NCBI GenBank assembly: GCA_015272395.1
Contig: JACYLQ010000016.1
Coordinates: forward strand, 1-53,384
Reading direction: 5' to 3'
DNA: 53,384 nucleotides
Source: Calothrix sp. C42_A2020_038
Lineage (GTDB): Bacteria > Cyanobacteriota > Cyanobacteriia > Cyanobacteriales > Nostocaceae
In this document: positions 1 to 53,384 of the stretch, piece after piece
Position numbering within the stretch: position 1 is the stretch's first letter
Layout: the number at the start of each line of letters is the position of its first letter
The notes under the pieces: generated by a model
The model's input: only the letters and a program-made list of their open reading frames with translations
The model's database searches: none
What the model was told of the DNA's origin: nothing
Position numbers and translations under genes: made by a program

Positions 1-1508
1 GATGAAACAAATTCTTCGATTTCAATACTACTTTGATTTCGCTTAATAGGTGATGGAACAACTTCTTTGATTTCTAGTAGTTTTTGTAACTTAGGATGAT
101 TAATCCAATTCTTTTCAGTAGGAGTAATAGGAGGTAATTTTTGATAATCTTCTTTTAATTGATTGATTTGATTTTGTATGAATTGAACAGCAGGTGAATC
201 ATTATCTATTCGATTCGATTTAAATTTGGCAACATTGAGTAGAACATTGAAAATTACACCTCGGCGATAGATTGATAAACTTGGAGTATCATCTTCATCT
301 TCTAAGAAAAGCCAAAACTCACTCAACCAATTTTCAATATAGTCAATAACATTCTCAACTCCCTTTTTGGGTATTAGGAGAGATAGTCTCAGTTCTTTTT
401 CCGCAATATTTAATTCTTGGTTAAACCAACCTAAAATATATCTCAGTATTTTTAGATAAAATTTAGCTTTAGCCGAATTTACAGATTCAGGTTGAGTAGA
501 ATTTGCTTGTATAATAAAGTTATATAGTTTCTCAACTTCATTTCTTAAAGAATATACGTCTTTCGACGAATAAGATGTGATTTTACTAGTTTCCTCAATT
601 GCAACTTCTAATTGTTCTTCTGTTTGTACACTTTCTGCTGTTTCTTGATTTTCTGCACGAAATTGCTCAGGTAAATTATCAGAAAGAGAAATTCCTAAAA
701 CATCCTCTTCAACCACGCATGATGTTAATTGAGATAACTGTTGCAATGCAGTTGAAGGTTCACCACCACGCACGCGATCACCAGCCATTACAGCTGCATG
801 TGCTTGTTGTAAATTTTCCAAGCTAGCTTCAGCAATTGCCAGTGCATTTTCAGGATTTGATAACGCAGCTATTATTGTTTGGGCAATTGCACCAAACCCT
901 GGCAAATTTAGAGACTCAGCCAAACCCAAAAACACTTCTGCTTGAGAACGTAAAAACTCTGCCAGTTCTTGATTATCAGGTGGCGCCTTTAACACTTCGA
1001 CAATGCTATCAATGCGTTGTGATACACCTGTTTCAAATATTGATAAAACGATATCAAATCCTAATTCTTCCGAGGTTGGAATTGCAATCTCGGCGCCGAA
1101 AGCATCACCAAGTTTTTCTTGCAACTGAGCAAACACTAAAGCTGCACGTTGAAGAATATCATCGTTATCGATAGAGGTTTTGGTAATTTCAGCAGTCACA
1201 GGCAACTGCAAACACTCATATGCTTGAAATAGTAACGTTTGTAATTGTGCATCAATTACAACATCTGGACTATAAAGTGCCTTAAAAATATCTTCAAGGG
1301 AGTGAGCAACCTTATTAATTACATCGAGTCCAACATTCGCGGCGCCTCCTTTAAGTGTATGGGTTGCGCGCATTAAATTATGAACTTTAGCAGTACTATA
1401 ATCATCAGCCAAACTAAAAAGTTCTTCCTCAATTGTTTGTAACAGTTCAGGAGCTTCAGTTAGGAAGTAAATATAACCCTGTTCTCTTATGGAGGAATCT
1501 GTAATCAT
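1..1508 (-). CDS. pixL: CheA-type histidine kinase (PixL/PtxE/HmpE-like), N-terminal part, cut by window edge
   Basis: The minus-strand frame is open from an ATG at 1508-1506 to the window edge (about 502 codons), so the C-terminus is missing. It begins MITDSSIREQGYIYFLTEAP. An Hpt domain follows, with the phosphoacceptor His at about residue 50 in the motif MRATHTLKGGAANVG. CheA proteins use this His to pass phosphate to CheY. After the Hpt domain comes a long acidic, Gln/Glu-rich linker (about residues 120-500), as in the large cyanobacterial CheA hybrids. The CheA dimerisation, ATPase and CheW-like domains would lie beyond position 1. The gene is last of five in a leftward phototaxis/pilus-control cluster, directly after the MCP gene. 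The family assignment is firm. Calling it PixL rather than another cyanobacterial CheA paralogue is inferred from the bilin-type GAF domains in the neighbouring receptor. Confidence 0.85.
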   Translation of the reverse strand, partial: MITDSSIREQGYIYFLTEAPELLQTIEEELFSLADDYSTAKVHNLMRATHTLKGGAANVGLDVINKVAHSLEDIFKALYSPDVVIDAQLQTLLFQAYECLQLPVTAEITKTSIDNDDILQRAALVFAQLQEKLGDAFGAEIAIPTSEELGFDIVLSIFETGVSQRIDSIVEVLKAPPDNQELAEFLRSQAEVFLGLAESLNLPGFGAIAQTIIAALSNPENALAIAEASLENLQQAHAAVMAGDRVRGGEPSTALQQLSQLTSCVVEEDVLGISLSDNLPEQFRAENQETAESVQTEEQLEVAIEETSKITSYSSKDVYSLRNEVEKLYNFIIQANSTQPESVNSAKAKFYLKILRYILGWFNQELNIAEKELRLSLLIPKKGVENVIDYIENWLSEFWLFLEDEDDTPSLSIYRRGVIFNVLLNVAKFKSNRIDNDSPAVQFIQNQINQLKEDYQKLPPITPTEKNWINHPKLQKLLEIKEVVPSPIKRNQSSIEIEEFVS

Positions 1509-1516
1509 GATAAAAG

Positions 1517-1558
1517 TTAGGTGTTGGGTATTGGGTGTTAGGAGTTAGGTGTTGGGAG
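1517..1558 (+). repeat. Heptanucleotide tandem repeat array TTRGGWG, about 6 units
   Basis: Six consecutive 7-bp units run TTAGGTG, TTGGGTA, TTGGGTG, TTAGGAG, TTAGGTG, TTGGGAG. They lie just upstream of the cheA start. This resembles the short/long tandemly repeated repetitive (STRR/LTRR) sequences known from filamentous cyanobacteria. A second array at 1677-1701 is in inverted orientation. Confidence 0.85.
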
Positions 1559-1676
1559 TTATAGGTCTAATTTGTAACTTGTAACTTGATTCATTTTTGC
1601 CTCAGTTGTCTTACTGATTGAGCTTAAAATACGAATGATTTCATCTGCATCTTCTAATTAATTTGTTACATCGTAT

Positions 1677-1701
1677 AACTCCTAACTCCTAACTCCTAAC
1701 T
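1677..1701 (-). repeat. Inverted heptanucleotide array (AACTCCT)n
   Basis: Three full AACTCCT units and a partial fourth form the reverse complement of the TTAGGAG family at 1517-1558. Both arrays end in TATAACTCC/GGAGTTATA toward the spacer, so they can pair as a long hairpin across about 110 bp. Confidence 0.8.
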
Positions 1702-1714
1702 TCTCCCTCTTAAC

Positions 1715-4700
1715 TTAGTTCACTTTAAACTTACTCGCACTCGCTAATAATTCTTGTGCCATTTCGGAAAGTTGATTAAAGACGGTGGTAAGATTACTGG
1801 CTTCTGCTGAAGTTTTGTTCGCTATTTTCGCGACGTCTTTCATCGATGCTGTTACTGATAATGATTGCATCATTTGTCCTTGTGTTGCATCAGTAATTTG
1901 TTGTAATAGCTTACTAATCTCCGCAGTTGCGACTACAATTGCATTCAAACTTTGTCGAGTTTGATTAACTAAGCTTGTACCCTCGACTACTTGCTGAATA
2001 CCTACTTCCATTGCTACAGCAACTTCACCTGTTTCTTCTTGAATTTCTTGGACGAGTTTTTCGATTTCGATGGTTGCTGCTGCTGACTGACGGGATAGTG
2101 AACGTACTTCGTCTGCAACTACTGCAAATCCCTTGCCGTATTCTCCAGCACGAGTTGCCTCTATTGCCGCATTGAGCGCAAGTACGTTAGTTTGGGTTGC
2201 AAAGTTACTAATCAGGTTTACAACCTTCGAGATTTTCTGCGAGGATTCTGAGAGACGTTTGATCTTTTTACTTGTTTGCGAAACTGTCTCGCGGATTCCT
2301 TGAATCGCTTCGACTGTGAGGTTCATTGCTTCGTCACCCGACTCAACAGTTTGATTGGCTTGTTGTACTGTTACTTGTACTAACTCAGCATTACTTACAA
2401 CTGCCTGAGTTGAATCGGCCATCTGCTGAATTTCACCTAAAGCTTCGTTAATTTCTTTTGATTGTTGCTGTGCTAAGGTTGTCAGTCCAGAAAGCGATGC
2501 ATTACTTTGTTTGGAAGTTAATGCAACTTGTTGTGCTGCTGCTTGTACTTGAACGACTATTTGACGCAATGCTTGCAGTGTATTGTTATAAGCATCAGCA
2601 ATTGTACCTAGTTCATCTTCACTAATTGGCGCCCGTACTGTTAAGTCACCATTTAATGCTGGACGAACAGCAGAAAGAAGTTGCATTGCACCTTTTTGTA
2701 AGTTTTCCTTAGCTTCTTTCTCGCGCTCTACAGCTTCATTAACTTGCTTTGATTGTGCTTGAAGTTGCTCTAAATACTCGGTTTGTTGCAATGCAATACC
2801 TAATTGGTCGCCAATACGTAATAGTAAGCTAACTTCAGATTCTTCCCATTCGCGCGAACCGGAGTTTTCAAATGCTGCCAACATACCCCAAAGCTTTGAA
2901 CCTTGGAAAATTGGAACAATTGCATAAGCTTTGGCTTGGTATTCATCTAGTACTTCGGTGTAACAAGATGGGAAACCAGCATTGTGAATATCGGGTCGAA
3001 CATATGCTTTACGGTTACGAAGTTCACCACCCTCTGTAGCCTGTAAGTAAGTATCTGCACTGACTCCACTAGTTGCAAATAAGCTGCGCATACTATAGCA
3101 ATTACTGATACTTTCCTGTAGGCGAGGAATTCTATTTTGCTTTTCTATAAGAGATATCCAACCATCGCCAACTGATTCAGCGACAAATAAACCACTCCAA
3201 TCAGGATTAAAACGATACACTGTGACTCGATCAGTTTTGAGAAGCGCGCGTACTTCTCTTGTCGCAATATTGAAGATAGACTGCATGTCCATCGCTTGAC
3301 GAATTCTATCGATGATGGTGGCTGCATCCCGATCACGTTTTGCGGCTTTTTGAATTTCTTGATTTTTTTGTTGCAATTGATGCAAATACTCGACTTGCTG
3401 CAATGCTACTCCCAATTGGTCGCTAACTCTTAACAACAAGTTAACTTCTGTTTCTTCCCACTCGCGCGGGGCGCTATTTTGATACGCAGCTAGTAATCCC
3501 CAAAGTTTATCTCCCTGAAAAATCGGCACAATTACATACGCACGAGCTTGATACTGCTCCAGTATTTGAATGTGGCAGTCAGCATGACCCATTGCGTACA
3601 TATCATTAGCAACAAAGTATTCACGGTTACGATATCGTCCACCTTGAGTTTCCTGCAAATATGTATCAGCCCAAACTTGTCTGCCATTAGCCCCAACTAA
3701 ACGCACCCAGTTACCATTGACTGACTCAGCAACAAACTCACCACTCCAGTCTGGTTTGAACTGGAAGACAACAACTCGGTCTGCATTGAGCAATGAACGT
3801 ACTTCTTTTGTAGTAGTGTTAAAAATAAAATCAATATCAAGCGATTGACGAATTTTGTCAATGACTGTACTTGCGGAAGAATCTAACTCGGCTAGTTTGT
3901 GGGCTTTTTGTGATTGTTGCTGTAGTTTCTCGAATGTCTCTGCTTGTTGCATTGCAGCTCCTAAGAGTGCTGCAACTTGTTCCATCATCGTCACCTCAAA
4001 AGCTTCCCATTTACGAGGCGCCGAGTGCTGATAGCTAGCTAAAAATGCCCAAAGCTTATTTTCTTTGAAAATAGGAACCGTCAAATAAGCTTTGGCTTCA
4101 AATTGCTCTAAAAGCTCCATATAACAGGGAGGAAAACCTGCCTCACTAACATCATTGACGACAAAACTAGTCCTTTGCTGATAGCGACCACCTTTATTGT
4201 CTTGCAAGTAGGTATCTTTTTGTCTATACGCATCAGTAAGACTACGAATTGAATCACAGTGACCATTTTCTTTCAAAAGTGCTTGGTCAATTTCCTCTTT
4301 ATTTCTAAAAGGAATCCAACCTTTAACCATAGATTCGGCAATAAACTCACCACTCCAATCAGGATTAAAACGATAAACAACGGTACGGTCTGCCTCTAAC
4401 AACCGACGAACTTCTGCAACTGTTGTTTGAAGAATACTGTCAAATAATGAGATATCAGTAACTGTTGTGGTTAGAGCTTCACCTATTTTACGAGTCAAAG
4501 CAATCAAACTTTGCTGACGTTGAGCAGTGTTTGCTAATTGTTTTGATTGTTCTTGTGCTTGTTGCAATGTCTCTACTTGTAAGATTGCAACGCCAAAATT
4601 CACTGCAAATTGATTTAGTAATTTAGCTTCCCAATCTTGCCATTCACGGGTGCTAGAGTTTTGATAGGCAGCCAACAAACCCCACAGCTTATTGCCTGCA

Positions 4701-5695
4701 AATACAGGAACTATGACGTATGCTTTAACTTCAAACTGTTCGAGAATATCGATGTGGCAGGGAGCATGTCCCATTTTGTAAATATCATTGACTACGAAGT
4801 TCTCGTGGTGCCTGTAGCGTCCACCTTGAGTTTCTTGGAGATGAGTGTCTTCCCAAACAGTCTTAATGTCGTTACCAACCAAACGCATCCAACCAGGAGC
4901 CACAGATTCAGCAACAAATTCACCGCTCCAGTCAGGGTAAAAACGATAAACAGCTACTCTATCACATTGCAGCATTTGCCGAATTTCTTGAGTAGTAGTT
5001 TGAAAAATTCGGTCAAGACTTGATGCACGTTGGATTTTGTCAATAACTTTCACAAAAGACTGATGCTCTTCCTCTTGACGCTTAAGTTGCTTTTGGTATT
5101 CAAATTCAACAAGTTTGTTTTTACATTCTCCACAAAGCTGTGAAAGTAAGGTAATTTCCGATTCTTGCCAAGAGCGCGCGGTTGTACAACTATGAACTAC
5201 TAATAAACCCCAAATATTTACTTCGGTTAGAATAGGTAAACTTAAGCTTGATTTAACCTGGAACTTGTCGAGCAATTGTATCTGATATGCACTCAGTTCA
5301 TCTAAATTCTCCTGAACTTGAATGATTGTAGGCTCTAAATATTCTGCGCTTGTTTCTAAACCGAATAAAACAGATGGTACAGTTTCATCATAAGCAGGTG
5401 TCCATTTGTTGGTTCTAGATTCAGCAATGACAACTCCAGAATCTTTACTGATGAAGCGATAAACAAGAACACGGTCACATTCTAGCTTTTCCCGGATTTG
5501 TTGTACAAGAGTTGTAGTTAAAGTATTAATATCTCTTACATGAGATATTGCTGACGCGATGCGCGCGAATTTCTGGCGCCATATCTTGAATTGTTGGTCG
5601 GTAATATCAGAAGTGTTTGAGTTAGTTAATTCTGATGGCAGAATACTTTCTGTTTGGTTATGTCCGTTTTCCTGATTTTGATACACACTAGTCAT
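1715..5695 (-). CDS. pixJ: Methyl-accepting phototaxis receptor with five GAF domains (PixJ/PtxD-like cyanobacteriochrome)
   Basis: This 1326-residue protein starts at an ATG preceded by AGGTG. Order: GAF1 (about 40-205), GAF2 (220-385), GAF3 (405-605), GAF4 (620-780), GAF5 (800-985), a HAMP-like segment (about 1010-1060) and a chemoreceptor signalling domain (about 1060-1326). The signalling tip reads [16 protein letters not shown]. No transmembrane segment is evident. GAF1 lacks a bilin-attachment Cys. GAF2 (APCHIDIL) and GAF4 (ADCHIQIL) have the canonical Cys-His. They also carry VWEDTHLQE and VWADTYLQE, which match the Trp and Asp of red/green cyanobacteriochromes such as AnPixJ GAF2. GAF3 (PPCYMEL) and GAF5 (PSCYTEV) have Cys-Tyr plus a longer insert with a second Cys ([16 protein letters not shown]). 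It probably reads light colour and signals through CheW/CheA to type IV pili. Chromophores and photocycles are inferred. Confidence 0.92.
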
Positions 5696-5762
5696 AATAA
5701 AAGCACCTGAAAATTTGTTAATCGATAATTACACAGGACTTACACAAGTGGCACATAAAAAC

Positions 5763-5798
5763 TGTGGAACAGGCGCAGGCAAGGATGCTTACTCCACA
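5763..5798. repeat. Dispersed hairpin of the 'GGCAAGGATGC..TCCACA' family
   Basis: TGTGGA at 5763-5768 can pair with TCCACA at 5793-5798 around GGCAAGGATGC. Related elements lie at 6539-6562, 16811-16835, 28879-28938, 30709-30728 and 34541-34560. Confidence 0.55.
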
Positions 5799-5901
5799 AG
5801 ATATTACTTATACCACTAAAACTTTCGACATGAGCCATTAGTAGTCTGTGTCATTAATTTTGGGGTATAAAGATAAGGGTTTAATAGCGTCACAGACCTT
5901 A

Positions 5902-6387
5902 CTAATTATGTATGTTCCATATTGGAGATTCAATGATGGCTCTTGCATCTAGGCTAATGACCATTTGCTCATTTGCATCGATAAAGTACCCTTGTAAAAA
6001 TGAAGCTATATCTTGTGAAAATAAATCGATGTTTGCTGGCTTTAATGAATCGACATCAAGAGATTCAATATCCATTAATTGGCGTACCAATAAACCTAAG
6101 TGTTTGGCTTCATTTGTGACTACAACTGCCATCATTTTAGAGGCAAGATTATGACTTTGAGATAAAGATTCATAACCTAACATACCCTCTATATCTATCA
6201 ACCATAACATTTCACCACGCCAATTATAAATACCAGCAACGCAGTTAGGCATTTGTGGTACACCACATATTTCTAGAGGTGATACCTGTAATACTTCTGT
6301 GATATTTGATAATGAAATCACAGCCGTATCTTTATCACCTAAATGAAATGTTAAGAATTTTTGTTCTTGTAGTTCTTTTTCTAACAC
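5902..6387 (-). CDS. pixI: CheW-like scaffold protein (PixI/PtxC/HmpC-like)
   Basis: This is a CheW-domain protein of 161 residues from the chosen GTG. CheW proteins bridge the receptor to the CheA kinase. The domain fills the whole protein, from EQKFLTFHLGDKD through GIYNWRGEMLWLIDI to the C-terminus. The GTG at 6387-6385 is preceded by AAAGGA with a 6-nt gap. A longer in-frame start, TTG at 6495, adds 36 residues unlike CheW and has no visible ribosome binding site. The gene lies between cheY and the MCP gene, as in pixGHIJ-type loci. Intergenic gaps of 200-390 bp mean the cluster is not tightly packed. Identity as CheW is secure. The PixI name depends on context. Confidence 0.85.
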   Translation of the reverse strand: MLEKELQEQKFLTFHLGDKDTAVISLSNITEVLQVSPLEICGVPQMPNCVAGIYNWRGEMLWLIDIEGMLGYESLSQSHNLASKMMAVVVTNEAKHLGLLVRQLMDIESLDVDSLKPANIDLFSQDIASFLQGYFIDANEQMVISLDARAIIESPIWNIHN

Positions 6388-6773
6388 TGCTAATCCTTTT
6401 ATGTATATCTTCGCTGGGTTTGAATGCGTTGATTTATAATTCAGATGTTGTTTTATAGCAAAGACACTATATATCGTGTCTTTAGGGACTTCCAATTAAA
6501 TAGATACCCATTTTTTGCGGGGTAGACATCTTCAATATGGAACGGGCAAGAATGCCCATTCCACAATATGGAGAATTGATTTTTTAGAAGCCTCTGAGAG
6601 AATGTCTGAAAAGTCACAAGCTATACATGAAAATCATTATTTTATTGTTCGCCTTCCCGCACCTGGGAAGGGGTTGGGGGTTAGGCCTTAACTTTTCAAA
6701 CATTCTTTCTTTTTACTTTTACTTTGTGATTAGGAATGTTACAGATATATTATATTTATATATACTGTAGAAA
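6388..6773. other. Intergenic spacer between cheY and cheW with repeat elements
   Basis: No gene is seen here. It holds the hairpin at 6539-6562 and a stretch around 6650-6690 of the GGAAGGGGTTGGGGGTTAG type, which recurs near 8742-8775, 8921-8940, 8979-8998 and 28735-28765. The spacer would be transcribed if the five chemotaxis genes form one leftward unit. Confidence 0.5.
6539..6562. repeat. Short inverted repeat GGAACGGGCA / TGCCCATTCC
   Basis: Ten-base arms at 6539-6548 and 6553-6562 have one mismatch and a 4-nt loop. The element belongs to the dispersed family that includes 5763-5798 and 30709-30728. Confidence 0.65.
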
Positions 6774-7136
6774 CTACTTAATTAGTTGTTTTATAGTTCC
6801 TTCGAGTTCTTGTTGGTCGATAGGCTTAGAGATATAGGCATCGGCGCCTAGCATTGTCCCCCACATTTTATCGACATCAGTGTTTTTTGTAGAGCAGAAG
6901 ATGATTGGAATAGTACTCGTCGTCGGATTGTTCTTTAATTCTCTACAAATTTCGTAACCGCTTTTACCTGGCAGCATCACATCAAGAAAAATTAAATCAG
7001 GTTTATTATTATTCAGTTTTTCTTGCGCTTCTTCACTACTTTTAGCACTAATTACAGAAAAGCCTGCTTTTTGTAAGTAAAGGCTAATAATTTGCATATC
7101 GGTTAAGCCGTCTTCAACAACTAAAACAGTACTCAT
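6774..7136 (-). CDS. pixH: CheY-like response regulator (PixH/PtxB/HmpB-like)
   Basis: This is a single receiver domain of 120 residues. Visible features are the acidic pocket in LVVEDG, the phosphoacceptor Asp in IFLDVMLPG, a Ser in FCSTKN at the conserved Thr/Ser position, and the Lys in YISKPID. It has no output domain and probably works as a soluble CheY that carries the CheA signal to the pilus motors. The ATG at 7136-7134 is preceded by AGGTGA with a 6-nt gap. A TTG two codons upstream abuts the Shine-Dalgarno sequence and is unlikely to be used. The gene lies between the PatA-like regulator and CheW. Confidence 0.9.
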   Translation of the reverse strand: MSTVLVVEDGLTDMQIISLYLQKAGFSVISAKSSEEAQEKLNNNKPDLIFLDVMLPGKSGYEICRELKNNPTTSTIPIIFCSTKNTDVDKMWGTMLGADAYISKPIDQQELEGTIKQLIK

Positions 7137-7490
7137 TGGCAATCACCTATAGTTTCAAAAAAAAGTAAAATTTGAATCACTTTAACCAAAATCGTTTCAC
7201 CTACGCTTTATATAATTTACTTGATATTTAATTAACTAGAATAACCTCTGTTCAGCACATCAATATTTAATTTCATAATGCTCCACTTGGTTATTGTATT
7301 TATTTAATTTTGATACAATTCGCTAAAAAAAACTTCAGTAAAAGTACGTATAAAGGTTTCAAGCGCCACATCATACGTAGCTTATTGAAATTGATTTGAT
7401 TTCAACTCAAAATTGAAATCAAAATATCCAATACAAACTTATTTTCAATTTGATATTTTGACAATCCAGTACAGGCTGATGGAAATAAAG
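7137..7490. other. 354-bp intergenic spacer with two overlapping hairpins
   Basis: No coding region is seen. Two perfect inverted repeats share three bases. One is TGATTTCAA/TTGAAATCA at 7397-7405 and 7413-7421. The other is TCAAAATATC/GATATTTTGA at 7419-7428 and 7452-7461. They sit just downstream of the PatA-like gene and upstream of cheY in the direction of transcription. Confidence 0.6.
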
Positions 7491-8672
7491 CTATACAGGT
7501 TGTACGCTACTACCAGAAGCTGTATAAATATATTTACGTACAACAGCCATCACTTTATCCGCAGCTACTGGTTTGCTAATAAAATCTGTGGAACCAACAA
7601 CCTTGGCACGTACTCGGTCTAACAAACCATCGCTACCAGTCAGGATAATTATCGGTGTATAAGCAAAAATCGATACTCTACGCAATTGCGCGCAAATTTC
7701 GTAACCGCTAGCCACAGGCATAACCAAATCTAAGAAAACAAGGTCGGGTTTATGCTCAATTAAGATTGGTAAAGCTTGTAAAGGGTCTTGAATGTTAACA
7801 AATCTAAACCCATTAGAAATGAGTATCTGCTCTAGCATCTGACATACTTGCGGGCTATCATCGACGCAAGCAATTAATGGGCTAGAAGAATTTGTTTTGG
7901 TTGCTGTTGAATTTGGTGGTAATTTTTGGCTAGTCTTAAGCGGTAAGTCTGGAACTTCTACTAATTCAATAATTCCCTTGAGTATGTAAGGAAGTAGCGA
8001 GCGAGCCACAGGTAATATAGTTTGTTTCATTTTGACCGCTAAATCCCGGAGGGTATATTTTCCGTTCATTAACGTCACAAAATTCTTGTAAACTGCTGGA
8101 CTAACAGAAGATTCCAATTGCTCAGGTCTTCTTAAAATCGGTGCATGGTCGGGGTAAAAATTAGCCAAACCTGCATCTGACCAACTTTTCCACGTCTCTT
8201 GCATGAACTTTAACGACATATCTGCGCTCGTAAAGCTCATTGGGGTTTCCAAAATTACATCTTGGTTACGGTCAGTGATGACAGGGGTAAAGTTAGCTTG
8301 CTGTGCCAGGTCAAATAACAATTCCGCAATTGTGCTTTCGACAATTGAGTTGATTTGCTCGCGTTTGATTTTTTGCTTTTCGTGGAAGATTTCAAGGAGA
8401 CGATAATCCCAATAGTCTTTTTGAATATCTTCAGCACGTAGTTGAATCTTCTCAAGATCAACTTCTGGACAGTAATGGTTCATGTGTCGGCGCCAGCGGC
8501 GAAACGGGTGCTTTCCTCCACTAGCCCAGACAATTCTTCCTAGACGATAGTAGAAAGTCCATCGATGTCCTTTGGCGGTTGTGATGTCTAACTTTCCACT
8601 GTACTGTAACAAAGTACAAGTTTTAAATTCATCAAGTAAATTACCTGATGCCATCATAGAGGGATGAGTCAT
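7491..8672 (-). CDS. pixG: PatA-family response regulator (DUF4388 + receiver; PixG/PtxA/HmpA-like)
   Basis: The 393-residue protein has an N-terminal DUF4388/PatA-type domain (about 1-250; FKTCTLLQYSGKLDI, FYYRLGRIVWASGGKHPFRR). The C-terminal receiver spans about 265-385 (IACVDDSPQVCQMLE, phosphoacceptor Asp in VFLDLVMPVASGYE, Lys in FISKPV). Proteins of this layout include PatA and PixG/TaxP1/HmpA, and they open chemotaxis-like operons in cyanobacteria. It is first here, with CheY, CheW, MCP and CheA genes following in the usual order. The ATG at 8672 has AAAGG close upstream. The context argues for a phototaxis or hormogonium-motility role rather than heterocyst patterning. Confidence 0.88.
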   Translation of the reverse strand: MTHPSMMASGNLLDEFKTCTLLQYSGKLDITTAKGHRWTFYYRLGRIVWASGGKHPFRRWRRHMNHYCPEVDLEKIQLRAEDIQKDYWDYRLLEIFHEKQKIKREQINSIVESTIAELLFDLAQQANFTPVITDRNQDVILETPMSFTSADMSLKFMQETWKSWSDAGLANFYPDHAPILRRPEQLESSVSPAVYKNFVTLMNGKYTLRDLAVKMKQTILPVARSLLPYILKGIIELVEVPDLPLKTSQKLPPNSTATKTNSSSPLIACVDDSPQVCQMLEQILISNGFRFVNIQDPLQALPILIEHKPDLVFLDLVMPVASGYEICAQLRRVSIFAYTPIIILTGSDGLLDRVRAKVVGSTDFISKPVAADKVMAVVRKYIYTASGSSVQPV

Positions 8673-9256
8673 CCTTTATTTCCTTTCCAATTTCAGTATA
8701 ACTATGGCAGGATGTTTAGAAAGTAACAAATTACACACTAAAATCCCTCTCTAATCCTTGAAAAGGGTGAGAGGTTTTGAAACTCTTACTAGTAAAAGTA
8801 GAGAGAAAACTTATCCGAGAGACGCTTCAAACATCGCCTTTCTACAAGCAATTTGTGTGAAATAAGAGTTATGAACTAGGGTGTTAATATAACTGAATTT
8901 CATCAAAGTACACAGCCTAGGGTTGGGGGTCTAATTAGTTGCGGCTTCATATAAAATTGAATCAGTGTCCTTACAAAGAAGGGGCTAGGGGTTAGGTTTA
9001 TAGTCAATAATGATACTTTTCAAACATCTTCATAAGAGATAGATTAACTTCTTACTTATCATAATGTTTCATTATGCAAACCAAATCAGTGTAAATCCTG
9101 ATTCTGATTTTGAAGATATTTTTTAGACAGTTAATACATTTATAATTCGTGTTTTTACTATTTTTTGGCGTTGCTAATTCAATGCATGAAAACCAATTGA
9201 ACAATAGGTCTAAACCTTTGTAGAGATGTAGCATTGCTACATCTCTACATCCAACT
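8673..9256. other. Intergenic region between murQ and the chemotaxis cluster, rich in dispersed repeats
   Basis: No convincing gene is seen. The promoter of the leftward chemotaxis cluster should lie at the left end. The region holds a CCTCTC..GAGAGG hairpin near 8742-8775 and the dispersed element at 8921-8959. A TGTAGAGATGTAGC / GCTACATCTCTACA inverted repeat near 9219-9250, just after the murQ stop, could act as a terminator. Confidence 0.5.
8921..8959 (-). repeat. Dispersed repeat copy A (39 bp, related to 28707-28746)
   Basis: The reverse complement of this stretch aligns with 28707-28746 over about 40 bases, with four mismatches and one extra C. The shared core is GCAACTAATTAGACCCCC. 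Both copies are intergenic. Confidence 0.75.
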
Positions 9257-10174
9257 TCATTTTTGATGACTAGCTATTGCCGTACGGAGATTACCTGAGT
9301 GTTGCAATAGTAACTGTTCCCCAGATTGTTTATCTAGACCTGTTGAGTGCATCAATATTGCCAGCTTGACCCATTTACCACTGTTATCAAGGAGTGAATT
9401 GGCTGCATCACGACCTAAACCTGTCAGGTCTTGCAAGATTCGCAGCGCGCGGTCGCGTAGTTTGTTGTTTGTAACTGCAACATCGACCATACGGTTGCCG
9501 TAAACTTTACCAAGACGCACCATTGTACCTGTGGAAAGTATATTCAATGCTAGTTTTGTGACTGTACCAGCTTTAAGGCGAGTTGACCCAGCCAATATTT
9601 CGGGTCCAGTTAACAAGCGAATGTCAACATCAACGTCAGCCTTAACTTGCTCTGCTGGTACACAAGCGATAAAAATTGTAGTGGCGCCACGGGATTTTGC
9701 AGATTGAATTGCTCCATGAACATACGGAGTAGTCCCACCCGCAGTAATACCAACAACTGCATCGTTCTCACCAACATTATGTTCGACCATAGCAGATGCT
9801 CCGTCTTCTGCACGGTCTTCTAAATCTTCAGAACTGCGAACTAAGGCACCTGCACCACCAGCAATTATTCCTTGTACTAATTCAGGAGGAGTACAAAAAG
9901 TTGGTGGACACTCAGCAGCATCTAATACTCCTAACCTCCCTGATGTGCCTGCACCAATGTAAAACAGGCGTCCACCTAATTTTAAACCTGCAGCAATGCG
10001 CTCAATTGCTTCTGCCAGTTCGTGTTTTGCTGCTGCAATCGCAGTGATAACTTTTTGGTCTTCAGCATTAAATAATTCTACTAACTCCAAGGAGCTTAAC
10101 TGGTCTAAGTTTAAGCTCGACTCGTTAACTTGCTCAGTCAAAAGGTGCCCGCGTTCCCGTAAAAAATTTGTCAT
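9257..10174 (-). CDS. murQ: N-acetylmuramic acid 6-phosphate etherase
   Basis: The 305-residue protein matches MurQ over its full length. MurQ cleaves the lactyl ether of MurNAc 6-phosphate, giving GlcNAc 6-phosphate and lactate in cytoplasmic recycling of cell-wall sugars. The sugar-isomerase (SIS) core is clear: FYIGAGTSGRLGVLDAAECPPTF, with the family's active-site acidic residue near that segment, then GITAGGTTPYV and GPEILAGSTRLKAGTVTKL. The C-terminal helical domain includes GLGRDAANSLL. The start is ATG at 10174, opening MTNFLRERGHLLTEQ, typical of the family. It lies leftward after a DUF3110 gene with a hairpin between them, so co-transcription is uncertain. Confidence 0.96.
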   Translation of the reverse strand: MTNFLRERGHLLTEQVNESSLNLDQLSSLELVELFNAEDQKVITAIAAAKHELAEAIERIAAGLKLGGRLFYIGAGTSGRLGVLDAAECPPTFCTPPELVQGIIAGGAGALVRSSEDLEDRAEDGASAMVEHNVGENDAVVGITAGGTTPYVHGAIQSAKSRGATTIFIACVPAEQVKADVDVDIRLLTGPEILAGSTRLKAGTVTKLALNILSTGTMVRLGKVYGNRMVDVAVTNNKLRDRALRILQDLTGLGRDAANSLLDNSGKWVKLAILMHSTGLDKQSGEQLLLQHSGNLRTAIASHQK

Positions 10175-10218
10175 TTTTTATTGTATCCTCAAAAAATATA
10201 AATATTAGCTAGTTAGTG

Positions 10219-10252
10219 AGATTCCCGACTTCTTACGGAAGCCGGGAATCTT
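10219..10252. terminator. Hairpin AGATTCCCGACTTC..GAAGCCGGGAATCT, possible terminator and dispersed repeat
   Basis: The stem is about 14 bp with one mismatch and a short loop, between the DUF3110 stop and the murQ start. A relative with wobble-compensated changes lies at 41821-41854, so it is also a member of a dispersed family. No clear T-run follows in the leftward direction, so termination is uncertain. Confidence 0.5.
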
Positions 10253-10271
10253 AAAGCTCACAAAGTACCAT

Positions 10272-10658
10272 TTACATCAAACCTTCGAGTCGGCGCCTAA
10301 TACTATCAAGTTCAGCATCAGATGGTTGCTGTTGAGCAGCGCTGTTATTTTCATTTTCTTGAGCATTTGGGTTCCAATCGGTTTGTTCAACATTGGTTTC
10401 AGGAGGAATTGCTAAAGCTCCATTTGCAGGGACAATTTCCCAGTCATAATCTGCATCTTGACAAAATTCTTGAATTTCCTGAGAATCAATTTCCTCAACG
10501 CTAGGTAGGGCAAAATCCTGAGCTTCGAGCAGCATCGCAAAACGCTCGGCATCATCACTGGATTCAAACATCAACACCTTATTGCGGTTGTTAAGACGAA
10601 TAGTATGGATACCTTCATCATCTGTCCGGGCATTGTAAAGTAACACAAAGACGCGCAT
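10272..10658 (-). CDS. DUF3110 domain-containing protein
   Basis: This is a small cyanobacterial/plastid-type protein of 128 residues. The N-terminal half (MRVFVLLYNARTDDEGIHTI through DDAERFAMLLEAQDF) is the DUF3110 domain. The rest is an acidic, Asn/Gln-rich low-complexity tail ending in SIRRRLEGLM. The biochemical role is not known to me. The ATG at 10658-10656 gives the usual family N-terminus MRVFVLL. GTG (10670) and TTG (10673) lie upstream in frame and closer to an AAAGGA, so a start five residues longer is possible. It stands alone upstream of murQ. Confidence 0.85.
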   Translation of the reverse strand: MRVFVLLYNARTDDEGIHTIRLNNRNKVLMFESSDDAERFAMLLEAQDFALPSVEEIDSQEIQEFCQDADYDWEIVPANGALAIPPETNVEQTDWNPNAQENENNSAAQQQPSDAELDSIRRRLEGLM

Positions 10659-11127
10659 TCCTGTAGTCACCAATCCTTTCTAAATCCATCTCATCCATAT
10701 TAGAGTTTTAGGTGTCCTTTGCTTGTAAGTCTAAGAAACAATTACGACTTTCTTTATAATTTTCCCGACAACAGTATTTTATAGCGCATACTGAATGTAG
10801 GTTCTAACTGCCCAAAACCAGCAAAGTATTGGTTTTTGGTGCCTAACTCCGTACATTGGAGGATTTATTCTTGGCTCGTAGGTACTTGAGATTCCGGGCA
10901 TTACAACGAAGGACAACTACCCAGCCACAGTTTAGACTTTGTGTTAACCTGTAGTTCTTAATAAATCGTTATTTAATTCTACAAACAAGTAATGCACGCT
11001 ATCCCCAAATTACAAATAGGTTTGTATTCTGTATTTATATTCTGTACTTGGCTTCCTTAAAAAGTGCTTTTTGTTTTGATGCAGTTTGTGTTCCGGCAGC
11101 AAAAAGGCGATTAAATCTCTAAATCAT
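10659..11127. other. Divergent intergenic region upstream of the DUF3110 and TamB-like genes
   Basis: No gene is seen. It should hold divergent promoters. An imperfect hairpin CCAAAACCA / TTGGTTTTTGG lies at 10812-10839. The region around 10940-11070 is AT-rich. Confidence 0.4.
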
Positions 11128-14100
11128 ATGACTAATCCCAATTGCGATAGTACACCTCAACCTATAAAAGCTCGGCGTTTTTGGCTAATGTTATTAAGCC
11201 GCAGTGGCATTGCTGTTAGCGGACTTTTAGTGGTTGGACTAGCACTCGGTTGTTGGCGATTATGGAAATTTGTCAAGAAAGATTTAACACCTATAGCTTC
11301 GCGAAGCATTACTGAGGCAATTAACCGTCCAGTCCAATTAGGCGCCGTTCAAGCGTTCTCGCTTGGTTCTGTAAAATTTGGGGCTTCAACTATTCCTGCT
11401 ACACCCAATGACCCCGATAATGCAAAAATTGAGTCAGTCGATGTTTCCTTTGACCTACTACAACTGCTTTTGGCACGGCGCCTAAAACTTGATGTTACCC
11501 TTGTTAGTCCTAGTCTTTATATCCAACAAGATAATCAAGGACGCTGGATTACTACAACAATTCAGCCACCCAGCAAAAATGCCCCGTTTAAAACTGACCT
11601 CGATAAAATACGCTTTCGTAACGGTAATTTAGTACTGGCGCCAAGACATACAAAATCCCAACTCTCCTTTAGCAACGTTAACGGTGTTGCTCAATTGTTA
11701 GAAAATAACCAACTTGTCAAGTATGAAGCAGCAGGTAAGCCAACTAATGGTGGTAGTATTTTTGTTCGTGGTGAAACACGCCCTCGAACTATAGAACATA
11801 AATTAAACCTGCAAGTCGAAGATTTACTAGCAAAAGATGTCACGACTTTAGTCAAATTACCAGTAAAATTACAGGCGGGACAGGTCAAGAAAGCTGATTT
11901 AAGAATCGAGGCAGAACCAGAACAACCGCCTTTACTGTTTGGCAGTGCCATAGTCAACGAGGTTAAGTGCAAAGTCGCAAATTTACCACAACCGTTTGTT
12001 AATACCAATGGGTTACTCAGTTTTGATAAAACTCAAGTCAAGTTAGAAAACCTGACAGGGTCTTACAGTAAAATCCCGTTATTAGGAAATGGAACTATTG
12101 ATAGAATAAGTGGTTTTAACCTAGCCGCACGTGTTGACGGAGTTAGTGCTGCGAATGTTCAAGAAACTCTAAAAATCAAACTACCTGTTCCGGTTGTAGC
12201 AGACTTGAACGCAGATTTACTGGTTACAGGAGAAATTGATCGTCCAGTACTTTCCGGTAGAGTCAGTACAATCAAAAACGCCAAAATAGACAAAGTTGAT
12301 TTTAATAATGTTACTACCAAGTTTGAATTTTTGCCGCGTTCACAACAAATTACTTTTAGCGATATTCAAGGTACAGGTACTCTCGGTGGTGTCCTTACGG
12401 GTACAGGTGTAGTCAAAATTGGACAAAACCCTGAAGTAAATTTTAATGTTACTGCTCAAAATATACCTGGGGATGCGATTGCTCAAATATACAACATCAA
12501 CCCGGACTTTCAAATTGGCACTATTGCCGCAACTGCACAGCTCACAGGGGCGCCTGAAAATGTTCAAACAAAAGTTCAATGGCAGTCTCCCAACGGTACT
12601 TATCCAGGAACTGGCGAAACTACAGTTTATTCCGACCGTAGCGTTACATTTCGTAATGTTAATTTGAATGTCGCAGGTGGAAAAGTTCAAGCTGCGGGAA
12701 GGTGGGCAAATCAACAGTGGCAAGTAGCTGCTGATACATCTGGTATACCAGTTGAACAATTTGTCAATAAGGAACAGTTAGAAAACGTCAATATCGAAGG
12801 TGTAAAATTTGATGGTCGTCTACTAGCTTCGGGAACAACAGCACCGTTTAAAATTGCTAGTGTCCAATCAGAAAATGCTGGTATTTCTCTTGGTGATGGA
12901 CGAGTTGCAATTAAACAGGTTCAATTTAATGAGCAAAACTTTGCTGCTCAGTTAGTTGCCAGCAACGTCAGACTATCGCGCGTTCTCAAAGAGTCGGCAC
13001 CTATTTTACAAAATCCTTTGGCTGGAACGTTTCAAATAGCAGGTAATCGAGATAATATTACCCTCAAAACGATTCAAGGTACAGGCAATGCAGTTTTGAA
13101 CGTTGGTGGAGGTACAGTTGGTGTTAATAATATTCAACTTCAGGACGGCGCCTATCAAGCCCAGTTACAAATCAATAATTCTAATGTTCAAGAGTTAGCC
13201 CAAGTCCCTAGTGTAGTTCAAGGTCTAGTCACAGGCAATTTTCAAGTAGCTGGAACTGTTGACTCATTTCAACTACAAGCAATTCGAGCTAGAGGAACTG
13301 GACGTTTAAATGTAGACGGTGGTTCTTTCAATGCGGAGAATATTTTACTTGACAAAGGACGTTACCAAGCGCAAGTTCAAGCTAATAATGTTCGTTTGCA
13401 GCGTTATGCAAAAATACCATCCCAAGTCGAGTCTGGTTTAAACGGTTTATTCAATGTTACAGGTACGGTTGATTCGTTTCAGCCAGAGAATATTCAACTT
13501 AGTGGTACAGGTAAATTAAAATACGCAGGTGGTGAGGTTATTGCATCGAATATTCGACTTGATCAAGGTCGCTATCAAGCTGTAGTAAATGCGTCTGGTG
13601 TAAAACTCAAGCGTATTAACCCACAATTACAAGGACTACTTGTTGGCAATTTACAAGTTGCAGGTGCAGTTAATAATTTTGGTCTTGCAAATTTAGCAGC
13701 TGTTGGGAAAGTTGGACTTTCTCAAGGGGTAGGTGGTATTGAGCAACCCCTGACAGCAGATATTGGTTGGAACGGTACAAGGTTGACAGTTCAACGCGCA
13801 ACTTCACGCGATGTGACTGCGACTGGGTATATTACAGTCAATGCTAAAAATACAGATGTACCGGAAATTACTGATTTAAATTTAGATGTCATCGCTAACA
13901 ATTATAATCTCCAGAATTTGCCAGCCAAACTACCGAGTCCTATCACTTTAGCAGGAAAAGCTGATTTCGCAGGTAAAATTACCGGGCGCCTACCTATACC
14001 TAATGTGACGGGGCAAGTAGTATTACGTGATTTAAATATCAATCAGTTTGCATTTGATACCTTGAAAGGTAGTTTTACAACCGAGCGCGGAAGCGGTTTG

Positions 14101-16788
14101 AAATTGGATGTAAATGGGAAAGACCGCATTGCGCTGACATTAGATGCTCTTAACCGTCCCAAAGAATTTAATATACGTTGGCGCCAAGCCACAGCGACAG
14201 GACAAGCACAAGGTGAGAATTTAAAAGTAGAGGTTAACAATTTTCCACTCTTAGCTTTAAACCTGACCCCTCCATCGAATGGGTTAATTGGTCAAGGTAG
14301 TGTTTCTGGAACGCTTGCTGGCAATCTTCTAGTTAACCCAAGTACTTTCACAGCCAATGGAGATATTGCAGTCAAAGAACCACAAGTGGGAACCATCAAA
14401 GGTAATAGTTTAAATGCAACATTTGCTTACAATAACGGTACCTTGACGCTACAAAATAGCAGCTTCAACAAAAATAACAGTGTTTACAGTTTTGCTGGTA
14501 CCGTTATTCCCACTTCTTCAACTCCAAAAATTCAAGGTCAACTAACGGTTGCCCAAGGTAATATCCAAGATGTTTTAACAACATTACAAATCTTTGAACT
14601 TCAAGATTTTCAACGTGGTTTTTCCGAACCACGTTATGGTAATGCAGCTAATCTCAGTGGTACGCGCGCCCTTGGAGTACAAGGTCAACCCGTGTTAACT
14701 CAAATAAAGCGTTTATCAGAAATTCAAGCTTTAGTCGATAACCAGCAAACAGTAAGACGAGATGCTTCTCCTTTACCTCAGTTAGCAGATTTAGCAGGAA
14801 CTTTCAATGGTGAAGTTAGATTTGATACTGCTTCTCCAAATGGCTTAACAGCCGACTTTAAGATCAAAGGTGAGAACTTTGTTTTCGGTCGCCAAGATGA
14901 TCCAGACCGTTATTTTGGCGCCGAGAAAATTATTGTTCAAGGTAGCTTCAATGAAGATATTTTGAGACTACAACCGTTGCGAGTAGAATCAGAAAATCGC
15001 CTGTTCACTTTTGTTGGTACCATCGGTAGTAAAGAACAATCAGGTCAATTACAGGTAACGAATTTTCCTGTACAAATTTTAAGTAACTTTGTGAAATTAC
15101 CTGTAGGATTAACAGGAAATCTGAGTGGGCAGGCAGTGATTGCTGGTAATATATTTAATCCACAAGCAAAAGGTGATTTTGCGATTCGCGAAGGCACTTT
15201 AAATGCGAAAGGTGTACAATCAGCAAATACTAGTTTTAGCTACAGCGATGGACGTTTGAACTTTAATAGTCAAGTTAATGTTGGTAATTCTGACCCAGTT
15301 ATTATCAAAGGTGGTATTCCCTATCAATTTCCGATTGCAATTTCTCCACCTACCAGCGACCAAATTGACGTTGATGTCAAAGTTAAAAACAAAGGGTTAG
15401 CAGTAATTAACTTATTTACGAATCAAGTAAAGTATGAAGATGGGGAAGGAGGTATCGATTTAAAAGTTCAGGGTACCCGTGATCAACTGATATTAAATGG
15501 AACTGCAAACCTAAATAAAGCAACTTTTAGCGCTCAAGCTATACCTGGTAATATTACTGATGTATTAGGTAAAATCAAGTTTGATTTTGACCGCGTCATC
15601 GTTAATAATTTACAAGGAACATTTAGTCAAGGTAAGGTTACAGCAGTTGGTGAAATTCCGATTTCAGATCAAGAGTTACTAGTTGAAAACCCTCTGACGC
15701 TTACACTAGAGCGTATAGCATTAAATCTAAAAAGCTTATACCAAGGTGGTGCTAGTGGAAACTTAAAGTTAACAGGTTCTACCCTCAGCCCATTAATTGG
15801 TGGTAATATCGAACTTAATAATGGTAAAGTTTTGCTTTCTGAATCAAGCAATCTGAGTCCACAACCAAATAATAATTTGGATAATAAATTAGACAAAAAC
15901 TTAAATGATTTAACAACACTTCTTAAAAATACTAAGCTAAGTGAAACCGAATCGAATGAAAATCTTACACGTTTTGATGATTTACAAATCAAGCTTGGTA
16001 AAAACGTTAGAATTACTCGTGCCCCGATTCTGGACTTTACAGCAACTGGAGACTTGAGCGTTACAGGGTCTATCAATGACCCAGTTCCACAAGGAGTAAT
16101 CAAACTCAAAGATGGTGGTGTTAATTTATTTACCACTCGCTTTAATCTAGTACGCGGTTATGAACATACAGCTACTTTTAAAACAAGTCAACCGCGCGAC
16201 CCCGAATTAGATATTCAGCTTTTTGCCAAAGTTCTCGATGTAGTTCAAAGTAGTGATTTCAGTCGTAGTACTACTGGACTTGCGGCATTAGAAAGTGTCC
16301 GTGTTGAAGCTATAATTCAAGGACTTGCCAGTCAGTTAAACGAAAATCTCGAACTAACAAGTACACCATCTCGTAGCCAAAATGAACTGGTTGCATTACT
16401 AGGAGGTGGGTTTGTAGACACTCAGGGTAGGGGTAACGATAGTACTTTGGGATTAGTTAATATAGCAGGTTCTGCCGTATTCAATAACTTTCAAAACGCA
16501 TTTAATGAGATAGGAACAGCGTTTGGTTTAAGCGAATTTCGTTTATTTCCTACTATTATTTCTCAAAACCCAGAAGCTGGAAGAAGTGTATCTAGTTTAG
16601 AACTTGCAGCAGAAGCAGGTGTCGATATTTCGCCAAAAGTATCAGCATCAGCACTCAAAATTCTCACTGCTCGAGACCCTGTGCAATGGGGTTTAAACTA
16701 CCGTATCAACAAAGAAATTCGCTTCCGCGCGTCTACAAATTTATTCAACGATAATCGCGCGGTAGTTGAGTTTGAACGAAGATTTTAA
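11128..16788 (+). CDS. TamB-like translocation/assembly module protein (DUF490), very large
   Basis: The protein has 1886 residues from the ATG at 11128 (MTNPNCDSTPQPIKARRFW). An in-frame TTG at 11086 would add 14 residues. Neither start has a clear Shine-Dalgarno sequence. One transmembrane anchor lies at about residues 17-40 (LSRSGIAVSGLLVVGLALG). A long repetitive beta-rich region follows, and the C-terminal TamB domain occupies about 1500-1886, ending in VEFERRF. TamB/AsmA-family proteins form grooved beta-taco bridges between inner and outer membranes that carry lipids or assist outer-membrane proteins. Tandem units of about 69 residues recur near 13140-13620 (GAYQAQLQINNSNV, GRYQAQVQANNVRL, GRYQAVVNASGVKL). 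No Omp85/TamA partner is adjacent. The gene is monocistronic and convergent with a glycosyltransferase. Confidence 0.9.
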   Translation: MTNPNCDSTPQPIKARRFWLMLLSRSGIAVSGLLVVGLALGCWRLWKFVKKDLTPIASRSITEAINRPVQLGAVQAFSLGSVKFGASTIPATPNDPDNAKIESVDVSFDLLQLLLARRLKLDVTLVSPSLYIQQDNQGRWITTTIQPPSKNAPFKTDLDKIRFRNGNLVLAPRHTKSQLSFSNVNGVAQLLENNQLVKYEAAGKPTNGGSIFVRGETRPRTIEHKLNLQVEDLLAKDVTTLVKLPVKLQAGQVKKADLRIEAEPEQPPLLFGSAIVNEVKCKVANLPQPFVNTNGLLSFDKTQVKLENLTGSYSKIPLLGNGTIDRISGFNLAARVDGVSAANVQETLKIKLPVPVVADLNADLLVTGEIDRPVLSGRVSTIKNAKIDKVDFNNVTTKFEFLPRSQQITFSDIQGTGTLGGVLTGTGVVKIGQNPEVNFNVTAQNIPGDAIAQIYNINPDFQIGTIAATAQLTGAPENVQTKVQWQSPNGTYPGTGETTVYSDRSVTFRNVNLNVAGGKVQAAGRWANQQWQVAADTSGIPVEQFVNKEQLENVNIEGVKFDGRLLASGTTAPFKIASVQSENAGISLGDGRVAIKQVQFNEQNFAAQLVASNVRLSRVLKESAPILQNPLAGTFQIAGNRDNITLKTIQGTGNAVLNVGGGTVGVNNIQLQDGAYQAQLQINNSNVQELAQVPSVVQGLVTGNFQVAGTVDSFQLQAIRARGTGRLNVDGGSFNAENILLDKGRYQAQVQANNVRLQRYAKIPSQVESGLNGLFNVTGTVDSFQPENIQLSGTGKLKYAGGEVIASNIRLDQGRYQAVVNASGVKLKRINPQLQGLLVGNLQVAGAVNNFGLANLAAVGKVGLSQGVGGIEQPLTADIGWNGTRLTVQRATSRDVTATGYITVNAKNTDVPEITDLNLDVIANNYNLQNLPAKLPSPITLAGKADFAGKITGRLPIPNVTGQVVLRDLNINQFAFDTLKGSFTTERGSGLKLDVNGKDRIALTLDALNRPKEFNIRWRQATATGQAQGENLKVEVNNFPLLALNLTPPSNGLIGQGSVSGTLAGNLLVNPSTFTANGDIAVKEPQVGTIKGNSLNATFAYNNGTLTLQNSSFNKNNSVYSFAGTVIPTSSTPKIQGQLTVAQGNIQDVLTTLQIFELQDFQRGFSEPRYGNAANLSGTRALGVQGQPVLTQIKRLSEIQALVDNQQTVRRDASPLPQLADLAGTFNGEVRFDTASPNGLTADFKIKGENFVFGRQDDPDRYFGAEKIIVQGSFNEDILRLQPLRVESENRLFTFVGTIGSKEQSGQLQVTNFPVQILSNFVKLPVGLTGNLSGQAVIAGNIFNPQAKGDFAIREGTLNAKGVQSANTSFSYSDGRLNFNSQVNVGNSDPVIIKGGIPYQFPIAISPPTSDQIDVDVKVKNKGLAVINLFTNQVKYEDGEGGIDLKVQGTRDQLILNGTANLNKATFSAQAIPGNITDVLGKIKFDFDRVIVNNLQGTFSQGKVTAVGEIPISDQELLVENPLTLTLERIALNLKSLYQGGASGNLKLTGSTLSPLIGGNIELNNGKVLLSESSNLSPQPNNNLDNKLDKNLNDLTTLLKNTKLSETESNENLTRFDDLQIKLGKNVRITRAPILDFTATGDLSVTGSINDPVPQGVIKLKDGGVNLFTTRFNLVRGYEHTATFKTSQPRDPELDIQLFAKVLDVVQSSDFSRSTTGLAALESVRVEAIIQGLASQLNENLELTSTPSRSQNELVALLGGGFVDTQGRGNDSTLGLVNIAGSAVFNNFQNAFNEIGTAFGLSEFRLFPTIISQNPEAGRSVSSLELAAEAGVDISPKVSASALKILTARDPVQWGLNYRINKEIRFRASTNLFNDNRAVVEFERRF

Positions 16789-16882
16789 TCCTAAAATTGA
16801 TAAATCTCTTCTGGGGTTGGCATCCTTACCCGCCATTATGTACTTATTTTCTAAGGTGAGTGCTTTCTTCTAATATACTGAT

Positions 16883-18160
16883 TTAACTTGTGCCGATGCG
16901 TGACCTCGCTTTAAGTTTGTTTTTATAGTAGAAGCTAACACCAGAAAAACATCCTTGTATTTCTGCAAAAAGTGTGCTATGTCTAGGTTCAAATCCTATC
17001 AGTAGTCCTTTTAGACATAGCTCGATATAATATTTGGGCAAAATTCTTAGTAAGCGACGGATATTACCCCAGTGCTGATATTTTTCAAACTGAATTAATA
17101 GTGCTGCAACATGACCACGCATATAGCTGAATGCTTGCTTTTTGAAGTTATTCATATCAGAACGATGAAAGTGATACGCAACAGCAGTTGGTTCATAACG
17201 ACATAGTAAACCCTTTGCAAGCAAGCGGTAGAATAATTCTGAATCTTCGCTACATCCGGCAGCTTGTGGTCCTGCTCCTAATCTTGTATCAAAACCACCT
17301 AGTAAATCGAAGGTTTGGCGCCGAATTGCCATGTTACCACTACCACCCATCAACCAAACTGGGACACCATATGTTTTGGTTTTAGCAAAGAAATCGGAAT
17401 CAAAATTTACCTGATTGTAACCTCGATTAAAACTCCAGTACTCTTCAAATATCTGCTGTGCTTCTGTTACTAACTCACCAGGTAAAACTAAACCAGTAAC
17501 AGCCATAACTTCAGGTTCTGCAAAATTTTGTTGCAGTTTAGTCAACCAGTCAGTGTGAGCAGTCATATCATCATCAATAAAAGCAATAATATCTCCTTTT
17601 GCATACTCAACCCCAGTATTTCTAGCAATGCTTGCACCTGGACGTGGTTCCGCGATATAACGAATATCAGGCATTTGTTCAATTAATTGCCGGGTTACAT
17701 CTGAACTTGGATAATTATCTACAACTAAAATTTCATCGGGACGTTGAGATAAGTTTTGCAGCGACTGTAAGCATATTTTTAGTTGCTCTGGTCTGTTGCA
17801 TGTAGGAACAACAATAGAGATAGAATATTCTGTATGTTTTGATACTAGTTGATAAAGTTTTGTTAAATGCACCTCTAAATTTTTTAGAGTCGAAAATACT
17901 AGTAAGTCATTCTGGGTTGCTGAGTTTTTAATATCTTGGTTTAAATAAGTAATAACAGTAGGAGTAATTGTCTGCACAGCTAAACTCTCTAGTTGGATGG
18001 CAGATATTGGTAATTCAGAACTTACAATTTTGCAGTGTCCAAGAGGAATATTGTACCACCAAAATACTATGTACAATCCTTGACATGAGTTTGAGGGCAA
18101 TGAAGGAATACCTTCATTCAAATTTAGATGCAGAATCTTCCAAAGATTATTATGGTTCAT
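16883..18160 (-). CDS. Family 2 glycosyltransferase
   Basis: The 425-residue protein has an extra N-terminal region (about 1-110) and then a GT-A fold catalytic domain from about 112. That domain contains ISIVVPTCNRPEQLKICLQSL, ILVVDNYPSSD, GASIARNTGVEYAKGD and the metal/nucleotide-sugar site FIDDDMTAH. A later WLMGGSGNMAIRR and SEDSELFYRL match the acceptor-side GT2 motifs. It probably transfers a sugar from a nucleotide donor during exopolysaccharide or glycolipid synthesis. The start is ATG at 18160. It is the last gene of a leftward GT / ABC exporter / GT group, about 190 bp after the exporter stop. The specific substrate cannot be told. Confidence 0.92.
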   Translation of the reverse strand: MNHNNLWKILHLNLNEGIPSLPSNSCQGLYIVFWWYNIPLGHCKIVSSELPISAIQLESLAVQTITPTVITYLNQDIKNSATQNDLLVFSTLKNLEVHLTKLYQLVSKHTEYSISIVVPTCNRPEQLKICLQSLQNLSQRPDEILVVDNYPSSDVTRQLIEQMPDIRYIAEPRPGASIARNTGVEYAKGDIIAFIDDDMTAHTDWLTKLQQNFAEPEVMAVTGLVLPGELVTEAQQIFEEYWSFNRGYNQVNFDSDFFAKTKTYGVPVWLMGGSGNMAIRRQTFDLLGGFDTRLGAGPQAAGCSEDSELFYRLLAKGLLCRYEPTAVAYHFHRSDMNNFKKQAFSYMRGHVAALLIQFEKYQHWGNIRRLLRILPKYYIELCLKGLLIGFEPRHSTLFAEIQGCFSGVSFYYKNKLKARSRIGTS

Positions 18161-18212
18161 AACAACTACATTTTGAATTTACTTAACGGTAAAACTTCGT
18201 GTAACTGATACC

Positions 18213-18230
18213 ATTTTAGATTTTAGATTT
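18213..18230 (+). repeat. Short AT-rich heptamer repeat (TTTTAGA)n
   Basis: Two and a half units of TTTTAGA lie in the gap between the glycosyltransferase and the ABC exporter. Similar heptamers occur at 23661-23690, 25304-25363, 45531-45546 and 49491-49608. Confidence 0.5.
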
Positions 18231-18348
18231 GAAAATGCTAATACAGTAATACTTTCCAAAATCGATCTGTCGCATTTATTTTTCAAATTTGTATGACAAT
18301 TCATTTGCATCTTTTGGGGTGTTAGGTTTTATATTGGTCTTTTTAATT

Positions 18349-20139
18349 TTAATTATTACGATGTTGTAAATTATAAAGATGGGCAAATAATCCGTTCAAT
18401 TGAAGCAATTGTTGTAAGTTACCTTGTTCGACCACTTGTCCCTCGTTTAGTACAATGATTTGGTCAGCTTTTTCAATTGTGGATAAACGATGGGCGATGA
18501 CAATTACAGTTCGATTTTGACTTAGGGTATTTAAAGCTTCTTGAATTAAATGTTCAGAAATGCTATCTAGTGCATTTGTTGCTTCATCCAATATCAAAAT
18601 TTGTGGATTACGAACAATTGCCCTTGCTAAAGCGATACGCTGTTTTTGTCCACCGGAAAGCCGCATACCACGTTCACCAACTTTAGTATCATAACCTTGG
18701 GGTAGCTGAATAATAAAATTATGAGCATTGGCTAATTTGGCGGCTGCGATTATTTCTTGTTCTGTCGCTTCCAATCTACCATAAGCGATATTGTCAAACA
18801 CTGTTGTACTAAACATATGTACGTCTTGACTGACAATGGCAATTTGATTTCGCCAGTCATTTAAATTCAATTCGCGTAAAGGATACTTATCAATATAAAT
18901 TTCTCCTGATGTCACATCATAAAAACGACAAATCAAACCAATCAATGTTGATTTACCTGCACCCGATGGACCAACTATTGCAGTGGTTTTTCCAGCCGGA
19001 ATACTAAGAGACATATCCTTAATTGCTGGGTTCTCTGAGGTGTTGTAATAAAAACCTACTGACTCTAAGTAAATTCTCTGTGTTAAATTAGAGAAAGGAA
19101 TCGAACCAGAACGAATATAAGGCTTGTCGGAACAGTCTAAAAGGGATATTACGTCATCTACTGCACTTTTCAAAGCTATCAATTCAACACGGGCGCCGTC
19201 TAACATTTTAACTTGTGGTTGCAGTCGATAAAGAATAAATATAAATGTTAATAGCGTTGGCAATGCAGACCTATCTTGTAATAGTGCAATGACAAGAATA
19301 ATCAATAGTAAAATTGTAGATAAAACTTCTGATAAAGGAGCAACGACTCTAGAAAAAATATCAAGCTTTAAAAAAATATGACGCACCTGATTAGATGCCT
19401 CATCAAATCGCTTTTGCTCATATTCTTCCCGTCCAAAAGTTCTGATTACCTTCATCCCAGCGAATCCTTCCCACATCCGATTTGCTAGGTTAGAGTTAAC
19501 TTGTACAGCTTGTTTTCCTACTGTATTTATTTGGCGTGTTAACAGTTGGATAATAAATGATATTAGCACCATACAAATAGCTACTAATAAAGTCATTTGC
19601 CAAGAAATTAGCAATAAGAGAATTGTATAGACTATAATTGTACAAGTTATAATGGTTAAACCAACTAAAACAGATAAAGCTTGACTAGTGCGCCAAGTTT
19701 CGTTAGTGAGTGTATTCATCAATTTACCTGATTCACTAACTTCCAAAAAGCTATAACTAACATTCAAAAGCTGTCGAAAAATTTGAGACCGCAATTGATG
19801 ACCAATACGACAATTTAACCAAGAAAAAAGAACGGCATTACTATAGGCAAGACCATTTTTTAAAATGATGCTAGCTAATATAGATAAGGCAATAATTAAA
19901 AGACGTGAATCTGGAGAAAAGTTAACAAACAAATTATTCAGTGAACGGATTAAAAAGTTTGAACTATCTAATTGTCCATTGTTTTCAGATAAGCTTTGCA
20001 ATAAAGGAATAAATAAGCTGATACCTAATCCTTCAGAGAAAGAAGATAAAATTCCAATAATTATAATTGTAGGAATCGCCCAAGGATAAAGTTTAAGGAG
20101 TGGAAATAAACTGCCTATAACATTAGTTTTTTTCATCAT
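18349..20139 (-). CDS. ABC exporter, permease fused to ATPase (HepA/MsbA-like)
   Basis: The 596-residue half-transporter has an N-terminal membrane domain with six predicted helices (about 15-310), including SEGLGISLFIPLLQSL. The C-terminal nucleotide-binding domain has Walker A GPSGAGKS, Q-loop VSQDVHMF, signature LSGGQKQR, Walker B ILILDEATNALD and the H-loop IAHRLST. It should export a lipid-linked glycan or similar as a homodimer. The ATG directly follows the stop of the upstream glycosyltransferase. Its ribosome binding site GAGGAG lies inside that gene's last codons, so translation is coupled. HepA, needed for the heterocyst polysaccharide layer, is the closest family I recognise. Orthology is an inference. 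Confidence 0.9.
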   Translation of the reverse strand: MMKKTNVIGSLFPLLKLYPWAIPTIIIIGILSSFSEGLGISLFIPLLQSLSENNGQLDSSNFLIRSLNNLFVNFSPDSRLLIIALSILASIILKNGLAYSNAVLFSWLNCRIGHQLRSQIFRQLLNVSYSFLEVSESGKLMNTLTNETWRTSQALSVLVGLTIITCTIIVYTILLLLISWQMTLLVAICMVLISFIIQLLTRQINTVGKQAVQVNSNLANRMWEGFAGMKVIRTFGREEYEQKRFDEASNQVRHIFLKLDIFSRVVAPLSEVLSTILLLIILVIALLQDRSALPTLLTFIFILYRLQPQVKMLDGARVELIALKSAVDDVISLLDCSDKPYIRSGSIPFSNLTQRIYLESVGFYYNTSENPAIKDMSLSIPAGKTTAIVGPSGAGKSTLIGLICRFYDVTSGEIYIDKYPLRELNLNDWRNQIAIVSQDVHMFSTTVFDNIAYGRLEATEQEIIAAAKLANAHNFIIQLPQGYDTKVGERGMRLSGGQKQRIALARAIVRNPQILILDEATNALDSISEHLIQEALNTLSQNRTVIVIAHRLSTIEKADQIIVLNEGQVVEQGNLQQLLQLNGLFAHLYNLQHRNN

Positions 20140-21348
20140 TCACTCCTCAAAAGACGACAATGAAAGTGAACTACTGTGACTTGGTGAGCTAATTAGTAAG
20201 GGAGTCTTTTCAGCAAATTCTAAGATTTTTGACCATCGACGGTACATTAATAGTTCATACGGTTTCCATCTGACTATTCTTTGCGGTTTTTGCATTTTTT
20301 TATTAATATCGTCAATTGTTATTTTTTGATTCACAACTCCATTATCTACATTATTAGCATTGTCAGCGATATCAGATTGATGGTTGTGCCGAATTAAAGA
20401 AGTTATATGCTTAGTCACAAGTTTAAGAATGCAATGAGTTACATGCTTGTATGTACTACGCTGTAAAAGTATAATATAGTCTCTTTGCAACGCTTTATAA
20501 AACCACACTAAGCCATCCCAATAATCATTACGTTCTATATAGTGCATAAATATGTATATACAAAAATAGCTAATTGACCAATTATATATTTGTTGTGGAA
20601 ATTCTGGACGGCGCCGCCAAGCATCTGTCATTACTAAATCAAAAGATTTAGCCATTGATTTAGAAGCTCTCGACATACTATCTTGAACTTGACGATAGCC
20701 GACAAGAAACTGTGGCACAACTCGATATTCGTAAAATTCTGCAATCCGTAAATAAATATCCCAATCTTCACAACCTTGAGCATTCTGTTGCCTTAATTCA
20801 CAATTGTAATTGCCAACTTTTTCAAAACAAACTCGTCGAATTAAAGGTACACTACCATTACCAACTATATTCGTGTATAATAATGCTGGATAAGCATTAC
20901 CTTCAACAGTCAAATAAGTAAAGTAGTGTTTGGGGTCGTATATACCAAAAATTTCATCTTGTTCATCAATCAAAACAGACCAGTTATATACCAATCCGAC
21001 ATTATCATTAGATTCTAAAAAACATTGCACTTGTTTTTCTATTTTTTGCGGATGCCAAATATCATCAGCATCAATTGGTGCGATAAATTCACCTGTAGAT
21101 TTGCTAATTGCTAAATTACGCGCGGCAGCAACCCCAGCATTTTGCTGCTGTAATAAAGTGATACGATTATCTCTCTGAATAAAAGATTCTACAATCTCCG
21201 CAGTTGTATCTTTTGAACCGTCATCTACTACCAAAATTTCCAAGTTGTTGTAGGTTTGGGATATAACTGATTCTAAAGTTCTAGCAATAAAAATTTCTGC
21301 ATTATAAGCGGGAATTATTACCGATACTAGTGGTAGATACAGTTTCAT
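20140..21348 (-). CDS. Family 2 glycosyltransferase
   Basis: The 402-residue protein has a GT-A domain at the N-terminus: VSVIIPAYNAEIFIARTLESV, ILVVDDGSKDTT, GVAAARNLAI and the DxD-containing PIDADDIWHP. GCEDWDIYLRIAE is the later acidic motif. The C-terminal third (about 270-402) is less conserved, basic and then Ser-rich (SSPSHSSSLSLSSFEE). The start is ATG at 21348. Its TGA abuts the ATG of the HepA-like exporter, so the two products are probably made in fixed ratio and act in one polysaccharide pathway. The donor and acceptor are unknown. Confidence 0.92.
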   Translation of the reverse strand: MKLYLPLVSVIIPAYNAEIFIARTLESVISQTYNNLEILVVDDGSKDTTAEIVESFIQRDNRITLLQQQNAGVAAARNLAISKSTGEFIAPIDADDIWHPQKIEKQVQCFLESNDNVGLVYNWSVLIDEQDEIFGIYDPKHYFTYLTVEGNAYPALLYTNIVGNGSVPLIRRVCFEKVGNYNCELRQQNAQGCEDWDIYLRIAEFYEYRVVPQFLVGYRQVQDSMSRASKSMAKSFDLVMTDAWRRRPEFPQQIYNWSISYFCIYIFMHYIERNDYWDGLVWFYKALQRDYIILLQRSTYKHVTHCILKLVTKHITSLIRHNHQSDIADNANNVDNGVVNQKITIDDINKKMQKPQRIVRWKPYELLMYRRWSKILEFAEKTPLLISSPSHSSSLSLSSFEE

Positions 21349-21645
21349 CTTGTTGAATTAATTTCATCTAATATTACTACTTTAGAGACTCACCCCAAAA
21401 ATGCCTTTTTAGTTTAATTAGAAAAGCTCAAAAATAATTGACGTACTTTTGTTAGCGTTATTACTTAAATTCAAATTTGTTTCACTTAAATAAACACTTA
21501 AAATCTTATCATGAACGTTGTCAAAAAATTTACTTAAGTGTCGTAAAGATTTTGTAAAGAGGCATAATATTTGATACAAATGATTTGTTACGCACGTTAT
21601 ATTCAAAACATTGTATAAACGTTACATGTAATGCAATACGTTACA
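21349..21645. other. Intergenic region upstream of the glycan-export genes
   Basis: Nothing convincing is seen as a gene. A nested palindromic stretch around 21588-21640 (repeats of ACGTTA and TAACGT type, with GTTACATGTAATG) could be a regulatory or terminator structure between the sensor kinase stop and the glycosyltransferase promoter. Confidence 0.35.
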
Positions 21646-23652
21646 CTAAACATCTAAACAATTATTGGTGATAAAACTAATGACATTAACTAATTCGTCA
21701 GGCTCAATTGGTTTTGAAATACTGGCTTGAAATCCTGCTTGTAAAATCTTATTACTTGATTCACTATTACTATTACCAGTAATTGCTAATGTTTTCAAAG
21801 GCTCATCCCACTCTAAACCAAGCAGTTTAGCTTCCTCAAGCAACGCATAGCCATCTTTTTCAGGCATTACCAAATCACTAATTAGAATGTCAGGTTTACT
21901 TGTTTGTAAAATTTGTAAAGCTTGTGTTGCGGAATTAACAGCAGTAACGCTGGCGCCTTCTTTCTCTAAAAGCCTCACCAACAAATTTAGACTATCTATC
22001 TCATCATCAACAACCAAAACTTTCAATCCTTGAAGTGAACGAAAAGCTGAAGAATTTTCATCAACATTAGTCTCAGCTTCTCTTGAAGGTAATTTTATAT
22101 TTTCTTTATCTAATGCTCTGTTGAATAATGGAATTTGAACAGTAAAAGTTGCTCCTTGGTTGACACCTCGACTTTCTACTTTAACACTACCTCCGTGCAT
22201 TTCTACTAACTGCTTAACTATTGTCAACCCTAACCCTGCTCCTTGGTAAGTTCGCGTTCGCGAACCATCCTCTTGACGAAATTGGTCAAATACATAAGGA
22301 AGAAATTTCGCACTGATACCTTGTCCCGTATCGCTAATCGTTATTTGGGCAATACCTATTTCTGCCTGGTGTATAACTTCTTTAATAATCTCAATATGAA
22401 TCTTAATACTTCCAAAAGCAGGAGTAAATTTAACTGCGTTAGAGAGTAAATTCCAAATCACTTGATGCAATTTGGCTCTATCCCCTAAAACCTCTATACT
22501 TGACTCTGGGACAGATGTATACTCTAGATTAATAGATTTAGCTTCAAGTGCTAAACGCGCGGTTTCTATGACAGATTCAACGACAGATTTTAAATCTAAA
22601 ACTGCACCCTCAAGTTGCATTTGTCCAGATTTTAAACGTGAGATATCTAAAATCTGTTCAACAACACCTTGCTGTCGCTTCAAGTTACGTTCGATGATTT
22701 CTAAACGCTGGTTTCGAGTTTGTTCATCAAAATGATACTTACGTAGTAACTGTGTCCATCCCAAAATTGAATTCAACGGTGTACGAAGCTCATGGGAAGC
22801 TATCGATAAGAATTCGTCTTGTACACTATACGCTTGTACTAATTCTTGGGTATATCTTTGCTGTGCAGCCTCACGCTCTTTTCGGTCAGTAATATCTAAT
22901 ACAATACCACTCGCTCTTGTTGGTTGATTTGATGCATCGTAGAAAAAATGCCCTTTACTAGCTATCCAATGGACACTATCGTCCGACCAAACGACGCGAA
23001 ACTCCTGATAAAAGTCAGTATTATTTTCTAAAGAATATTTTAAAGCCTGACTAATTAAATCCCGGTCATCGGGGTGAACACAGGCACAAAAATTTTCGTA
23101 AGTTCCATCAAAGCTTCCAGGTGCTAACCCGAATAACCGCTCATGATTTTGATTCCAGGTAATAGTGTTAGTCAGTAAATTCCAATCCCAAATCCCTAAA
23201 CCTGCTGCGTCCTGTGCTAATCTAAATCTCTCTTGGTGTTCGTAAAGTAGCTTTTGAGTCGCTCGATAATCTTCTCTAATTTTCTTTTGTTCTAAGCACT
23301 TTTCAATAGAAACCACAAGACGACGGTAGTGCTGCCGTTTTAATACATAATCATCCAAACCTGCTTTCATTGCTTCTACAGCAACTTCTTCACTACCACT
23401 GTCGGTAAACATAATTACAGGACAGTCTGGATATTTTTCTTTGATGACTTTAATTACAGCTAGACCGTCAGTCCAGAATAGCTGATAATCGGTTACGGTT
23501 AAATCAAAATTTCCCGCCAGTATTGCCTGCTCTAGTTCCTTTTCACTTGTAACTTCATTAACTGTAATTTCTTGAAACTTTTGCTTTAATTCGCGCGTTA
23601 CAAGTAAACGGTCGTTCGGGTTATCATCAATTAAAAGAATACGTAGTGGCAT
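21646..23652 (-). CDS. Hybrid sensor histidine kinase: receiver-PAS-HisKA-HATPase-receiver
   Basis: The 668-residue protein is a cytoplasmic hybrid. Receiver 1 (about 4-120) has ILLIDDNPNDRLLV and phosphoacceptor Asp55 in TVTDYQL. The PAS/PAC fold spans about 140-260 (WDWNLLTNTITWN, HPDDRDL, GIVLDITDRKE). HisKA has the phospho-His in SIASHELRTPLNS. The HATPase region (about 400-510) shows NLLSNAVKFTP, DTGQGIS and GAGLGLTIVKQLVEMHGG. Receiver 2 (about 545-665) has VLVVDDE and Asp in LISDLVMP. No membrane segment is seen. It is the last of three leftward receiver-led kinases spaced by 135-170 bp, which suggests a shared phosphorelay. The PAS ligand is unknown. Confidence 0.92.
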   Translation of the reverse strand: MPLRILLIDDNPNDRLLVTRELKQKFQEITVNEVTSEKELEQAILAGNFDLTVTDYQLFWTDGLAVIKVIKEKYPDCPVIMFTDSGSEEVAVEAMKAGLDDYVLKRQHYRRLVVSIEKCLEQKKIREDYRATQKLLYEHQERFRLAQDAAGLGIWDWNLLTNTITWNQNHERLFGLAPGSFDGTYENFCACVHPDDRDLISQALKYSLENNTDFYQEFRVVWSDDSVHWIASKGHFFYDASNQPTRASGIVLDITDRKEREAAQQRYTQELVQAYSVQDEFLSIASHELRTPLNSILGWTQLLRKYHFDEQTRNQRLEIIERNLKRQQGVVEQILDISRLKSGQMQLEGAVLDLKSVVESVIETARLALEAKSINLEYTSVPESSIEVLGDRAKLHQVIWNLLSNAVKFTPAFGSIKIHIEIIKEVIHQAEIGIAQITISDTGQGISAKFLPYVFDQFRQEDGSRTRTYQGAGLGLTIVKQLVEMHGGSVKVESRGVNQGATFTVQIPLFNRALDKENIKLPSREAETNVDENSSAFRSLQGLKVLVVDDEIDSLNLLVRLLEKEGASVTAVNSATQALQILQTSKPDILISDLVMPEKDGYALLEEAKLLGLEWDEPLKTLAITGNSNSESSNKILQAGFQASISKPIEPDELVNVISFITNNCLDV

Positions 23653-23660
23653 TTTTCATT

Positions 23661-23690
23661 TAGGATTTTAGATTTTGGATTTTTGATTTT
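23661..23690 (+). repeat. AT-rich heptamer array (GGATTTT/AGATTTT)
   Basis: About four 7-bp units of the RGATTTT/TGATTTT type lie directly upstream of the hybrid kinase start. They belong to the same family as the arrays at 25304-25363 and 49491-49608. Confidence 0.65.
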
Positions 23691-23823
23691 ATATGGTGTA
23701 TCTTAAATTAATTACTATTTATTTGCGGCTTGAAATATAAAGACTATTAAGTATAATTTAAATAAGCTATATTAACTATAGCATAATAAATCATAATCCA
23801 AACAATACCATTAAAGTTATTTA

Positions 23824-25302
23824 TCAAATTATTTGAATTGATGGTAATTTTACCCAAAACCTGCTACCGTTTCCTAACTCAGATTCAACACCAACTTCTC
23901 CTCCCATTCTTTCGACTCCTTTACGAACCATTGCTAAACCAATGCCAGTTCCTGGATAAGATTCAACGCCATGCAAACGTTCAAATACGCCAAATATTTT
24001 ATTATAATACTCTGGCTTGATTCCAATCCCATTGTCCTCTATCCACAGAGTGAAAAAATCTTGATTAGTTTCTGCGCGAATTACAACTTTAGGTTTAACA
24101 TCAGGAGCAACAAATTTAATCGCATTAGAAAGTAAATTAGTGACGATTTGCAAACATGTAGTATGATGCGCTACAACAGTAGGTAAAGAATCAATAACAA
24201 AAACTTCCGCTTGTTTTTGTCGAAGTTCTTCTTCCATTTGTGCAATAACTTGAGCAACAATAATGTTAATATCAACAGGTTCAAGTTGTAGTTCTGTGCG
24301 GCTAATTTTACTATATTCTAAAAGGTTTTCAATCAAAGTATTAGTAAGTTCAGCAGCAGCAATAATACGCTGAAGATAGTTTTGTGCTTTTGGATCTAAA
24401 GCTGAAATATAATCTTCTAACAAAGCTTCAGCAAAACCTTGAATACTTCGCAAAGGTGCCCGTAAATCGTGAGAAATTGAATCAGCAAACATCTTTAATT
24501 GTTCAATAACATCTTCTAAATCAGATGTTCGCTGCTGTACTCGCACTTCTAACTTTTCATTAAGTTTTTGTAAAGCAGTTTCAGCTTCTTTGCGTTCGGT
24601 AATATCTTCGATTAGTCCTTCGATAATTGGTTCATCTTCTGTAGTGATTAAAGCTTGGGAAAGTTTAATCCATTTCAGTCCATTTTCTTGATGTAGAGGA
24701 ATTTCAGAAGAGTGAGATTGTTGTTGGCTTGGGTTTTGACGCTGCCAAAAAAGTTCTCGTAAGTCAAGCATTTGCGCTTGTGCAATAGTTTCTAGATTTA
24801 ACAAACGTAAAAAAGCATTATTACCTTCTAATAAACGACCTTCAACGGTACAACGAAATACACCGACGTTTAATTTATTCAGAAGTGACTGTAAACGATT
24901 TTCAAGACGTGACACTTGGTATTCTGCTTTCGCGCGCGCTAAATTAGACCGAACGGCAAGTGCCAAACGAAGATAATGCTTTTGCGACTTAATAATATAA
25001 TCATCGAGTCCATTTTTCATAGCTTCCACAGCTATTTCTTCGTTTCCAGTGCTAGTAAACATAATCACCGGACAATTAGGGTAATGGGACTTGAGAGCCA
25101 GTAGTACACGTAAACCATTAGTCCAGCAAAGTTGATAATCAGTAATAACTAAATCAAACTTATCTATTTTCAGAGCATTTTCTAACTGTGATTCATCTGC
25201 AATTTCAGTCACTTGTAATTCCGAAGAAAATTCTCGTTCTAATTCTCGACGTACAAGTAAGCGGTCATCAGGGTTATCGTCAATTAGCAAAATATGAGGC
25301 AT
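23824..25302 (-). CDS. Receiver-PAS-histidine kinase
   Basis: The 492-residue protein opens with a receiver (about 3-120; ILLIDDNPDDRLLVRREL, Asp55 in VITDYQL) closely like receiver 1 of the neighbouring 668-residue kinase. A PAS domain (about 130-245) and a coiled-coil follow. HisKA then has the His in SISHDLRAPLRSIQGFAEAL, as in phytochrome-associated kinases. The HATPase region shows NLLSNAIKFV, EDNGIGI and GTGIGLAMVRKGVERMGG. It lacks a C-terminal receiver and membrane helices. The start is ATG at 25302. A receiver at the N-terminus of a kinase suggests that an upstream kinase feeds it. It is the middle gene of the three-kinase group. Confidence 0.92.
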   Translation of the reverse strand: MPHILLIDDNPDDRLLVRRELEREFSSELQVTEIADESQLENALKIDKFDLVITDYQLCWTNGLRVLLALKSHYPNCPVIMFTSTGNEEIAVEAMKNGLDDYIIKSQKHYLRLALAVRSNLARAKAEYQVSRLENRLQSLLNKLNVGVFRCTVEGRLLEGNNAFLRLLNLETIAQAQMLDLRELFWQRQNPSQQQSHSSEIPLHQENGLKWIKLSQALITTEDEPIIEGLIEDITERKEAETALQKLNEKLEVRVQQRTSDLEDVIEQLKMFADSISHDLRAPLRSIQGFAEALLEDYISALDPKAQNYLQRIIAAAELTNTLIENLLEYSKISRTELQLEPVDINIIVAQVIAQMEEELRQKQAEVFVIDSLPTVVAHHTTCLQIVTNLLSNAIKFVAPDVKPKVVIRAETNQDFFTLWIEDNGIGIKPEYYNKIFGVFERLHGVESYPGTGIGLAMVRKGVERMGGEVGVESELGNGSRFWVKLPSIQII

Positions 25303-25303
25303 T

Positions 25304-25363
25304 TAGAGATTTTGGATTTTAGATTATGGATTTGTCGCGTGATAATAAATGGATTTTGGATTT
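25304..25363 (+). repeat. AT-rich heptamer repeats (GGATTTT family)
   Basis: Units of TTGGATT/TTAGATT at 25304-25331 and 25350-25363 fill the gap between two sensor-kinase genes. Confidence 0.6.
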
Positions 25364-25439
25364 CGGAAGGCAAGCGAAATCAGATAAATGTCGTTTAGGT
25401 CGTCTTCAATCAATAGAATGGTGTATGACGTAGTTATAT

Positions 25440-27005
25440 TTACTTACTACCATCTTTCAATTCAATCCAGAAACTGCTGCCTTGTCCAGGAAGAGACTCA
25501 ACACCAACACGACCTCCCATCCGCTCCACACCTTTACGAACAATTGCCAGACCAACACCAGTACCTGGGTAACGCTCAATTCCGTGTAAACGTTCAAAAA
25601 CACGAAAAATGCGTTTATAGTGTTCTCCTTTAATACCAATACCATTATCCCTTACCCATAACCTTATCCACCCAGGAGTTTTGCTTTCTGCCCATATCAA
25701 CACTTGTGGTTGTTCACCAACTCTTATAAATTTAATCGCATTGGTTAATAGATTAGCAATTACTTGTGCTAAGGTGTTGCGATGCGCTAAAACCACAGGT
25801 AGCGGCGCCGAAATTATCACCTGAGCATTTTTTGCTTTTAAATCAGCATCTAGCTGAGTTATGACCTCGAACATTAGATTATCTAAACTAATTGGCTGCA
25901 AGTATACATCTGTACGGCTAAGGCGACTGTATGATAGTAAATCTTGGATCAGATTTTCTAAACGCTGGGCAGAGCTAATAATTCGACTAATATACTCGTT
26001 TCCTACTTCGTCAAGCAATTGACCATAGTCCTCCGCTAATGCCTCGGCAAAACCTTGCATCGCTCTTAACGGCGCCCGCAAATCATGGGAAATTGTATAA
26101 GTAAATGCTTCTAATTCGTTGTTGGCAGTTTGCAGTTGAGATGTACGCTCCATAACTTGCTGTTCTAGGGTTTCTGTAAGATGGCGAATTTGCTCTTGCG
26201 CAAGTTTTTGTTCGGTAATGTCTTCTGCAATTCCAAAATAATAATTGAGCGTTCCTGTTTCGTCTTTGATCGGAAAAGCTCTATCCCATATCCAACGCTC
26301 TTGACCATCTGGAAGTATAATTCTAAACTCAGTATTAGTAATTTGACCATGTTTTTGTTGTTCCAACTTGGCTAAAACTCGCTCATAATCATCGGGATGC
26401 ACTGCATCAATCCAAGAACGTGGATGATTGTAAAGACTTCCACAAGAGCGATGCCAAATTGTTTCGTAAGCCTTATTTATATAAAAATTTTGGCTAGAAT
26501 CTGGACTGGAAATCCAAATTATCGACTCTAGATTATCTGCGAATAAACGAAATCGCTTCTCGCTTTCGCTTAAAGCTGCTTGAATAAACTGTTTGGCTAT
26601 GTCTAGCTCAGACTCTAAGCGGGTCTGTTCGATAAGTTGGTGAACAACGAATCGTAAACCAACTGCATCAATTGTTTCTTTAAGCAAATAATCATACCCT
26701 TCTCCATCTACAATCATTTTTTCATCTTGCTGAGATGTCAAAATTACTACAGGTAATCGATTATTACTGTTAATTTGAGCCTGTAGTTGCTTAATAAATC
26801 CCCGTGCGCTCATATCGGGCAACACAAAATTGAGTAAAATCACATCCGGCTGTACTTGTTTACACAACTCCAATCCAAGATTTGCCGACTCTGCCTGCAA
26901 AATTCTGTATGTATATTGTCTATCCTGCAGCAGGTAGCGGCGATAAGTTTGTCGGTCTTCATCATTGTCATCTACAATCAGAACCGTCTTTTGATTCCGT
27001 ATCAT
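25440..27005 (-). CDS. Receiver(Asn)-PAS-histidine kinase with a substituted phosphoacceptor
   Basis: The 521-residue protein starts at the ATG at 27005, with AGG five bases upstream. A TTG at 27047 would add 14 residues. The receiver (about 5-125) keeps the acidic pocket (VLIVDDNDEDR) but has Asn at the phosphoacceptor position: LLNFVLPD, codon AAT on the minus strand at 26831-26829. A PAS/PAC domain follows (about 155-275; HPDDYERVL, GIAEDITEQKL). HisKA has TISHDLRAPLRAMQGFAEALAEDY. The HATPase region has NLLTNAIKFI, DNGIGI and GTGVGLAIVRKGVERMGG. The kinase core looks intact. The receiver probably cannot be phosphorylated in the usual way and may act as a dimer or docking module. It is first of the three-kinase group. 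Confidence 0.92.
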   Translation of the reverse strand: MIRNQKTVLIVDDNDEDRQTYRRYLLQDRQYTYRILQAESANLGLELCKQVQPDVILLNFVLPDMSARGFIKQLQAQINSNNRLPVVILTSQQDEKMIVDGEGYDYLLKETIDAVGLRFVVHQLIEQTRLESELDIAKQFIQAALSESEKRFRLFADNLESIIWISSPDSSQNFYINKAYETIWHRSCGSLYNHPRSWIDAVHPDDYERVLAKLEQQKHGQITNTEFRIILPDGQERWIWDRAFPIKDETGTLNYYFGIAEDITEQKLAQEQIRHLTETLEQQVMERTSQLQTANNELEAFTYTISHDLRAPLRAMQGFAEALAEDYGQLLDEVGNEYISRIISSAQRLENLIQDLLSYSRLSRTDVYLQPISLDNLMFEVITQLDADLKAKNAQVIISAPLPVVLAHRNTLAQVIANLLTNAIKFIRVGEQPQVLIWAESKTPGWIRLWVRDNGIGIKGEHYKRIFRVFERLHGIERYPGTGVGLAIVRKGVERMGGRVGVESLPGQGSSFWIELKDGSK

Positions 27006-27316
27006 TGCTACCTGTGTAATTATCCATAACTTGGTCTTTATCTCCAAAGCAAGACTCTTTCTAAAAAAAGAGTATCGATTGGTGTTGCTTTTTTACTATT
27101 TATTTCACGATAGTAACAACTCTTAATAGTTCTATGAATCTTTCTAATTGAAGGTAGATAACAATCACAGAACTTAATTATTCGTAAACCCGGCTTATTA
27201 TATATCTAAAATCAGTCTTTGGATAGAATTTTGCTTTAATCACAAACAACTCTCGTTTCTTACCTCCTCTACCAGCTGACAAACTACCTTTGGATAGGGA
27301 AATTTGCAGTAACTCT
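27006..27316. other. Divergent intergenic region between kinase and pentapeptide genes
   Basis: No gene is seen. It should carry the promoter of the leftward three-kinase group and that of the rightward pentapeptide gene. No recognised operator was found. Confidence 0.35.
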
Positions 27317-27898
27317 ATGGTTAAATCGATTAACAGTACTCATATTGATATCTTCTTTATGCTCGGCACAGAACTTTTAAACCAATATGCCGCAGGTAAA
27401 AGAGATTTTACCTCTGTAGACCTAAGTGAGGTTGAACTCGCAGGCGCCAATCTTAAAGGTGTAATTTTAGACGAAGCTTCCTTGGATGGTGCAAATTTAA
27501 ATGGAGTAGATCTAAGTCAAGCAAGTTTACAAAATGCTGATTTGAACGGAGCAAACTTAACCAATGCTAATTTAACAGGCGCCAATTTAACAGGCGCAAT
27601 TTTAGAAGGAGCAATTTTAGAAGGGGCAATTTTAGATAGTGCCAACCTAAGTCAGTCGGAACTAACAATAGCTAAGGTCATAGAAGCAGATTTAAGTCAA
27701 GCTGATCTAAGCGAAGCTAATTTAAGTGCAGCAAATTTAGATAAAGCGAATTTAAGTGGAGTTAACGCGCGTTCCTCTGACTTAAGTAGCGCAAATTTAA
27801 CAGGTGCCAATTTAGACGAAGCAAATCTAAATGGTGCAAACTTAGAAGGCGCCAATTTAAAAGGGACTATTCTGGACGAAAATACTGAAATTGATTAA
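27317..27898 (+). CDS. Pentapeptide-repeat protein
   Basis: The protein has 193 residues from the ATG at 27317. An in-frame TTG at 27290 is possible, and a later ATG at 27359 (MLGTELLNQYAAGKRDF) is also plausible. From about residue 35 onward it is almost pure A(D/N)LXX pentapeptide repeat: ANLKGV, ANLNGVDLSQASLQNADLNG and so on. These repeats fold as a right-handed quadrilateral beta-helix. Such proteins are abundant in cyanobacteria and mostly of unknown function. No signal peptide or transmembrane segment is seen. GGCGCC sites fall within three Gly-Ala-Asn repeat codon sets. Confidence 0.93.
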   Translation: MVKSINSTHIDIFFMLGTELLNQYAAGKRDFTSVDLSEVELAGANLKGVILDEASLDGANLNGVDLSQASLQNADLNGANLTNANLTGANLTGAILEGAILEGAILDSANLSQSELTIAKVIEADLSQADLSEANLSAANLDKANLSGVNARSSDLSSANLTGANLDEANLNGANLEGANLKGTILDENTEID

Positions 27899-28706
27899 TA
27901 CATCTACAACCACAAAATACAGCAGGCTTTCTGCTCAAATAATTGTAATTTCTCAAAAAGAAATATGTTTTACTATAAGGAACATCCTGAAAACCCTGTG
28001 GCTTTAGCTCAGAAATGAAAGCTGATAGACTCAACGGGCTATAGTACCAAGAAAATCAAATTCACTTAGACACTACGACGCTTAGAAGTTATTAAAAGCA
28101 AAGTTGACTGCAAATTTTGGCATCAAACTTAACCAGACCAGCGAAGACGAGAAAATATGAATCATTGTTCCCCAATATCAGCCAAAATACAACAATCATT
28201 CCCAAGATAGAGAAAAAAGAAGCTAGAGCGTCCTAGCTAGAGATAGATGCAACAAAACGGTCATAAGAGTTATTGAATATATAAGATAATTCATTTATCA
28301 AGTCGCTAAACAACATTTTAGAGACTTCATAAATAGCTATCTCATACAAAATAAAAATCTTCTACAGTACTTATGAACCAATAAAATTTTTGATAGACAT
28401 TACTATAAAAGCAAATTTTCAGAAGTGACTAATATCCAAGAAGCTGCTAATCTATCCCCTGGTTGGATATTAATTCATTTCTAATTTAGAAAAGTTTTTT
28501 AGTTTGCTTAACTCTTAACTTGCACATCCAAAAAATTCATCATATATAACCAGGGTTGCAAAAGATGTGCTAGTTTCATACTTTATTGGAGGGTTCGCGG
28601 CGCCAGTTGGAGGCTCACATCTCGCACTTATTTTAATCCATCTCACATATTGCAAGCCAAAATCGAACTTCAGTCATACTTATTGTTTGTACAAAATTAC
28701 TAATAC

Positions 28707-28746
28707 CAATTTGATATGAAACTGCAACTAATTAGACCCCCCAACC
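28707..28746 (+). repeat. Dispersed repeat copy B (related to 8921-8959)
   Basis: It matches the reverse complement of 8921-8959 with four mismatches and one extra C. The core is GCAACTAATTAGACCCCC. Confidence 0.75.
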
Positions 28747-28878
28747 CCCCTTATAAAAGGGGTCTAAGAGTAATAGTAAAGCGCATCTTCATATAGAAAT
28801 GGTATCAGAATTAAAATCTAAACGAGTTGATAGTAGCGCAAGGTATAAGGAACTTCCAAAAAATGAATTCTCCCGGAA

Positions 28879-28938
28879 TGTGGGGTGGGCATCCATGCCT
28901 GCCCTGAGAATCGGACGGGCGAGGACACCCATACCACA
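28879..28938. repeat. Large imperfect inverted repeat of the GGGCATCC/GGACACCC family
   Basis: TGTGG at 28879-28883 and CCACA at 28934-28938 bound a 60-bp hairpin. Its arms, read outside in, align imperfectly as TGTGGGGTGGGCATCC and TGTGGTATGGGTGTCC. It is upstream of the SLH/fasciclin gene and is the largest member of the family in the window. Confidence 0.6.
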
Positions 28939-29003
28939 AGAAATTTTGGGTATTTATTTAATTGCAAGTCCCTAAGTTCAGTTGTTAACAGGAGTGAATT
29001 TGA

Positions 29004-30680
29004 ATGTTTAGTTATTTTCGTCGCTTATTGGCAAGTTCTGTAATGGTAATGGGGGTTACGCTTGGTGCAGTTAGCCCATTAGTAATTTCAACCTCAGCCC
29101 AAGCTCAACAAGCAGTTAGTGGCAATGCATCTGATTTAAGAATTCCATCTCAAAAACTCTCTCAGGCACCAACTTTAGCACAGGGAACAACCAACTTTCC
29201 CGATGTAAGTCAAGATTTTTGGGCACGTCCTTTTATCCAAGCGCTGGCAGAAAGAAATATCATTGTAGGTTTTCCTGATGGTACTTACAGACCCCAACAA
29301 CCTGTAACACGTGCGGAATTTGCAGCAATTATCCTCAGAGCTTTCAATCAAAACCCAATTCGTCAGTTACCTACAGGTGGGTTTAGGGATGTACCTTCTG
29401 GGTTTTGGGCAGCTAATGCAATCACTAGAGCTTACGAGACTGGATTTTTATCTGGCTATCCCGATAATACTTTCCGACCCAATCTGCAAATTACCAAAGT
29501 ACAGGCAGTTGTTTCCTTGGCCAGTGGTTTAGGATTGAGCGGTGGAGACACAGCCACTCTTGCCAACTTCTATGCCGATGCGGGTGCTATTCCCAACTAT
29601 GCGTTAAATCAAGTTGCTGGAGCTACACAAGCAAGAGTAGTTGTCAACTACCCAGACATAAGATTATTTAACCCAGAAGTGCCGTTAACGCGGGCGGATG
29701 CAGCTGCCCATGTTTACCAAGCATTAGTCAGACAAGGACAACTCCAACCAATTGCCAGTAACTTACCTGCGGCTCAGTATATTGTAGGTAGTACACAAAC
29801 GGGTAACGATATTGTTTCCACAGCAACAGCAAGCAATTCTTTTAATACTTTAGCCTCGTTATTACAAACAGCAGGTTTAGCAGAAAGCTTGCAACAAGGT
29901 GGGCCATTTACAGTATTTGCTCCTACAGACGAAGCGTTTGCAGCACTACCACAAGCAACCTTAGAGCGCTTGCAGCAACCAGAAAACCGAGAAACTTTGA
30001 TTAGAATTTTGACTTACCATGTTGTCCCTGGACAGCTAACAGCAAGTCAATTAAGAACTGGTGAAATTAACACTGCTGAGGGTAGACCAGTTAATGTCAA
30101 CGTAAATGTAGCTGAAAATCGAGTTACAATCAATAATGCCCAAGTAACTCAAGCGGACATTGCAGCTAGCAACGGCGTCATCCATGCAATTAACAGAGTT
30201 CTATTACCATCTGATATCAGCTTAGACCTTGGTACGCCAGGACAGCCAACTATTACTCCAGGTCGGGCAACTCGTGGTGGTAGAAGTTACATTGGCGCCG
30301 CTGGAAACATCGGTTTAAGGGGTGACTCAGCACTTAGTGAAGGTAATATTGCTGTCATCAGTAAAATTGGCTTAACAAACAACTTTTCTGTACGCCCTGG
30401 CGCCGTATTTGGTGATAACACAGTTGTCTTAGTTCCTTTAACATTTGACTTAGCTCCACGCTCTGTAAGTCCTACAGGAGAGGTAACATTCGGTATTTCT
30501 CCTTATCTAGGTGCTGGTGTCGCCATTGATACTAGTAATGATGCTGATGTTGGTTTATTACTAACTGGTGGTGTAGACGTGCCATTAGCAACACGCTTTA
30601 CACTCAATGGCGCGGTAAATGCGGCGTTTCTGGATAGAACCGATGTCGGTATACAACTAGGTGTTGGTTTTAATTTCTAA
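29004..30680 (+). CDS. SLH-fasciclin-beta-barrel envelope protein
   Basis: The 558-residue protein starts at an ATG preceded by CAGGAG. A signal peptide (about 1-35) ends in TSAQAQQ. Two clear SLH repeats follow (about 65-110, FPDVSQDFWARPFIQAL; about 125-172, FRDVPSGFWAANAITRA) and a third, divergent one (about 190-245). These bind peptidoglycan or its polymers. A fasciclin (FAS1) domain spans about 270-400: TLASLLQTAGL, FTVFAPTDEAFAALP, LTYHVVPG, GVIHAINRVLLP. The C-terminal 125 residues alternate polar and apolar, with Gly-rich turns, and end in VGFNF. That terminal Phe is typical of outer-membrane beta-barrel strands. The protein is thus probably outer-membrane-inserted, tethered to the wall and carrying an adhesion domain. 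Exact function is unknown. Confidence 0.9.
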   Translation: MFSYFRRLLASSVMVMGVTLGAVSPLVISTSAQAQQAVSGNASDLRIPSQKLSQAPTLAQGTTNFPDVSQDFWARPFIQALAERNIIVGFPDGTYRPQQPVTRAEFAAIILRAFNQNPIRQLPTGGFRDVPSGFWAANAITRAYETGFLSGYPDNTFRPNLQITKVQAVVSLASGLGLSGGDTATLANFYADAGAIPNYALNQVAGATQARVVVNYPDIRLFNPEVPLTRADAAAHVYQALVRQGQLQPIASNLPAAQYIVGSTQTGNDIVSTATASNSFNTLASLLQTAGLAESLQQGGPFTVFAPTDEAFAALPQATLERLQQPENRETLIRILTYHVVPGQLTASQLRTGEINTAEGRPVNVNVNVAENRVTINNAQVTQADIAASNGVIHAINRVLLPSDISLDLGTPGQPTITPGRATRGGRSYIGAAGNIGLRGDSALSEGNIAVISKIGLTNNFSVRPGAVFGDNTVVLVPLTFDLAPRSVSPTGEVTFGISPYLGAGVAIDTSNDADVGLLLTGGVDVPLATRFTLNGAVNAAFLDRTDVGIQLGVGFNF

Positions 30681-30708
30681 GTTATTGTAGTATAAAAACG
30701 TCTTGTGA

Positions 30709-30728
30709 AACAGGCATCCTTGCCTGTT
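30709..30728. terminator. Perfect hairpin AACAGGCA-TCCT-TGCCTGTT between convergent genes
   Basis: An 8-bp perfect stem with a 4-nt loop lies between the convergent stops of the SLH/fasciclin gene and the lipoxygenase gene. There is no long T-run. It belongs to the dispersed hairpin family, so any terminator role is inferred from position. Confidence 0.5.
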
Positions 30729-30785
30729 CCACAAAACCCCAGCAATAATCACACAGACCACTAGCGTCACACCTGATCTCATATC

Positions 30786-32714
30786 TCATATATTGATGCT
30801 GTTAGGGATATGGGAAGGTAGTAGATAAGGATATTCAGTACCGTAATCACGTTTACGTTGTATATTACGTTCTTGAATTTTCTCTTCAATCGCTAACAGG
30901 TCGCTTTGAAATACTGCTAAAATTTGACGGTCGCGTGGGGAGGCGAATTTGATCATATCAGAACTTCCAAATTTTCCGTAGTAAATGCCACTTAATGCAT
31001 AAGTTAATTCCATCTGCCCTACTTCTTGAGTTGCTTTTGGCAGCAATTCTTCGAGAGATACTGGAGTATCAGGTCTAGCATATAGCGACAACGGTGCATT
31101 TGGCGTGTAATTAACATAGTCAAATTGACTAAAATTGACTGCGGCATGTTGGGGACCACAGGTAAATATAATGGTGGTGGCTATATCAATCAACTGTTGC
31201 AAATTGGCGATTTTACCCAAACCAGGTACACGCGGATGCGATGGTAGTTCAAAATCTAAACCTGTTTGTTTTACCCATTCTTTTGGTACCCAGTTGGGTA
31301 CTTGAGCAAATGCCTCTGGCTGTGTTGTATCTAATGGCGCCCCTAATTCTTTTGCCCAGGCTTGTAAATATACATCGTTTTCAACATCTTTGTCATCACA
31401 GTAGTATAACTGTAAATAATTACTAGTATATTTAGCAACAGCATCCCAAATTAATAAAGCATCATCACGATAAGGAAAATCTGGTAAACATTGTGGTTCA
31501 ATTCCTCGTCGTTTAATATCATTTGGCAAAGCATAATCAGCAAATGGACGTTGCCGATATGCTTGATTCATAATATCCAACGCTGATAACCGAGTAATTG
31601 CCATTAACTTATCAATTGCCGCACCCTCACTTAGTAGAATCGCATTTCCCCGTGAATTAATTGCCAGCAAGAATGTAAAGTGTGGTTTTAGCAATAGATA
31701 GAGTGGATGGTTTTCTGGTAACTGTCTGGAAGTTGTAATCGAAAATGCTTCCATTGCTAAATGAGTATAGCAAAGGTGGGCAATCAGTTCATGATGAGTA
31801 ACATCTGCTGTTTGTACATAGAGTTTTGCGCGCGTCCAGTCATCAGTCACAGCAGGAGTTACCACTCTACCTTTTTCCACCTCTATTAATATCGGTTCTA
31901 ACCCTTTATCAGTTTGATAAAATACAGCGACCGGACTGCCAACATACCGACCTGCATGTAAATCAGTGACTTTGAGATTTTGTAATATGGGATAATCGGC
32001 AACAAATAGGCGATTAGCGTTAACCGCTTCAACTAAATCAATTACTGTACCCTCTACCAAGTTATAATTTTGACCAGCCCAACTTTGCAAAACAGATAAA
32101 TCTGCTCTATCGGTACCTACACGTCTGATTACTGTCGGGTTATGTGCTGCTAATCGCTGACGAGCAAACTCAGCATCACTGAGTCCCCCATCACGCTCAT
32201 GTATAAAACCAGCTACAGGACGCAAGGATTTATGAAATTCAGGCATCGTAGTCGCATGTTCTTCTAGTGCTTTGTAAAAAAGTGAACGTAGTTCTTCCTT
32301 AGATGTTAAAGAATCATTACCTGCATCTAGTGTTTTGACAGCATCGCGAAAGGCTTTGATTGTTTGTAAGACAACTTTCCGCTTACGAATGTAATCAGTA
32401 TTAAACTGTTCGTTAGGCGGTAACTTAGTGTTAAACCATCCTGACTGAAAAACATCCCATGCTAACAGTGTTGTTATTTGTACCCAATTCTCATCGATCT
32501 TCTTAATCGCAGTTTCTAGCTGTTCTAGCAATAAACTCCAAGGTTGGGATAATTGCCCTTTGTTTAATAAATCTTGACGTAGCGTAGTAAAAATATATTC
32601 TAGTACCCCATCTTCACCAGGATAAGGGAATAAACGTGATGGTCCTTGTAATTCTAAGTTTCTAGGGTCGTAACGATAGTGACCTTGTTGTTCAGTAAGC
32701 GATGTACGTTGCAT
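30786..32714 (-). CDS. Lipoxygenase (compact, no PLAT domain)
   Basis: The 642-residue protein covers only the catalytic domain of lipoxygenases, which add O2 to polyunsaturated fatty acids. All five expected iron ligands are visible: His308 and His313 (THHELIAHLCYTH), His523 and Asn527 (GPQHAAVN) and the C-terminal Ile642 (SINI). There is no N-terminal PLAT/C2 domain and no signal peptide, so it is probably cytosolic or peripherally membrane-bound. The start is ATG at 32714 (MQRTSLTEQQGHYRYDP). Regiospecificity and stereospecificity cannot be read reliably. Neighbours give no pathway partner such as a hydroperoxide lyase or catalase-like fusion. Confidence 0.95.
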   Translation of the reverse strand: MQRTSLTEQQGHYRYDPRNLELQGPSRLFPYPGEDGVLEYIFTTLRQDLLNKGQLSQPWSLLLEQLETAIKKIDENWVQITTLLAWDVFQSGWFNTKLPPNEQFNTDYIRKRKVVLQTIKAFRDAVKTLDAGNDSLTSKEELRSLFYKALEEHATTMPEFHKSLRPVAGFIHERDGGLSDAEFARQRLAAHNPTVIRRVGTDRADLSVLQSWAGQNYNLVEGTVIDLVEAVNANRLFVADYPILQNLKVTDLHAGRYVGSPVAVFYQTDKGLEPILIEVEKGRVVTPAVTDDWTRAKLYVQTADVTHHELIAHLCYTHLAMEAFSITTSRQLPENHPLYLLLKPHFTFLLAINSRGNAILLSEGAAIDKLMAITRLSALDIMNQAYRQRPFADYALPNDIKRRGIEPQCLPDFPYRDDALLIWDAVAKYTSNYLQLYYCDDKDVENDVYLQAWAKELGAPLDTTQPEAFAQVPNWVPKEWVKQTGLDFELPSHPRVPGLGKIANLQQLIDIATTIIFTCGPQHAAVNFSQFDYVNYTPNAPLSLYARPDTPVSLEELLPKATQEVGQMELTYALSGIYYGKFGSSDMIKFASPRDRQILAVFQSDLLAIEEKIQERNIQRKRDYGTEYPYLLPSHIPNSINI

Positions 32715-32848
32715 AATTAGCTCCTAATTATAATAAATTCATCATTCGCTACCCTGAATCAATAACTTTTAAATACAACTAACAATATAATGTAATAGCA
32801 TTTACAACAAATATAAAAGCTTCAGCAATGCATCAATAATTTTGTACT

Positions 32849-33211
32849 ATGCAAATTATTCAGTCTCTCCATACAGCAATACTCGTTACTGACTTAGAAA
32901 AAGCCGAACATTTCTACGGTGAGGTATTAGGATTGGTGAAAATTGAACGTCAGTTGAAGTATGCAGGTGTATGGTATCAAATTGGGGACTATCAGCTTCA
33001 TCTAATTGTTACACCTGAAGTTGTAAATCAACCCAAACACGAAAAATGGGGACGCAACCCCCACATAGCTTTTTCAGTTTCCGACTTAGATGCCACTAAA
33101 CAGCAGCTACTAAATTATAACTTCCCAATCCAAGCTAGTGCGTCCGGGCGCCCAGCAATTTTTACTCAAGACGCGGATGGAAATGTGATTGAGTTAAGTC
33201 AAGTAATATAA
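32849..33211 (+). CDS. VOC-superfamily protein (glyoxalase/dioxygenase-like)
   Basis: This is a single vicinal-oxygen-chelate domain of 120 residues. It has the paired beta-alpha-beta-beta-beta modules: LHTAILVTDLEKAEHFYGEVLGL and PHIAFSVSDLDATKQQLL, ending in FTQDADGNVIELSQ. Candidate metal ligands are His8, His51 (YQLHLIV), His72 (NPHIAF) and the Glu of VIELSQ. Small VOC proteins include lyases, dioxygenases and resistance proteins, so the substrate is not predictable. The start is ATG at 32849. The stop is 2 bp before the next gene's ATG, so the two are co-transcribed. The upstream region is divergent from the lipoxygenase gene. Confidence 0.9.
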   Translation: MQIIQSLHTAILVTDLEKAEHFYGEVLGLVKIERQLKYAGVWYQIGDYQLHLIVTPEVVNQPKHEKWGRNPHIAFSVSDLDATKQQLLNYNFPIQASASGRPAIFTQDADGNVIELSQVI

Positions 33212-33213
33212 CA

Positions 33214-34512
33214 ATGGCTATTTTTGCTTACTCTTACACTGACCCACTGTTAGACACAGTTCCCGAAGCAAATAGCTGGGGGTGGGAAGTTGACCGAGTT
33301 TATGAGGACTTGGGCAAACGGTTGCAGCTGCAAAAATTACTCACCGACTGCCAAGAGAATCCTCCGAAGTATCTTCTGGTACGTTCTTTGCAAGAATTGG
33401 GTGATACTTTGGAGCAAGTAGGCACATGCATAGCTCAATTACAAGCTTTAGGAATAACTCTAATTGCAATTGAACAGAGTTACAACTCTTCAGATGATTC
33501 ACGTAATAAACACATAGAACTAATTAATTTAATACAGCAAATTCAATATCAGCAGCGTAGTCGTCGTATTCGCCAAGGTCATGCCCGCAAGCGTCTTGAT
33601 GTGGCACCACCTCCTGGCAAAGTTCCTTATGGTTATCGTCGTGGTAAAGATAAATACATTATTGACCGTACTACAGCACCTGTAGTAAAAGAATTTTTCG
33701 AGAATTTTTTACTTTATGGTTCACTGCAAGGTGCTGTACGTTATATAGCCAAAAAATACAACAAGAAAATCTCTGTAACTACAGGCAAACGCTGGTTAAC
33801 AAATCAGGTCTACAGAGGCAACACAGAATACCAAAATGGCGAAATAATTTCTAATACACACGCACCAATTATTGGCAAAGAAGAAGCAGCACAGATAGAT
33901 AGACTGTTACGTCGAAACAGTCGTTTAAGTAGACGCGCGGCCAGTGCCCCCCGGTCTTTAGCGGGTTTAGTAACTTGCAGTGAATGCAAATCATCCATGA
34001 CTATTACACGGGTAACCATACGAAAACAAGCAAAAGAATATTTATATTTACGTCCGATTAACTGTGCCAAAAAACCTAAATGCCAATCAATACCATACCA
34101 AGATGTATTAGAAAAAACGATTACTGCCATATGTTGCGACTTACCAAAAGCAGTCGAAGGGTTAAACTTTCCCCAAGTTGACACAGTAAAAAATAATTTA
34201 GAACAAGAAATAGCGCGTGCGAAGACAATCTTAGAAAAAATTCCAGATTTAGTTGAAACATGTGTTCTAGATGAAGAGACAGCTAAACTGAGAACTTATA
34301 AACTTCTTACTGAAATTTCAGCGATGGAAGCAAAATTAGCAACACTTCCCCCCATAAACTTACGTTCTGTAGCACAAGCTGTTTCTATTCCGCAATTTTG
34401 GTTAGACTTGTCTGAGTCAGAACGAAGATTTTACCTGCGCGAATTCATCAAAGAAATTCAAATCATCCGTCAAGATAGCTCCTGGGAATTACAAATAGTC
34501 TTTATTTTTTAA
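33214..34512 (+). CDS. Serine recombinase-family protein, catalytic residues degenerate (XisF-related)
   Basis: The 432-residue protein has the layout of large serine recombinases. The resolvase-like N-terminal region spans about 1-115, the 'recombinase' domain about 125-240 (GKVPYGYRRGKDKYIID) and a zinc ribbon about 250-310 (LVTCSECKSSM .. NCAKKPKCQ). A helical C-terminus follows. The nucleophile region reads AYSYTDP where active enzymes have YxRxS, leaving Ser7 in place of Arg and Thr9 in place of the catalytic Ser. The usual DRLGR segment reads QELGD. It is therefore probably not a working recombinase and may be a domesticated DNA-binding protein. It is coupled to the VOC gene, with no element ends nearby. 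Family membership is secure. Loss of activity is inferred by eye alignment. Confidence 0.85.
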   Translation: MAIFAYSYTDPLLDTVPEANSWGWEVDRVYEDLGKRLQLQKLLTDCQENPPKYLLVRSLQELGDTLEQVGTCIAQLQALGITLIAIEQSYNSSDDSRNKHIELINLIQQIQYQQRSRRIRQGHARKRLDVAPPPGKVPYGYRRGKDKYIIDRTTAPVVKEFFENFLLYGSLQGAVRYIAKKYNKKISVTTGKRWLTNQVYRGNTEYQNGEIISNTHAPIIGKEEAAQIDRLLRRNSRLSRRAASAPRSLAGLVTCSECKSSMTITRVTIRKQAKEYLYLRPINCAKKPKCQSIPYQDVLEKTITAICCDLPKAVEGLNFPQVDTVKNNLEQEIARAKTILEKIPDLVETCVLDEETAKLRTYKLLTEISAMEAKLATLPPINLRSVAQAVSIPQFWLDLSESERRFYLREFIKEIQIIRQDSSWELQIVFIF

Positions 34513-34637
34513 TGGCGCCCAATTGTAGAATAAACATTATGGACAGGCAAAAATGCCCCAAAGTTTTATTGACTAATTCAAATATACGAAAGGATTGAAT
34601 TCGTGTTACAAAAATCTATATTATTGTGAAACGAAGA

Positions 34638-34673
34638 GAATTTGCCGGGGAGATGTTCTTCCCGGCAAAATTC
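34638..34673. terminator. Strong bidirectional hairpin between convergent genes
   Basis: GAATTTGCCGGG at 34638-34649 pairs with CCCGGCAAAATTC at 34661-34673. There is one bulge and an 11-nt loop. It lies between the recombinase-like stop and the R3H gene stop. Flanking A/T runs inside the stem fit a rho-independent terminator that can work both ways. Confidence 0.75.
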
Positions 34674-34704
34674 AGGGCAGCGATACTAGTTCCACAATTA
34701 GAGG

Positions 34705-36450
34705 TTATGCAGGATAAATTCTTAACCTGCGGTTTGGTTCTTCACCGAAACTATGGGATTTTAGGCGATAATGCTCGACTAATTCGTGTTGCATTTTACG
34801 CACTTGTGCGGAGCGAGGTAGTAATTCTACGGGTTGTCCTTTGGGAATTACTATTTGCTCAACAGCAAGTCTTGCTTCTTCTAAAGCATCCATTTCGTCA
34901 TCGGTACCGTTGTGGAGGAATAACTGCAACTCATTTTCATCGGTAAACTCTGGGTCATCGATGTTGAGCATTCGCCGCAACCCGCGCGTGATTTGCGGTA
35001 TGGTACTTGATTTAATCATGTGTAAGGGCAAGTGTCTTGACTTTGCTAGTTGCCTTAACTTGGCGTGGTTTTTGACGTGCGACCGTAGTGCTAATATCGA
35101 GTCTGCACTATCTATATCTTTTGTCAAGACAACAGGCAAATTCAGAACTTTGATAACTTGTTCGAGTTGATGGCGACTCACACCATATGGATAAACATGC
35201 AACGGCAAGTCTTCACCATTGGGGCCAGGGATGCGGGAGTTTTCATCAACATCTAAATCATAGGCCCCACCAAAACTAGCTTCTTGGGAAAGTAAACGGT
35301 CAAATTCGCTTTGTCTTTCAGAACCATTAGGCTCATTTGGTACGGCTTGCAATGGCGCCATTTTACCCGATGACCGCCAGCCATTAGCCTGCCTAGCAGA
35401 TGCAAAGTTATCATCAAAGGTAGTAACATTTCCACCTCGGCCATTGATTGCTGTCAGTTGGCGGGTAATAGAAAGCTTACCATTTTCATCCAAGGTTCGC
35501 GTTTGCGGAGTTGGTTGGCGCCCACGCAACAACATATCAACAGTGTCAGCTACACTTTCATGAACAACCCAACGCTTGCGTTCGTGCATTTCAACGGCAA
35601 TATCGAAAGTTGGCAGCGCTTTGCGTTCCAAAACAGTTTTCTGACTACCTCTTCTTCGTGCCTCGTCATCTCCCAGCGTCACAGCTTGGATACCACCAAC
35701 TAAATCGGATAAAGTGGGGTTTTTAATTAGGTTCTCGATTTGATTACCATGTGCGGTACCAACTAACTGCACACCACGTTCAGCAATTGTACGCGCGGCT
35801 AAAGCTTCAAGCTCAGTACCAATTTCATCAATCACGATTACTTCTGGCATGTGGTTTTCTACAGCCTCAATCATAACTTGATGCTGCTCGTTAGGATGTG
35901 CGACTGGCATCCTGCGGGCTTTACCAATTGCTGGGTGCGGCACATCGCCATCGCCAGCAATTTCATTGGATGTGTCAATTATGACTACACGCTTATTAAG
36001 CTCATCAGCCAAAACGCGGGCAATTTCGCGCAGTGCAGTAGTTTTTCCTACTCCTGGGCGGCCTAGCATGAGAATCGATTTACCAGTTTCTACCAAATCG
36101 CGAATCATGCCAATAGTCCCAAAAATAGCCCGACCGACACGACAGGTCAAACCAATTATCTTGCCAGAACGATTACGGATGGCGCTGATTCGGTGCAGGG
36201 TTTGCTCAATTCCCGCACGATTATCTCCACCAAAGCTTCCCACTCTACATACGCAATCATCGATTTGTGCTTGAGTGATAGGCGTTTCGCTCAGATACTC
36301 AGCTTTATCGGGAAAGCGAGCTTCTGGACGGCGGCCCAAATCCAAGACCACTTCTACCAAACTATCTCGTTGCGGATGATTCTCTAGAATTTCTCGCAGG
36401 TCTTGGGGCAGTATATCTAATAACTTTTGGAGCTCGTCTTTAATCGTCAT
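34705..36450 (-). CDS. R3H domain AAA ATPase (Ycf45/SpoIIIAA-like)
   Basis: The 581-residue protein belongs to a family conserved in cyanobacteria and some plastids (Ycf45). The AAA/RecA-like ATPase occupies about 60-330: Walker A GRPGVGKTT, Walker B VIVIDEIG, then TIAERGVQLVGTAHG and the Arg-rich DDEARRRGSQKTVLERKALPTFD segment. A less conserved acidic linker follows. The second small domain (about 420-500) is LHVYPYGVSRHQLEQVI. The C-terminal R3H single-stranded nucleic-acid-binding motif is around HELVEHYRLKSHSFGEEPNRRL. The biological role is not established as far as I know. The start is ATG at 36450. It follows ldpA leftward by about 150 bp. Confidence 0.92.
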   Translation of the reverse strand: MTIKDELQKLLDILPQDLREILENHPQRDSLVEVVLDLGRRPEARFPDKAEYLSETPITQAQIDDCVCRVGSFGGDNRAGIEQTLHRISAIRNRSGKIIGLTCRVGRAIFGTIGMIRDLVETGKSILMLGRPGVGKTTALREIARVLADELNKRVVIIDTSNEIAGDGDVPHPAIGKARRMPVAHPNEQHQVMIEAVENHMPEVIVIDEIGTELEALAARTIAERGVQLVGTAHGNQIENLIKNPTLSDLVGGIQAVTLGDDEARRRGSQKTVLERKALPTFDIAVEMHERKRWVVHESVADTVDMLLRGRQPTPQTRTLDENGKLSITRQLTAINGRGGNVTTFDDNFASARQANGWRSSGKMAPLQAVPNEPNGSERQSEFDRLLSQEASFGGAYDLDVDENSRIPGPNGEDLPLHVYPYGVSRHQLEQVIKVLNLPVVLTKDIDSADSILALRSHVKNHAKLRQLAKSRHLPLHMIKSSTIPQITRGLRRMLNIDDPEFTDENELQLFLHNGTDDEMDALEEARLAVEQIVIPKGQPVELLPRSAQVRKMQHELVEHYRLKSHSFGEEPNRRLRIYPA

Positions 36451-36603
36451 GCTTTTTATTGTGACGTTTTAAGAGGTGGTAAGGACATTTGCGACGCGCG
36501 CGATGCTTCCCCGACGAGAACAAATATTATCTATTGTCTACGAGAGGACTTGCTACACACCCTTATACTTACAGCACCACTGAGTGTGCTAGTGACAAGT
36601 GTG

Positions 36604-37770
36604 TTAGTAATGGGTGCGCGCGTGTGTTGGCTGTGACTTGAGCTGGGAAACGAGAGAATAAGCCATTTTTACTGCTTGCCAAAGCAATTCAGGCTCGTCC
36701 TCTAGGCAGATGCTTTTGACATTGGTGTTACTCACCTCCCTCTGTTCTAATTGTTCGAGAACCGATGACAGCAATACACGGGCGTAACTGCCGTATGCAA
36801 TACCAGAGATTTTGGACTTGGGACTAGAAGATACTAATTCCAAATCCTTTTGTGGTAATCCATTCATGTGCAAAGCGAAATCGCTTAACATTCCCATTGC
36901 CTTTAACTTGGCAACGGTATAGCTATTTGTGCCTCCTGCTAACTGCACATATCCTGGTAGATTTGCTGCCAACACTTTTTGCCCTAACTTGATTGTTGCA
37001 ATAGTGGCACCGTCTCCAATATCACCGCTCATTGGACGACCATCAGTTTGCCATATCACATAGGGAACACTCGGAGCCATTAATTCGTATAGGGCATGTA
37101 AATAGTCAATTAAATTTTCGCCATCAGGACAACTGACAGCAACCAACTTCAACTGCTCTACGTGCGGTTCAATTGATTGCCACAATCGCTTGAATTCTGT
37201 CAAACGTCCAACTTTTGTATGTATTTCTACAGCATCTACTCCTGTTGACAGTACCAATGGCGCTATTGCTCCTGGCGACAATACACATGAACTTGTATAA
37301 ATTATATCATACGGACAGATAGGGACACAACGTCCACAGCCATAACATTTTTGTGATATTACACCTGAAAAATTATTTGAGTGCTGGTTAAAAACGATTG
37401 CTTGAGCGGGACATATTTTCTCACAAGGTCTTGAGCAAGTCGAAGGACATTCGCTTGGATTGAATTCGGCTTTGCGGAAGTGCGGGTCTTCTCCGTCGTT
37501 TAGGCTGACCATCAAAAAAGGCGTTTTATATTCACACAATGAATTTGGTCTTCGAGAGTCAATAGCCAAACTCGAAGCAACTTGGAGCGCATCTTGCGCT
37601 GCTGAGATTACAGCAGGGTCTGCTGCCACATCGATACAGTCGGCACCTGCCAAAGCATAAGCTAGGGTCAAACTTCTAACAGATGGCAGATGCTGGAAAC
37701 TGGCTCCGCAGATCAGCTTGAACCAGTGACCTTCTTTAAGGGAACGTAAGGGGTTAAACAAATCAGTCAC
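36604..37770 (-). CDS. ldpA: Circadian light-input iron-sulfur protein LdpA
   Basis: The 388-residue protein matches LdpA, which feeds redox/light information to the cyanobacterial clock. Two [4Fe-4S] motifs lie at about 107-150: CPSTCSRPCEKICP and CYGCGRCVPICPYD. The N-terminal segment FNPLRSLKEGHWFKLICGAS and the (beta/alpha)-rich C-terminal half are typical of the family. The start is GTG at 37770-37768, giving MTDLFNPLRSL. An ATG overlapping it is out of frame and stops at once. The gene lies just upstream of the R3H ATPase gene on the same strand. No photoreceptor domain is present. Confidence 0.93.
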   Translation of the reverse strand: MTDLFNPLRSLKEGHWFKLICGASFQHLPSVRSLTLAYALAGADCIDVAADPAVISAAQDALQVASSLAIDSRRPNSLCEYKTPFLMVSLNDGEDPHFRKAEFNPSECPSTCSRPCEKICPAQAIVFNQHSNNFSGVISQKCYGCGRCVPICPYDIIYTSSCVLSPGAIAPLVLSTGVDAVEIHTKVGRLTEFKRLWQSIEPHVEQLKLVAVSCPDGENLIDYLHALYELMAPSVPYVIWQTDGRPMSGDIGDGATIATIKLGQKVLAANLPGYVQLAGGTNSYTVAKLKAMGMLSDFALHMNGLPQKDLELVSSSPKSKISGIAYGSYARVLLSSVLEQLEQREVSNTNVKSICLEDEPELLWQAVKMAYSLVSQLKSQPTHARTHY

Positions 37771-37895
37771 ATTTCTATTATGCTATTTGTGACAAAAAAT
37801 GGTAGCCCTTAGCTCTAAAAAGTTTTTAAATTCCAAATTCAAGTCAAGGATAGTGTCATTAAAATTTACAATTAAATCACAAGTTAAATTTTGGA

Positions 37896-39296
37896 CTACT
37901 GCTCTGGTTGTTGAACCGGGATTTCGATGACAAATTCGGCCCCTTGACCCAATGATGATTGGCATGTCAAAGTTCCCTGATGTTTTTGCACTATAATTTG
38001 ATAGCTAATTGATAAGCCTAGTCCAGTACCTTTACCTACAGGTTTTGTTGTAAAAAAAGGGTCGAACAAACGTGTATACGTAGATTCTTCAATACCAGGG
38101 CCATTGTCTCTAATACAAATTTGGGCTGTATTTCTACTTGTTAGTCGAGTTTGAATTAAAATTTGTGGAACTAAGGTACAAAAGTTAGAAATCGGAATTT
38201 GGGAAGCTGATGTGTAATTATTATTGAGAGTAATATCTTGATTTCGGGATACGACTGTGCCTTCATGTGATACCATATTTCCTCCGAGGCGCCATGCTCC
38301 ATTTCCCATTTCTAAAGCGTCGATTGCATTATTCAAAATATGCATAAAAACTTGATTTAGCTCACTCGGATAACATGTAACTGGAGGTAAAGCGCCAAAA
38401 TGTTTGATGACACTAATCATAGGGCGATGAGCAGTTTCTTTCAGGCGATGCTCTAGCATAACTAAAGTACTGTTGATACCTTCATGAATATTCACCGACT
38501 TCATCTGAGCTTCATCTAATCGAGAAAAGTTTTGTAATGATAGTACTATAGTTCTAATTCGTTCTGCGCCTCGATACATAGCACCCATTAAGCTTTGCAA
38601 GTCATGAATGACAAATTTGAGGTCAATATCTTTAGTCGTTGCTTGAAGTTGTGGTGTCGGATTAGGATATTCCCTTTGGTACATTTCTACGACTTTAATT
38701 AAATCTTGAATATATTCATTTGCGTATTGAAGATTACCATAGATAAAACTGATGGGATTATTAATTTCGTGTGCAACTCCTGCAACTAATTGACCCAAAG
38801 CGAACATTTTTTCGTTTTGTATCTGTTGGACTTGAGCAGCTTTTAATTCATCAAAAGCTTTTTGTAATAACAAGTTTTTTTCTTGCAATTCGCTGTGTAA
38901 CAAACGTAAATTTATTTGATTTTCAATTCGTAGTATAACTTCGGCGCCGTGAAAAGGTTTACTAATATAATCAGCACCACCTACATCAAAAGCTTTAACT
39001 TTATCTAAAACATCATCAAGGGCACTAATAAAAATGACTGGTATTTGACTAGTTTTATTTTCTGCCTTGAGTTGTTTACATACTTCATAGCCATCCATAC
39101 CAGGCATATTGATATCAAGCAAGATTACATCAGGTAAGAGCATTTGACAAGCTGTTAATGCCATTTTGCCATTTAATGCTTTACGAACTTCATAGCCTTG
39201 CGCTGTTAACATTGCTGATAACAGTCGCAAATTGTCAGGTGTGTCATCGACAACTAATATATTTGCTTTATAATTATGATTTTGCTCTAAAAGCAT
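37896..39296 (-). CDS. Receiver-histidine kinase
   Basis: The 466-residue protein has an N-terminal receiver (about 12-130: [18 protein letters not shown], Asp61 in [15 protein letters not shown], Lys in YISKPF). A coiled-coil linker (130-165) follows. HisKA has the His in [20 protein letters not shown], and the HATPase region shows [19 protein letters not shown] and [21 protein letters not shown]. An extra stretch of about 45 residues inside the HATPase domain ([16 protein letters not shown] and onward) is unusual. There are no membrane segments. Its receiver is a close paralogue of that in the GGDEF-EAL protein encoded just upstream, with the phosphoacceptor at the same residue number. This suggests duplication and possibly shared input. 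Confidence 0.92.
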
Positions 39297-39522
39297 TTCT
39301 AGCTAAAACCTGCTCTTTATAATATAATTTTGACAATAAACGTTTGCAGTAGATAACGAGAGAAAAGTTACTTCAGCTTCCCAGCTACCGATTTGCACAT
39401 ATTTTTTTCGTAAGTTTGATCAAAGTATATTAGATAACAAGCGTTTATAGTTTTAATAATTAATTATGTTTACATAAGCTTCTGACTTGAGCGCTTGATA
39501 TAATGTATATAAATTTACCAGT

Positions 39523-41358
39523 TCACCATTGTGGATTAGTGGCAATAAAGTCAAGAACATCTTCTTGTTTGAGGGGTTTAGAGAATAAAAATCCTTGAGC
39601 GAGGTCACAGTTGAGAATACGTAATTGAGCTAATTGTTCGGGGATTTCAACACCTTCAGCAATTGTACGCATTCCCATAGAATGAGAAATGCCAATCATC
39701 GCAGGTACTAATCCCATATTGTCTTGATTGTCTTGCATTCTCTTGACAAAAGATTTATCAATCTTCAGCGCATTTAATGGAAAACTGTGAAGATAGCTTA
39801 AAGAAGAATAGCCCGTGCCAAAATCATCAATAACAAGCTTAAAATTTCGTTCTTTTAGCTGCTGTAGAATACCTCTAACTATATCGTTATTTTCCATAAT
39901 TACACTTTCTGTAATTTCTAAATCTATATTGCAAGAATTAACTTGTGTTTCAGAAACAATGTTATCAATAATTGATGCTAATTCTGGATATGAAAATAAT
40001 CGTGCTGATAAATTTATATTGATAGAAATATCTTGCGAGAAAGCAGAGTATTCTTGCCATATTTTCAGTTGCTGACAAGCGTTTCTAAGTATCCAAATAT
40101 TGATTGGATAAATCAGACCTATTTCTTCTGCTGTAGGTATAAATTCGGTTGGTGGAATTAGTCCTCGTGTCGGGTGTTGCCAACGTACAAGTGCTTCAAA
40201 ACCAGCGATTTTACCTGTAGCAAGTGAAATAATAGGTTGATAGTAAATTACAAATTCTTGCCTTTCAACAGCTCGACGTAGGTCGTTTTCTAATTCTAAA
40301 ATTTGGATAGCTTTGAAATGCATATCTGGGTCAAAAACGTGATAGCGCGCACGGCCAAGTGATTTTGCTCGATACATCGCGGTATCAGCATCACGCAACA
40401 AATATTCAGCTTTTTCATAGTTATTATTACCCCAACTGATACCGATACTCGCATTCATAAACACTTCATATCTTGACAATTGAAATGCTAGTGATAATTT
40501 TTGTAAAACGCTTTCGGCAACATCAATAGCCATATTCATACCAGTGATATTTTCTAATAAAATAGCAAATTCATCACCACCAAATCTAGCTAAAGTATCA
40601 AAAGGACTTAATAATCCTTGAATGCGGCGGGCGATAGCAATTAATAATTCATCTCCAACAAAATGACCCAGCGAATCATTAATTATTTTAAAACGGTCAC
40701 AATCTAAAAACAGAACAGCAAACTGAAAGCTAGAATCTTGTTTTGCCCGACTAAGCGCTTTTTCAAGTTGCCGTATGAACAAAACGCGATTTGGTAATCC
40801 AGTTAATGAGTCATGCAAAGCAATGTCAAGAAGCTGACTTTGGAGTTCGCGTCGAGAATTTATCTCTATTTGTAGCTTTTGCATTGCTTCTTCTAGCTCT
40901 TTAGTACGCTTCTTGACTCGTTGCTCTAACTCGGTATTAAGTTTTAAAATTTCCAAACGGGCTTCTCGTAAGGCGATTTGATTTTGTACTCGCACTAAAA
41001 CTTCTTCAAATTCAAACGGTTTTGTGATATAATCTACCCCACCCACCCGAAAAGCTTTTACTTTGTCAAAAACATCATCGAGGGCGCTCACGAAAATTAC
41101 CGGAATATCAGTAGTTTTATCCCAATTTTTCAAACGATGACAAACTTCATAACCGTCAATTTCTGGCATCATGATATCGAGCAAAATTAAGTCAGGTAAA
41201 ATAGTTTGGCACGCAGTTAAAGCCATTTGCCAATTTAGAGCTTTACGAACGTTGTATCCTTCTCTAATTAAAATCGCCGATAAAACTCGTAGATTATCGG
41301 CAGTATCATCGATAATCAAAATATCTTTTTTTTGGTTAATCAAGCTGACATCATTCAT
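39523..41358 (-). CDS. Receiver-GGDEF-EAL cyclic-di-GMP regulator
   Basis: The 611-residue protein has a receiver (about 12-130; Asp61 in LILLDIMMPEIDGYE), a coiled-coil (130-180), a GGDEF domain and an EAL domain. The GGDEF domain (about 183-345) has the intact motif RFGGDEFAI, so diguanylate cyclase activity is plausible. The EAL domain (about 355-605) has FEALVRW, ININLSARLF, LEITES, DDFGTGYSSL and EGVE, so phosphodiesterase residues are also kept. Phosphorylation of the receiver probably sets the balance. The start is ATG at 41358. It precedes the receiver-kinase gene on the same strand with a gap of about 226 bp. In cyanobacteria c-di-GMP commonly governs motility and surface growth, which fits the phototaxis genes elsewhere in the window. 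Confidence 0.94.
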   Translation of the reverse strand: MNDVSLINQKKDILIIDDTADNLRVLSAILIREGYNVRKALNWQMALTACQTILPDLILLDIMMPEIDGYEVCHRLKNWDKTTDIPVIFVSALDDVFDKVKAFRVGGVDYITKPFEFEEVLVRVQNQIALREARLEILKLNTELEQRVKKRTKELEEAMQKLQIEINSRRELQSQLLDIALHDSLTGLPNRVLFIRQLEKALSRAKQDSSFQFAVLFLDCDRFKIINDSLGHFVGDELLIAIARRIQGLLSPFDTLARFGGDEFAILLENITGMNMAIDVAESVLQKLSLAFQLSRYEVFMNASIGISWGNNNYEKAEYLLRDADTAMYRAKSLGRARYHVFDPDMHFKAIQILELENDLRRAVERQEFVIYYQPIISLATGKIAGFEALVRWQHPTRGLIPPTEFIPTAEEIGLIYPINIWILRNACQQLKIWQEYSAFSQDISININLSARLFSYPELASIIDNIVSETQVNSCNIDLEITESVIMENNDIVRGILQQLKERNFKLVIDDFGTGYSSLSYLHSFPLNALKIDKSFVKRMQDNQDNMGLVPAMIGISHSMGMRTIAEGVEIPEQLAQLRILNCDLAQGFLFSKPLKQEDVLDFIATNPQW

Positions 41359-41973
41359 TCTACGTTCGCTGTAGTCAATTCTGTAATTTTTATAAAATAC
41401 TTTCAGTTTGGTTAAGCCCCTAAAAATTTGAACAGGTCGAGTATTTACTCATCAATTGTGTCATATCACTTACCGTTTATCAGAAAAACACAAACACTTA
41501 CGGTTTAAATCCAGTTATTTTACTTAATACACCTTTATACCTAATTTTTTGCCTGAACGTACAGGTTTCAAACTTTGTTATAGCATCTTGATTATTGATT
41601 AAGTATGACTGAATAAAGCTAAATTCATATATGGAGAGGAGTCCGAAAATCTTTTGACATTTTTTACGTACAATTACAGATAATAGAGTTTACTATATTT
41701 TTACTGATATGCAAGATTTCTTATCCAGCTTGCAAAACATATTAATGTTTGTTTGTCGCAACTAAGTAATTTTACATAGACTAGACTTTTCTGTAACCAA
41801 TTAATCATCCGTTGTATCTCAGATTCTCGACTTCACAAGAGAAGTTGGGAATCTTGCCAATCTCAATCTCGTGGTAGGTAAAAATTTCAGCATTTTCCGG
41901 GCTTACTACACTAAGTGATTAAGTTTACAATTTGAAAATATTATGATACTCAGCTGTAAAGCTGGCACGGGCA
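41359..41973. other. 615-bp divergent intergenic region
   Basis: No gene is seen. It separates the leftward GGDEF-EAL gene from the rightward photosensor kinase and should hold both promoters. It contains the wobble-compensated hairpin at 41821-41854. Confidence 0.45.
41821..41854. repeat. Hairpin AGATTCTCGACTTC..GAAGTTGGGAATCT (relative of 10219-10252)
   Basis: The 14-bp stem has two positions that differ from the copy at 10219-10252, but both are kept as G-T pairs. That suggests selection for, or descent of, a folded element. Confidence 0.6.
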
Positions 41974-44709
41974 ATGAAATCTGCTGATAGCTTTCAAAAC
42001 GTTCAGCAATCTCCTGAGCAAGAGAGTTTGCTGTACCGAATTACGGACATAATTAGGCAAGGTGTAGAACTACAAGCGATTTTAGATGCAGTGGTTGTCG
42101 AGGTTCGTAAATTTTTACAAACCGAGCGAGTCATGGTTTACAAGTTTGATGACTCCTACAATAGTGAGGTTATTGCCGAGTCAATAGAGCAGCAGAGGTT
42201 CCCATCTTTACTGAGGTTACATTTTCCAGCATCAGATGTTCCATCGGAAGCGAGAGAAATGTTGCTCACAGTTCGTCAGGGATTAATTTTAGATATCAAA
42301 AGCGGTAAGGTTAGTTTATTGCCACTCGATTTTGAACCTGAATTACAAGCTTCAGCCAATATTCAGTACCGCACTGTTGAGCCTTGCGATGTTGAGTATT
42401 TGAAATCAATAGGGATACAATCATCACTAGTTTTGCCAATTCGATACCAAAAGTCTATTGAACCTGGGTCTCAAGATGATTTGTGGGGATTATTGGTATC
42501 TCACTACAGTCGCTCAAGGGCTATCTCAAAGCGTGAATTGCAAGTTTTACAGCAATTTGCGAACCAAATGTCAATTGCTATTACCCTTCAAAATTCATTC
42601 TTACAAGCGCGCGTTGAGCAAAGGCGCCAAACAATTATTAATCAAGTTATCACTCAATTACATTCGTTACCAACGATTCAACTTCAAGCAGCACTTGAGA
42701 CAACAGTTACTGCCCTATCAGGTTGTGGGGGTAGAATGTATATTTATGAAACAGGTGATCTATACCAGGTTGGAGAGCAACCATTAGCATCCTCACCAAA
42801 TTCAGTTATTGAAGAACATCCATTCTGGCAACATTGGATGGAAGAATTTAGAAAAGATAGTGTTTGGGCAATCACTGATATTTACGCAGAACCGGAATTA
42901 GGATTTTTAACAACAGCATTTCAAGATACGAACATTCGTGGATTACTGGTAATGCCTCTTGGCTACTATCAAAATTTTATCGGTATTGTCAGTATTTTCC
43001 GCAATGAGGATAACACAAAGATTTTATGGGCAAGACAACGCCAACCTAATCCTTTAAACCAGCAACCGCAGACTTCTTTTACATGGCGCCAAAAAAGACA
43101 AGGAAAAGCACCAGCATGGAAACAAGACGAAATCACCCTGGCTCAGACACTCGCATATCACATTTCGATGTCGATACAACAAGATTTGATGTATCATAAA
43201 TTACTGCCTTTTTTGAATATCGAGCAGCAAGTACAAGTACAAACCTCCGAGTTAGAAAAATCGTTGTTAATTACCAACGCAATTCGATTAATTAGTGAAC
43301 AAATTCGTAGTTCTCTAGATTTAACAACTACTTTACACACCATTGTTCGTGAAGTACGCAAGATATTGAACACAGATAGAGTACTAATTTACCAGTTTAA
43401 TGACCCAGTTGGCTGTTCTGATGGAAAGGTAATTGTCGAAGAAATTAATGGTAACTGGCAATCAACTTTAGCTATCACAGTTCCATCAGGGTGCTTCCCA
43501 GATAAAAGCGTGCGTATGCTTTTTGAAGAGGGGGTAAGAGTAATTAATAATGTTGCAACAGCTTCGCTAAGTGCTTGTCATCGAGAATTTTTAGAAAGCT
43601 TGCAGATACAAGCAAACTTGATTGTACCGATTCATATTAGCAAAAAACTTTGGGGTTTGCTGATTGCTCATCAGTGCGAGGCACCGAGATTATGGCATGA
43701 TGACGAAATAGAGCTTTTACAACAACTAGCTGACCAAGCTGCAATTGCAATTCAACAAGCGGAACTTTACGAACAAAGTCGCGCATCTGAAGCTGAAGCC
43801 AAAAGTAAAGCAATGCAGTTGGGACAAGCACTTTACGATTTACAACAAACTCAAACTCAGTTAATCCAAAATGAAAAAATGTCAAGTTTGGGGCAGTTGG
43901 TAGCAGGGATAGCACATGAAATCAATAATCCGATTAATTTCATCTATGGCAACTTATCTCACACTATCGAATATACTCAACAACTGCTCGAATTATTAAA
44001 ACTATATCAGCAACAGTGTCCATCCAACAATTTGATTGAATCTAAAATCGAAGAAATGGATTTGGATTTTATTACGGCTGATTTACCTAAAACCATATCC
44101 TCAATGCAAGCAGGGGCTGAACGTATTCGCTCGATTATACTATCTTTACGAAATTTCTCGCGTCTGGATGAAGCGGATATGAAGCCCGTTGACTTACACG
44201 AAGGCATCGATAACACTTTATTAATCTTGCAACATCGTTTCAAATCTACCGTTGATTTTCCAGGTATCCAAGTTATAAAAAAGTATGGAGAATTGCCATT
44301 GGTTGAATGTTACGCTGGACAAATTAACCAGGTATTTGTGAACATTCTGGGCAACGCGGTTGATGCACTTATTGAAAAGTTTAAAAACAAAGATATTTCC
44401 CAAAACAGTATAAATACTACCAATATTACCCCTCGAATTGTTATATCAACAGCAATATCTACCAAAGGTAAATCAGTAGTTATACGTATTGCCGACAATG
44501 GAAATGGAATTCCCGAAGATGTCAGGAAGCGAGTTTTTGACCCGTTCTTCACTACTAAAGACGTAGGCAAAGGCACTGGACTAGGTCTGGCAATTAGCTA
44601 TCAAATTATTGTCGAAAAGCATGGTGGTGTAATAAAATGTGCATCTAAACCAAATCAATACACAGAATTCATGATTGAAATCCCTCTTAAACAAGTTATT
44701 ATGCAATAG
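41974..44709 (+). CDS. Photosensory histidine kinase: knotless-phytochrome-like module + cyanobacteriochrome-like GAF + kinase
   Basis: This is a 911-residue soluble protein. GAF1 (about 20-210) is phytochrome-type, with [10 protein letters not shown] and Cys138 in [12 protein letters not shown] at the bilin-attachment position. The next domain (about 225-415) looks like the PHY/second GAF of Cph2-type phytochromes. It has a tongue-like stretch, PQTSFTW .. KAPAW, related to PRxSF..W..PW. GAF3 (about 435-600) is cyanobacteriochrome-like: Cys535 in [10 protein letters not shown], Cys507 in SGCF, then QANLIVPI and [11 protein letters not shown] coiled-coil leads to HisKA ([19 protein letters not shown]) and a HATPase ([31 protein letters not shown]). 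The start is ATG at 41974. The stop is 33 bp before an ABC-2 permease gene with its own GGAGG. Bilin binding is inferred from motifs. Confidence 0.9.
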
Positions 44710-44742
44710 CATTTCATGGCGTGCTTCTGGAGGATGAAAGCA

Positions 44743-45516
44743 ATGAAGTATTGGCACGAAACGATTGCTGTCACAAGGCGAATTATAACTGAACTTTTAC
44801 GTCGAAAACGCAGTTTAATATTTTGGTGTATTTTTCCTGTTTCAGTACTAATTATAAATGGGCTGATAATAGCCGAACGAGGGAAGTTGTCGCTCCAAGT
44901 CGCATTTGAAAACGCTGCACCCTCAACCTTAGTTGGAGCAGCCTTATTTTTTAGTTGCTTAGGTGGTAGTGTTGCCACTGTAGTTGCAGAGCGTGAACAG
45001 AGGACTTTAAAACGTTTGTTTATTTCTCCTCTGAGCGGCGCCTCTTATTTTATGGGTATTTTTTTTGCTCACTGCTTTATCGGTATCTTCCAAACACTCC
45101 TCATATATGGTGTAGCTGCATTTTGGGGCGCCAGTTTCAATGGCTCAATTATCCTAGGGTTAGTAATTATTATTACTAGTATTATTGCTTACGTGGGTTT
45201 AGGGTTTATTTTAGGCACACAATTAGCACGCCGCACCGAAGATGTAAATGCTCTAGTGGCAGCATTTGGAGTACCTTTGTTAATTTTAGGAGGTTCTTTT
45301 CTGCCAACGTCACTATTTCCCAAAACTCTGCTGGATATCGCGCGATTCAATCCGATCTATCATATGAACGAAGCACTTCTAAATGTATCGGCGGATAACG
45401 CTGGTATCAGCGATATTGAACCTCATTTATTATTTTTGCTATGGTTCGCTCTAATTATGATTGTATCCGGATGGTTATCATATCAACGCATGTTATTGAT
45501 TGAAAGGAAACTTTAA
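44743..45516 (+). CDS. ABC-2 type exporter permease
   Basis: The 257-residue integral membrane protein has about six hydrophobic helices. Among them are IFWCIFPVSVLIINGLII, STLVGAALFFSCLGGSVATV, FIGIFQTLLIYGVAAF and LGLVIIITSIIAYVGLGFIL. The ABC-2 motif REQRTLKRLFISPLSGASYF and a late segment PTSLFPKTLLDIARFNPIYH are typical of DrrB/NodJ-like permeases. The ATG at 44743 is chosen because GGAGG stands nine bases upstream. In-frame ATGs at 44716 and 44734 lie before or on that site. It pairs with the ATPase gene about 97 bp downstream. The substrate is unknown. Confidence 0.9.
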   Translation: MKYWHETIAVTRRIITELLRRKRSLIFWCIFPVSVLIINGLIIAERGKLSLQVAFENAAPSTLVGAALFFSCLGGSVATVVAEREQRTLKRLFISPLSGASYFMGIFFAHCFIGIFQTLLIYGVAAFWGASFNGSIILGLVIIITSIIAYVGLGFILGTQLARRTEDVNALVAAFGVPLLILGGSFLPTSLFPKTLLDIARFNPIYHMNEALLNVSADNAGISDIEPHLLFLLWFALIMIVSGWLSYQRMLLIERKL

Positions 45517-45530
45517 TAAATTTATACCAT

Positions 45531-45546
45531 TTTGGATTTTGGATTG
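45531..45546 (+). repeat. Short AT-rich heptamer repeat (TTTTGGA)n
   Basis: Two units of TTTTGGA lie between the ABC permease and ATPase genes, in the same family as 49491-49608. Confidence 0.45.
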
Positions 45547-45613
45547 TGAAATATTTGCCGTATAAGCTTTTCACATAGACATCTGTCGAATCATTGTTCA
45601 AATTAGTATAACT

Positions 45614-46528
45614 ATGCTTAAAATCAAAAACTTAAACAAATCATATGGTGCTAGAAAAGTTCTCCATGATTTGAATCTACATATTGATACAGGTCAAATT
45701 TATGGATTACTTGGCGCCAATGGTGCAGGAAAAACAACAACAATAAATATTATTTGTAATCTTATTCAAGCTGATAGCGGTTATGTATCAATCAATAATC
45801 AACCAATCACTGATGATACTAAGGCTCTAATAGGTATTGCTCCACAAGAAAATTTACTATACCGAAGTTTATCATGTGAGGAAAATTTAACGTTTTTTGC
45901 CAAAATATATGGATTAGATGGGAGACGATGCCGAGAACAAGTGCTTAAAACGTTAGCAGACGTAAAACTATTTGACCGTGCCAAAAGCCCAGTGGAAACT
46001 TTGAGTGGAGGAATGCAGCGACGTTTGAATATGGCTGTTGCTCTGGTACATCAACCTGCATTAGTGATTTTAGACGAGCCAACCACTGGACTAGACATAG
46101 AAGCACGGTACGATATTTGGGAGTTAATCAAACAACTTAAGAATCAGGGTATTACAGTTTTACTTACAACTCACCTTCTCGACGAAGCAGAACGACTCTG
46201 TGATCAGATTGGCATTCTCAAAAATGGCCAAATCTTAGCTGAAGGTAATTTAATACAATTACGGCAGTATATTCACGCAGAAGAAATAGTTGTTATAAAA
46301 ACTGTTAATGAAGAAAAAGCAATTGCCCTAGCAGAAAAATATGGTTTTACACCCAGACGTTACGGTAACGATTTAGCATTTTGGATACCCGAAGCAATGG
46401 AGTTAAAAGAAATAATCGCGCGCTTTGAGGATGTTAATATTGACTCAATTTCTCGTCAACCAGTACGGTTAGAGCATATTTATCTCGAAGTCACACAACA
46501 AGATGTCGTAAAATCCAATCAACGTTAG
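45614..46528 (+). CDS. ABC exporter ATP-binding protein (DrrA-like)
   Basis: The 304-residue ATPase shows Walker A GANGAGKTTT, Q-loop APQENLLY, signature LSGGMQRRLN, Walker B LVILDEPTTGLD and switch His in TTHLLDEAERL. The C-terminal extension (about 220-304) is typical of the DrrA/CcmA subfamily that partners ABC-2 permeases. It should power the permease encoded just upstream, giving a two-subunit exporter of drugs, lipids or glycans. The start is ATG at 45614 and the ribosome binding site is weak. A Rieske protein gene follows 63 bp later on the same strand. Confidence 0.94.
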   Translation: MLKIKNLNKSYGARKVLHDLNLHIDTGQIYGLLGANGAGKTTTINIICNLIQADSGYVSINNQPITDDTKALIGIAPQENLLYRSLSCEENLTFFAKIYGLDGRRCREQVLKTLADVKLFDRAKSPVETLSGGMQRRLNMAVALVHQPALVILDEPTTGLDIEARYDIWELIKQLKNQGITVLLTTHLLDEAERLCDQIGILKNGQILAEGNLIQLRQYIHAEEIVVIKTVNEEKAIALAEKYGFTPRRYGNDLAFWIPEAMELKEIIARFEDVNIDSISRQPVRLEHIYLEVTQQDVVKSNQR

Positions 46529-46591
46529 AAATCGTGTTTTTTCAAAATTCGGTTTCGATGTCTCAAAGAGAGGAAAAACAGAGGAAGCAAC

Positions 46592-46954
46592 ATGAACTGG
46601 ACTAAAGTTCTTGCCCAAGATGAACTGCCAAGCGATACACGCAAAGTTGTCAAAGTTGAACAGCGCGCGATTTTATTAGTCAATCACAACAACCAAATTT
46701 ATGCTGTTGAAAATTCATGCCCTCACTTAAAGTTACCACTTCAAAAGGGCAAAATAACTGAAGAAGGAGCAATTGTGTGTCCGTTTCACCGCAGTGCGTT
46801 TGATTTAGCCACAGGTAATCCGACAACATGGACTCCCTTCCCACCCGGCATTGGTAAACTTATGGGTATGATTTCTACTGAAAAACCACTTGCAGTTTTT
46901 CCTACCCGTATCGAAGAAGGAAGTATTTGGATAGGAATTGAACAAAAAAATTAG
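46592..46954 (+). CDS. Rieske [2Fe-2S] ferredoxin-like protein
   Basis: The 120-residue single Rieske domain has cluster-binding motifs CPHL (about residue 50) and CPFHRS (about 68). These supply the two Cys and two His ligands. No transmembrane anchor or oxygenase domain is attached, so it is probably a soluble electron carrier or the ferredoxin part of a dioxygenase system. The start is ATG at 46592, with a GAGAGGAAAAACAGAGGAAG tract upstream that offers two AGGAA-type ribosome binding sites. It is the last gene of the rightward kinase/ABC group and is followed by a hairpin at 46961-46982. Its oxidase or reductase partner is not in the window. Confidence 0.9.
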   Translation: MNWTKVLAQDELPSDTRKVVKVEQRAILLVNHNNQIYAVENSCPHLKLPLQKGKITEEGAIVCPFHRSAFDLATGNPTTWTPFPPGIGKLMGMISTEKPLAVFPTRIEEGSIWIGIEQKN

Positions 46955-46960
46955 ATTAGC

Positions 46961-46982
46961 AAATGGGGAGTATTCCCCATTT
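46961..46982 (+). terminator. Hairpin AAATGGGGA-gtat-TCCCCATTT
   Basis: A perfect 9-bp stem with a 4-nt loop, ending in TTT, lies six bases after the Rieske stop codon. It fits a rho-independent terminator for the kinase/ABC/Rieske group. Confidence 0.7.
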
Positions 46983-47170
46983 TCTAATTGATTGCATAAT
47001 TTCTTAAAAAAACCGTATAAGATGTTAGAACTTCAAAATTAAATATGTATATATTAAGACTTCGTTTTGATTAGATAATCTTTATCCTGTTTTCAGGAAA
47101 TATCCATACAGAGAATGAAGATCAAAATTAGAGATTTTGATTGAATAAAGAGTACAGTGGAGGTAGAACC

Positions 47171-47332
47171 GTGAAAACCAAGCAAAAAGACGCAAATTCA
47201 CACGTCATTAAATCAGACAAAAAGCAACAAGGGTCATCTTACGTGGATATCGGTACACCTAAAGTACCAATTAAAAAACGTCCAACTAAGGAAGCTCAAG
47301 AATCTCTTAGCGATTGGGCACATGCAAGCTAA
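47171..47332 (+). CDS. Small basic hypothetical protein (53 aa)
   Basis: I do not recognise a family. The frame opens at GTG 47171, seven bases after a strong GGAGG. A TTG at 47141 in the same frame lies upstream of that site and is less likely. The product (MKTKQKDANSHVIKSDKKQQ ...) is rich in Lys, Gln and Ser, has no Cys, signal peptide or membrane segment, and ends SLSDWAHAS. It is probably largely disordered. It stands alone after a terminator hairpin and is followed by a structured non-coding stretch and a second hairpin, so it may be a short monocistronic message. The strong ribosome binding site is the main support. Confidence 0.6.
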   Translation: MKTKQKDANSHVIKSDKKQQGSSYVDIGTPKVPIKKRPTKEAQESLSDWAHAS

Positions 47333-47361
47333 CTAATCTCACGTCTAGTTATATTACTTAT

Positions 47362-47416
47362 TTGTCCAGGAACAATCGATATTGAGGTGCCGTCATCGAT
47401 TGTATGAGTGGGACAA
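47362..47416 (+). ncRNA. Candidate structured RNA element (nested stems)
   Basis: The inner stem ACAATCGAT/ATCGATTGT is perfect (47372-47380 with 47395-47403, 14-nt loop). The outer stem TTGTCC/GGACAA is perfect (47362-47367 with 47411-47416). The two stems are separated by small internal loops. It lies 30 bp after a small protein gene and about 60 bp before a terminator-like hairpin, so it could be a 3' UTR structure, a small RNA or a DNA-level operator. No known family is recognised. Confidence 0.45.
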
Positions 47417-47476
47417 TTCCGAGATACGGTAGTGTTTACTCGACCTATACTTATCCTTTATGATTACCAACTATTA

Positions 47477-47510
47477 AACCCTCTACGCCATATAAAATGC
47501 GTAGGGGGTT
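47477..47510 (+). terminator. Hairpin AACCCTCTACGC / GCGTAGGGGGTT
   Basis: The 12-bp stem has one G-T pair and a 10-nt loop, and is followed by ATTTAAT. It probably ends the transcript that carries the small 53-residue protein and the structured region. Confidence 0.75.
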
Positions 47511-47604
47511 ATTTAATGGCACAGACCAGTAATGCTTCAAGTCACCACCTGCTCTTACGAGTGGTAAAGTAATAACTCTGGATATTGAGTTCTGAGTGTT
47601 ATAG

Positions 47605-48513
47605 ATGAGTAGTATAGATAATTTTGCTACAGGTTTACTATGTAGTCGAGTTAAAACGGTTACAGAACGAGCGCTTGCTTGCGGCGCCTTAATTTCGATA
47701 CCTACAAATTATGAGCTTGTCGAGCATAATGGTGTCGTATTTTTGGTGCGAATTTTATCAAATCTTGTACGTAAGGACGAAGCCAAAAAACAGGAGCAAA
47801 ACAAAGGGAGTCTCGGTAGAGATTTCAATCCTTTTCTTCCTTACGAGGAAGATTTGTGGGTTGCGGATATCTCTGATACCCACGTTTGCATTTTAAACAA
47901 ATTTAACGTTGTTGATAACCACTTACTCATTATTACCCGCAGGTTTGAGCAACAAGAATCTTGGCTGACAGAACAGGACTTTACAGCCATATGGACTTGT
48001 TTGGCTGATTTTGATGGGTTAGCGTTTTACAACGGTGGCAAACTCGCCGGTGCCAGTCAAAAGCACAAACATTTACAATTAGTTCCACTACCCCTGGCGC
48101 CAACTGGAGTTAAGTTACCAATTGAACCATTACTTTCAGAAGCCTCATTCACAGGTTCATTAGGTACGATACCAGGATTTCCATTTAAACATGCTTTTAC
48201 ACGCTTAAATCCTAACTGGGTAAGGTCTCCTATTGAGGGTGGTGTCGCCACTTTAGAACAATACCGCAATTTACTCAAAGCGTTAGGGCTAGAGGTTACT
48301 ACGAATAACAACCAGCAGACAGGCGCCTATAACTTACTAGCGACGAGATATTGGTTACTAATTATACCAAGACTATACGAATGTTTTGAGTCAATATCAG
48401 TAAACTCATTAGGTTTTGCTGGTGCCTTACTTGTACGCAACTCAGAACAGTTACAACGTCTCAAAGAGTATGGACCGATGAATATCCTCAAAAGCGTAGC
48501 TATACCGATTTAA
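47605..48513 (+). CDS. ATP adenylyltransferase / Ap4A phosphorylase-like protein
   Basis: The 302-residue protein is a HIT-superfamily member of the Ap4A phosphorylase type, which splits diadenosine tetraphosphate with phosphate. The nucleotide-binding strands NPFLPYEEDLWVADIS, HVCILNKFNVVDNHLLIITR and the catalytic HxHxQ in ASQKHKHLQLVPLPL are clear. The C-terminal ATP-adenylyltransferase part includes AYNLLATRYWLLIIPR. The start is ATG at 47605. An insert of about 20 residues with a Lys/Gln-rich stretch (KDEAKKQEQNK) lies near residue 60. It probably controls alarmone levels under stress. It stands alone on the strand. Confidence 0.93.
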   Translation: MSSIDNFATGLLCSRVKTVTERALACGALISIPTNYELVEHNGVVFLVRILSNLVRKDEAKKQEQNKGSLGRDFNPFLPYEEDLWVADISDTHVCILNKFNVVDNHLLIITRRFEQQESWLTEQDFTAIWTCLADFDGLAFYNGGKLAGASQKHKHLQLVPLPLAPTGVKLPIEPLLSEASFTGSLGTIPGFPFKHAFTRLNPNWVRSPIEGGVATLEQYRNLLKALGLEVTTNNNQQTGAYNLLATRYWLLIIPRLYECFESISVNSLGFAGALLVRNSEQLQRLKEYGPMNILKSVAIPI

Positions 48514-48682
48514 ATTTTTCTATCTTAACAAGCTAGAAGGTGACAATCATCGAATTGGTTGATTTTTTTTGCATTAATAGCAAAGATTAGAGTAAAGTTA
48601 AAAAGTGTAACGAAGTATCACTTTTACTTTAAGCTTTAACACAAGCTGTTTACAGTTAGCGTTGAATTTTTATAAAAAATCC

Positions 48683-49492
48683 ATGCAAAAAAGTTTTTGG
48701 CGGCGCTTAGGGGCGTTTTTAGGGTTATTTTTCTTGGCTGGTTCTATTTGGTCCATGCATCCAAACAACGCACTAGCCTATGACAACCCAGAACTATTAC
48801 CAAAAACACCAACCCCAGTTGTAGACTTAGCCAAAACTCTTACTGATGTGCAAGAAGAGAACTTGGTCAAGGAACTGAATAGTTTTGAGGTTGAAACGGG
48901 CTGGAAGTTGCGAGTGTTAACCCAATTCGACCGAACTCCAGGTCGGGCAGTGATCAACTTTTGGGGTTTGGATGATAAAAGTATTTTGCTAGTATCAGAT
49001 GCTCGTGGTGGTAACATTCTTAGCTTTAGTGTTGGTGATGCTGTTTATGACTTATTACCTCGCACGTTTTGGATTGAGTTACAAACCCGGTTTGGGAATT
49101 TGTATTACGTGCGTGAAAACGGCGAAGACCAGGCAATTCTCAACACTTTAGCAACTGTAGAAACCTGTTTGCGTCAAGGTGGTTGTGGTGTTGTTCCTGG
49201 ATTACCCCGTGAACAGTGGATTTTAACTTTGATTACATCAGTCATTGGTGGTGTTGTTTGTGGTTTTGCCGCACAACCCCGTCGCGAAGGTCAACTCTTT
49301 GCATGGCAATGGGCGTTAATTTTTTCTCCCTTATGGGGAATTCTATTTCTAGCTTTTGGTATTGGACCAGTTGTCACTCGCACACAAGAATGGCTACCTT
49401 TGGTTCGCAATGTTGCAGGTTTCTTGATGGGTGCCATAGTTGCTTATCTATCACCAATTTTCGGGCGTCCGTCATCGAATGCAGAATCCTGA
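48683..49492 (+). CDS. TPM-domain membrane protein
   Basis: The protein has 269 residues from the ATG at 48683 (MQKSFWRRLGAFLGLFF). A TTG at 48662 would add seven. The N-terminus is a signal peptide or anchor, with a possible cut after NNALA. The TPM domain (about 40-165) has PTPVVDLAKTLTDVQEENL, TGWKLRVLTQFDRTPG and DKSILLVSDARGGNILSFSVGD. Two or three C-terminal membrane helices follow (WILTLITSVIGGVVCGF; WALIFSPLWGILFLAFGIG; VAGFLMGAIVAYLSP). The TPM domain should thus lie outside the cytoplasm, perhaps in the thylakoid lumen. Related TPM proteins (Psb32, TLP18.3) act in photosystem II repair. This longer form is different from them, and a photosynthetic role is only a guess. Confidence 0.85.
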   Translation: MQKSFWRRLGAFLGLFFLAGSIWSMHPNNALAYDNPELLPKTPTPVVDLAKTLTDVQEENLVKELNSFEVETGWKLRVLTQFDRTPGRAVINFWGLDDKSILLVSDARGGNILSFSVGDAVYDLLPRTFWIELQTRFGNLYYVRENGEDQAILNTLATVETCLRQGGCGVVPGLPREQWILTLITSVIGGVVCGFAAQPRREGQLFAWQWALIFSPLWGILFLAFGIGPVVTRTQEWLPLVRNVAGFLMGAIVAYLSPIFGRPSSNAES

Positions 49493-49608
49493 GATTTTAG
49501 ATTTGAGATTTTGGATTTTGGATTACACTCCAAAATCCCCAAATCCAAAATCCATTCATTGTCGCACCACAAATCCCTTGATCCAAAATCTCTGAATCCA
49601 AAATTCTC
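49491..49608. repeat. AT-rich heptamer arrays in inverted orientation (GGATTTT ... AAAATCC)
   Basis: Plus-oriented units of TTTTGGA/TTTTAGA run from the TGA of the TPM gene to about 49524. From 49529 to 49608 the inverse form (AAAATCC, AAATCCA) follows. The arrays can pair and fill the whole gap up to the cobH start. Confidence 0.8.
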
Positions 49609-49617
49609 TAATTAAAC

Positions 49618-50235
49618 ATGGAATGGCATATAACTGACGCTCAAAGCTTGGCAATAATTGATAATGAAATCGGCGAACATGTTTTTTCACCGGCAGAGTA
49701 CGAAATTGTAAGGCGTGTGATTTATGCTACGTCTGATTTTGAATATAAATCGTTGCTTAGTTTTTCAGAACGTGCTTTACAATCAGCGGCAGCGGCTTTA
49801 GCAGCACGAACAACTATAGTTGTTGATACCCCAATGGTGCAGGTCGGTATAGCACACGATATTCAAAGTACTTTTGCCAATCCTGTATTTTGCAGTTTTG
49901 AAACTGTCAACAGACCCCAAGACAATAAAAGTCGCGTTGCATGGGGAACTGAAGTGCTGGCAAAACGATACCCTGAAGGTATTTTTGTGGTTGGTCAAGC
50001 ACAAACAGCGCTCTCTACACTTGTGGATTTGATTGAAGCAGAGGAAATTAAACCAACTTTAATAATTGCTACTCCTGCTGGGTTTGTAAATATTGATACA
50101 GCAAAAGAGCGTCTGAAAGAATCACTTGTACCAAATATTACTACTGAAGGCCGTAAGGGAAATGCAGTAGTTGCCGTAGCAATTATTGACGGGTTGGTAG
50201 ATTTAGCTTGGCAGGCTTATGGTTTAGACAGATAA
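49618..50235 (+). CDS. cobH: Precorrin-8X methylmutase (CobH/CbiC)
   Basis: The 205-residue protein matches the methylmutase that moves the C-11 methyl to C-12 in corrin-ring (B12) synthesis. Family segments visible are SPAEYEIVRRVIYATSDFEY, ALAARTTIVVDTPMVQVGI, GIFVVGQAQTALSTL, LIIATPAGFVN and RKGNAVVAVAIIDGLVDLA. At the spot where CbiC/CobH carry the catalytic His (RMIHTTADFD-type segment) this protein has Tyr (VIYATSDFEY). The start is ATG at 49618. No other B12 gene is adjacent. The family call is firm. The Tyr may be a cyanobacterial variant rather than loss of function. Confidence 0.92.
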   Translation: MEWHITDAQSLAIIDNEIGEHVFSPAEYEIVRRVIYATSDFEYKSLLSFSERALQSAAAALAARTTIVVDTPMVQVGIAHDIQSTFANPVFCSFETVNRPQDNKSRVAWGTEVLAKRYPEGIFVVGQAQTALSTLVDLIEAEEIKPTLIIATPAGFVNIDTAKERLKESLVPNITTEGRKGNAVVAVAIIDGLVDLAWQAYGLDR

Positions 50236-50238
50236 TAC

Positions 50239-50970
50239 TTAATAATCTTCTGTACTCCACTCATCGCGTCTTCTTCGTCTAACATCTTGTTGAGAAGGGC
50301 GCCGTCGGCGTCGAGGTCTATCCGAATCATCTTCGCGCAGTTGGTTGCCAACTTCTGTAAAAAAGTCTCGTCGTAAAATCGGATAATCACTTATCCATAT
50401 ATTACGGCTAGGAATATAAAGATCGGTTATTTCTTCAATGCGACTAAGGTCAGCACGATTTGACAAAACAAGCATTTCAGCAATTTGACCGCGCGCTACA
50501 GCTTTATAATCAAATTGTAATGGTGCTTGGTATTCAGCGATAAATCCTGTATCATCACCAATTTCTAAATTGATTCGCTTTTCACGATTTTCGACAATTA
50601 CCAATTCACCTTTGTTATTAACAGTTTCTTGCTTACCAATTAATTCTTCAGTCAGCCATAAGTCTAATATCCGACCGCGAAAAAAGCCGCCATATTTATA
50701 ACGTCGATATTTGATGTTTTGTAAACTAGCCTGTAGCACAGGCCCCCATAACCAATAAAAGGCGCCGATTAAGCCAACAATAAATTTAATCGGACCAAAA
50801 TCAAGTCTTAAAACAACCCTTATGAGTAAGGCAATAGCTACAATAACTACTGAAATTAGTAACCTTTGTATAAACTTTGAAAAGTTACCCCAGTAATATT
50901 TATACTGGGGACCAGTTGCAATTAGAGGAATGAGTTGTTCAAATTTTTCGCGCGTCAGGGGAACAAGCAT
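50239..50970 (-). CDS. Conserved cyanobacterial membrane protein of unknown function
   Basis: The 243-residue protein opens MLVPLTREKFEQLIPLI. Two hydrophobic helices lie at about 34-50 (LLISVVIVAIALLIRVVL) and 58-75 (IKFIVGLIGAFYWLWGP). A soluble domain follows (about 85-215) and then a very basic tail (DRPRRRRRPSQQD, RRRRRDEW). I recognise the type as one often listed in cyanobacteria without a tested function. Older records sometimes call it a phosphate transporter permease, which the sequence does not support. The start is ATG at 50970. Its stop faces the cobH stop with a 3-bp gap. A heptamer repeat array sits directly upstream of the start. Confidence 0.75.
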   Translation of the reverse strand: MLVPLTREKFEQLIPLIATGPQYKYYWGNFSKFIQRLLISVVIVAIALLIRVVLRLDFGPIKFIVGLIGAFYWLWGPVLQASLQNIKYRRYKYGGFFRGRILDLWLTEELIGKQETVNNKGELVIVENREKRINLEIGDDTGFIAEYQAPLQFDYKAVARGQIAEMLVLSNRADLSRIEEITDLYIPSRNIWISDYPILRRDFFTEVGNQLREDDSDRPRRRRRPSQQDVRRRRRDEWSTEDY

Positions 50971-50982
50971 TTTTATTATGAG

Positions 50983-51024
50983 TTAGGAGTTGGGAGTTAG
51001 GAGTTGGGAGTTGGGAGTTGGGAG
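50983..51024 (+). repeat. Heptanucleotide tandem repeat array TTRGGAG, 6 units
   Basis: The units are TTAGGAG, TTGGGAG, TTAGGAG, TTGGGAG, TTGGGAG, TTGGGAG. This is the same family as 1517-1558. A short inverse stretch (TATAACTTCCAACTC) follows near 51040-51055. Confidence 0.85.
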
Positions 51025-51066
51025 TTTTTAAACTTATCACTTATAACTTCCAACTCATCACTTTAT

Positions 51067-51903
51067 TTAAAGTATCTTTTCTAATCCATATACTAACGAC
51101 TTTAGCTGTTGAATTTTGCGGATTGCAAGTAAAACTCCGCTCATGTAACATGCTCGGTCGGAAGTATCATGACGCAGTGTATAAATTTGCCCTGCTGCAC
51201 CAAATATAACTTCTTGGTGAGCAATTAATCCAGGCAAGCGAATACTATGAATTCGTATACCTTCACCAGCTTCACTTCCGCGCGCTCCTTGAAGCTTTTC
51301 TTCTTCTTGAACTTGAGGAGGGTTAAAAGTTTTACCCAATTCTGCCAGCATTTGTGCGGTTTGAATTGCAGTACCACTTGGAGCATCAGCTTTTTGGTTG
51401 TGGTGAAGTTCAATAATTTCTACATGGTCGAAGTATTGCGATGCTGCAACTGCTGCTTGTTGCAATAGTACCATTCCAATTGAAAAGTTAGGAATAATCA
51501 AACAGCCGGTACTGGCTTTCTCAGCAAAATCTGCTAATTCTTGTAGCTGTTCAGGACTTAAACCAGTGGTACCAACGACCGGACGGATACCATAGGCGAT
51601 CGCACTACGAACATTCTCATACACTCCCGAAGGATGAGTAAAATCTACCATGACTCCAGGAAGCATTTGTCGTTCTCCCGCTACATACCCTAACATTGGC
51701 TCTAATTGATTAGTGATAGGGATTTCTAATGGTTCGCTCAAACCAGCCAATTCTCCAGCATCTTTACCTTGATGTTCGGGACTTGTGTCAATGGCGCCCA
51801 TTAATATCATGTCTGATGCTTGTGACACGGCTTTTACTACCTCACGCCCCATTTTACCTGCTGCACCATTAATAATTACCGGAATCGCATTTTGATTCGC
51901 CAT
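51067..51903 (-). CDS. dapB: 4-hydroxy-tetrahydrodipicolinate reductase
   Basis: The 278-residue enzyme reduces the dipicolinate precursor with NAD(P)H in lysine/diaminopimelate synthesis. The nucleotide-binding loop is [30 protein letters not shown] and [12 protein letters not shown] follow. The DapB signature with catalytic His and Lys reads [15 protein letters not shown]. The C-terminal half has [33 protein letters not shown]. The start is ATG at 51903. The only HIP1 octamer I saw in the window (GCGATCGC, 51596-51603) is inside it. Confidence 0.97.
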
Positions 51904-52199
51904 AGTTCAGATAAATATGTTTTGACTCAATACACGAATTTTATGAGAATTTGAGGTACCGTTATAAAGCAGTTTCAAGGAATGTTGGGAACTTGGCAGA
52001 TTTCAAGCAAGTCAGTGGCTTAAACTTAGTCTTCTCATATTGCGTTTTATTAAATCAGGTGCAATAACCGTATACATGAAAATTTAGCCAGTAATAACCA
52101 TGACAAACTAGCAAAGTTTGTATAAAATGCACTGAGCAACAGCTAAAACATGTGAAATTATTAATGCCGTCTGTAGTAATTAAGAACCTAGTTGACTAA
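51904..52199. other. Divergent intergenic region between dapB and the secreted Cys protein
   Basis: No gene or recognised operator is seen. Promoters of both flanking genes should lie here. Confidence 0.35.
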
Positions 52200-52574
52200 A
52201 TGAATAAGAAATTTTTCCTCACATTACTTTCCAGCCCTGTATTATTTGCTTCTGTGGCATCCATAATGATAACCACTCCTGCACAAGCAAACCCAGCTAT
52301 CCATCAAAATTCGCTTGATTGTACTCGTTCGCCACAAGCGAAGCAACACATGTTTGTCTGTGAGCGTCGCAACACCAAGATTAATGCGTCTGAGCAAAAG
52401 ATCGCAACAGCTTATCCACAACCGGAATTAATACAACAGGCGCCGAACCAAATGAGTGAACTTGCTTTTACTGATGAGGAAAGCGATACGGCTATTCAAC
52501 TTTTCGGATGTGATTGCCCCGCTTGTCTTAATTCTCTCCGTCAATTGCGAGGAATGTCACAAATGGCTGGTTAA
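52200..52574 (+). CDS. Small secreted hypothetical protein with CxCxxC motif
   Basis: The 124-residue protein has a clear signal peptide (MNKKFFLTLLSSPVLFASVASIM ... TPAQA, cut likely after residue 30). The mature part has two Cys near its start (DCTRSPQAKQHMFVCERR), a Gln/Pro-rich middle and a C-terminal GCDCPACLNSLRQLRGMSQ. The CxCxxC could bind metal or form disulfides. I do not recognise a family. The start is ATG at 52200. It is flanked by dapB (divergent) and psaK (convergent). Confidence 0.7.
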   Translation: MNKKFFLTLLSSPVLFASVASIMITTPAQANPAIHQNSLDCTRSPQAKQHMFVCERRNTKINASEQKIATAYPQPELIQQAPNQMSELAFTDEESDTAIQLFGCDCPACLNSLRQLRGMSQMAG

Positions 52575-52753
52575 ACGGTGGGGAGCGTGACTAAACGCGC
52601 TAGTCGATAAACGATTATTTTTGAATGTTCAAAAGAAGGTGCGTGACGCTATTTAATTATTGCCTCTGCTGTCACGCACCCGACTTTTATGAAAATTGGT
52701 TAGCTCCAGCGGAGAACTATGCTCATTTAGGACAGTTTTAGTCCATTTTTAGA

Positions 52754-53020
52754 TCAGAGTCTACCAAGACTGTGTAAACCTAAAATTACACCAACTCCAA
52801 GAATATGACCGAAACTGGTTGTCGCTAAAATTGCAGGCAAACCAAAACCACCGAAAAAATTAGACGCGGGTACGGATGGTTCTGCGTTAGGATATTGAAT
52901 CGTAGATTTACCAAATGCAATAGCTAGGATATTGCAAAAAATCATAATCGCTCCAACGGCAGGACTCCATTGTAAAGGTGTGGTAGCGGCTGTTGTTGCA
53001 AGTAGTGTGGATGTTAACAA
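52754..53020 (-). CDS. psaK: Photosystem I subunit PsaK
   Basis: The 88-residue protein matches PsaK, a two-helix subunit at the edge of photosystem I. Seen are MLTSTLLATTAATTPLQWSP at the N-terminus, helix 1 (VGAIMIFCNILAIAFG), the stromal loop STIQYPNAEPSVPASNFFGGFG, then helix 2 (LPAILATTSFGHILGVGVILG) and LHSLGRL. The start codon is TTG at 53020-53018. A perfect AAGGAG lies eight bases upstream and the resulting N-terminus is the family's usual one, so the TTG is well supported. An HLR1-like element stands about 150 bp upstream. Confidence 0.96.
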   Translation of the reverse strand: MLTSTLLATTAATTPLQWSPAVGAIMIFCNILAIAFGKSTIQYPNAEPSVPASNFFGGFGLPAILATTSFGHILGVGVILGLHSLGRL

Positions 53021-53028
53021 GCGATTTG

Positions 53029-53034
53029 CTCCTT
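53029..53034 (-). promoter_or_regulatory. Shine-Dalgarno AAGGAG deciding the psaK TTG start
   Basis: AAGGAG on the minus strand is separated by eight bases from the TTG at 53020-53018. No in-frame ATG gives the canonical PsaK N-terminus. Confidence 0.8.
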
Positions 53035-53170
53035 GATGTTTTAGTGGTTTGATGAATATTTAAAAATTAGGCTTGAAAACTTCTTATCAAAAAACACTTG
53101 CCGCGCGCTTGTTTTTGTATTACAAGTTAATATTTTGTTTTAATATTTCATTACATTTTGTTAATATATA

Positions 53171-53188
53171 TTTACATTATTTTACATA
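53171..53188. promoter_or_regulatory. HLR1-like element (RpaB binding) upstream of psaK
   Basis: TTTACATT-AT-TTTACATA matches the HLR1 consensus of two (G/T)TTACA(T/A)(T/A) octamers two bases apart. RpaB binds HLR1 at many photosystem I promoters. It lies about 150 bp upstream of the psaK start, on the strand opposite to the gene. A single further ATTACATT half-site is at 53150-53157. Confidence 0.6.
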
Positions 53189-53309
53189 ACATTGTTTAGC
53201 ACCTAATTAACTCTAGGCAAATAATCATAAATTTTTAGTATTCGGGTAGCGTCAGCATCATTCCAGAGAATAAAGTGTAAAAAAGAGCATTTTGCACGAC
53301 CCCCCTGCC

Positions 53310-53384
53310 ATGAAACGTAGATGGAAGTCTTTGTTCCTCTCTTTGAACTGGGTGTTTCTCTCAATTGGAACATCTATTTTTGTG
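53310..53384 (+). CDS. Possible start of a gene running off the window
   Basis: ATG at 53310 opens a frame of 25 codons to the edge. It begins MKRRWKSLFLSLNWVFLSIG, which looks like a signal peptide or membrane anchor with basic residues first and a hydrophobic run after. No clear ribosome binding site precedes it, and the identity cannot be told. Confidence 0.35.
   Translation, partial: MKRRWKSLFLSLNWVFLSIGTSIFV

What the first reader, a model, noticed from the sequence alone, without database searches (positions are those of the whole stretch)
41974..44709. Kinase joining a knotless-phytochrome-like module to a dual-Cys cyanobacteriochrome-like GAF with SGCF instead of DXCF
Seen: Cys138 in EPCDVEYL with PASDVP; a tongue-like PQTSFTW..PAW in the next domain; and a third GAF with Cys507 (SGCF) and Cys535 (ACHRE) 28 residues apart. 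Known: phytochromes attach bilin at that GAF Cys, and DXCF cyanobacteriochromes have two Cys with the same 28-residue spacing (TePixJ Cys494/Cys522). Inferred: two separate chromophores in one kinase, red/far-red-like plus blue/violet-type, with an unusual loss of the DXCF Asp and an Asp after the phytochrome Cys in place of the usual His.
Basis: partly seen in the sequence, partly recalled or inferred. Interest (0 to 1): 0.8.

Follow-up and report, generated by a model that had tools for sequence, protein, structure and literature searches.

The report
Two-sensor light-sensing kinase of cyanobacteria
A cyanobacterial signalling enzyme carries two pigment-binding light sensors side by side; one belongs to a group that lacks an acidic residue other such sensors keep, and the other has changed fast in this lineage and may see light differently or not at all.

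Summary
In detail: the 911-residue ORF at 41974-44709 (+) has the stated motifs, with Cys507 and Cys535 28 residues apart. It is a three-GAF histidine kinase built like Nostoc All2699. GAF1 plus a tongue-bearing GAF2 resemble the PAS-less phytochromes SyB-Cph1 and Cph2; GAF3 is a cyanobacteriochrome-type GAF with both cysteines. Joining a knotless phytochrome to a blue/green GAF is known from Cph2.

(1) Loss of the DXCF Asp marks a clade: 85 of 93 distinct GAF3s of this type lack an acid two residues before the Cys, whereas 32 of 32 two-Cys GAFs outside it keep one. 59 of 93 have an acid directly before the Cys; the window (SGCF) has neither. (2) Asp after Cys138 was seen in none of 95 relatives and comes with loss of a propionate-anchoring Arg. 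GAF1 alone is clearly accelerated: 32.8 versus 8.5 changes against its sister, p<0.01 with 97 of 97 outgroup rows. The red/far-red module is probably retuned or failing. Bilin binding and colours are untested.

The parts
41974..44709 (+). three-GAF sensor histidine kinase, 911 aa
42013..42609 (+). GAF1, knotless-phytochrome type (residues 14-212), including the RIT helix (RITD at 22)
42235..42237 (+). Asp88 of the DIP-type motif (here DVP); equivalent of SyB-Cph1 Asp86, kept
42280..42282 (+). Gly103 in place of the propionate-anchoring Arg (SyB-Cph1 Arg101); Arg in 92 of 93 relatives
42385..42387 (+). Cys138, expected bilin attachment site of GAF1
42388..42390 (+). Asp139 in place of the pyrrole-water His (SyB-Cph1 His139); Asp in none of 95 relatives
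42610..43209 (+). GAF2, PHY-like (residues 213-412)
43006..43143 (+). tongue hairpin (residues 345-390): WAR (relatives WAG), PQTSF (PRxSF motif, Arg to Gln as in 63 of 95 relatives), PAW
43261..43788 (+). GAF3, cyanobacteriochrome type with two cysteines (residues 430-605)
43486..43497 (+). SGCF loop: Ser505 in place of the DXCF Asp, Gly506, Cys507 (43492-43494), Phe508
43576..43578 (+). Cys535, canonical bilin Cys of GAF3 (ACHRE)
43888..43971 (+). HisKA core, with AHEINNP at residue 647
44320..44691 (+). HATPase_c with DNGNG, FDPFF and GTGLGLA boxes
39523..41358 (-). divergent neighbour: receiver-GGDEF-EAL protein, possible phosphotransfer partner (inference)
37896..39296 (-). receiver-histidine kinase neighbour

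Best explanation
An All2699-type sensor histidine kinase with two bilin sites joined by long helices. GAF3 is the well-kept sensor. A bilin (phycocyanobilin or phycoviolobilin) should be fixed at Cys535, and Cys507 should add to its C10, giving a violet/blue-absorbing state that light converts to a longer-wavelength state. In this clade the Asp at the place shared by other two-Cys GAFs is gone; in most members its role is probably taken by an acid, mostly Glu, one residue later, and in the window, which has neither, by some other group or not at all. GAF1 keeps its Cys, DIP-type Asp and the tongue Ser, so it probably still holds a bilin, but it has lost the pyrrole-water His and one propionate Arg; its red/far-red switching should be altered, slowed or lost. 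The signals would set the autokinase activity of the conserved HisKA/HATPase unit. Shown: domains, residues, conservation, tree, rates. Inferred: bilin binding, colours, photocycle, kinase control.
For: Domain and residue matches. Fold match to Cph2 4bwi and SyB-Cph1 8w26 (rmsd 6-8 A, on the model). GAF3 clade support 100/100 with loop and Cys columns masked; its 4-row basal branch keeps an acid at C-2. Acid at C-2: 32 of 32 two-Cys rows outside the clade against 6 of 39 inside. Of 93 distinct CFP-type sequences, 59 have D/E at C-1, 8 at C-2 and 29, the window among them, neither. GAF1 acceleration, with dN highest in GAF1 and dS of 1.05-1.33 to L031 in all four domains. Three bilin-reductase-family genes in the same genome.
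Against: No spectroscopy. In insert-Cys cyanobacteriochromes changing the Asp at this place lowers photoconversion (PMC5240096, passages), so an Asp-less GAF3 might switch poorly. The Arg101Ala mutant of SyB-Cph1 still photoconverts (PMC11264168, passages), so losing that Arg alone need not break GAF1. GAF1 dN/dS is about 0.2, so it is still constrained; dS near or above 1 is close to saturation. GAF2 also breaches more conserved columns than usual (10 of 48). The AU test does not reject grouping this GAF3 clade with RcaE-type green/red GAFs (p=0.287).
Confidence: 0.5

Rival explanations
1. One reading: both modules work normally, GAF1-GAF2 as a red/far-red switch and GAF3 as a blue/violet-type two-Cys switch, so the kinase is a four-colour sensor like Cph2.
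For: Cys138, Asp88, Tyr142 and His177 are kept, as is the tongue Ser; the three cysteines are conserved; Cph2 is a known four-colour protein.
Against: Arg at 103 and His at 139 lost, WAG to WAR in the tongue, GAF1 accelerated.
Confidence: 0.25
2. GAF1 no longer works as a photosensor in this lineage; it is a structural or dimerising remnant and GAF3 alone senses light.
For: Highest number of breaches at conserved columns of residues 1-212 among 96 sequences, 18 against a median of 1, with GAF3 (4) and kinase (4) far less affected; relative-rate result.
Against: The bilin Cys, DIP-type Asp, Tyr and His are retained; dN/dS about 0.2; frame intact.
Confidence: 0.2
3. GAF3 is an RcaE/CcaS-like green/red proton-switching GAF in which a Val became Cys; Cys507 makes no C10 bond and the sensor is green/red.
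For: The top PDB match of GAF3, 8k9o (E 1.2e-30), shares its sequence with RcaE 7ckv (4e-28) over the printed part; PPHK 6oap (1.3e-30) and 8w26 (2.1e-28) lie between. Relatives' xECFPDEY resembles RcaE's QEVFPQEY. The AU test does not reject grouping them (p=0.287).
Against: The window has Gly, not Glu, before the Cys, and CH rather than the CL of 26 of 28 green/red-type rows. The trees put the clade outside those rows, and its basal branch has an acid at C-2, as DXCF proteins do. F508 in 82 and C535 in 92 of 93.
Confidence: 0.12

Closest known systems
All2699 of Nostoc sp. PCC 7120
   Same: GAF1, tongue-bearing GAF2, GAF3, histidine kinase; GAF1 of the same phytochrome type (6oza match)
   Different: All2699 GAF3 is reported as red/orange, 645 to 595 nm (PMC6696110, section 3), a long-wavelength dark state that argues against a C10 adduct (inference). 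Loci with a WxDxxL (XRG-like) third GAF in the same architecture were seen here (L023, L025, L030). All2699's own GAF3 sequence was not seen.
SyB-Cph1 (PAS-less phytochrome, 8w26)
   Same: GAF-PHY without PAS, RIT helix, tongue with PxxSF; best sequence match, over residues 13-425
   Different: Window lacks the Arg101 and His139 equivalents and adds a third GAF
Synechocystis Cph2
   Same: Knotless phytochrome joined to a blue/green cyanobacteriochrome in one protein; fold match 4bwi
   Different: [quoted passage not shown] here GAF3 follows GAF2 directly and the output is a histidine kinase
TePixJ and other DXCF cyanobacteriochromes
   Same: Two cysteines 28 apart, C-F, C-H, GAF3 family
   Different: Asp of DXCF replaced by Ser in the window and by varied residues in the clade
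RcaE/CcaS green/red cyanobacteriochromes
   Same: No Asp at C-2; loop ending in FP; high overall score
   Different: Window has Cys507, CH instead of CL, and no Glu at the C-1 place

Membership tests
PAS-less / knotless (Cph2-type) phytochrome, for GAF1-GAF2 | GAF plus PHY-like GAF2 with tongue, no PAS domain | tested here: met
   tongue strands 346-353 and 370-378, the tip between them is low confidence
PAS-less / knotless (Cph2-type) phytochrome, for GAF1-GAF2 | bilin Cys in the GAF domain and Asp of the DIP motif | tested here: met
   Cys138 and Asp88 align to SyB-Cph1 Cys138 and Asp86
PAS-less / knotless (Cph2-type) phytochrome, for GAF1-GAF2 | pyrrole-water His after the Cys | tested here: not met
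   Asp139; 92 of 95 distinct relatives have His. So it is phytochrome-derived by descent but lacks a functional hallmark.
PAS-less / knotless (Cph2-type) phytochrome, for GAF1-GAF2 | conserved propionate Arg (SyB-Cph1 Arg101) | tested here: not met
   Gly103; 92 of 93 relatives have Arg
PAS-less / knotless (Cph2-type) phytochrome, for GAF1-GAF2 | red/far-red photoconversion with bound bilin | not testable with these tools
   needs spectroscopy
DXCF cyanobacteriochrome, for GAF3 | canonical Cys (CH) and second Cys 28 residues before it, followed by Phe | tested here: met
DXCF cyanobacteriochrome, for GAF3 | Asp two residues before the second Cys | tested here: not met
   Ser505; loss typical of the clade. 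Not filed as a DXCF member in the strict sense.
DXCF cyanobacteriochrome, for GAF3 | reversible thioether of the second Cys to bilin C10; PCB to PVB isomerisation | not testable with these tools
   needs spectroscopy and mutants
RcaE/CcaS green/red cyanobacteriochrome, for GAF3 | Glu at the place before the Cys507 column, and Cys-Leu at the canonical site | tested here: not met
   Gly506 and Cys535-His536
RcaE/CcaS green/red cyanobacteriochrome, for GAF3 | groups with these GAFs in a tree | tested here: inconclusive
   not so in the trees, but the AU test does not reject it, p=0.287
All2699-type architecture | GAF1-GAF2(tongue)-GAF3-histidine kinase | tested here: met
   All2699 as described in PMC6696110
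Cph2 (full-length kind) | GGDEF/EAL outputs in the same chain | tested here: not met
   HisKA and HATPase_c instead

The most novel reading that the evidence does not exclude
The xxCFP GAF3s are a separate lineage of two-Cys cyanobacteriochromes that carry out C10 thioether photochemistry without the Asp shared by phytochromes and DXCF proteins, many having moved the acid one residue on, to the place that RcaE-type green/red sensors use. In the window even that acid is gone, while the neighbouring phytochrome module has exchanged its pyrrole-water His for Asp, giving a new protonation-based photochemistry in a phytochrome.
Probability: 0.2. Interest if true: 0.65.

Novelty: new variant of a known kind. 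Interest (0 to 1): 0.45.

Why it matters
If right, nature has already made the Asp-to-other and His-to-Asp variants that photochemists make by hand, in a chain where two bilin sites report to one kinase. The Asp-less clade, found in many Nostocales, would show whether the DXCF Asp is needed for the C10 thioether cycle. The window protein beside its Dulcicalothrix sister would show how a dual sensor changes or loses one of its colours.

Tried and rejected
Tried and rejected: (a) 'GAF3 is simply a green/red GAF that gained a Cys' - attractive from the PDB ranking, but the masked trees place the clade elsewhere and its basal branch has an acid at C-2. Not excluded: AU p=0.287. (b) A compensating acid elsewhere in GAF3 when C-2 and C-1 both lack one: the best column was 478 (D/E in 0.76 of the no-acid against 0.23 of the acid group); I did not correct for kinship or check the alignment there, and did not pursue it. 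(c) GAF1 divergence as sequencing error, frameshift or pseudogene: frame intact, changes spread over the domain, dN/dS about 0.2. (d) A conserved gene partner: among 64 loci with long flanks only 1, L031 (Dulcicalothrix desertica), has the receiver-GGDEF-EAL neighbour. 59 of 64 gave a 'receiver-HK' hit, but in 11 of the 12 rows printed, all but L031, it lay inside the photoreceptor's own kinase domain; the other 52 rows were not printed. (e) Promoters upstream: 4 found against 2.7 (sd 1.8) in shuffles; no terminators.

Limits. Trees have 143 columns and many open forks. Of 214 GAF domains collected the window's own copy was taken out and 213 were thinned to 143 at 80% identity; 8 reference rows and the window's GAF1 and GAF3 make 153. 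19 rows were dropped before the 134-row tree: 17 GAFs without canonical Cys or plainly not cyanobacteriochromes, L123_607 (no canonical Cys) and L020_468 (loop deleted). The careful tree used 88 of 134. The reference row 'NpR3784' is its engineered derivative miRFP670nano. RcaE Glu217 numbering and the detailed role of the DXCF Asp in TePixJ are recalled. [quoted passage not shown]); Rockwell and Lagarias 2023 was not held; Rockwell 2015 on DXCF lineages and Ma 2012 on seven Nostoc GAFs were seen only as citations. I therefore do not claim that the Asp-less clade is unpublished: searches of an open-access library showed no description in titles and abstract starts, and (invented motif names) returned nothing.

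Full report
What is there. The ORF at 41974-44709 (+) encodes 911 residues. Pfam sees GAF, HisKA and HATPase_c, and a sub-threshold PHY match at 322-403. The kinase boxes are intact (AHEINNP, DNGNG, FDPFF, GTGLGLA).

GAF1 and GAF2. Residues 13-425 match SyB-Cph1 GAF-PHY (8w26, E 1.3e-57); next come All2699 GAF1 (6ozb, 6oza) and, further down, Cph2 (4bwi). An AlphaFold model of residues 1-605 from a 40-row alignment (mean pLDDT 80.1, pTM 0.53, tongue tip below 50) finds Cph2 4bwi and SyB-Cph1 8w26 as the best folds, at rmsd 6-8 A. This is a PAS-less, knotless phytochrome module by descent. All2699 has the same order of domains; its GAF1 and GAF3 were reported as red/far-red and red/orange (PMC6696110, section 3).

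GAF3. By sequence its best solved matches are 8k9o (same sequence as RcaE over the printed part), PPHK (6oap), the phytochrome 8w26 and RcaE 7ckv. In an alignment with RcaE, TePixJ, PPHK, red/green references and GAFs of this and other genomes, Cys507 falls on the Cys of DXCF and Ser505 on its Asp. TePixJ as printed has the same 28-residue spacing.

Loss of the Asp is a clade property. I fetched 30 loci by similarity (60 genomes searched) and 80 named loci (best 80 of 438; Nostoc, Anabaena, Dulcicalothrix, Calothrix, Oscillatoria and others). In trees with loop and Cys columns masked, the window GAF3 lies in a fully supported group of CFP-type GAF3s (39 rows in the quick tree; 20 rows, 100/100, in the careful tree). 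Of 71 two-Cys rows, all 32 outside the group have an acid at C-2 (30 Asp, 2 Glu); inside, 6 of 39 do. A basal branch of four rows (L109, L110, L019, L026) keeps an acid there; the other 16 rows form a branch at 98/83, in which L104 has Asp again. Parsimony needs 2 changes on 52 two-Cys rows. Among 93 distinct CFP-type sequences 8 have D/E at C-2, 59 at C-1 and 29, the window included, at neither. The acid at C-1 falls where RcaE has the Glu of EVFP (that this Glu contacts the pyrroles is recalled). Whether the clade is nearer to DXCF or to green/red GAFs stays open: holding it with the green/red rows costs 13.9 log units, AU p=0.287.

GAF1 has run away in this gene. Across 95 distinct relatives, the window breaches 18 of 69 columns that are at least 93% conserved in residues 1-212, 10 of 48 in GAF2, 4 of 45 in GAF3 and 4 of 108 in the kinase. 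Leave-one-out medians are 1, 1, 1 and 2; the window is the highest of 96 in GAF1 and tied highest (with L106) in GAF2. Second in GAF1 is L106 with 13, whose GAF1 looks damaged. Against its sister L002 and 97 outgroup rows, mean window-only and sister-only changes are 32.8 and 8.5 in GAF1 (p<0.01 with all 97), 13.9 and 7.8 in GAF2 (p<0.01 with 1%), 13.5 and 15.4 in GAF3, and 13.4 and 12.6 in the kinase (none below 0.01). The outgroup rows are related and include near-duplicates, so they are not 97 independent tests. Terminal branches: 0.675 for GAF1 against 0.191, 0.284 and 0.249 for GAF2, GAF3 and kinase. To L031, dS is 1.24, 1.07, 1.05 and 1.33 and dN 0.228, 0.159, 0.179 and 0.130 in the same order from GAF1; to L003 dN is again highest in GAF1, 0.236. 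Such dS values are near saturation. The acceleration is at the protein level, yet dN/dS stays near 0.2.

What changed. Mapped on SyB-Cph1, the window lost the equivalents of Arg101 (Gly103) and His139 (Asp139), and kept Tyr54, Phe82, Asp86, Arg133, Cys138, Tyr142 and His169; all 13 relatives compared in that call kept Arg101 and His139. In SyB-Cph1 His139 helps to hold the pyrrole water and Arg101 anchors propionates; R101A lowers bilin binding but still converts (PMC11264168, passages). SyB-Cph1's second propionate anchor, Arg111, is absent both in the window (Val) and in the relatives (Ile or Val), so that difference is not the window's own. In the tongue the window has Arg where 95 of 95 relatives have the Gly of WAG; PQxSF for PRxSF is common (63 of 95), and SyB-Cph1 itself has PLISF.

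Mechanism. GAF3 most likely forms a two-cysteine bilin adduct and switches between a violet/blue and a longer-wavelength form. In insert-Cys cyanobacteriochromes, Asp variants at this place convert less efficiently, Glu less affected than Ala (PMC5240096, passages), so the clade must manage differently; the acid at C-1 is the obvious candidate in most members, and none is obvious in the window. GAF1 should still take a bilin but may convert poorly. The genome has three bilin-reductase-family genes, so bilin supply is plausible. Output is by the kinase. The divergent receiver-GGDEF-EAL gene is a possible partner, found beside the photoreceptor in 1 (L031) of 64 long loci; that is inference.

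Comparison with what is known. A knotless phytochrome and a blue/green cyanobacteriochrome in one protein is Cph2, a four-colour sensor (PMC5812497, passages). The present architecture is that of All2699. Reacquisition of the DXCF second Cys in the red/green (XRG) lineage has been reported (PMC11284453, passages). What I did not find described are the Asp-less CFP clade as a group and the lineage-specific change of GAF1; searches cover an open-access library only, and the most relevant papers were seen only as citations.

Verdict.

Noticed in passing
window 1715-5695 (-): A 1326-aa chemotaxis-receptor-like protein (GAF repeats plus MCP signal domain). Of four GAFs with a DTYL/DTHL motif, two have an extra Cys-bearing insert before it ([18 protein letters not shown]), like insert-Cys cyanobacteriochromes.
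   Followed up: partly
window 7491-8672 (-): Receiver protein with a weak DUF4388 match, near the GAF-MCP gene; the pair looks like part of a phototaxis-type locus (recalled, untested).
   Followed up: no
L117 / L141 (same genome, contig C6): An RcaE/CcaS-type green/red GAF (FPAEVFP, CL) about 12 kb from two adjacent bilin-reductase-family genes on the same contig.
   Followed up: no
L057, L059, L071, L074, L084, L099, L100: Shorter relatives (752-780 aa). In L057 and L059 the kinase box reads GVAQEI/GIAQEI, in L084 GVAQEM, in L099 and L100 GVAHQI, so some may be inactive kinases. L057, L071, L074, L084 and L100 come from genomes that also gave a full-length copy.
   Followed up: no
L023, L025, L030; L024, L027: Same GAF1-GAF2-GAF3-kinase architecture, but the third GAF is of WxDxxL (red/green-like) or true DXCF type: the third sensor seems to have been exchanged between lineages.
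   Followed up: partly
L101: Relative in which both GAF3 cysteines are lost (PESFYDD, DSYREF), while the GAF1 motifs are normal: the opposite pattern to the window.
   Followed up: no
window 36604-37770 (-): LdpA (light dependent period A) homologue, with two genes between it and the photoreceptor; also near it in L031.
   Followed up: no
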